Shown here one piece after another: positions 1 through 24,253 of a stretch of 24,253 nucleotides of DNA. The stretch lies in the IMG/VR virus record IMGVR_UViG_3300042691_019199, positions 1-24,253 of that record; one strand, written 5' to 3'. The DNA comes from a virus. Position numbers and translations under genes: made by a program. The notes under the pieces are model-generated. The model had not been told where the DNA came from, did not search any database, and was given only the letters and a program-made list of their open reading frames with translations. Positions within the stretch are counted from its first letter, which is position 1. Every line of letters starts with the position of its first letter.

Positions 1-2
1 TG

Positions 3-1031
3 CAGACGCTGCAAGCCAAGAATCCGATGGCCGTCGCCCAGCCGGTGGCGTTCAAGGTGCGCGGCGGCGTCGCGGTGGACTCTGCGGGCAAGGCTGCGGG
101 CAAGGGCTACCTCGGCAGCGAGGAGACGGCCTTCACGCTTGCCGCGACGCAGGATCAATGGATTGGTCAGCCCGTCGGCACCGACTGCTACAACGGCGCC
201 ATCACGGGCGAGGTGGCGGCGACCATTGGCACACCCGGCAGCAGCGTCAACGCGAGCGGGCCGACGGTGATGCAGGCGGTAGATGTGAAGCAGGTGCAAT
301 GGGCCAGCGGCGGAGGTCAGGTTGAGAACGACACCGCACAAGCCCTTCGAGCCGGCGCGGAGTACAACTACCAGTTTGCGCGTGTCGCCATGCAAGTCCG
401 CCGACTCACGCCCGTGGAATGTAGTAGACTCCAAGGTTTCCCTGATACATATCTGGAGTTGACCTATGGGACGGAAAGCCAAGCCCACGCCTCTCAAGTT
501 TTGCATGAGCTGTGGAAACAAACTGGAGCGATTGCGAGAGAAGGATGGGGACCTGGAATCGTTGCTTCACTTTTCACGCCGGAAGTTTTGCTCGCGGGTG
601 TGCATGGCGGATGGATTTCGTGGGAGATGGCGACCTGTTGTGCTATCGCACCAAGGCCGTTATCGAGCAAGGTCAATTATGCAGAGAGATTCGTGCGCCG
701 ATTGCAAGAAGCAGGGCAGGATGGACGTTCACCATATCAACGAGAATCCTTTAGACAACTCTCTGAAGAACTTGGTTGTTCTTTGTCGCAGCTGCCACTT
801 GAAGAAGCACAAGCAAGAAAGGTTTTGCTCAATTCAGAGTTGTGGCCGCAAGCACAGGCGCAATGGCCTTTGCGATATGCACTCGCAACGGAAAAGCAGA
901 GGAGTTCTGGCAAGTTGAACGCAGACGGCCCCCGCTACAAGGCGTTGGGCAACAGCATGGCGGTGCCGTGCATGAAGTGGATCGGGGAGAGGATTCAAGC
1001 CGCCGTCGAGCGGCAGGAGGTGCCAAAATGA
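3..1031 (+). CDS. C5-cytosine DNA methyltransferase, C-terminal part (5' truncated), with HNH gene inside
   Basis: The frame is already open at base 3, so the gene starts before the window and only its C-terminal portion is seen. A motif IX-like block (RRLTPVECSRLQGFPD, about bases 399-446) and a motif X-like block (RYKALGNSMAVP, about 934-969) are those of phage Dcm-type C5 methyltransferases, which transfer a methyl group from SAM to cytosine C5. The catalytic PC and SAM-binding motifs would lie upstream. The stretch before motif IX (KGYLGSEETAFTLAATQDQ and on) fits the target-recognition region of this phage family. Normally only about 10-15 residues separate FPD from the GPRYKALGN block; here about 150 do, because an HNH gene occupies 466-918 in another frame. 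The methyltransferase frame nevertheless stays open to the TGA at 1029-1031. The next gene starts in an ATGA overlap. Whether the enzyme is active with this insert is unknown. Confidence 0.85.
   Translation, partial: QTLQAKNPMAVAQPVAFKVRGGVAVDSAGKAAGKGYLGSEETAFTLAATQDQWIGQPVGTDCYNGAITGEVAATIGTPGSSVNASGPTVMQAVDVKQVQWASGGGQVENDTAQALRAGAEYNYQFARVAMQVRRLTPVECSRLQGFPDTYLELTYGTESQAHASQVLHELWKQTGAIAREGWGPGIVASLFTPEVLLAGVHGGWISWEMATCCAIAPRPLSSKVNYAERFVRRLQEAGQDGRSPYQRESFRQLSEELGCSLSQLPLEEAQARKVLLNSELWPQAQAQWPLRYALATEKQRSSGKLNADGPRYKALGNSMAVPCMKWIGERIQAAVERQEVPK
466..918 (+). CDS. HNH homing-type endonuclease nested in the methyltransferase gene
   Basis: A 150-residue protein in a frame different from the surrounding methyltransferase. 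Residues 13-16 (CMSC) and 42-46 (CSRVC) form an N-terminal zinc motif. The HNH core follows: CADC (77-80), DVHHIN (88-93), an Asn-rich turn near 98-102, and CRSCH (107-111) with H115. A C-terminal CxxxxC...GLCDMH element (121-139) looks like a further zinc ribbon. Such enzymes nick or cut DNA with a beta-beta-alpha-metal site and often act as mobile homing endonucleases. GGAG at 455-458 sits 7 bases before ATG 466, so it can be translated independently. The insert is visibly less GC-rich than its flanks, consistent with recent acquisition. It is too short to also hold a group I intron, so a free-standing endonuclease insertion is the simplest reading. Confidence 0.85.
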   Translation: MGRKAKPTPLKFCMSCGNKLERLREKDGDLESLLHFSRRKFCSRVCMADGFRGRWRPVVLSHQGRYRARSIMQRDSCADCKKQGRMDVHHINENPLDNSLKNLVVLCRSCHLKKHKQERFCSIQSCGRKHRRNGLCDMHSQRKSRGVLAS

Positions 1032-1132
1032 AGCCCGACTGGGACGAGCTCTTTGAGCTGCTGGGCCACGCGCTGATTGGCTGCCTGCTGATCCTGCTTT
1101 TCTGCTGGGCCTTGGTTGAGCTGATGCAGTAG
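1028..1132 (+). CDS. Small single-span membrane protein, unknown function
   Basis: A 34-residue reading frame whose ATG overlaps the methyltransferase TGA (ATGA), implying translational coupling. The N-terminus is acidic (MKPDWDELFELLGH), followed by a hydrophobic segment of about 18 residues (ALIGCLLILLFCWALVEL) and a very short tail. It is too small for a domain assignment. The size and single predicted membrane helix are typical of small accessory phage membrane proteins. I do not recognise a family and infer no function. The overlap and the membrane-helix-like composition are the only support for it being real. Confidence 0.55.
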   Translation: MKPDWDELFELLGHALIGCLLILLFCWALVELMQ

Positions 1133-1140
1133 GCTAGAAT
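1112..1140 (+). promoter_or_regulatory. Candidate sigma70-type promoter before the SSB-like gene
   Basis: TTGGTT (1112-1117) and TAGAAT (1135-1140) are separated by 17 bases and lie just ahead of the longest gap on this strand (1133-1221). The -10 matches the consensus at 5 of 6 positions, but the -35 at only 3 of 6. It could start a transcript covering the SSB-like, nuclease and DUF3310 genes. In GC-rich DNA an AT-rich patch of this kind may be chance. Confidence 0.25.
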
Positions 1141-1221
1141 TTGATTTAGGAGGCGGGCTCCCCCTCCGCAACGGGCACGGCATACGCCACCCGTAACCAT
1201 GGCGAGCCGAGGAGAAGTGTT

Positions 1222-1866
1222 ATGAGTTTGATTATCAGCAATTCCAGCGGCGGCAGCTTTGAGCCCCGCAAGCCCCTCGAGGCCGGCGCGCACGCGGCCA
1301 TCTGCGACATGGTGGTGGACCTCGGCGTGCAGCCGAGCCCAGGCGGCCAATTCGCTCCGAAAAGAACGGTCGTTCTGCGGTTCCAGATCCCGAGCATCCG
1401 CGTCGAGATCACGAAGGACGGCGAGACGAAGGACCTGCCGGCGGTCATCAGCCGCACCGTGGGCCTGTCGTTGAACGAGAAGAGCACGCTCTACGCGCTG
1501 TTGACTGCGTGGAGAGGACGGTCGTTCACGGCCGAGGAGCTCAAGGCATTTGACCTGTCGAAGGTCGCCGGGAAGCCCGCGTTCATCAACGTCACGCACG
1601 CCACGAAGGGCGACCGTACCTACGCAAACCTGACCAGCATCATGCCGATGCCCAAGGGAATGACGGCGCCGGTGCTCGAGGGCGAGGCGCTCGTCTACTC
1701 GACCGACGCGCCGAACAGCGCGATGTTCGACAAGCTCCCGACGTGGATGCAAGAGAAAATCGCCAACCGAGTGATCGACATCCCGAAGGCGGCGCCGAAG
1801 GCGGCACCGGCCGCGCCGACCCCCGCGGGCGGCGAGTCATTCGTCGACGACGACCTGAGCTTCTAA
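1222..1866 (+). CDS. Phage single-stranded DNA-binding-like protein
   Basis: A 214-residue protein with good Shine-Dalgarno spacing (GAGGAG then ATG at 1222). It resembles a common phage family found next to recombination nucleases: an N-terminal beta-rich region (residues about 1-170) containing WRGRSFTAEE and the GKPAFINVTHATKGDRTYAN segment, then an Ala/Pro-rich low-complexity linker (KAAPKAAPAAPTPAGG), ending in an acidic tip FVDDDLSF. This layout of OB-like body, flexible linker and acidic-aromatic tail is the hallmark of bacterial SSBs, whose tip recruits partner proteins. The neighbouring PD-(D/E)XK nuclease fits a replication/recombination role. The SSB assignment is by architecture and family recognition; ssDNA binding is inferred. 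Confidence 0.7.
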   Translation: MSLIISNSSGGSFEPRKPLEAGAHAAICDMVVDLGVQPSPGGQFAPKRTVVLRFQIPSIRVEITKDGETKDLPAVISRTVGLSLNEKSTLYALLTAWRGRSFTAEELKAFDLSKVAGKPAFINVTHATKGDRTYANLTSIMPMPKGMTAPVLEGEALVYSTDAPNSAMFDKLPTWMQEKIANRVIDIPKAAPKAAPAAPTPAGGESFVDDDLSF

Positions 1867-1868
1867 TC

Positions 1869-2576
1869 ATGCCTACCGCAAAATTAGGATATCGGGCGGC
1901 CGACGGGAAGCGAATCCCGTCGGTAACTACAGTCTTAAAAATAAAGGACCCCGGCGCGCTCCTCATGTGGGCATATCGCACAGGGCGCGAGCACGGCGTG
2001 CTCGAGGGGCGGGGGGAGCAATCCCCCGCCGGCCTCTACGAGGGCTCGGACATCCTCGCCATCGGCACGGCGGTCCACGCCATGTGCGAGGCCTGGGTGA
2101 AGGGCGGCAACCCGCAGACCGTGCTCACCGAGGCGCTGGACGCAAAGACGGTCGTGGACCGCGATGCGTTCAAGCGTCAGGCTGGATCGGCTTACAGCGC
2201 CTTCGAGTTTTGGTGCAAGGGCACCCAGCTCGAGATCATCGACTGCGAGGTGCAGGTCATCAGCGAGGCGCACCGGTACGGTGGCACGCTCGACTTCATC
2301 GGCAAGCTCGACGGCAAGTTGGTCCTGGGTGACTTCAAGACATCGAACGGGGTATACCCCGAGATGCTTTGCCAGTTGGCGGCCTACGCCAAGGCCTACG
2401 AGGAATGCACCGACAAGAAGATCGACGGCGGGTACCATTTGCTGCGGTTCTCAAAGGAGAACGGCGACTTCGGGCATCACTACTACCCGTCGCTCGACGA
2501 TGATGCTTGGCCGGCGTTCCTGCACCTGCGTGCTCTGTACGACCTGCACGAGAAGCTCAAGAAGAGGGCCGCGTGA
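1869..2576 (+). CDS. PD-(D/E)XK (RecB/Cas4-like) phage exonuclease
   Basis: The likely start is ATG 1869, two bases after the SSB-like stop, giving 235 residues; the frame extends upstream but would then overlap the SSB-like gene. The nuclease core is complete: H70 in AIGTAVH, E127 in EVQV, D142 in GGTLDFIG, D155 and K157 in LGDFKTS, and the QLAAYA helix (Q169, Y173). These match RecB/lambda-exonuclease-like phage nucleases, which use Mg2+ to process DNA ends for recombination or replication. Placement directly after an SSB-like gene supports a recombination module; no annealing protein (Erf, Bet, RecT) is visible in the window. The stop overlaps the next ATG (TGATG). Exact substrate polarity cannot be read from the sequence. 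Confidence 0.85.
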   Translation: MPTAKLGYRAADGKRIPSVTTVLKIKDPGALLMWAYRTGREHGVLEGRGEQSPAGLYEGSDILAIGTAVHAMCEAWVKGGNPQTVLTEALDAKTVVDRDAFKRQAGSAYSAFEFWCKGTQLEIIDCEVQVISEAHRYGGTLDFIGKLDGKLVLGDFKTSNGVYPEMLCQLAAYAKAYEECTDKKIDGGYHLLRFSKENGDFGHHYYPSLDDDAWPAFLHLRALYDLHEKLKKRAA

Positions 2577-2878
2577 TGAAGCGTAAGCTCGACGACGATG
2601 AATGGGACGACCTCATCAGCGACCTTGTTGACGAGGACATGGTGAACAATCCGGCCCACTACAAGCTGGTGCTGCCGAACGGCGATGAGGTCGAGGCGAT
2701 CGACGTCATCCACGCCGCGCTCGGCAGTCTCCAGACGGTGGCGTACTGCCGTGGGGCGGCGATCAAGTATTTGATGCGCGCAGACAAGAAAAAGGCTTAC
2801 GCGCAGGATCTGCGCAAGGCCGCCTGGTACTGCACCCACGCCGCCGACATCCTTGAGGCCCTGAGTCTCGACGACTGA
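2576..2878 (+). CDS. DUF3310 family phage protein
   Basis: A 100-residue protein starting at ATG 2576, overlapping the nuclease stop by one base. It carries the DUF3310 signature: VNNPAHYK (23-30), an acidic/aliphatic stretch (EVEAIDVI, 38-45), AAIKYLMRADKKK (61-73) and DLRKAAWY (78-85). DUF3310 proteins are widespread in phage DNA-metabolism clusters and are sometimes annotated as nucleotide kinases, but a biochemical role is not established to my knowledge. The N-terminus has an extra acidic stretch (LDDDEWDDLISDLVDED). It is the last plus-strand gene before the convergent junction with the late operon. Confidence 0.8.
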   Translation: MKRKLDDDEWDDLISDLVDEDMVNNPAHYKLVLPNGDEVEAIDVIHAALGSLQTVAYCRGAAIKYLMRADKKKAYAQDLRKAAWYCTHAADILEALSLDD

Positions 2879-2937
2879 CCACCCGCGAGCGGAGCGCACC
2901 CCCCTGGAGCGCCGGCCCCATCTCCGCAGCCGGCCAC

Positions 2938-3708
2938 TTACCCGAACTTGCGCCGTAGGTAGTCCATCGAGAGCGGCATCAGGTCGTAGTTGCCCGCGCG
3001 CACCTCGTTGAGCACGACGATGCCGCTCCACTCGGAGCGCTGCACATCCTCGGGCCTGTAGCCCTCGTGGTCGATGTAGAAGCGGCCGCAGACGAGGCCG
3101 TGCTTTACATGGTCCGGGTACTGCTTTGAGCCATACAGGAAGCCCTGCTGGTGGCCCTGCACGAAGCTCGAGCCGATGTGCCCAAGGCGGCTCGTGATGG
3201 TGCCGCCGATGGGTCTGCCGCTGAACGGGTTTGGGAAGTAGTGGCAATACTTGATGCCGTCGATCTCGGCGATCTCGAGGAACTTAGGCCGCTCCCAGTC
3301 CAAGGTCTGGCAATTATGCGAGCCGATGGTGCCCTGCCACTTGGGCTCGCGTGACGCCACCCGATCCGCGCGCGCCTCGTGGTTGCCCGGGATGAAGACC
3401 TTGCGTGGTGTCCAGTATTTTCGCTTGCCGCGCACGCGCCGTTCCTGCTCGGCCATCATCGGCGCGCAGAGTCGCCGGAATGCCTCGTTCCCGGCCTCAA
3501 CATCTTCCTGGTATCGGGTGCCCTCGAGCTCCTGTGAGCCGGGCTCGCTGTGCGAGTTGAGCGACGGGAAGTCCCACCAGTCGCCGATGCACACCACGAC
3601 ATCCGGTTGATATTCGACGATGGCGCGGGCGGCCCAGTCGACGTGTTCTGTGTTGGCCCCCGGCTTGATCTGTGCGTCGGGGATGATGAGGTGGCGGCGT
3701 GGGGTCAT
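2938..3708 (-). CDS. Calcineurin-like metallophosphoesterase
   Basis: A 256-residue protein with the full metallophosphoesterase metal-site set: D11 (IPDAQ), GDWWD (42-46), GNHE (108-111), H156 (KYCHYFPN) and GHQQG (185-189). The family hydrolyses phosphomono- or phosphodiesters with a dinuclear metal centre; in phages the substrates are mostly unknown (DNA, RNA or nucleotides). The TAA stop is at 2938-2940. The ATG overlaps the upstream peptidase stop in an ATGA. It is the last gene of the late operon, downstream of lysis genes, where accessory genes often sit. A DNA-repair (Mre11/SbcD-like) versus nucleotide-processing role cannot be separated here. Confidence 0.85.
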   Translation of the reverse strand: MTPRRHLIIPDAQIKPGANTEHVDWAARAIVEYQPDVVVCIGDWWDFPSLNSHSEPGSQELEGTRYQEDVEAGNEAFRRLCAPMMAEQERRVRGKRKYWTPRKVFIPGNHEARADRVASREPKWQGTIGSHNCQTLDWERPKFLEIAEIDGIKYCHYFPNPFSGRPIGGTITSRLGHIGSSFVQGHQQGFLYGSKQYPDHVKHGLVCGRFYIDHEGYRPEDVQRSEWSGIVVLNEVRAGNYDLMPLSMDYLRRKFG

Positions 3709-4031
3709 TTAGTCGCCGTTGTGAATGTCTGGAGCGCTTGATGCAGCAGACTTCCAAGGTTGTCCACGAACACCTCGCAATCGTTGAGCGGGTGGTTCAT
3801 TTCCGACAAAAGGCAATGTACGAGCTCGTGGCAGAGGGTCTGCTGCAGCTCGGTGTCGCCGAGGTCTCCTCGCAGGTCGATACGGTGCCGGTTTGGGTCA
3901 TAGATGCCGACCGCCGCCTTCGGGTGCCGCCACCTGGACAGCTGGACGATACGGACCGTGACTTGGTGCCCGTGGATCTGAAACCGGCGCGGGATGCCGA
4001 GCTTCTTGTAGCGGTCTACTTTGCTACCCAT
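3705..4031 (-). CDS. Small HExxH zinc metallopeptidase-like protein
   Basis: A 108-residue protein with a zinc-binding HELVH motif (68-72) in the context LQQTLCHELVHCLL, preceded by a beta-rich segment ending in HRIDLRGDL, and followed by a second helix (DCEVFVDNLGSLLHQAL) in which E86 is a plausible third ligand. This minimal fold resembles SprT/ImmA-like small phage peptidases. The ATG (4031) lies inside the spanin gene, overlapping it by 16 bases. Its stop overlaps the phosphoesterase start. Zn-peptidase activity is inferred from the motif; the substrate is unknown. Confidence 0.7.
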   Translation of the reverse strand: MGSKVDRYKKLGIPRRFQIHGHQVTVRIVQLSRWRHPKAAVGIYDPNRHRIDLRGDLGDTELQQTLCHELVHCLLSEMNHPLNDCEVFVDNLGSLLHQALQTFTTATK

Positions 4032-4447
4032 CGCTGGAGCTCCCCGAGGCGCTCGGCGTCGCGCTCGCAGGCGGCGAAATGGTCCGCAAGAGCCGCTCCC
4101 TCGTCGCCGGGGACTCCGGCGGCACCATCAGCCGGGACGGGGGCGATACCTGGGCCGGGCACGGGACAGGCGGGGGGGTGGCGCAGCCGCCGAGCAAGCT
4201 CGCGCCCACGGCGATCAGCGTCGCCCAGTCTCGACTCGAGGTCACGCTCCACCTCCTCACGTTTCGCGTGAGCAGCCCGCAGAGCCTCCGTGGCGGCCTC
4301 TGCCGCCCTCGCCCTGTCTGCGTGCCACTCTGCCTTGACAGCCGCCGTGCCGGCTTCATAGCCCGCGCGGTGCGCGGCACGGTAGCCGAACCACCCGGCG
4401 GCCGTCAAGGTCACGGCCAGGGCGAGCCCTAGCCAGAGGCGAATCAA
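4016..4447 (-). CDS. Rz: i-spanin (Rz-like inner-membrane lysis protein)
   Basis: A 143-residue protein with one N-terminal membrane helix (residues about 4-22, LWLGLALAVTLTAAGWFGY) followed by a long charged, Ala/Arg/Glu-rich helical region (about 25-90) and a Pro/Gly segment. This is the topology of Rz i-spanins, which span the periplasm with Rz1 to fuse inner and outer membranes at the end of lysis. The start is a TTG overlapping the holin TGA (TTGA); later alternative starts would destroy the membrane helix, so TTG is favoured. The diagnostic support is the o-spanin gene lying wholly inside it in another frame, and the adjacent holin and endolysin. Confidence 0.85.
   Translation of the reverse strand: MIRLWLGLALAVTLTAAGWFGYRAAHRAGYEAGTAAVKAEWHADRARAAEAATEALRAAHAKREEVERDLESRLGDADRRGRELARRLRHPPACPVPGPGIAPVPADGAAGVPGDEGAALADHFAACERDAERLGELQRWVAK
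4024..4245 (-). CDS. Rz1: o-spanin (Rz1-like outer-membrane lipoprotein), nested in Rz
   Basis: A 73-residue protein entirely embedded in the Rz gene in a different frame. I place the start at GTG 4245 because an AGGAGG (4252-4257 complement) lies exactly 6 bases upstream; the longer frame has an N-terminus that does not look like a signal. The product begins VTSSRDW, has a hydrophobic stretch and a lipobox LLGGC with Cys21 as the lipidation site, followed by a Pro-rich mature part (TPPPVPCP, VSPPS, VPPESP). Short Pro-rich lipoproteins in this position are Rz1 o-spanins, which connect the outer membrane to Rz. The second Cys (29) near the N-terminus could form disulfides. Confidence 0.85.
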   Translation of the reverse strand: MTSSRDWATLIAVGASLLGGCATPPPVPCPAQVSPPSRLMVPPESPATRERLLRTISPPASATPSASGSSSDG

Positions 4448-4620
4448 GCCGGGTCGGCCTTCTTCTTGGAGAGCACCGACCAGACCGCGGCGACGATGGT
4501 CGCGGCGGCTCCGGCGACGGCTGCGACCGTCTCAGCATCGGCGAGACCCTTGCCGACCAGGTAGCCGCCGACCGCGGCCACGATTGCGCGGACGATGCCC
4601 GCGATTTGTTCACCAGTCAT
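4444..4620 (-). CDS. Holin, Pam3-gp28-like
   Basis: A 58-residue protein with two hydrophobic segments (about 6-23 and 30-50) joined by a short polar turn (GKGLADAET), and a basic C-terminus (SKKKADPA). The sequence pattern (TGEQIAGIVRAIVAAVGGY, WSVLSKKK) matches the small phage holin family exemplified by Pam3 gp28. It would form inner-membrane lesions that release the endolysin and time lysis. ATG 4620 is chosen over an in-frame GTG two codons upstream because GAGG is 6 bases before it. The gene lies directly after the endolysin and its TGA overlaps the Rz TTG start. Confidence 0.75.
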   Translation of the reverse strand: MTGEQIAGIVRAIVAAVGGYLVGKGLADAETVAAVAGAAATIVAAVWSVLSKKKADPA

Positions 4621-4627
4621 AAACACC

Positions 4628-5116
4628 TCATGCTTCGTTGATGGAGCTCGTCGCCCCGTTGGAGGCCACCAGCGGGAGCCTGGTGGCCGGGATTGGAACG
4701 GTCGAGGGCCACCGATAGCCGAGGACGCGCGCGCGATCGAATTGAGCGAGGCTCACGGCGTTGTTTTGGTTGCCGCCCAGCACCATCAACCGCCCCATCT
4801 CGTCGGTGCCGGCGACGAAGCCCACATGGCCGCCGCCCTTTCGCTCGAAGACGGCGATGCAGCCGGGGATCGGGTCGGGGATGCTGACCCCGAACTCGAG
4901 CCAGCCCCGCGCGCGGTACCAGTACTTCGGCGGGACGAGCCCCTCCTTGCGCATCACGGCGGCGACATAGACCCCGCACCACGGGGTCTCGTCGTCGCGC
5001 CACCACGCCTTGAGCTCGAGGAGCCACCGCGAGATGACCGGCGCCGTCGCCTTGCCCGGGGTTTCCCGCAGGCCAAGGTAGCGCCGCGCGCGGTGCATCC
5101 ATGTGGGCTCGGTCAT
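4628..5116 (-). CDS. Endolysin, TIGR02594 / CHAP-NlpC/P60-like
   Basis: A 162-residue protein with the TIGR02594 signature: a short N-terminal helix region, then TPWCGVYVAAVMRKEG carrying the presumed catalytic Cys47, PGCIAVFERKGGGHVGFV with His97, and VLGGNQNNAV with polar residue Asn116, ending in GYRWP. This Cys-His-Asn arrangement is that of papain-fold peptidoglycan amidases/peptidases. No signal peptide or membrane anchor is visible, so release would depend on the adjacent holin. It overlaps the preceding virion gene by an ATGA. The C-terminal about 25 residues are low in obvious structure. Confidence 0.85.
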   Translation of the reverse strand: MTEPTWMHRARRYLGLRETPGKATAPVISRWLLELKAWWRDDETPWCGVYVAAVMRKEGLVPPKYWYRARGWLEFGVSIPDPIPGCIAVFERKGGGHVGFVAGTDEMGRLMVLGGNQNNAVSLAQFDRARVLGYRWPSTVPIPATRLPLVASNGATSSINEA

Positions 5117-7026
5117 CGCTCCTCCGTGGACAATAGGCCCGGGAGCCGTCCACCGAACTGCACACTCTCAAATCTCTTGAGCTGCCTGGCGGCGTCCTCT
5201 TGGAGCAGCTTGCGATCCTCTGCCGACAGCCGCTGAAGGATGGCGCGCTGCTGCTGCGGGTCGATTTCCGTCAGCATCCGCGCCATGTCCTCACGCACGG
5301 CTGGGTTGAGGCCGCGCAGCCGACCCTGAGCCATGTTGAGGAAGGTCATCAGCCTAGAGGCCGTGTTGCCGCTCACGAACTCGGCGGCCTGCTCCGCGCG
5401 CGCCAGTTGGTCCACGCCGCCGCCAGCCGCCGCCGTGGTTCGCGCGGTGCGCGAGCCGAGGTTCGGGTTGACGTTGCGAGAAAACTCTTGCAGCTGTCGC
5501 TCTGCCTTGATTCGCAGCGCAGCCTGTGCGGCTGCGTCTGGGCTCACGGCGAGGAACTCGAGCAAGTCTCTGTTTTGGCGCGATGATGTGAGGGCGCGCG
5601 CGAGGCTGGCGTCGTCCATCGAGGCCAGTCGGTTGTAGAAGGTATCGCGCGCGGTGTCGCGCACGACGCCGACCTGATCGGGGGTCAGGCCGCGAAGCGC
5701 CGTGGCACGGTCAGACTGCGGCATATTCTGGAACCGCTGGCCGAGCTCAGACAGCTTGATGAGCTCGGAATCCTCCGCGAACCGCGCGCGTGCTGCCCCA
5801 TACTCCGGCACGGCGCTCTTGGTGAGGCCGTCAAGACGATCGAACAGCGCACGGATGCCCGAGGCGTTCACGTCTTGATTGCGGAATGCCTGGTCCTTCT
5901 TGGTGCGAACGGCTCGCATCAGATAGTCGAGGCCCGCCACGGTGGGGTAGGCGTTCTGGATGAGGTTGCCGTCCTTGTCCACCAGGTCTGGGATTTTGAG
6001 ATTCTCTTGCCGCGCCGCGTTGGTCTGCGCCGACTTGTACAGCTTACGCAGGAGCGGATCGCCGGCGATGAGGTTTACGATTTCATCGTCCTGCACATAG
6101 CCGACCGCGCGCGCCTTGCCGTAGAGATCGCTCGCGTTGGCGTTGCGGAGCTTGTTGTACTTCTCGAGGATGTCCTGCGTGAACTGGCGGTTGCCGCCGG
6201 TCATCTCGTTGACGATGTTCATCACGCGGCCGCCGGAGCCGGCGAGCGTTTCCTGAGAGAACTCTCGCACGACATCGCCAGCCGCCCCGCCGCCGATGGC
6301 GGCGCGCTCGGTAGCGCCCTGCCCGGCCTGTCCCATCAGCAAGCCAAGCGGCTGGATCTCGCCGGGGCGCCTCTGGGCGATGTTCTGCAACATCTGCTCC
6401 GATGTAAGCGGACCCTCGCGCATGGCGGCGAGCATTTCCTGGGAAGCGACCCGAGGTTCATCAGGGCGCACGGCGCGCTGGAAGATGTCGCGCGCACCGC
6501 GCGCGCCTGCCATGAGCCCACCAAACGCAGGGCCAGCCACCGCGCCGCCGCCGGCTCCGAAGACGGCCCCTGCGATCCTGCTATCAGGGCCAGCCTCGAG
6601 GCCGCCCTGGACCGCGCCAGTCGTCGCGCCAGCGCCGGCTTGCGTACCGAGCCGCCCCAGCGTGCTTTCCACCGCGCCGAGCTTGCCGAACGGGTTAGGA
6701 GAGAGCAGGGCACCGGCAAACTCTGACGCGCCGTATGTCAACGGGTTGGCGCGGCGCATAGACTCGCGCTCCGCCGCCTGTTCGCGCAGGCTTTGCTCAT
6801 AGGGCATCACGCCAGCCGCGCGCTCAACTGCCGCGATCGCCTCATCCGCTCCACCGTAGGTGAATCCCTGCCCGAAGGCGCGGATACCCGTCTGGAGCTC
6901 CCCAGGCGTCTCTGTCTTCGGCGCTGCGCGCATCTTCTGCTGCCGCACGCGCTCAATGACTTCCGGGCTGGTGCCCTCTGGGAATTCCGCGACGGTGCCG
7001 TCCGGCATTGGTACCTTGATGCTCAT
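5113..7026 (-). CDS. Large putative internal/ejection virion protein
   Basis: A 637-residue protein. The N-terminus (MSIKVPMPDGTVAEFPEGTS then EVIERVRQQKM) resembles a short module found at the start of many phage virion proteins. It is followed by a Gly/Ala-rich segment with weakly hydrophobic glycine-zipper-like stretches (about 95-185, AGAGATTGAVQGG, AVFGAGGGAVAGPAFGG) and a long Arg/Gln/Glu-rich helical C-terminal half. Such Ala/Gly-rich helical proteins between tail-nozzle and lysis genes are the usual position of podoviral ejection proteins (P22 gp7/gp20/gp16, T7 gp14-16). No lytic transglycosylase or other enzyme motif is visible. The role in DNA ejection is inferred from position and composition. 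Confidence 0.65.
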   Translation of the reverse strand: MSIKVPMPDGTVAEFPEGTSPEVIERVRQQKMRAAPKTETPGELQTGIRAFGQGFTYGGADEAIAAVERAAGVMPYEQSLREQAAERESMRRANPLTYGASEFAGALLSPNPFGKLGAVESTLGRLGTQAGAGATTGAVQGGLEAGPDSRIAGAVFGAGGGAVAGPAFGGLMAGARGARDIFQRAVRPDEPRVASQEMLAAMREGPLTSEQMLQNIAQRRPGEIQPLGLLMGQAGQGATERAAIGGGAAGDVVREFSQETLAGSGGRVMNIVNEMTGGNRQFTQDILEKYNKLRNANASDLYGKARAVGYVQDDEIVNLIAGDPLLRKLYKSAQTNAARQENLKIPDLVDKDGNLIQNAYPTVAGLDYLMRAVRTKKDQAFRNQDVNASGIRALFDRLDGLTKSAVPEYGAARARFAEDSELIKLSELGQRFQNMPQSDRATALRGLTPDQVGVVRDTARDTFYNRLASMDDASLARALTSSRQNRDLLEFLAVSPDAAAQAALRIKAERQLQEFSRNVNPNLGSRTARTTAAAGGGVDQLARAEQAAEFVSGNTASRLMTFLNMAQGRLRGLNPAVREDMARMLTEIDPQQQRAILQRLSAEDRKLLQEDAARQLKRFESVQFGGRLPGLLSTEER

Positions 7027-8291
7027 CGCGTCACCTTGTTTCCTTTATCGTCGTACTGCTCGACCACGCCGCCGCTGCGCTCCAAGATGGAACGAATCAT
7101 CTGCGCCTGTACCTCAACCGGATACATCGGGTTTGGGAACTGCCTTTGGCCCGCAGCAAGATCCATGTCACTCATGGTGTTACCTACGGTCTGCATCTGC
7201 GCTATGCCAGATCCTCCGCCTACAGACGGTGCAATCAAGTCAGCGTTCGCTGCCTCCACAACACCCTTCATAAAATCTCCAATAACGGGCGCATTGGCTA
7301 ACGAGCTAGCAAGCCCACCCTGCAAAAGGCGCCCGCCCTTTTGCTTGATTAACTGCTCAATCTCTTGAGGCGACTTCTTGCTAATTTCGGCTACGCTCAT
7401 GCCTGTAATGTTCGCTGCGTATTGCAGCGCAGCGGTTCTAGCTTGGAACGCACCTGACTGCTGTCGCGGTGTCATACCTGCCATCGGCCCTTCAGTCGGT
7501 ATGGCGCCGCCCTTAGTGGTAACAGGGCGCTGCACCACGGTGCCGTCACGACGACGGACGATGGTGCCGGGGGCAAACCCGGCTGCGGCCGTCTCTGCCG
7601 GCGTGAGGAACATTCCACCCGGCGCGCCGGGCGCGCCGCCCCCTGCCGCGCCGCCCGCGCCACCGCCACCACCCGCCGCGCGCGCACCAGCAGCGGCGCC
7701 CTTCATAAAGGTCTGTTCCGTGCCGTCGCTGTAAGAGACGATGACCCTATCCGTGAGATCCACCTTACCAACCTGCACGCGAGGCTTTTCCTCCTTCGGC
7801 GGCCCCGTGTACCGGCCCGTCAGCGGGTACAGCCGAGAGCCGCCAACCGTCACGCCAAGAGTGCTTTCGCTGGCGAGCTTGGCGAGATCCGGCGCCATCG
7901 TGGCGACATCGCGCCCTTCCTGCGTGCTGTAGAGCCGCGCCAGCGCCTCCTGCGGGTCCTGACGGTAGCGGGAAGTCAGCGGCCCACCCTCGCCGCCCGG
8001 GAGGCTCTCAAGCGTCCCTGCGGTGCTACCAAAGAGACGCCCGGCGATGCGAGGCATCTCGGCCTCTGCTGCCGCGGTGCGGCGGGCCGCCTCGGCCTCG
8101 GTGGCCTGCTCCTTGCGGCGCGCGCGCAGACCCTCGAGGCCGCCCAAGAGGCCAGACCCAGACAACATCCCGAGGATGGCCGCCGTGCCGCCCTCGCGGG
8201 CGAGCCGCCGGCGCTGCTCCTCGGTCATGCCTTCCATGTTCTCGCCCAGCAGGCCACCGATGAGGCGCTGGAATCCGGTCATCTCTGCCAT
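7023..8291 (-). CDS. Putative internal virion protein with Gly/Ala-rich linker
   Basis: A 422-residue protein. The upstream-extended frame begins at 8408, but ATG 8291 (MAEMTGFQRLIGGLL) is preferred: it follows the previous stop by one base and has a GGAG upstream. Features are a helical N-terminus with glycine-zipper-like repeats, a central low-complexity linker (about residues 195-225, AAGGGGGAGGAAGGGAPG), and a C-terminal half including GMTPRQQSGAFQARTAALQ. The stretch coding the C-terminal part (roughly 7100-7450) is noticeably less GC-rich than the rest, suggesting a recombined segment. No family recognised; its place between the other probable ejection proteins suggests a virion component. 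It overlaps the next gene by ATGA. Confidence 0.6.
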   Translation of the reverse strand: MAEMTGFQRLIGGLLGENMEGMTEEQRRRLAREGGTAAILGMLSGSGLLGGLEGLRARRKEQATEAEAARRTAAAEAEMPRIAGRLFGSTAGTLESLPGGEGGPLTSRYRQDPQEALARLYSTQEGRDVATMAPDLAKLASESTLGVTVGGSRLYPLTGRYTGPPKEEKPRVQVGKVDLTDRVIVSYSDGTEQTFMKGAAAGARAAGGGGGAGGAAGGGAPGAPGGMFLTPAETAAAGFAPGTIVRRRDGTVVQRPVTTKGGAIPTEGPMAGMTPRQQSGAFQARTAALQYAANITGMSVAEISKKSPQEIEQLIKQKGGRLLQGGLASSLANAPVIGDFMKGVVEAANADLIAPSVGGGSGIAQMQTVGNTMSDMDLAAGQRQFPNPMYPVEVQAQMIRSILERSGGVVEQYDDKGNKVTR

Positions 8292-8292
8292 G

Positions 8293-8565
8293 TCACTCTC
8301 CGAGCAGACCGCCGCGCACGCGACGGCCGCCATACAGGCTGTAAAGGCCGCCATAAATTCTGGCGGGGTCGTACTGCGACGCGCGTCCGGCAAAGCCGCC
8401 GCGCTCAATCTTGGGGGAGAGGGAGCTGCTCAAGTCGACCTCTTCCTCTTCGGGCTTCTTCTTGAGGTTCTTGAGGACGTTCCCGAACGAGAACCCACCA
8501 ACCCCGCCGCCCTTATCGCCGCCGGCCATCATGGCCTGCATGATCGCTTGCATAATCGGTTCCAT
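8293..8565 (-). CDS. Small Met-rich putative virion-associated protein
   Basis: A 90-residue protein starting at ATG 8565, sharing one base with the previous stop (TGATG) and with AAGGAG 8 bases upstream; a GTG one codon earlier is also possible. The N-terminus is rich in Met (MEPIMQAIMQAMMAGG), followed by a Gly/Lys stretch, an acidic patch (KKPEEEEVDL) and a Gly/Tyr/Arg-rich tail (YGGLYSLYGGRRVRGG). It has no enzymatic motif and no recognised family. Its location inside the ejection-protein block suggests a minor virion protein or a chaperone for a neighbour. Confidence 0.55.
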   Translation of the reverse strand: MEPIMQAIMQAMMAGGDKGGGVGGFSFGNVLKNLKKKPEEEEVDLSSSLSPKIERGGFAGRASQYDPARIYGGLYSLYGGRRVRGGLLGE

Positions 8566-10313
8566 CACTTCTTCTCCTTGCCGACCTTGCGGTCGAGCTC
8601 CTTGATGGCCTCGGTCAAGAGGCCGATTAGCTGCGGCGCACCAACCTGCCGCATCCCATCACCGCGGCGCGAAACGGCGCTCGGCATGACCTTCTCGACA
8701 TCCTGCGCCGAGACGCTCATGTCCTCCTCGCCGCCGTTGTCCTCGCCCTCCTCGGAGCCGTACCCGTCCTCCCACTCGAACTCGATGCCCTTCAGCCGGC
8801 GCACCTTGTCGAGCGGGTTCTTGATGGACTTGATGTCGCGCTTCATGTCCTCGTCGGACCCGAAAACCTGGGTCATCATGTTCCAGTAAGACGGGCGCCC
8901 GGTGACGGTGCTGGTGCCCGTCGTATTCATCGGCGACGCCTGCACCGCCCCCTGCCTGATGGCGAGCTGCTGCAACGGGAACTGCTGCCGGCGGAAGTCC
9001 TCCTCGCGCTGCGCGTTCAAGAACTGCTGGTAGAGCTGCTGCTGCTGCGTGCCGAGGCCCATCATCGCCCTGCCCGCCCCGTACCGATTCTCCAGCGCCG
9101 TCTGGCCGTAGCCCGCCAGGTCGCGCCCGGCGCCGAGCCGGAGCTCTGCGCCCTGCACCCCGGCTGCCTGGTTCGCGCGCGCGGCGTCCATCGCGGTGCC
9201 GACGTTGAACTGCTCGGCGGCGGTCCCAAGGCGCTGCGCGTCGAGCTGCGCCCGCTGGTTCGCCTCCTCGGCAGAGAGGCCCATGCGCATATAGTCCTGC
9301 ATCGCCTGCTGGTTCGCCGCCCCGGCGCGCATCCCCTGCTCGACGTTGAACTGCTCGGCGGCAGACCCCAGTCGCTGCGCTTCCTGCATGGCCCTCTGGT
9401 TCTCGAGGTCGGCGCGCATCTGCGCGTCGACGTTCGCGGTCTCGGCCGTGAGCCCAAGCCGCGCCAGCTCCATGTCGCGCTGCTGGTTCGAGATCTGACC
9501 ACGCTGGGCGAGCTCCATCACATTCTGCGCCGCGTTTTGGTTCGAGAGCCGCACCGCCTGCTCGCGGCCGACATCGGCCTCTCTCAGCGCCGCCGCCTCG
9601 CGGAAGCCCCGCGCGCGCTGCTCGGCCACAAAGCGATTGCGCTCGCGCGCGGCCTCGCCCGCGGCGATGCCCTCCTCGATGGCGGCACGAGAGCCACCGA
9701 AGGCACGCGCCGCCGTGGCGCGAGCCGATCGCGTCCCGCGAGCCTGCTCCTCGGCGCGGCTGATGTCCTCGAGCCCCGCCTGGGTGACGGCCGCCTCGTA
9801 GGGGTTCATGTAGCGGCCGAGGTCTTGGTCCAAGAAGCCAGCCGCCTGCGCCGTGGGCGCGGCGCCAGGGGCGCCGATGTCGCGCGCGCCGAAGGTGGTC
9901 CCGACGCGGCCGGCAGAGACGCGGCTGGGGGCAAACTGCGTCCCGACCGCGCCGGCGCTGATACGCTCCGGTCCACGCGCCAAGGCGCCGCCGACATCAC
10001 GCGCGCCGAACTGCGTCCCGACGGCGCCCGCCGAGATGCGCTCGGGCTGGAAGCCGAGCTCACGCTGCGCCGCGCGCGCGGCCTGCTCCACCTCGGGGAC
10101 GAATCCGCCCTCCTGCGCGATACGGCGCGTCATCGCCTCGCCGGACATATAGTCCCGCGTGAAGGGCGCGACCATCATCCCACGATAGGGCTCGTAGGGG
10201 ATCGCCGCGACGTCCTCGGCGAATTGAAGGTTCTGCAAGACCCGGTTATAGATCTGCGGGTCGATCTCGGTCTTCTGGACGTCCTTCTTCTTGGAACTAA
10301 AAATCTTGCTCAC
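8565..10313 (-). CDS. Helical, repeat-containing virion protein with C-terminal S74-like chaperone domain
   Basis: A 582-residue protein with a GTG start overlapping the previous TGA (GTGA). Order of regions: a short basic N-terminus (SKIFSSKKK); three copies of an ISAGAVGTQF-type motif (93-102, 118-127, 132-141); a long Ala/Gln/Glu/Arg-rich predicted helical region containing 47-residue-spaced copies of RLGSAAEQFNV-like sequence; and a C-terminal domain (about 485-582) starting GSDEDMKRDIKSI, with SAQDVEKVMPSAV and LIGLLTEAIKEL. That domain fits peptidase S74, the intramolecular chaperone of phage tailspikes/fibres, with Ser486-Asp487 and Lys491 at the expected cleavage region. S74 usually follows beta-helical fibres; here it follows a helical protein. 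An internal/ejection role is inferred from position; self-cleavage is unproven. Confidence 0.65.
   Translation of the reverse strand: MSKIFSSKKKDVQKTEIDPQIYNRVLQNLQFAEDVAAIPYEPYRGMMVAPFTRDYMSGEAMTRRIAQEGGFVPEVEQAARAAQRELGFQPERISAGAVGTQFGARDVGGALARGPERISAGAVGTQFAPSRVSAGRVGTTFGARDIGAPGAAPTAQAAGFLDQDLGRYMNPYEAAVTQAGLEDISRAEEQARGTRSARATAARAFGGSRAAIEEGIAAGEAARERNRFVAEQRARGFREAAALREADVGREQAVRLSNQNAAQNVMELAQRGQISNQQRDMELARLGLTAETANVDAQMRADLENQRAMQEAQRLGSAAEQFNVEQGMRAGAANQQAMQDYMRMGLSAEEANQRAQLDAQRLGTAAEQFNVGTAMDAARANQAAGVQGAELRLGAGRDLAGYGQTALENRYGAGRAMMGLGTQQQQLYQQFLNAQREEDFRRQQFPLQQLAIRQGAVQASPMNTTGTSTVTGRPSYWNMMTQVFGSDEDMKRDIKSIKNPLDKVRRLKGIEFEWEDGYGSEEGEDNGGEEDMSVSAQDVEKVMPSAVSRRGDGMRQVGAPQLIGLLTEAIKELDRKVGKEKK
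9891..10037 (-). repeat. Three copies of an ISAGAVGTQF motif within the S74-bearing virion protein
   Basis: Coding repeat: ISAGAVGTQF at residues 93-102 and 118-127, and the variant VSAGRVGTTF at 132-141. Flanking FGARDVG and FGARDIG extend the similarity of the first and third copies. The repeats are in frame and partly diverged, suggesting duplication under protein-level constraint. Confidence 0.75.
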
Positions 10314-10678
10314 AGTCGTTTCTCCAGCACCACACAGGTGCGACGGTATCCGTCAAGCGCTCGCTCCCACCCGGGGCGGCCCATTATCAACATCGTGTCG
10401 CAGCCGATGCTGCGCGCCCACGTCTCAATCATCGGCCGCAGCTCGTCGTCGATCTCGTGCAGGTCGCCCGCGCCGATGATGACCGTTAGCTGCTTGATGC
10501 GGGGGAACAGGTCCACGGTCGTGATGACCACGGAACCCTCGGCGGCCCACAGCTGGTACTCGCCCGAGCGTATCCCCTCAAGTACATCCTCGTACCCCAT
10601 CTGACCGTAACCTTCGGCGAGCCCCCTCTCTATGAGCTCGCGGAACTTCACGGCCGGCATGATCTCCTCGCCGATCAT
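10310..10678 (-). CDS. GNAT-like conserved phage protein
   Basis: A 122-residue protein; the longer frame to 11086 is only a shadow of the upstream gene, and ATG 10678 overlaps that gene's stop (ATGA). The sequence has alternating strand/helix character with WAAEGSVVITTVDLFP, LTVIIGAGDLHEIDDELRPMIETWARSIGCDTM and RPGWERALDGYRRTCVVLEKRL. The aromatic-rich end (GW..AL.GYR...VLEK) recalls small GNAT-like phage proteins encoded beside ejection proteins; T7 gp13 is a comparable GNAT-like case. No clear acetyl-CoA-binding pyrophosphate loop is evident, so enzymatic activity is doubtful. A morphogenesis role is more likely. Confidence 0.6.
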   Translation of the reverse strand: MIGEEIMPAVKFRELIERGLAEGYGQMGYEDVLEGIRSGEYQLWAAEGSVVITTVDLFPRIKQLTVIIGAGDLHEIDDELRPMIETWARSIGCDTMLIMGRPGWERALDGYRRTCVVLEKRL

Positions 10679-12147
10679 CGCTCGCCGCCCGCGACGGCAT
10701 CGAGCCGCATCACACCGACGCGCCAGTCTGTCATCGAGTCCCCGGTGATCTTCATCTCGACCTGTCGGCCGCTGAACCTGACCGCAGTATAGGGCGAGTC
10801 GATGGTGTAGGTCTTGACGACCTCCGATCCCAGCGGCGTGAATCTCGTCTTGAACTGCACGCCCACCGCGCCCTGCGTGTTCTCGTCGGCGATGAGCTGA
10901 CGCGCGACCATGATACGGTCGCCGCCGCCGAACTCGATCGGCCCAGACTGAGCGTATGGCGTCGCTCCGTCGTAGGTGGCGCCGACCTCCTGCTCGTAGA
11001 TGTAGCCGTCCGCCGAGACCATCAGCGGGTAGGTGAACACGCCGCGGTCGGTCCCCGCCGTGCGGCCAAGGCTCCCGATGGTCCAATGCTGCTCGCGGTA
11101 GTTGTAGACCACATACGAGTCTACCTCAGAGTTTGAGGCGCTCGGGTAGAACCACCAGACCTCGCCGTACTGGTTGTTGGCGACCGCGTAGACCTTCGAG
11201 CGCTGCGTCTGCGAGAGGTTGTTGGTCACATAGTCCAGCACGTCGCACTTGATCGGGCGCACGAAGCCGTCGTAGGTGAAGAAGCCAGACGGCGACCACC
11301 AGAAGGCGACCGACTCCACCGCCGCCACGGCCTGGGCGCTGATGAGCCCGCAGCCGGTGGCGATGCGCTCGAAGCCATAGACGAACGGAGGGCCCTGGTA
11401 CTGGGCCGTGTGTACATCTACATCCGTGAATATGAGGTTCACGCCGCGCAGCCGCTTGCCCGCGACGATGCTGCCGACGCTCTCGAGCTCGATGTCGCCG
11501 GCCTGGTTGGTGATGGATGGCGTCCAGAGCGTGTTGTTCTCCTGGTCACACCATTGCACCTTGCGCGCGTTGCCGCCCGCGCCGAGCGCGAACACGAACC
11601 GCTCGGCCGTCACCATCACGGCCTTGTTGCTGACCGGTGCGTTGGCGAGCGCGGCCGCGTCTGAGCCGGTGTTGAGCTGCCACTCGAGGATCTTGCCGTC
11701 TGCGTTGGAGCAGGCAAGCAGATACTCGCCCCAGTTGTCGAGGCTCCAGGTCGTCGCCGGCGTCACGGTGCCGGTGTCGGGGCGCGGGGTGCCGTAGGAG
11801 AAGAGACCGTAGGGGCCGCCGCCATAGGCAAGGTTCAGCGTCGCGTCGGCGCTGCCCGGCGTGAACGACGCCGGGGTGATGTCGGTCAGCGTCCCGGCCT
11901 CGTTCATCGCGTAGAGGTTCGAGTGCGTCCCGGCGGCGATCCAGCGCGCGTTGGCGTTGGTGCGCCAGGTGAGGAGCCCGCGGCACTTGCCGGTGAGCTG
12001 GCTGCTCGAGCGCTTGCGCCACCCGCCAACGGGTCGCATCGTGCCCTCGTACCAGCGCACGAGCGAGGCGTCGCGCCAGCGGCTCTTGCTCTGGTAGTCG
12101 GTGCCGTTGCGGTACACGCCCGGCTGGATGTTGATTGGTACGAGCAT
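10675..12147 (-). CDS. Tail-nozzle / DNA-stabilisation-like structural protein
   Basis: Start at ATG 12147 with AAGGAG upstream, giving 490 residues; the ORF extends 38 codons further upstream into the previous gene. The N-terminus (PINIQPGVYRNGTDYQS, RWRDASLVRWYEGTMRPVGG) is typical of a widespread podovirus structural family. It is followed by repeated beta-rich segments with WSPSGFFTYDG, VWWFYPSASNSEVDSYVVYNY and WTIGSLGRT, which look like beta-propeller blades. Such proteins close the portal/adaptor channel as tail-tube/nozzle or packaged-DNA stabilisation proteins (compare P22 gp10 and T7 gp12 roles). The position after the fibre block and before ejection proteins agrees. The exact orthology is inferred, not aligned. 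Confidence 0.7.
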   Translation of the reverse strand: MLVPINIQPGVYRNGTDYQSKSRWRDASLVRWYEGTMRPVGGWRKRSSSQLTGKCRGLLTWRTNANARWIAAGTHSNLYAMNEAGTLTDITPASFTPGSADATLNLAYGGGPYGLFSYGTPRPDTGTVTPATTWSLDNWGEYLLACSNADGKILEWQLNTGSDAAALANAPVSNKAVMVTAERFVFALGAGGNARKVQWCDQENNTLWTPSITNQAGDIELESVGSIVAGKRLRGVNLIFTDVDVHTAQYQGPPFVYGFERIATGCGLISAQAVAAVESVAFWWSPSGFFTYDGFVRPIKCDVLDYVTNNLSQTQRSKVYAVANNQYGEVWWFYPSASNSEVDSYVVYNYREQHWTIGSLGRTAGTDRGVFTYPLMVSADGYIYEQEVGATYDGATPYAQSGPIEFGGGDRIMVARQLIADENTQGAVGVQFKTRFTPLGSEVVKTYTIDSPYTAVRFSGRQVEMKITGDSMTDWRVGVMRLDAVAGGER

Positions 12148-12149
12148 CG

Positions 12150-12374
12150 TCACTCCTTCGGGAGGAACCAGCCTTTGAACATTCCGGTGAGCAGCGCGAT
12201 GGCGGCCGCGAGTCCGGCGAGCCACTTGACGAAGGCGACGAGCGTCTCGGCCGTCGCCCATGCGTTTGCGAGCTTCTTCAGATCGCCCTTCACCTCGGAC
12301 ATATCCGACTGAAGGGCCTCTAGATCCTTTCGCAAGAGCGCGATCTCCACGGCATCATTCCGTTCGTCTGACAT
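12150..12374 (-). CDS. Coiled-coil plus C-terminal membrane helix protein (XhlA/holin-like)
   Basis: A 74-residue protein: a charged heptad-like N-terminal half (LLRKDLEALQSDMSEVKGDLKKLANAW) followed by a hydrophobic C-terminal helix (about 47-66, VKWLAGLAAAIALLTGMF) and the short tail KGWFLPKE. This is the layout of XhlA-type haemolysin/holin-associated proteins. It is encoded about 8 kb from the main lysis cassette, between fibre and nozzle genes, so it could be a second holin component, a pinholin-like regulator, or a membrane-interacting virion protein. The stop lies two bases before the next gene's ATG, and the downstream gene's AAGGAG is inside it. Confidence 0.6.
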   Translation of the reverse strand: MSDERNDAVEIALLRKDLEALQSDMSEVKGDLKKLANAWATAETLVAFVKWLAGLAAAIALLTGMFKGWFLPKE

Positions 12375-12389
12375 GGCTCACCCCGGGTA

Positions 12390-12710
12390 TCACACAGCCC
12401 ACGGCAACGGCGGCGCGACAATCGGCGGGTTCTTCTGGGCCTCAATCTGACCCTCGACCGCAGCCTCTGTAGCCGCCTTGTCCACGCCGTTCGCCCAGAC
12501 CCAGCCGAGCACTTGGTCGAGCGTGAGGTCGGCATACGGGGTGAAGGCCTCGCCCTGAACGACGGCAAACGAGGTGGTCGAGTAGACCTGCCCCGAGTAC
12601 ACGCCATCCACGCCCGTGCATTGCCAATGGGCCGTGACTACATAGTCAGCGCCTTCAGCAGACTGCGGGAGGCAGTCAAGGACAGAGATGTTCCAAGTGA
12701 TAGTGGTCAT
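12390..12710 (-). CDS. Small tail-fibre-associated phage protein (DUF7936-like)
   Basis: A 106-residue protein beginning MTTITWNISVLDCLPQSAEG and containing VVTAHWQCTGVDGVYSG, SFAVVQGEAFTPYADLTLDQV and a Pro-rich end (PPIVAPPLPWAV). This pattern is shared by small proteins encoded immediately after tail fibres in many phages. The ATG at 12710 directly abuts the fibre's TAA. It is likely a beta-sandwich followed by a helix, acting as a fibre partner or assembly factor. The function is inferred from position and family recognition; the DUF number is from memory and moderately sure. Confidence 0.6.
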   Translation of the reverse strand: MTTITWNISVLDCLPQSAEGADYVVTAHWQCTGVDGVYSGQVYSTTSFAVVQGEAFTPYADLTLDQVLGWVWANGVDKAATEAAVEGQIEAQKNPPIVAPPLPWAV

Positions 12711-14417
12711 TTATTTGCTCTCCAATGCGGCGAACTTCGCCTCAAGTTGTTCGATACGGGTCATGGCTTCTTGCAGGGCTTTAGTTAGCAGCGGAACCAC
12801 ATTGGCTGCGCCAACGCTTTGATACACCGGGTCGCCGTTCTCGTTTACGGCATCCTTTTCACCCGCTACAGCAATCGGCACAACTTCCTGTAATTCGTGA
12901 GCAACAAAGCCCTCTGACTCAAGCCCGTTTCGCTTCCAGTTCCATTTTACAGGCTTCAATTGCGCCAAACGATCAAGCGCGTTTTCAATCGGTTGAATGT
13001 TTTCTTTTAACCGATAATCCGACGAGGTTCCGTAAGTCGTCGTGCCGCCGCTAAAAGTGATTTCGCCTTGGCGTGTGCCATCGCCGTCGTCAAAAACCAG
13101 CGCATAGTTGGTGCCAGCGGCATTGTCTGCGCCGCATTGAATTGACATTCCATATCGGTTTGCATTGTTTCCGTCATTAACAATTCTAAAAATGTATGCG
13201 TTAGCGGAATCGCCTACAAACTCGTGATACAAACCGGATGAACTAATGTATGCGGCATTTGCTTGCGCTTTGAAATAACCGTCGCTCGTGATGCGGGCGC
13301 TTTCGGTGGCGCTAGTCTGAAAAGTAAGCACAGACCCGTTGATATTCAACTGCTGATACGAACCAGTCAGCGTTGAGTCAACACCGTGAATAGTGGATGC
13401 GCCGCTGCTGAACGTACCGCCGTTGTCAAAGCGGATGCCGTAGGTGCCGCCAGAGATACCAGCAGTGATTCCGTCACCGCTGCGAACTGCTTGGAATCTG
13501 TATGAGGGCGAACTCGTCCCGATGCCGAGGTTGCCGGAGGTGTCGAGGAACATACGCGGCGTATTGTCCGGCGAGAATCGAATTCCTCGCACGCCGGAAG
13601 TCGTACCAATAACAAGCGCGTCGCTGTAGTTGGACTCAATGTAACCGGATCGACCTGCCGCAACGTCGTCTGTAATCGTGATGCGAGTTGCTGCTGCGGT
13701 ATTTGAAACGTGCAACTTGCTTGCAGGCGAACTCGTCCCGATGCCCAACCCCGTCGAGGTGAGGCGCATAAATTCGGCATCGTTATTGTCAACAAATGCC
13801 AAGCCGGGAGTGTTCATAAATTTGATGCGCTGTGGATTACTTCCAGCAACATCACGCAAATACAAAGTAGCGTTTTGACCGGCTACAGTGTTATTTACAA
13901 CAAGACCATTTGCGTTTGCCGACGCAACAACCATTTGCCCACTACCTACCGTAGGGTCTGAACCGTTAACAGCGAGTTGGCTTCCATTAAATACCAGCGC
14001 ACTCCCACTCGTCGCCGCCTTGCTGCCGTTCAAGTACAACACGCCGTTGGCGGTGCCGCCGTTAAGCGTGAGGTTGCCGGAGAGCGTAGCAGCCGCCGCG
14101 CTCACCGTGCCGGTGAGGGTGGGAGATCCGGCGAGCACGTTGTTGCCGGTGCCGGTGTTCGTGACCGAGACCACGTTCTTGCTGGCATCGAGCGCGAGCG
14201 CCGTCGACGCCGTGAGCGCCGACATATTCTGCGTGCCGCCGACCGTCAGCGTCTTGCCGGTGCCTACGTTGAGGCCCACCGAGGTGCCGCTGCCTGCGCC
14301 GGTGAAGATCCCGTCGACGAGATCGAGGTTGGTGTTGATCTTGCCGCCCCAGGTGTCAGCGCTCGCGCCGACTTCCGGCTTGGTGAGGCCCAGGTTGGTG
14401 GTTGTCGTATCAGCCAT
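12711..14417 (-). CDS. Tail fibre / receptor-binding protein with C-terminal S74 chaperone domain
   Basis: A 568-residue protein. The N-terminal attachment part ([37 protein letters not shown]) is a common fibre anchor motif. It is followed by Gly/Thr/Ser/Asn-rich beta-repeats, including two GLGIGTSSP-type elements (SSPASKLHV and SSPSYRFQA), then a distal domain (about 320-460) and an S74 domain (463-568): [36 protein letters not shown] and a terminal coiled coil ([20 protein letters not shown]). S74 domains trimerise the fibre and then self-cleave near the conserved Ser466. GC content falls sharply from about 14000 leftward, so most of the fibre shaft, distal part and S74 domain were probably exchanged while the anchor was kept. 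Confidence 0.85.
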
Positions 14418-14426
14418 GTCGTTACC

Positions 14427-15272
14427 TCAAGCGGCCTGTAAGTAGGCCGGGTGTGTCTTCTCTGTCCAAGTCTCCGCCGTGTCTGCGACCGGCGCCCATG
14501 TCTCTGCGGTGTCCGCCACCGCGCCCCAGGCGACGACCGTATCGCTCGCCGCGCTCCAGCTCTCCGCCGTGTCAGCCAGCGGCGTCCAGCTCTCGGCCGT
14601 GTCCGGCTGCACTTCCCATTTCAGCCGCCCGGCGGCCGATAGAGCCGCCGATCCCGAAAGCGCCGCCGCCGCCGACTGTATGACCCCGCCCGCCGCCGCC
14701 AGGGCAGCCGACCCAGAGAGGGCCGCGCTGTCGATGTAGACAACATTCGCGGTCGCGGTCTGCGTCGCCGTCCCAGAGAGCGCCGCCGCCCCGAGCCGTA
14801 CCCTTACCCCCTCGGCCGCCTGGCTCGCCGCCCCAGACATCGCCGAGGCCGCCAGCCGCACCCGCAGCGCATCCGCCGCGAGCGTGGCCGCCCCAGAGAC
14901 CGCCGCGGCGCCTAGCCGCACTCGGACCCCTGCGGCCGCCAGAGAGGCCGTGGCGGCCATCGCCGCCGCGCCGTCGCGCACTATGCTCGACGAGCACGAC
15001 AGCGCCCCAGAGGCCGCCAGAGACGCCGAGGCGTCCTCTACGATGACCGCCGCGGCCGTCTGCGTCGCAGAGGCCGACATGGCGCTCGCAGCCAGATGCA
15101 CCCGCACCCCGACCGCCGTCACCGTCGCGGCGCCACTCACGGCCGCCGCCCCCAGCGCCACCCTCACGCCTACGCAAGAGAGCGAGGCGGCCGCGCTTAA
15201 ACTGGCAGCGCCCTCTTTAGGGTCGATGCCATAGTTGCCACGGCCGTATAACCCGGAGCCGTAGCCTGCCAT
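14427..15272 (-). CDS. Repeat-built Ala-rich protein beside the tail fibre
   Basis: Start at ATG 15272 (a TTG one codon upstream is possible), 281 residues. An N-terminal Gly/Tyr segment (MAGYGSGLYGRGNYGIDPKE) is followed by nine consecutive 20-residue units (residues about 37-216), each of the form RVRLGAAAVSGAATLAADAL, and then five 10-residue units (224-273) of the form DTAESWTPLA. Units keep length exactly while diverging in sequence. Ala/Ser/Val-rich 20-residue repeats suggest an extended beta-solenoid-like or fibrous stalk; the Trp-containing decapeptides could be a second stalk or binding module. The position between a small tail protein and the fibre suggests a virion appendage. I know similar N-termini from other phage genomes but no established function. 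Confidence 0.75.
   Translation of the reverse strand: MAGYGSGLYGRGNYGIDPKEGAASLSAAASLSCVGVRVALGAAAVSGAATVTAVGVRVHLAASAMSASATQTAAAVIVEDASASLAASGALSCSSSIVRDGAAAMAATASLAAAGVRVRLGAAAVSGAATLAADALRVRLAASAMSGAASQAAEGVRVRLGAAALSGTATQTATANVVYIDSAALSGSAALAAAGGVIQSAAAALSGSAALSAAGRLKWEVQPDTAESWTPLADTAESWSAASDTVVAWGAVADTAETWAPVADTAETWTEKTHPAYLQAA
14454..14603 (-). repeat. Five 30-bp tandem coding repeats (DTAESW decapeptides)
   Basis: Five in-frame 30-bp units coding DTAESWTPLA, DTAESWSAAS, DTVVAWGAVA, DTAETWAPVA and DTAETWTEKT. On the plus strand the phrase gtgtc(c/t)gc...gtctc recurs at 30-base steps. Unit 3 is the most diverged. Copy number could vary between relatives by slippage or recombination. 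Confidence 0.85.
14625..15164 (-). repeat. Nine 60-bp tandem coding repeats (20-residue Ala-rich units)
   Basis: 540 bases read as nine units of exactly 20 codons. Examples are RVALGAAAVSGAATVTAVGV, RVRLGAAAVSGAATLAADAL, RVRLAASAMSGAASQAAEGV and RVRLGAAALSGTATQTATAN. The recurring plus-strand phrase gccccagagac/catcgcc marks the SG(A/T)A core. Units 4 and 5 (starting IVED and IVRD) are more divergent. Confidence 0.85.
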
Positions 15273-15275
15273 CAA

Positions 15276-15659
15276 TTAATCCAGCGTGATGTCGAGATCG
15301 CCCGCCGGGACGCGGAACACATCGCCCGAGGCGATCGTCTTGCTCGCGGTCAGCGCGCCGTGGAACAGAAGGTTCCCGCCGGTAAGGTTGTCCCAGACCG
15401 CGACCCAGCCGACCGTGCCCCAAGAGCCCGTCGCGGTCGGGAACTCAATGGCCGAGGTGTTCGAGGCCGCGTTGCCGGAGATGGTCGAGGCGAACGACTG
15501 GCGCGCGTAGCTGCCGCCGCTCACCTCCGTGCCAGATCCGGCGTCGGTCGGGTCGGCCGTGTGAAGCCCCAGGTAGACTGTCGCGGGCGATGTGTACGCC
15601 GTGTTCGACAGCACATGGAGGAGAATCTTGTTCTCAAGATAGTTGGAAAATGCACTCAC
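15276..15659 (-). CDS. Small conserved tail/fibre-like structural protein
   Basis: A 127-residue protein with a GTG start overlapping the adaptor stop (GTGA). It begins SAFSNYLENKILLHVLSNTA and contains SPATVYLGLHTADPTDAGSG, EVSGGSYARQSF, FPTATGSWGTVGWVAVWD and GDVFRVPAGDLDITLD. This is a frequently seen phage structural family, often annotated as tail fibre or head-tail protein. The fold is predicted beta-rich after a short N-terminal helix. The role in the virion is inferred from position between adaptor and the fibre cluster; it is not an enzyme by any visible motif. Confidence 0.7.
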   Translation of the reverse strand: MSAFSNYLENKILLHVLSNTAYTSPATVYLGLHTADPTDAGSGTEVSGGSYARQSFASTISGNAASNTSAIEFPTATGSWGTVGWVAVWDNLTGGNLLFHGALTASKTIASGDVFRVPAGDLDITLD

Positions 15660-16288
15660 GGGATAACCCTCGTCGGTTTGACTTTCATGGACAGGCGCCC
15701 CTGGCTGAATGCCGCGCGCTCGTTTTGTATGATCATGTCTTCGATCGCCTGCGCGTAGAGCGGGGTCCAGAGGCCCACGCGCTCGTCGTCGCGCAAGTAC
15801 GGAGCCGCCTGCAAGAGCGACCCATAGAGATACACATCGGGGTGCCGCTCGAGCACCCAGTTGGATGCGTTGGAGTCGGAGAGCTTGGCGAGCGTCGCCA
15901 CATAGGTGAGCTCAGCCGTGTACCCGGTGTCGGGCGGCGGGAGCACCTCGATCTGATTGCCGACCAGCGCAAAATACCGCGGCTTGCCGGTGGTGCGGTA
16001 GATCGACTTCTTGGCGTCGAGCTCGTCCTCGGAGAGGAACTCAAGCGGCTGCACCGGCGCCGTCGAGGTCAGCACCAGAGACTTGGCGGAAAGGAAGTCC
16101 GCCGGGAGCGCAGAGAAGGGCGTGTCGATGGTCGCGTCTGCACGCTTGACCATCTTCTGCGTCGGCAGCCGACGCTCAATCTGCGCCTCCGCCATCGAGA
16201 TGAAGTCGGGGATGACCGAGGTCAAATCGTCCCGGTTCAGCCAGTCGGCGAGGGACGCTTTAAGCGCGCTGTATGACGTTAGTGCCAC
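15656..16288 (-). CDS. Head-tail adaptor protein (SU10-adaptor / P22 gp4-like position)
   Basis: A 210-residue protein with a GTG start (16288) that overlaps the glycosyltransferase end by 29 bases; AAGGAG lies 10 bases upstream. The helical N-terminus (YSALKASLADWLNRDDLTSV then IPDFISMAEAQIERRL) is characteristic of the phage adaptor family that docks beneath the portal ring. The central beta region has LEFLSEDELDAKK and GNQIEVLPPPDTGYTAELTYVA, and the C-terminal helix LWTPLYAQAIEDMIIQNERAA. The gene order portal, scaffold, coat, adaptor matches other podoviruses. I am fairly confident of the family, less so of exact stoichiometry or partner. Confidence 0.75.
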   Translation of the reverse strand: MALTSYSALKASLADWLNRDDLTSVIPDFISMAEAQIERRLPTQKMVKRADATIDTPFSALPADFLSAKSLVLTSTAPVQPLEFLSEDELDAKKSIYRTTGKPRYFALVGNQIEVLPPPDTGYTAELTYVATLAKLSDSNASNWVLERHPDVYLYGSLLQAAPYLRDDERVGLWTPLYAQAIEDMIIQNERAAFSQGRLSMKVKPTRVIP

Positions 16289-16928
16289 CGTCGGTCTGCT
16301 CCTTCATCGCCCACGCACCCTCGTGCGAATACTCAAAGGTGCCGATGTGCTTGACGTGCTGCGAGAGGTCGTGGTCCACCAGGACCTCAAAGCCTGCCTC
16401 CTTCGCCTTGCGGCAGAAGTAGACATCCTCTCCGATGTAGTGGTTGCCGACCGTCGAATACGGGATGGCAAACCACGGCGCGTCCAGCTTCTCGAACACC
16501 TCACGCTTGACCATCATCACGCCCATTCCGACGTAATCGACGGCCTCGAGGCCCTCCGACCCGGGCGCAGTAAACACCCGGTCAATCTTGCCGGCCGCGT
16601 CTCGCATCGCCACCGGCTTGACCGGCATACGGCGCGTCGAGTAATTCGCGGCCACGATCGGCTTGTCGCGCAGGATGAGGTGGCCGATGGTTTCCCTCGG
16701 GAACCTCATGTCAGAGTCGAGCCAGAGAAGATAGTCCGCCTTCTCCGCCAGCGCCTGCTGCGCAAGCTCCATCCGTTGAGAGGCGATCAGAGTCCCGTGG
16801 CTGGTGTAAAGCAGCACACGGTCGTCCGTTGTCGCGGTGTGGTACGACATCGCGCGCGCCATATCATAGGCAAACGATGTCATCACCGTGTCCCTTGCGG
16901 GGACCAAAATCGCAACCGACCGGCTCAT
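16260..16928 (-). CDS. GT-A fold glycosyltransferase within the head-gene block
   Basis: The start is ATG 16928, overlapping the previous stop (ATGA); the ORF could extend further only by running through that gene. It has 222 residues: an N-terminal Rossmann-like region (SRSVAILVPARDTV), IASQRMELAQQALAEKADYL, a DxD-type metal/nucleotide-sugar motif DSD (71-73) in YLLWLDSDMRFP, YVGMGVMMVKREVFEKL, and GEDVYFCRKAKEAGF (166-180) followed by His191 and His194. These are the canonical elements of family-2-like glycosyltransferases, which transfer sugars from nucleotide-sugar donors. Similar genes occur in several phages. Its target could be a virion protein, host surface glycan or modified DNA base; placement between capsid and adaptor genes favours virion glycosylation but does not prove it. 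Confidence 0.8.
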   Translation of the reverse strand: MSRSVAILVPARDTVMTSFAYDMARAMSYHTATTDDRVLLYTSHGTLIASQRMELAQQALAEKADYLLWLDSDMRFPRETIGHLILRDKPIVAANYSTRRMPVKPVAMRDAAGKIDRVFTAPGSEGLEAVDYVGMGVMMVKREVFEKLDAPWFAIPYSTVGNHYIGEDVYFCRKAKEAGFEVLVDHDLSQHVKHIGTFEYSHEGAWAMKEQTDGGTNVIQRA

Positions 16929-17245
16929 ACACGCCCCGGTCGAGTGCGGAAGAATCTGTTGTCGGCGTCGTTGAGCCAGGCCTTCATGCGCTTCGGATCG
17001 TCTGCGATCCCGTCGCGCTTGAGCCGGTAGTACAGGGGCATCGGAATCGACGCTACCTTGCTCCACTCGCCCCACCGGGACCGCTCGTCGGTCTCGGCGT
17101 ATGCTCTCTTATTCTGCTCAATCAGGTTGCCGGTCTCAAAGACCGTCTCGATGGTCGCCTCGTCGCGGTCGGCATTGTAGTGCCACCATTTCGTGGTTCC
17201 CGTCTCGGGGTCAAAGTCGAATAGTCGCTTACCTGTCGAGCTCAT
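16925..17245 (-). CDS. Conserved 106-residue phage protein downstream of the capsid gene
   Basis: The start is ATG 17245 with a GAGGG just upstream. The protein contains RLFDFDPETGTTKWWHYNAD, EATIETVFETGNLIEQNKRAY, RSRWGEWSKVASIPMPLYYRL, and ends DDPKRMKAWLNDADNRFF then RTRPGRV. This pattern is recognisable as a conserved family in many phage head-gene clusters, but no function is assigned to my knowledge. It is rich in Trp, Asp and Arg and looks like a small globular protein. It lies directly after the stem-loop that follows the major capsid gene and overlaps the glycosyltransferase start. Confidence 0.7.
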   Translation of the reverse strand: MSSTGKRLFDFDPETGTTKWWHYNADRDEATIETVFETGNLIEQNKRAYAETDERSRWGEWSKVASIPMPLYYRLKRDGIADDPKRMKAWLNDADNRFFRTRPGRV

Positions 17246-17256
17246 GTTCCCTCAAA

Positions 17257-17292
17257 CTTAGGGGCGACGGCCAGATTGCCGCCGCCCCCAAG
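17257..17292 (-). terminator. Strong stem-loop after the major capsid gene (partial terminator?)
   Basis: In the 62-base gap after the capsid stop, 17257-17271 and 17278-17292 form a 15-bp stem (13 Watson-Crick pairs and two G-U when read as minus-strand RNA) around a 6-base loop. On the minus strand it is followed by only three U residues, so it may be a leaky terminator or an RNA-stability element. Such an element would keep capsid mRNA in excess over downstream genes. Confidence 0.6.
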
Positions 17293-17307
17293 TCTACACC
17301 ACCGCTA

Positions 17308-18288
17308 TCAGGTCGTGGTGAGGTCGGCGGCGAGGCCGTGCGCGGCCTCGGTGTTGACCTTCAACCCGTACTCCACGGTGATCAAGCGCTTCTCGGCGTC
17401 GCCGGTCTTGGCGAGCTCCACCGTCTGGAACGGACGGAGGAAGGCAACGCTCGCGTACTCGGGGTCGAGCACGAAGGCATCACGCTCACGCTGGAAGCGG
17501 TTGGGGACGACCGAGACCGAACCGAAGTCCGAGACGTAGACGTCCGCGGCGCCGATGATGGTCGCCTGACGGTTGCCCGTGACCTCGCGGCGAATCTCCG
17601 CGATGCCGGCAAACTCAGACACGCGGGCCTTGTTCACCGGGCCAACCATCAACAGCTTCGGCGAGCCACCAGAGGCCCAGACCTTCTGGATGACCGTCTT
17701 GAGGATGGCCTCCGTGAAGGTGCGCAGGTTCGCCGCGGTGGCGTCCGTGCGGGTCGCGTTCGGCGAGCTCGTGTAGACCGGATCAGCGCCGCCCGTGCCC
17801 TTGTCGGTGTTGGTCTTGAGGAAGGCCAGCAGCGAGCCCGTCTTGCGCAGCGCGGTCGAAACACCAGCCGAACCAGCCGAGGCGGCCTGGTTGGTGAGCA
17901 TGGTGCTCTCCATGTCGCGCTTGATCTCAGCCGAGCGCTTGGCGAGCTGGTACGCCAGCTCCGAGCGACGGCCGGCCTTGTCGACGGCCTCGAGCGTGCC
18001 CGAGATCAGCACGGTCTTGTTGCTGATCTGCGTGTAGTTGCCCACGCGGGTCGTGGCGGAGGTTGAGTCGAACGACGAAACGTCGTCGCCTTCCACCTGC
18101 GCGTTGGTCGTGGAGGCCGCGGCGAGCGAGTCCGTCTGCCACTCGAAGTAAGTGTTCTTGACGTTCTCGCGGCCGATGTTCGACATGAACGGGGTCTCTT
18201 CCGGCGAGATGTTATAGATAACATTCGAGAGAGACTCACGGATGCCCTTTGCGGCAAACGTATCGAAAGTATTTGCAGTCTGTGACAT
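17308..18288 (-). CDS. Major capsid protein (SU10 / DUF5309-like HK97 fold)
   Basis: A 326-residue protein starting at ATG 18288 with AAGGA upstream. Recognisable segments: the N-terminal SLSNVIYNISPEETPFMSNI, FEWQTDSLAAA, VEGDDVSSFDSTSATTRVGN, NKTVLISGTLEAVDKAGRRS then ELAYQLAKRSAEIKRDMEST, followed by GPVNKARVSEFAGI and the C-terminal VLDPEYASVAFLRPFQTVEL and VEYGLKVNTEAAHGLAADL. These are hallmarks of the SU10 major head protein family, an HK97-like coat used by many podoviruses. The scaffold gene lies immediately upstream and a stem-loop immediately downstream, both typical of a highly expressed coat gene. No protease gene is visible, fitting scaffold-directed rather than delta-domain-directed assembly. 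Confidence 0.9.
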   Translation of the reverse strand: MSQTANTFDTFAAKGIRESLSNVIYNISPEETPFMSNIGRENVKNTYFEWQTDSLAAASTTNAQVEGDDVSSFDSTSATTRVGNYTQISNKTVLISGTLEAVDKAGRRSELAYQLAKRSAEIKRDMESTMLTNQAASAGSAGVSTALRKTGSLLAFLKTNTDKGTGGADPVYTSSPNATRTDATAANLRTFTEAILKTVIQKVWASGGSPKLLMVGPVNKARVSEFAGIAEIRREVTGNRQATIIGAADVYVSDFGSVSVVPNRFQRERDAFVLDPEYASVAFLRPFQTVELAKTGDAEKRLITVEYGLKVNTEAAHGLAADLTTT

Positions 18289-18300
18289 GGAAATGGTCCT

Positions 18301-19266
18301 TTAAATGAATTGCTCAAACACGGCAGCCGCGTCGCGCGTGCTGCCACTCTTGGCGAGCTTAGAAAGAGCGTTCTTGGATGACACGACCTGAGAGGACTGC
18401 GGAGTGCTGGCCGCGCCAGCCTTCATGGGCTTCGCCTTCTGCGTGATGGTCGGGCGAATCTGCGAGCGCTTGCTCATCAGGTCGTCGAACATCATCGCCT
18501 TGCGCAGCGCCAAGACGGCCCGAGCGTCGTAGATGTCCGATATCTCCTCGACAGAAAAGCCGAGTTTATCGGTGGCATATTCGACGATCTTCGCCTTCTC
18601 GGCGCGTGCCTTATCAGCGTCGCGCCACTCGGGCAGCATCTCGATGAGCTTGCCACGCTCGGACTCGAGGGTCTTCTCGGCCTCCGCGCGCTCCTCCAGC
18701 TGCTGCCTCTCCACCAGAGCATTCTTCTGGGACTGAACCCAGGCAGCCTGCTCCTGCCTCGTCCTCGCCACCTCGCGCTGTCTCACCCACTCAACTGGAT
18801 TCTCTTGGTAGAGACGGTCCCAGTCGATCTCGGGCGGTTGCAGCTGCTTGAGGCTCGAGTCGAGTGCCTCTAACGTCTGCGCATACCTCTGCCGCTCTTC
18901 CCGCGCCTGACGAAGCTCCGCGTCGGCCTGTTTTCTGGCCTCTGCAATCGCCTGCGTCTTGCGCGTGTAGTCCGCGGTGCGGGAGTAGCCCTTCAGCAGC
19001 TCATCCAGCGGGACGTCGACTTCTTCCCCGTCAACCTTGACGCGGAATGTCTGGCCCGGCTGGGGCGCCTCGTCGGCATCCTCCTCGCCTTCGGTTACTT
19101 CGCCCTCGGCGTCGGACTCGCCATCCGCCGCCTCGAGCACCTCTTGATCCACACCTTCGGTTTCGAGCTGATCGGTTTCGCCTTCCTCGGCGGCGATCAT
19201 CTGCTCAAACACGCTCTGCGTGGACTGTACGTTTCCCGGGGGTACACCCGTGCCGGTTTCGCTCAT
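18301..19266 (-). CDS. Capsid scaffolding protein
   Basis: A 321-residue protein: a strongly acidic, disordered N-terminal third (about 24-70, many E/D); a short beta motif FRVKVDGEEVDVPLDELLKG followed by YSRTADYTRKTQAIAEARKQ; a long charged coiled-coil region (about 90-225); and a more basic C-terminal part ending GSTRDAAAVFEQFI. This layout, its size and its position directly before the coat gene identify a scaffold that guides procapsid assembly and is lost before or during DNA packaging. The C-terminal basic/helical end is the usual coat-binding element. The Shine-Dalgarno is weak (only AGGG very close to ATG), which may limit expression relative to the coat protein. Confidence 0.85.
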   Translation of the reverse strand: MSETGTGVPPGNVQSTQSVFEQMIAAEEGETDQLETEGVDQEVLEAADGESDAEGEVTEGEEDADEAPQPGQTFRVKVDGEEVDVPLDELLKGYSRTADYTRKTQAIAEARKQADAELRQAREERQRYAQTLEALDSSLKQLQPPEIDWDRLYQENPVEWVRQREVARTRQEQAAWVQSQKNALVERQQLEERAEAEKTLESERGKLIEMLPEWRDADKARAEKAKIVEYATDKLGFSVEEISDIYDARAVLALRKAMMFDDLMSKRSQIRPTITQKAKPMKAGAASTPQSSQVVSSKNALSKLAKSGSTRDAAAVFEQFI

Positions 19267-19292
19267 AACCCTATTGTGCGGGATTCAAGCGG

Positions 19293-19562
19293 TTACTTCC
19301 TGCCGCTTAGTTTGTCGATGTCCCGCTTCGCCATCGCGCCCGTGTCGACCACGATCCGCAGGTGGCGCTTGATTTCTCCCAGGATGCCGACCGCGAGCCA
19401 CAGCCGCTCGCGCTCCTCTTGGTCGGCCGGCTTGCTCTCGCGCCATGCCTTTAGGTACTCACCCTCCAGCGCCTTGAATGCTTCATCGAGCGCGGGGCTG
19501 TCGAGTAGGGCGCGCGCCTCTGCGCCGCGCCGTTGGTCGGCATAGAGATCGCGCTCAATCAA
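19293..19562 (-). CDS. Small conserved helical phage protein
   Basis: An 89-residue, almost entirely helical charged protein: IERDLYADQRRGAEARALLD, DEAFKALEGEYLKAWRES, EERERLWLAVGILGEIKRHL and DIDKLSGRK. The start is a TTG overlapping the TGA of the preceding small gene (TTGA), with no strong ribosome-binding site, so translation is probably coupled. Similar small proteins are common in phage head-gene clusters between portal and scaffold. No function is known to me; an assembly cofactor or minor capsid component is conceivable. Confidence 0.65.
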   Translation of the reverse strand: MIERDLYADQRRGAEARALLDSPALDEAFKALEGEYLKAWRESKPADQEERERLWLAVGILGEIKRHLRIVVDTGAMAKRDIDKLSGRK

Positions 19563-19738
19563 GCGAGGAGCCCGCCTTTCGGCTTCTTCTTCATCGCGCG
19601 GCTCAAGAGCTTGGTGCCCTTGTCGGCCTTGTTGAACTCCTTGGCAACCTTACCAGGCACGCCGACCTTCTTTGCGAAGGCTGGGTCGTGGGCGGCGGCG
19701 GCCATTAGGCGGGCCTGCTTAGCTGATTTACTGGGCAT
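19559..19738 (-). CDS. Very small basic phage protein (59 aa)
   Basis: Found by reading the minus strand between annotated genes: ATG 19738 with AAGGAG 8 bases upstream, 59 residues, TGA at 19559-19561 overlapping the next start. The protein reads MPSKSAKQARLMAAAAHDPA then FAKKVGVPGKVAKEFNKADK and GTKLLSRAMKKKPKGGLLA. It is highly basic and Lys/Ala-rich. Similar MPSKS..Q..LM..AAH proteins recur in phage genomes; some related small families are annotated as DUFs. Nucleic-acid contact is plausible from charge alone. Confidence 0.7.
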   Translation of the reverse strand: MPSKSAKQARLMAAAAHDPAFAKKVGVPGKVAKEFNKADKGTKLLSRAMKKKPKGGLLA

Positions 19739-19740
19739 CT

Positions 19741-20067
19741 CTATCGCTCCTTCTGGTTCTTGTACCGCTCCAAGAGCCGCCGCCCCTTGGCGACCGCGCT
19801 CGCCTTATCACCACGATGCCCCCACGCCTCGAGGCTCAGCTTGAGGCGCGTCTTGTCGCCCTGCTCGTCGGTGAGGAGCCCGGGCATCGAGCCCATGCGC
19901 GCGAGGAACGATCCCTTACGGCGCAGCTGCTCCGGCGTGGTCGGCGCTCCCTTGACGGGCGCCTTCAGCGTGCCGCCGGTCTCTGCCTTGTACGACGCGC
20001 GGCCCTTCGCGTTCAATCCGCCGCGCGGGTTCTTCCCGGCGGCGCGTTGCCACGCCGGGGTCTTCAC
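19741..20067 (-). CDS. Basic phage protein, DUF6321-like
   Basis: A 108-residue protein with a GTG start overlapping the previous TGA (GTGA). It has the conserved opening PAWQRAAGKNPRGGLNAKGR followed by ASYKAETGGTLKAPVKG, then SFLARMGSMPGLLTDEQGDK and a basic C-terminal helix (ASAVAKGRRLLERYKNQKER). The N-terminal GKNP.GGLN.KGR...Y signature is that of DUF6321-type phage proteins, whose function is unknown. It is rich in Lys, Arg and Gly, and it is one of three consecutive small basic proteins. A DNA- or RNA-associated head role is possible but unproven. Confidence 0.7.
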   Translation of the reverse strand: MKTPAWQRAAGKNPRGGLNAKGRASYKAETGGTLKAPVKGAPTTPEQLRRKGSFLARMGSMPGLLTDEQGDKTRLKLSLEAWGHRGDKASAVAKGRRLLERYKNQKER

Positions 20068-20213
20068 TTGCGCTTCTTGACCGTCTTCGCCGCGGCCTTG
20101 AATGCCTTGGCCGTTGGCGCGCCCTTCGCCCCAGGCTTGCGCATCTTCTCGCCGCTGCCGGCCGCGATGCGCTCACGCTTGGCGTGGATGTTCGAGTAGA
20201 GCCCCTGCTTCAT
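20064..20213 (-). CDS. Very small basic phage protein (49 aa)
   Basis: Found between genes on the minus strand: ATG 20213 with GAGGTGA 6-7 bases upstream (the signal overlaps the end of the preceding low-complexity gene), 49 residues ending in TGA at 20064-20066. Sequence: MKQGLYSNIHAKRERIAAGS then GEKMRKPGAKGAPTAKAFKA and AAKTVKKRK. Similar LY.NIHAKR.RIA.GSGEKMR.PG sequences are a recurring tiny phage family. The pI must be very high, since Lys and Arg make up roughly a third of residues with few acids. Function unknown. Confidence 0.75.
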   Translation of the reverse strand: MKQGLYSNIHAKRERIAAGSGEKMRKPGAKGAPTAKAFKAAAKTVKKRK

Positions 20214-20217
20214 TTCA

Positions 20218-21369
20218 TCACCTCATTTCAAAGCCAAAGTCGTCCACAAACATATCACGGCTTGGCCGATAGAACGGAGACTCAATCTGCGCGGGCACGA
20301 ATGGCATCGGCTCCGGCGCATAGGTCTGCATCGGCGGGATGTAGGGCTGCGGCTCAAAGACGGCTGGCTCGAATGATGGCACGAATGGCGCCATCACCGG
20401 CGGCTCGTAGAAAGCCGGGGCCATCGGAGGGGGCTCGTAGAGCATTGGAGCGGGAGGGGGCGGCGCGTAGAAAGTCGGCGCCATCGGGGGCGGCTCGTAG
20501 AAGGTCGGCGCAGGAGGAGGCGGCTCGTAAAAAGTCGGCGCGGGAGGAGGCGGCGCGTAGAGCATTGGAGCAGGAGGCTCGTAGAATGTCTGGGCCATCG
20601 GAGCCGACTGCACGGGCGTGTCCTGCTGCTGCACCGGCATGATCGAATCAAAACCCTGCGCGGCAGGCGCCATCGGCGCCTCACTCTTGGCCGGCAGGGT
20701 TTGATCAAAAGGGAACGAGAACCCCCCCATGTACGGTTGCGGCGCGAACGGGCTTGGCTGGAACTGCTGCGGTCCCATCTCCACTTGCCCTCCGCCATAA
20801 ACCGGCGACGGCGGCGCGCTGCCGAAGCCGGGCGCCATCTGCGGGGGCTGCGGCTGCGGAGCGGGCTGCGCTTGGGGCGTCCCTTCCGGCTGGAAATAGT
20901 CCTCGAACATCTGACGCAGCTGGCGCCCGCCGCCGCGACGACCGCCGCGACGACCGCCACCAAAGCCGCCGCCATACCCGCCGCCGCCAAACATCGACGT
21001 CGCCGCGAACGGGTTGAAGGCTGGGCCGCCGTAGTATTGCTGCGAGAAGTAATTGCTGAAGGCATCGTTGATGGTCGGCTGGTAGGCCGGCGCGCGCATC
21101 CCGCCGCCGTAACCGCCAAAGCCGCCACCGCCGCCCATGTCATAGCCGCCGAACTGCGTGCCGTAGCCGCCCATTCCGCCGCCGCCGAAGCCGCCGAAGC
21201 CGCCCATGCCGGAGAAGTCGCGGCTCGCGTCAAAGCCGCCGCCGTAGCCGCCCATGCCGCCACCAAAAGGCGACCCATATCCGCCCATTCCGCCGCCGTA
21301 GCCGCCGCCATAGCCTCCCATCATGGGACCTTGGGCAAACTGTCGTTGACCCGAAAATGCGTTACTCAT
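20218..21369 (-). CDS. Low-complexity Gly/Tyr-rich, RGG-box and Pro-repeat protein
   Basis: A 383-residue protein with extreme composition. Residues about 14-95 are a GYGGG/GFGGG-rich tract (MGGYGGGYGGGMGGYG and on). At 100-125 lies a more ordinary aromatic segment (NDAFSNYFSQQYYGGPAFNP). 127-149 returns to GGGGYGGGFGGGRRGGRRGG, containing RGG-like boxes, followed by a short helix (QLRQMFEDYFQ). 161-260 is Pro/Gln-rich. 261-328 is seven tandem decapeptide-type units (MLYAPPPPAP, TFYEPPPPAP and on). The end (RDMFVDDFGFEMR) is acidic-aromatic. It is predicted almost wholly disordered. The start at ATG 21369 lies 7 bases after the previous stop. No known phage family comes to mind; position among head genes suggests a virion or assembly function. 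Confidence 0.8.
   Translation of the reverse strand: MSNAFSGQRQFAQGPMMGGYGGGYGGGMGGYGSPFGGGMGGYGGGFDASRDFSGMGGFGGFGGGGMGGYGTQFGGYDMGGGGGFGGYGGGMRAPAYQPTINDAFSNYFSQQYYGGPAFNPFAATSMFGGGGYGGGFGGGRRGGRRGGGRQLRQMFEDYFQPEGTPQAQPAPQPQPPQMAPGFGSAPPSPVYGGGQVEMGPQQFQPSPFAPQPYMGGFSFPFDQTLPAKSEAPMAPAAQGFDSIMPVQQQDTPVQSAPMAQTFYEPPAPMLYAPPPPAPTFYEPPPPAPTFYEPPPMAPTFYAPPPPAPMLYEPPPMAPAFYEPPVMAPFVPSFEPAVFEPQPYIPPMQTYAPEPMPFVPAQIESPFYRPSRDMFVDDFGFEMR
20386..20589 (-). repeat. 30-bp tandem coding repeats (APxFYEPPP decapeptides)
   Basis: Six full 30-bp units (20386-20565) plus one shorter 24-base unit (to 20589). Each encodes a variant of (T/A)FYEPPPPAP or MLYEPPPMAP. On the plus strand ggctcgtag or ggcgcgtag recurs every 30 bases. 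Units differ mainly at T/A/M-F/L and E/A positions, so copies have diverged under protein-level constraint. Confidence 0.9.
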
Positions 21370-21376
21370 GCGTCAC

Positions 21377-22738
21377 CTATTCCGACAAGTCGTAGAAAGC
21401 CAATGAACCGATGGCAGACCCGGTGCCGCTCAAGATCCTGACGGCGACCGTGTAGACATCACTCGTCCCGGCGATGGTCGCGCCGAGCTGCATATCGAAG
21501 TTATAGAGCAGATCGTTCTGCGCCTGGGCCGCGGACTGGTTGCTTGATGTCGTGTACTCGTTCAAGACGATATCTCCGCCAGACATGGCGGTCGCGGTCA
21601 CATCAAAGTCCACGCTCGCAAAGGTCGTAGTGTCGTAGGACGCGCCGGTGAGCGTCGCGTTCCTGACCAGCGCTATCTCGTACTCGCCGTTTCCAATTGG
21701 AAGCACGCGCACCTGCTTTGGCAAGATGACCGCGCCGAGCGAGTCAGACGCGAGCCGGATTGACACCAGCGGAACGAACGATGTCCCGATTCCGGTCAGC
21801 GTCGTGGTCCTTCGGGCCACGCGCTCGACGGAGGTCTGCTCATAGCCTCCCTCGGACAGCACCGTCGAGCAGATCTGCTTCATGCTCGAGCTGCTCGCGG
21901 TCGCGGCCGTGTTCTCGATCTCGATGCGCAGCGGAAGCGTCGCGGTCTGCATATAGACCGACGTCACCTCGTTGGCGTTGTCGAAGGTGTGGGCCGTGAT
22001 GTACTGGCCGTCGATAACGAACCCGACGCGCACCGACCCGACCCCAAGCCACTCAAAGTCCGCGAAAAGTATCTGTGCCTTTGTGGTGTCGAGCGTGATG
22101 CCGCTCGCGCCGCTCCCGTCCAACGGGTCGCCGTTCCATGAAGACTGGACCACCTTTCGGGTGTCGTCGACAGATCCGCCTGTGTAGGTGCGGATGATGA
22201 ACGAGAGCTCCGTCCCGTTGCGCTGCAAAAAGAGCCCGTTGTTTGTGTCGAAGTATCCCACGCGCTGGCGCAGGTTCGCCTTTGCGGCGGCCATCACGAA
22301 CGTCGACAAAAACGACAGGCTCTTTCCAGGCTGGTACGGGAAGTACCGCTTAGTCTGGCGCACCACCTTGTCGCCGGAGGCCGTCGTCACGGCCAGGCTC
22401 ACGGCCGACTCGTTTGGCAAAAAGGTAGAGGTGCCCGAGCCAGTCAGCGATGTATCGAAGGCAGGGTCCGCCGCGTACCTGTTCTGGCTGTCAAAGAGCG
22501 TGAACGGCTGCGAGACACGCAGCCGCCCGAAAGCATCAAAGTTGTTCTTTGCTAGCAAGTTGAGGTCCGTCAGCGTGTTGATGAACTTGACGATCTCGAG
22601 CTGGTTCGACGCCAACAGGCTCAGGTACAGCCTGAGCTGGTTGTTCGCCTGGTTGAAATACTGGGGGAAGTAGGCCGCAGGGGCGACATTAGGATTCGGC
22701 GGCTGCGGAACAAATACCCCCTCTAGCGGCTCCGACAT
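21377..22738 (-). CDS. Putative virion structural protein, beta-rich
   Basis: The start is ATG 22738 (MSEPLEGVFVPQPPNPN), five bases after the portal stop codon; the frame extends 16 codons further but into the portal gene. It has 453 residues: a helical N-terminus (NQANNQLRLYLSLLASNQLE), then FDAFGRLRVSQPFTLFDSQN and long beta-rich regions with GKSLSFLSTF, RVGYFDTNNGLF, QSSWNGDPLDGSG, DFEWLGVGSVRVGFVIDGQ and LPLRIEIENTA. This FGRLRVS...WN.D.LDG...WLG.G.VR.GF pattern is a phage family seen near head or fibre genes, of unproven function. A jelly-roll-like decoration or fibre role is inferred. No enzymatic motif is seen. Confidence 0.7.
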   Translation of the reverse strand: MSEPLEGVFVPQPPNPNVAPAAYFPQYFNQANNQLRLYLSLLASNQLEIVKFINTLTDLNLLAKNNFDAFGRLRVSQPFTLFDSQNRYAADPAFDTSLTGSGTSTFLPNESAVSLAVTTASGDKVVRQTKRYFPYQPGKSLSFLSTFVMAAAKANLRQRVGYFDTNNGLFLQRNGTELSFIIRTYTGGSVDDTRKVVQSSWNGDPLDGSGASGITLDTTKAQILFADFEWLGVGSVRVGFVIDGQYITAHTFDNANEVTSVYMQTATLPLRIEIENTAATASSSSMKQICSTVLSEGGYEQTSVERVARRTTTLTGIGTSFVPLVSIRLASDSLGAVILPKQVRVLPIGNGEYEIALVRNATLTGASYDTTTFASVDFDVTATAMSGGDIVLNEYTTSSNQSAAQAQNDLLYNFDMQLGATIAGTSDVYTVAVRILSGTGSAIGSLAFYDLSE

Positions 22739-22742
22739 GGCA

Positions 22743-24253
22743 TCACACGGCCATCGGACCCGGCCCCATCTGCGGCGCGGGACCAATCTCAGGGATTACC
22801 GGCTGCTGCACCGACGGCGACGCCACGCGCGAACGGTCCGCCATCTGCCGGATCGCGTCCATGTCGAGTTGGGTGCCGTACTTCAGCTGCACCTCGTAGG
22901 CGCGCAGCATGAGCTCCGACTCCTGCTTGTCGCGCGCGCGGTCATCCTCGAGCAGCATCTGCTGGCGCTTGAGCTCGAGCTCCGCTTGGCTGTTCTGGAT
23001 GTCCGCCATAATCTTCTGCCGCTCAACCTCGGCAAGAATCTGCGCCGGGTCAGGCGGCGGGGGCGGCGGGGGCGGCTGCGGGGGCATCATGGACGGGTTC
23101 AAGAAGAACTCGTCGGGGTTCTTGAAGCCCGAAACCTCGGCCAACCGCGCCAGCGTGTTCCGGTACTGCTGCACCGACACGAGCGGGTTCTGCGGCCCCA
23201 TCTGCTGCAAGACCATTTCCTGCTTCTGGGCGATGGCGTTGAGCACCGCGATCTTCTGCTCCTCGGTGCCGCCGCCGAGCGCGACGTCAATGTCGACGTC
23301 CATGTTCGCGTTCCACGAGCGCGGGTCAATCGGCACCCATTGATTGCGAAGGCGCACCACCCGCGCTCGGTCTTGGTTCTCCACGACCAGCTTGAGAATA
23401 CCCTTGAACAGGGCGCGCATCCCGGTTTCAGCGAACACACGGGCGATCAGCTCAAGATGCTGCTGCGCTGCGCTTACGGTCGCGGCGACCGCCGCGCGGG
23501 TGGTGCTCTGTAGTGCGCCGGCATCGAGGCCCATGGCAGCCTTCGACATACCCGTGCGCGTCTCGCGCACGTTGTCGAGGTACTCGAGCATCGGGAAGGC
23601 GGCTTGGCCGACGAACGGCACGGAGAAGGCCTGGACCGCGCCGGGCTGGCGCATACGGATGACGCCGCCAACCTCGGTGTTCAGCACGTCGTCCATGTTG
23701 GCCTGCCCCTCGACCACGCCCACCCGGGGGTGGATGGCCAGAGAGAGCGAGTCCATCATGTTGCGCATCACCGCGGACTTAATCCGCTGGAGGTCGGCCG
23801 TCATGTCGAAGATGGACAGGCCGATGAGCGCGTGCGGCTCGGGGTCAGGGCAGAAGGTCGCAAACGGCTTGTGCGAGCATGGCTCGTTCATCACGAGCTT
23901 GTAGCCGGGGCCGATGGTGCAGACCTTGCGCAACTCCGCGATGCCGTCGCGGTCGTAGTCGACGCGCACATACGCCTCGACGTAGAGCACGCGCTTGTCG
24001 TCCTGCGTGCCGCCCGGGCCATACGCCTCGGCGTACGGGTTGCGGGCGATGTATTCGTCGTTGGTGTCGAGCTCGAAGGCGCCCATCTGAGAGCGCACCT
24101 CTTCCTCGTCGTAGCCGAGCGCTACAAGATCCGAGACCCGCATCATGCGCCGGTGCGCGACCAGGGTCGCATCCTCCACCGAGCGCGCGCGGCGGTCGAT
24201 GAGGAACTCCTCGGGCGGGACGGCCTCGACGACCACGCGGCCGTCGCGGTACT
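22743..24253 (-). CDS. Portal protein (5' end cut by window edge)
   Basis: About 502 residues are visible; the frame is open past the right edge, so the N-terminus is missing. Signature segments: VPPEEFLIDRRARSVEDATL, CTIGPGYKLVMNEPCSHKPF, CPDPEPHALIGLSIFDMTAD then LQRIKSAVMRNMMDSLSLAI, GGVIRMRQPGAVQAFSVPF, LEYLDNVRETRTGMSKAAMG and a long C-terminal helix region preceded by a poly-Pro stretch (PPQPPPPPPPPDPAQ). These are typical of P22-like portal proteins of podoviruses, the dodecameric channel through which DNA enters and leaves the head. The C-terminal charged barrel-like helix (ELKRQQMLLEDDRARDKQE) and a Pro/Gly/Met tail follow. The terminase is presumably further right, outside the window. 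Confidence 0.85.
   Translation of the reverse strand, partial: YRDGRVVVEAVPPEEFLIDRRARSVEDATLVAHRRMMRVSDLVALGYDEEEVRSQMGAFELDTNDEYIARNPYAEAYGPGGTQDDKRVLYVEAYVRVDYDRDGIAELRKVCTIGPGYKLVMNEPCSHKPFATFCPDPEPHALIGLSIFDMTADLQRIKSAVMRNMMDSLSLAIHPRVGVVEGQANMDDVLNTEVGGVIRMRQPGAVQAFSVPFVGQAAFPMLEYLDNVRETRTGMSKAAMGLDAGALQSTTRAAVAATVSAAQQHLELIARVFAETGMRALFKGILKLVVENQDRARVVRLRNQWVPIDPRSWNANMDVDIDVALGGGTEEQKIAVLNAIAQKQEMVLQQMGPQNPLVSVQQYRNTLARLAEVSGFKNPDEFFLNPSMMPPQPPPPPPPPDPAQILAEVERQKIMADIQNSQAELELKRQQMLLEDDRARDKQESELMLRAYEVQLKYGTQLDMDAIRQMADRSRVASPSVQQPVIPEIGPAPQMGPGPMAV

What the first reader, a model, noticed from the sequence alone, without database searches (positions are those of the whole stretch)
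14427..15272. Protein built of nine exact 20-residue and five exact 10-residue tandem units
Unit length is strictly kept (60 bp and 30 bp) while sequence diverges, so length per repeat is under structural selection. It lies immediately upstream of the receptor-binding fibre in the operon and may be a variable-length stalk or adhesin-like appendage. The two repeat types in succession suggest two stacked modules.
Basis: partly seen in the sequence, partly recalled or inferred. Interest (0 to 1): 0.6.

Follow-up and report, generated by a model that had tools for sequence, protein, structure and literature searches.

The report
Twenty-residue-repeat partner of fibre protein gp80
A phage gene encodes a protein made of exact 20-residue repeats whose number differs between relatives, and proteins with the same period sit beside one particular fibre-building protein in very different phages, so it may be the cord on which that fibre's beads are strung.

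Summary
The repeats are real. The ORF is on the minus strand (window 14427-15272): a conserved N-terminus, nine 20-residue units, a KW junction, five 10-residue units (six Trp, 10 apart), and a short tail. Periodicity is far above shuffles.

In 69 distinct complete relatives the distance from N-terminal motif to KW is always 14 mod 20 and every Trp spacing is 10. Unit number varies (2, 6, 7, 9, 10, 11), and Trp number is 4 or 6, never odd, so the C-terminal module also changes in 20-residue steps. The C-terminal module recombines apart from the core.

The new point is the partner. The gene directly upstream is PF23140, "Podophage GP4 fiber I protein gp80". In unrelated phages gp80-like genes also have a lag-20 repeat gene next to them (15 of 104 neighbours; 5 of 1,172 ORFs in 120 random viral loci). 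The only two random loci holding gp80 are the only two with a strong period-20 ORF.

Best reading, inferred: it is the cord of a gp80 bead chain like GP4 fibre I, with unit number limiting bead number. Binding is not shown, two proteomes did not report the homologue, and AlphaFold2's beta-solenoid is uninformative for such repeats.

The parts
14427..15275 (-). repeat protein ORF (282 codons from TTG 15275; ATG at 15272)
   Evidence: no Pfam or PHROG match for this protein
15213..15272 (-). conserved N-terminal motif MAGYGSGLYGRGNYGIDPKE
   Evidence: mostly invariant or nearly invariant columns in A1 (39 sequences)
15174..15212 (-). partial first unit (13 residues, second part of a 20-residue unit)
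14634..15173 (-). nine 20-residue (60 bp) tandem units
   Evidence: lag 20 z = 14.5; TRF 60-bp array 14765-14942
14616..14633 (-). AGRLKW junction; first Trp
   Evidence: KW invariant in A1; boundary between core and separately exchanged C-terminal module
14466..14615 (-). five 10-residue (30 bp) units, each ending in Trp (with the junction six Trp, 10 apart)
   Evidence: TRF 30-bp array 14466-14605
14427..14465 (-). C-terminal tail TEKTHPAYLQAA and stop
15276..15659 (-). gp80-like protein (PF23140, Podophage GP4 fiber I protein gp80), proposed bead
   Evidence: Pfam E = 1.4e-48; PDB 8jou chain a, 10 chains, E = 6e-14
15656..16288 (-). tail adaptor (SU10_adaptor)
   Evidence: Pfam PF24175 E = 1e-36
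12711..14417 (-). tail fibre with [19 protein letters not shown]-terminus and C-terminal intramolecular chaperone (Peptidase_S74)
   Evidence: Pfam E = 4e-13; a fibre with this N-terminus follows in 68 of 69 relatives
10675..12261 (-). nozzle-type virion protein (phrog_3287)
   Evidence: PHROG label 'virion structural protein'; 'nozzle' is my inference

Best explanation
The ORF encodes the cord ('rope') of a bead-on-a-cord tail fibre. Its upstream neighbour, the gp80-like protein, is the bead. Each 20-residue unit offers one docking site with beta-strand character for gp80, so the number of units limits how many beads a fibre carries and thus its length. The N-terminal YG motif and the C-terminal Trp module are the two ends, one of which would join the tail collar or the next fibre protein. 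Unit number changes by gain and loss of whole units, and the C-terminal module is swapped separately. Shown here: the repeats, the fixed period, the varying number, the modular swapping, the gp80-repeat-fibre gene order, and the association of period-20 proteins with gp80-like genes in unrelated phages. Inferred: physical binding to gp80, the one-unit-one-bead rule, and which end attaches where.
For: Gene order gp80-repeat-fibre: gp80 lies 13-67 bp upstream in 68 of 69 distinct relatives and the [13 protein letters not shown]-type fibre starts directly downstream in 68 of 69 (exceptions L072 and contig end L060). Period 20 follows gp80 into other phages: neighbours of gp80-like genes with lag-20 z>4, 15 of 104 (one locus per gp80 cluster, 57 clusters) against 13 of 299 other ORFs in the same loci (p = 0.001) and 5 of 1,172 ORFs in 120 random viral loci (p = 2e-13). 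Converse test: gp80 profile hits occur in 2 of the 120 random loci (L376, L433), and these are the only two with an ORF of best lag 20 and z>5 (hypergeometric 1.4e-4). Named phages: repeat gene next to gp80 in BcepIL02, POI1126, MEP401, MW202879, MW202462, Whirlwind, Laurie, each z>7. gp80 is a fibre component: PDB 8jou holds 10 chains of it; PMC13243795 section 16 describes 8JOU_g as forming a fibril that joins an adhesin to the nozzle collar in GP4, and as a dimer. Recalled, not seen: the abstract of J Mol Biol 2023 168258 describes fibre I of GP4 as five gp80 dimers linked by an elongated rope protein.
Against: No binding shown. No PDB chain resembles the repeat protein or its Burkholderia counterparts, so the GP4 rope chain could not be compared. 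The JC1 virion proteome lists gp53 (gp80 homologue) but not gp54 (the repeat protein) (PMC9144972 passages), and the phiM5 record marks the gp80 homologue and the fibre, but not the repeat protein, as detected in particles. Most gp80 clusters (42 of 57) have no z20>4 neighbour; Venkman, Mvi-JY20, X1, Lietuvens and PVJ1 have no clear adjacent repeat gene. In-phase repeat profiles match the window's in only 10 of 22 cases and in none of the Burkholderia, rhizobial or mycobacterial ones, so the shared feature there is the period, not detectable sequence. Odd unit numbers (7, 9, 11) do not fit a rule of two units per gp80 dimer.
Confidence: 0.55

Rival explanations
1. A self-folded three-sided beta-solenoid stalk (20 residues per coil) that spaces the downstream S74 fibre from the tail; gp80 is merely a neighbour in the operon.
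For: AlphaFold2 gives strands recurring every 20 residues; for the relative L138 the core reaches a block-mean pLDDT of about 73-95, for the window protein 42-71 over the repeats. Large hydrophobics recur at unit positions 6, 12 and 19, spacing 6-7-7, as in a three-sided coil.
Against: The same program made solenoids from 36 of 50 models of random 20-residue units repeated ten times (PMC11795689 section 3.1). No PDB match with E<=0.001 for either model. A solenoid gives no reason why period 20 should track gp80-like genes across phages. Ten coils would span only about 5 nm (established rise of about 4.8 A per coil).
Confidence: 0.25
2. A trimeric fibre shaft or receptor-binding adhesin of its own, with the Trp module as tip.
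For: It sits among fibre genes; the C-terminal module recombines freely, as tips do.
Against: The C-terminal Trp module is among the best conserved parts (W220 and W270 invariant over 39 sequences), the opposite of a receptor-binding tip; no lectin or fibre domain.
Confidence: 0.1
3. A non-virion assembly factor that counts or orders gp80 during assembly (a measuring chaperone) and leaves before maturation.
For: Homologues not reported in JC1 virions or marked in phiM5 particles, although gp80 was.
Against: BcepMigl gp57 and BcepIL02 gp56 are annotated 'virion associated' by their depositors (basis not seen). Alanine-rich repeats may give few peptides.
Confidence: 0.1

Closest known systems
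Fibre I of Ralstonia podophage GP4 (gp80 dimers on a rope; Pfam PF23140, PDB 8JOU)
   Same: gp80 homologue next to the repeat gene; fibre gene after it; GP4 fibre II is ORF78 (PMC11966396 section 3.3.3, read), which leaves gp79 for the slot between (inference)
   Different: The GP4 genome was not in the collections (a relative, also absent) and no rope sequence could be compared; the window phage is SU10-like in capsid, portal and adaptor
Repeat gene next to gp80 in Bcep22-like phages (BcepIL02 gp56, BcepMigl gp57, JC1 gp54)
   Same: same slot, similar length, lag 20 (BcepIL02 z 8.0; JC1 lags 22 and 20; BcepMigl z 3.2)
   Different: no significant in-phase profile similarity (BcepIL02 p = 0.42); no Trp module
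Minor tail proteins upstream of gp80-like genes in mycobacteriophages (Whirlwind gp23, Laurie gp33)
   Same: lag 20, z 7.9 and 7.6, directly adjacent to the gp80-like gene (PF23140 for Whirlwind)
   Different: upstream, not downstream; repeats joined to a Gly_rich_2 domain
Octadecabacter DB virus 2 gp11 ('ribonuclease E') and the 439-residue ORF of L072
   Same: same C-terminal Trp module
   Different: lag 22 repeats (z 11.4 in DB virus 2) and not next to gp80
Beta-solenoid adhesins and stalks
   Same: short tandem beta-rich units in an AlphaFold2 model
   Different: no PDB match with E<=0.001

Membership tests
GP4-type fibre I (gp80 bead chain) | gp80-family bead protein encoded with it | tested here: met
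   PF23140 E = 1.4e-48 directly upstream; 68 of 69 relatives
GP4-type fibre I (gp80 bead chain) | elongated partner chain running through the beads (recalled from the GP4 abstract) | tested here: inconclusive
   repeat protein is the candidate by position and by period association; no PDB chain similar; binding not testable here
GP4-type fibre I (gp80 bead chain) | attachment to the tail at a collar around the adaptor | not testable with these tools
   needs a virion structure
Same protein family as the Bcep22-like repeat genes | in-phase 20-residue profile similarity | tested here: not met
   BcepIL02 z 0.1, p = 0.42
Same repeat family as the genes in MW202879, MW202462, MW202481, MEP401 | in-phase 20-residue profile similarity | tested here: met
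   z 5.5-8.0, p = 0.0005 each
Beta-solenoid | confident coil with 20-residue rung | tested here: inconclusive
   program bias documented in PMC11795689

The most novel reading that the evidence does not exclude
A general rule of phage fibre building: gp80-family beads are strung on cords whose amino-acid period is fixed at 20 residues whatever the sequence, and fibre length is set by a unit count that evolves by gain and loss of whole units. The cord would be a protein ruler for an external fibre, spread over podoviruses and siphovirus-type mycobacteriophages.
Probability: 0.35. Interest if true: 0.8.

Novelty: new variant of a known kind. Interest (0 to 1): 0.6.

Why it matters
If true, a large set of unannotated, low-complexity phage proteins gets a role and a partner, and fibre length in these phages can be read from a gene by counting 20-residue units. 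It would also warn against taking AlphaFold2 beta-solenoids of such proteins at face value, and it offers a possible explanation for the unexplained poor beta-helix next to the gp80-like gp35 in phage LSH1 (PMC13243795 section 16).

Tried and rejected
Pfam, PHROGs and PDB sequence searches with the repeat protein gave nothing useful (PHROG scan of 39 relatives: phrog_31951 in 8 and phrog_32822 in 2, both weak). Foldseek against PDB gave no match with E<=0.001 for either model; BFVD gave five with E<=0.001, four named only as uncharacterised proteins of uncultured phages and one without a name. A genome-contig scan gave one relative, L084, in a MAG labelled Anaerolineales, so no host is inferred. 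A rule of two units per gp80 dimer was dropped because unit numbers 7, 9 and 11 occur. Homology of all period-20 neighbours was tested and not supported for 12 of 22. L072 was counted in the 69 but is not canonical: its N-terminal motif lies inside a longer ORF, so counts without it are given as 68. A search for a published account of tandem repeats in mycobacteriophage minor tail proteins found no paper with its four terms; a search with 'rope protein' found none holding that phrase among its five listed papers. These are narrow searches of open-licence papers only.

Full report
What is there. The ORF runs on the minus strand from 15275 (TTG; ATG at 15272) to 14427. It reads: an N-terminal motif MAGYGSGLYGRGNYGIDPKE, a 13-residue partial unit, nine 20-residue units (14634-15173), an AGRLKW junction, five 10-residue units each ending in Trp (14466-14615), and TEKTHPAYLQAA. 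Lag 20 in the core has z = 14.5 and lag 10 in the C-terminal part z = 9.4, against maxima of 4.6 and 4.7 over all lags in 2,000 shuffles. Units are 15-80% identical in protein and 43-73% in DNA, so they are old; the length is what is kept.

Relatives. A scan of viral contigs kept the best 80 of 142 relatives (79 loci), a second kept the best 80 of 348, and genome contigs gave one. After removal of incomplete and identical proteins, 69 distinct complete ones remain. The regular expression also caught nozzle-type proteins and one Gly-rich protein, listed in that call, which were set aside because they lack the KW motif; loci L129 and L146 gave no N-terminal motif and were not counted. In 69 of 69 the distance from the YG motif to KW is 14 mod 20, and all Trp spacings are 10. 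Without L072, which is not canonical, the 68 have 2 (1), 6 (1), 7 (27), 9 (8), 10 (30) or 11 (1) core units by this count, which includes the partial unit, and 6 (56) or 4 (12) Trp. The C-terminal part thus also moves in steps of 20. The sample is of best matches, with many near relatives, so the numbers describe occurrence, not frequency.

Modularity. Of 895 pairs with equal tail length, 25 have tails at least 95% identical but last-60 core residues under 60% identical. L018 and L033 share the tail at 99% DNA identity, with 30% in the last 60 core residues, 77% in the 150 bases downstream and 65% upstream. L018 and L043 share 98% of the core but have tails of 64 and 44 residues. So the two modules are exchanged separately, and units are gained or lost whole.

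Surroundings. The window is a 24,253-base virus record with SU10-type portal, capsid and adaptor. Directly before the repeat gene lies a gp80-like protein (PF23140, 'Podophage GP4 fiber I protein gp80', E = 1.4e-48; PDB 8jou, 10 chains), directly after it an S74 fibre. This order holds in 68 of 69 relatives on each side. PF23140 is in 0 of 14 control genomes.

gp80 and period 20. I looked at the ORFs beside gp80-like genes in named phages (26 records, 49 adjacent ORFs of at least 90 residues, 189 others). Adjacent ORFs with z>6: 7 of 49; others 7 of 189. The adjacent ones with the highest z are MW202879, MW202462, MEP401, BcepIL02, POI1126, Whirlwind and Laurie, all with lag 20 or 40; in the two mycobacteriophages the repeat gene is upstream. 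Records without a clear adjacent repeat gene: Venkman, Mvi-JY20, X1, Lietuvens, PVJ1, MW202496 (third ORF, lag 21), DB virus 2 (third ORF, lag 22). Gmala1, phiM5, PBC5, JC1, BcepMigl, Itty13, Atu_ph08, P3MA and C72C1 are weak to middling; CRP-4 and CRP-5 show lag 8. In MW202481 the gp80 gene is cut by the stretch fetched, and its repeat gene (z 11.2, lag 20) lies some 6 kb on.

I then took 160 gp80-anchored viral loci (each capped at its best 80), 159 with a readable gp80 ORF, in 57 clusters at 70% identity. With one locus per cluster, chosen by the number of ORFs and not by the result, lag-20 z>4 holds for 15 of 104 neighbours and 13 of 299 other ORFs in the same loci (p = 0.001; z>3 16 against 18, z>5 13 against 10). 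The positive 'other' ORFs are themselves within about 3.5 kb of gp80, so this control is a hard one. Against 120 loci drawn by two arbitrary sequence words (1,172 ORFs) the neighbours stand at 15 of 104 against 5 of 1,172 (p = 2e-13). In these random loci a gp80 profile hits two loci only, L376 and L433, and exactly these two hold an ORF with best lag 20 and z>5 (1.4e-4). In L376 the repeat ORF lies about 0.7 kb, in L433 about 1.3 kb, from gp80, on the same strand. I count this as the strongest single result, with the reserve that it rests on two loci.

Is it one family? In-phase 20-column profiles match the window's (p<=0.011) in 10 of 22 compared proteins and not in 12, among them all Burkholderia, rhizobial and mycobacterial ones. 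Either they have diverged beyond this test or only the period is shared.

Mechanism. GP4's gp80 is a fibre component; a 2026 paper describes 8JOU_g as forming a fibril between an adhesin and the nozzle collar, and as a dimer (PMC13243795 section 16). From memory only, the GP4 paper describes five gp80 dimers linked by an elongated rope protein; it is not held here. GP4 fibre II is ORF78 (PMC11966396 section 3.3.3), so gp79 would fill the slot that the repeat protein has in the window; that is an inference from numbers. On this basis I propose that the repeat protein is the cord, each 20-residue unit a docking site, and the unit number a limit on bead number. If each unit holds one gp80, the cord must be extended in the fibre, since solenoid coils are too close together (about 4.8 A, established) for a 127-residue bead each.

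Structure prediction. AlphaFold2 gives recurring strands at block-mean pLDDT 42-71 over the repeats for the window protein (mean 52.7) and about 73-95 for the core of L138 (mean 73.9), with the Trp module under 50 in both. Because 36 of 50 models of random 20-residue units repeated ten times gave beta-solenoids with the same program (PMC11795689 section 3.1), I give this little weight.

Against the model. The JC1 proteome text (passages) lists the gp80 homologue but not the repeat protein; the phiM5 record marks its gp80 homologue and fibre, not the repeat protein, as detected. BcepMigl gp57 and BcepIL02 gp56 are annotated virion associated, on a basis I did not see. Binding to gp80 is untested.

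Noticed in passing
window 20218-21369 (-): ORF with a Gly/Tyr-rich first half and PPxPTFYEPP-type tandem repeats (TRF 30- and 60-bp arrays at 20399-20577); no PHROG match. A second repeat protein in the same operon.
   Followed up: no
window 10675-12261 (-), and the nozzle-type protein of L077 near 11357: The nozzle-type protein carries YGGGPYGLFSYG (GYGVGLYGAGYYG in L077), resembling the N-terminal YG motif of the repeat protein. Could hint at a shared docking surface.
   Followed up: partly
window 16260-17075 (-): Glycosyltransferase-like ORF (Pfam Anp1 E = 5e-6, below its cut-off) inside the virion gene block.
   Followed up: no
L072 2666-3985: 439-residue ORF with about 22-residue repeats fused to the same YG motif and Trp module, three ORFs away from gp80.
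   Followed up: partly
L081 5642-7168 (MW805364 gp11): Annotated 'ribonuclease E' but made of 22-residue repeats with the same Trp module; the name looks wrong.
   Followed up: yes
L167 5411-5923 (Atu_ph08): Unannotated repeat-like ORF in the slot after gp80; the record instead shows an ORF on the other strand.
   Followed up: no
L376 reverse strand 1200-2149: Two gp80-like ORFs near one 639-residue repeat protein, which could make a mixed bead chain.
   Followed up: no

Follow-up and report, generated by a model that had tools for sequence, protein, structure and literature searches.

A conserved low-complexity protein family encoded in the head module of an SU10/LUZ24-type podovirus lineage

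A 383-residue low-complexity protein, here named MID, is encoded on the minus strand at positions 20218–21369 of the window, the whole stretch of 24,253 bases from a viral record that was analysed. MID belongs to a conserved family, with a constant gene position in the head module, selection acting on a short core, a characteristic composition, no predicted fold and a labile C-terminal arm. We favour, tentatively, the interpretation that MID is a disordered protein produced late, with a part in assembly or in the virion, which would dock through its core, make multivalent contacts through its Gly-aromatic and Arg-rich segments and carry a spare Pro-rich arm. This interpretation has nearly, if not quite, an even chance of being correct; docking, multivalent contacts and a place in the virion are its conjectural parts.

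Gene context

Profile matches in the window identified, along the minus strand, the genes for a portal protein (22743–24236, cut by the contig end; SU10_portal, PF23899, 4.9e-145), a virion structural protein (21377–22738; PHROG 1645, 1.3e-108), a head scaffolding protein (18301–19266; PHROG 3927, 9.2e-61) and the major capsid protein (MCP, 17308–18288; SU10_MCP, PF17236, 7.1e-99). An SU10-type portal and MCP with a scaffold gene between them characterize the SU10/LUZ24-type head module, and the window has this arrangement. The ATG of MID, at 21369, lies 7 nt past the stop codon of the structural gene, and its own stop codon is at 20218. Three small basic proteins are encoded downstream, of 49 aa (20064–20213; PHROG 16028, net charge +13), 108 aa (19741–20067; DUF6321, +16) and 59 aa (19559–19738; +12, resembling virion structural proteins of PHROG at their N-terminus), all on the minus strand, and an 89-aa protein separates the last of these from the scaffold. 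MID had been placed between a structural gene and small basic proteins in the head block, and the matches to PHROG 1645 upstream and to the basic proteins downstream agree with that placement. The window is apparently a fragment, since identical loci occur in a 36.4-kb record. In public phage records its MCP was matched best by Sinorhizobium phage phiM5 and by uncultured genomes that came from a single spring.

The neighbouring genes have features of their own. The three small basic proteins (19559–20213, minus strand) are Lys-rich; PHROG 11180 joins the 49-aa and DUF6321 types in one profile, and the 59-aa type corresponds to the N-terminus of virion structural proteins in PHROG 22033 and 25121. 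The upstream structural protein is one protein here and is represented by separate 61-aa and 119-aa proteins in other genomes (for example, locus L013, 3926–4452). Genes beside relatives of PHROG 1645 in DSL-LC04, HMO-2011 and S-RIM12 were ordinary, with no low-complexity protein among those translated. Relatives of the DUF6321 protein, in MEP402 and EXVC031P, are located near the terminase or amid unnamed genes.

Elsewhere in the window, a 91-aa protein (8293–8568, minus strand) is a second small low-complexity protein, with 20% Gly and a Gly/Tyr/Arg-rich end, YGGLYSLYGGRRVRGG; it had no match in Pfam. Two proteins, at 8565–10313 and 12711–14417 (minus strand), matched tail-fibre or Peptidase_S74 chaperone domains at their C-terminal ends. 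The middle of the first is repetitive and rich in Ala, and its gene is situated amid ejection-type candidates, seemingly an unusual site for an S74 chaperone. On the plus strand, at 27–1031 and 466–918, two open reading frames overlap in different frames, one for an HNH endonuclease (PF01844, 1.4e-05) and one that matches C5 cytosine methylase over a short segment (PF00145, residues 112–143). A motif in the methylase frame, ALGNSMAVP, was recognized by eye about 170 residues further on. It is as if the HNH gene had been inserted within the methylase, with the methylase frame still open.

Composition and repeats

MID begins with the motif MSNAFSGQRQ (residues 1–10; 21340–21369), in which M1, S2, G7, Q8 and Q10 are invariant across a 32-sequence alignment. 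A Gly-aromatic tract follows (residues 17–95; 21085–21321; 47% Gly in MID). Twelve overlapping G[YF]G triplets were counted in the protein (GYG 7, GFG 5), and the Gly/Tyr/Phe tracts noted earlier are clearly present. Next come the conserved core, QPTINDAFSNYFSQQYYGGPAFNPFAATS (residues 97–125, 29 aa; 20995–21081), and an Arg patch, GGGRRGGRRGGGRQLR (residues 137–152; 20914–20961), the positive patch common to the members checked. The preliminary description had recognized an Arg-Gly box at residues 137–149; such a sequence, GGGRRGGRRGGGR, is indeed found there, but literal RGG triplets are limited to two. The C-terminal tail, SPFYRPSRDMFVDDFGFEMR (residues 364–383; 20221–20280), is shared in part by relatives. 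Outside the core, the protein contains 4–10% Gln and 0–1% Asn.

The Pro-Tyr decapeptide array spans residues 258–327 (20389–20598) and comprises seven Y[EA]PP units, with Tyr at positions 263, 271, 281, 291, 301, 311 and 321. The earlier count of seven APxFYEPPP repeats was correct as to number, but the units are imperfect, following AP[TMA][FL]Y[EA]PPP, and copy 1 reads AQTFYEPP. Tandem Repeats Finder reported a 30-bp array of 5.4 copies (score 158) and a 60-bp unit (score 232). The best repeat periodicity was 10, with a 90% match that exceeded all 30 shuffles of the segment (maximum 50%). Low-complexity sequence accounted for 29% of the 12-mers in MID, the highest share among the window proteins checked.

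Family extent and conservation

Scanning viral contigs with an alignment of the core recovered 71 loci. With earlier loci added, the family amounts to 55 distinct proteins of 120–508 aa, a few of them cut by contig ends, from about 75 viral contigs. In nearly all loci the MID gene immediately follows the gene for the structural protein, or for the 119-aa protein that replaces it, and precedes the one for the DUF6321 protein; in L013 it directly follows the portal gene instead. The motifs of the 49-aa and DUF6321 proteins were found downstream in 39 and 43 of 45 members, respectively. MID was single-copy in each of nine records of 35.6–37.2 kb. Among loci that cover the stretch from portal to scaffold, it was present in all eight close relatives and in none of 41 more distant ones (profile search in all frames, 173 loci), for which capsid protein identity was about 65–72%; nor were comparable Gly/aromatic proteins found in the distant loci. 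These distant relatives have portal, scaffold and capsid proteins of the families found here and no MID, so the group as a whole does not depend on MID as a core assembly factor. Three more distant loci (L064, L068 and L072) encode a different, partly Gly-rich protein of 495–735 aa between portal and scaffold.

Conserved across the family are the N-terminal MSNAFxGQxQ, the Gly-aromatic tract, the core and the Arg patch with its near-absence of Lys. Residues 96–125, which had been singled out as non-repetitive, correspond to the family core, and the gene is conserved at the locus. The pooled N-terminal segment of the family contains 35% Gly, 10% Tyr, 8% Phe and 0% Lys. An Arg patch lies no more than 60 aa past the core in 51/51 members checked, with a net charge of +3 to +7, and in 49 of these it is at least as strong as any other positive patch in the protein. 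The 120-aa member stops right past the Arg patch, keeping the N-terminal, core and Arg segments, and the genes for the 49-aa and DUF6321 proteins come after it as usual.

The preference for Arg over Lys, like the Gly-aromatic composition, was family-wide. The ratio K/(K + R) was 6.5% for the MID family, compared with 36% for the portal, 37% for the structural protein, 43% for the scaffold, 48% for the MCP and 53% for the DUF6321 protein. MID fell below its own pooled portal, scaffold and MCP in 58/58 loci, and Lys remained scarce at loci with 55–58% GC. The avoidance of Lys is not explained by base composition. For the window MID alone, the K/R test was not significant (p = 0.20, with a background including one wrong-frame row); evidence for the bias comes from comparing the whole family.

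The family-wide Gly-aromatic tract, the Arg patch, Lys avoidance beyond base composition and the three co-encoded Lys-rich basic proteins could all be taken to indicate a condensate or nucleoprotein organizer. By analogy with FUS and hnRNPs, aromatic and Arg residues would be the stickers and DNA or RNA would bind to the Arg patch, so that the genome or assembly intermediates become concentrated inside infected cells. We consider this unlikely. MID contains just 12 Arg residues, six of them in one short patch, and is acidic as a whole, with a net charge of −12 (family median −2). It has no folded RNA-binding domain (RRM or zinc finger), no Pfam domain and no predicted globular fold, and phase separation does not follow from composition alone. 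That a phage disordered protein with RGG and Gly-aromatic sequence would form eukaryote-like condensates, organizing capsid assembly or genome packaging with Lys-rich co-encoded partners, seems to us quite improbable.

Selection on the core

The pN/pS ratio was determined from 1,485 sequence pairs over the 29-residue core. The annotated frame gave 0.24, the lowest of all frames, while the other sense frames gave 1.58 and 1.66, and the antisense frames 1.36, 0.37 and 1.69. The antisense frame at 0.37 shares its third codon positions with the true frame and so inherits part of the signal. Variability within the core was 0.29 at third codon positions versus 0.11 and 0.08 at the others, and pN/pS for the N-terminal 14 codons was 0.36. 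Judged from these sequence comparisons, the core is under purifying selection. Core selection, the fixed position and the common start motif, taken together, speak far more for a genuine protein-coding gene than for any other reading.

Low complexity is strong in this region and open frames overlap on both strands, as might befit a chance open frame in GC-rich repeats with no functional gene. Purifying selection on the core, and a position and start motif conserved across 55 distinct sequences, make such an origin so improbable as to be negligible, and the chance-frame reading was already refuted by conservation and pN/pS. The preliminary description had allowed that homologues might show the frame not to be conserved; the outcome was the opposite, a gene conserved and selected in the head module.

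The variable C-terminal arm

The preliminary description stressed the combination of Gly-aromatic and Pro-Tyr sequence in one protein. As a defining trait of the family this combination was not supported. The decapeptide array occurs in this genome only, with identical copies at L082 and L083, and other members have different units (13-residue PPAPxYxEPxxY in 13, VY[IAST]PP in 3 and QPQV in 5) or, in 33 of the 55 and by the patterns used, no array at all. Conserved Pro-Tyr repeats of the extensin type do not, therefore, form the body of the family. The decapeptide array is missing even from L084 and L085, whose upstream structural proteins are about 97% identical. Throughout the family the C-terminal arm is Pro-rich, and variable in length and sequence. 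The best reading of these sequences is that the Pro-rich arm would be dispensable, and the Pro-Tyr repeats an incidental add-on of this genome. The body of the structural protein hardly differs between genomes whose low-complexity proteins are very unlike one another, which suggests recombinational exchange.

The quick change in arm length and repeat unit is also a behaviour of surface-exposed regions. MID might accordingly be part of a virion surface appendage or a flexible tether, its Pro-rich arm and Gly tract holding or extending the neighbouring, possibly lectin-like structural protein outside the head or tail. MID nearly always adjoins PHROG 1645 or its replacement, and the flexible Gly-rich linkers of filamentous phage pIII provide a precedent (PMC10175506). 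The model of the neighbour (21377–22738) matched lectin-like β-sandwich folds (galectin/laminin-G) and phage tailspike folds; however, the model is poor (pLDDT 51, pTM 0.37) and the TM-scores are low. Owing to this low confidence, it served only as a hint for placing MID. No trimerization element was seen in MID, contact is not implied by adjacency, and overall a tethering role does not appear likely.

Predicted structure and database searches

AlphaFold2 modelling of MID with 32 sequences produced no overall fold (mean pLDDT 53, pTM 0.19). A 13-residue helix was predicted in the core at residues 100–112, followed by PAFNPFAATS, and residues 270–330, in the region of the Pro-Tyr array, adopted a non-helical structure with moderate confidence. 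No strands were predicted. The amphipathicity of the core helix was not significantly above that of shuffled sequence. By charge-hydropathy, a measure ill-suited to Gly/aromatic-rich sequence, the whole protein fell slightly on the ordered side (+0.07), with negative values around residues 101–210 only. The disorder prediction proposed at the outset was thus borne out in part: AlphaFold2 found no fold bar the core helix, but charge-hydropathy did not place MID clearly on the disordered side. The AlphaFold2 result is consistent with, and not proof of, an intrinsically disordered protein. An ordered known fold such as a tail fibre, which would have spoken against the preliminary description, was not predicted, and there was no match to a fibre or tailspike family.

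Searches of Pfam and PHROG with the window MID gave no match, and 11 members searched in the same way had none in common. Solitary matches, each to one member, were to PHROG 4590 (0.22), DUF4113 (4.5e-05) and DUF7742 (0.006). Nothing meaningful was found by tblastn in 50,697 phage records, using the whole of MID or a 40-aa core; the core was searched alone because the low-complexity filter of this search may hide distant relatives. The core profile gave weak, chance-level matches only among PDB sequences. A limited search of open-access literature text found no description of such a family. The MID family is new to the libraries searched and previously unnamed.

A possible role in the head or particle

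Under the favoured interpretation, MID would be a late product of this podovirus lineage, made alongside its portal, scaffold and capsid proteins. The 29-residue core and the N-terminal MSNAFxGQxQ would most likely serve to dock MID onto a component of the head, a vertex or an appendage, and the Gly-Tyr/Phe tract and Arg patch may make many weak contacts with MID itself, with DNA or with acidic partners. The protein would then act as a multivalent linker, either in the particle or while the head is being assembled. The C-terminal part, rich in Pro and including the Pro-Tyr decapeptides, would form a dispensable arm of variable length.

The small basic proteins raise another prospect, that MID is an internal or ejected virion protein working with them on packaged DNA. 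Lys-rich 49-aa and DUF6321 proteins are encoded downstream in most members, and the 59-aa protein is similar to the N-terminal part of proteins with a virion structural annotation. Ejection-type candidates lie elsewhere, however, at 5113–10313, and the charge of MID is mostly negative; we regard an internal role as very unlikely.

Similarity searches mask or disregard low-complexity sequence, which makes disordered proteins of phages difficult to detect. The short conserved core anchors MID and renders recognizable an entire family, so far without annotation, within a single podovirus lineage. The strong conserved bias towards Arg over Lys and towards aromatic residues offers a clean case in which to ask if low-complexity proteins of the sticker type have a role in capsid assembly in bacteria. 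The Pro-rich arm turns over fast, which marks it as a part that could be omitted from such tests.

Comparison with known systems

Eukaryotic low-complexity regions of the FUS/hnRNP type contain Gly-aromatic repeats and RGG boxes, with aromatic and Arg residues acting as stickers. MID likewise has a Gly-aromatic low-complexity region with RGG motifs, an Arg-Gly patch and Arg over Lys, a likeness known from sequence alone. It differs in having few Arg residues outside the patch, an acidic character overall and its own conserved 29-aa core, and no homology to FUS or hnRNPs was detected. Plant extensins and other Pro-Tyr repeat proteins are built of short Pro-Tyr repeats. Their resemblance to MID is compositional only; the MID unit is restricted to a single genome and can be replaced in relatives.

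Among phage proteins, a survey of predicted prion-like domains used PLAAC, which relies on Asn/Gln bias (PMC5694896). Those proteins share with MID a compositional bias, though MID is rich in Gly, Pro and aromatic residues and has little Asn outside the core. In filamentous phage pIII, flexible Gly-rich virion linkers tether domains (PMC10175506). Both these linkers and MID are Gly-rich, but MID tethers no folded domains internally and the two are not homologous.

The genomic setting parallels the head module of SU10/LUZ24-type podoviruses, in which the portal, scaffold and MCP families and their order are the same as here. In phiM5, ctjtQ328, ctyzp037 and the distant relatives, the portal gene is followed almost directly by those for the scaffold and MCP; in the window, by contrast, the structural gene, MID and the DUF6321 gene are inserted after the portal gene.
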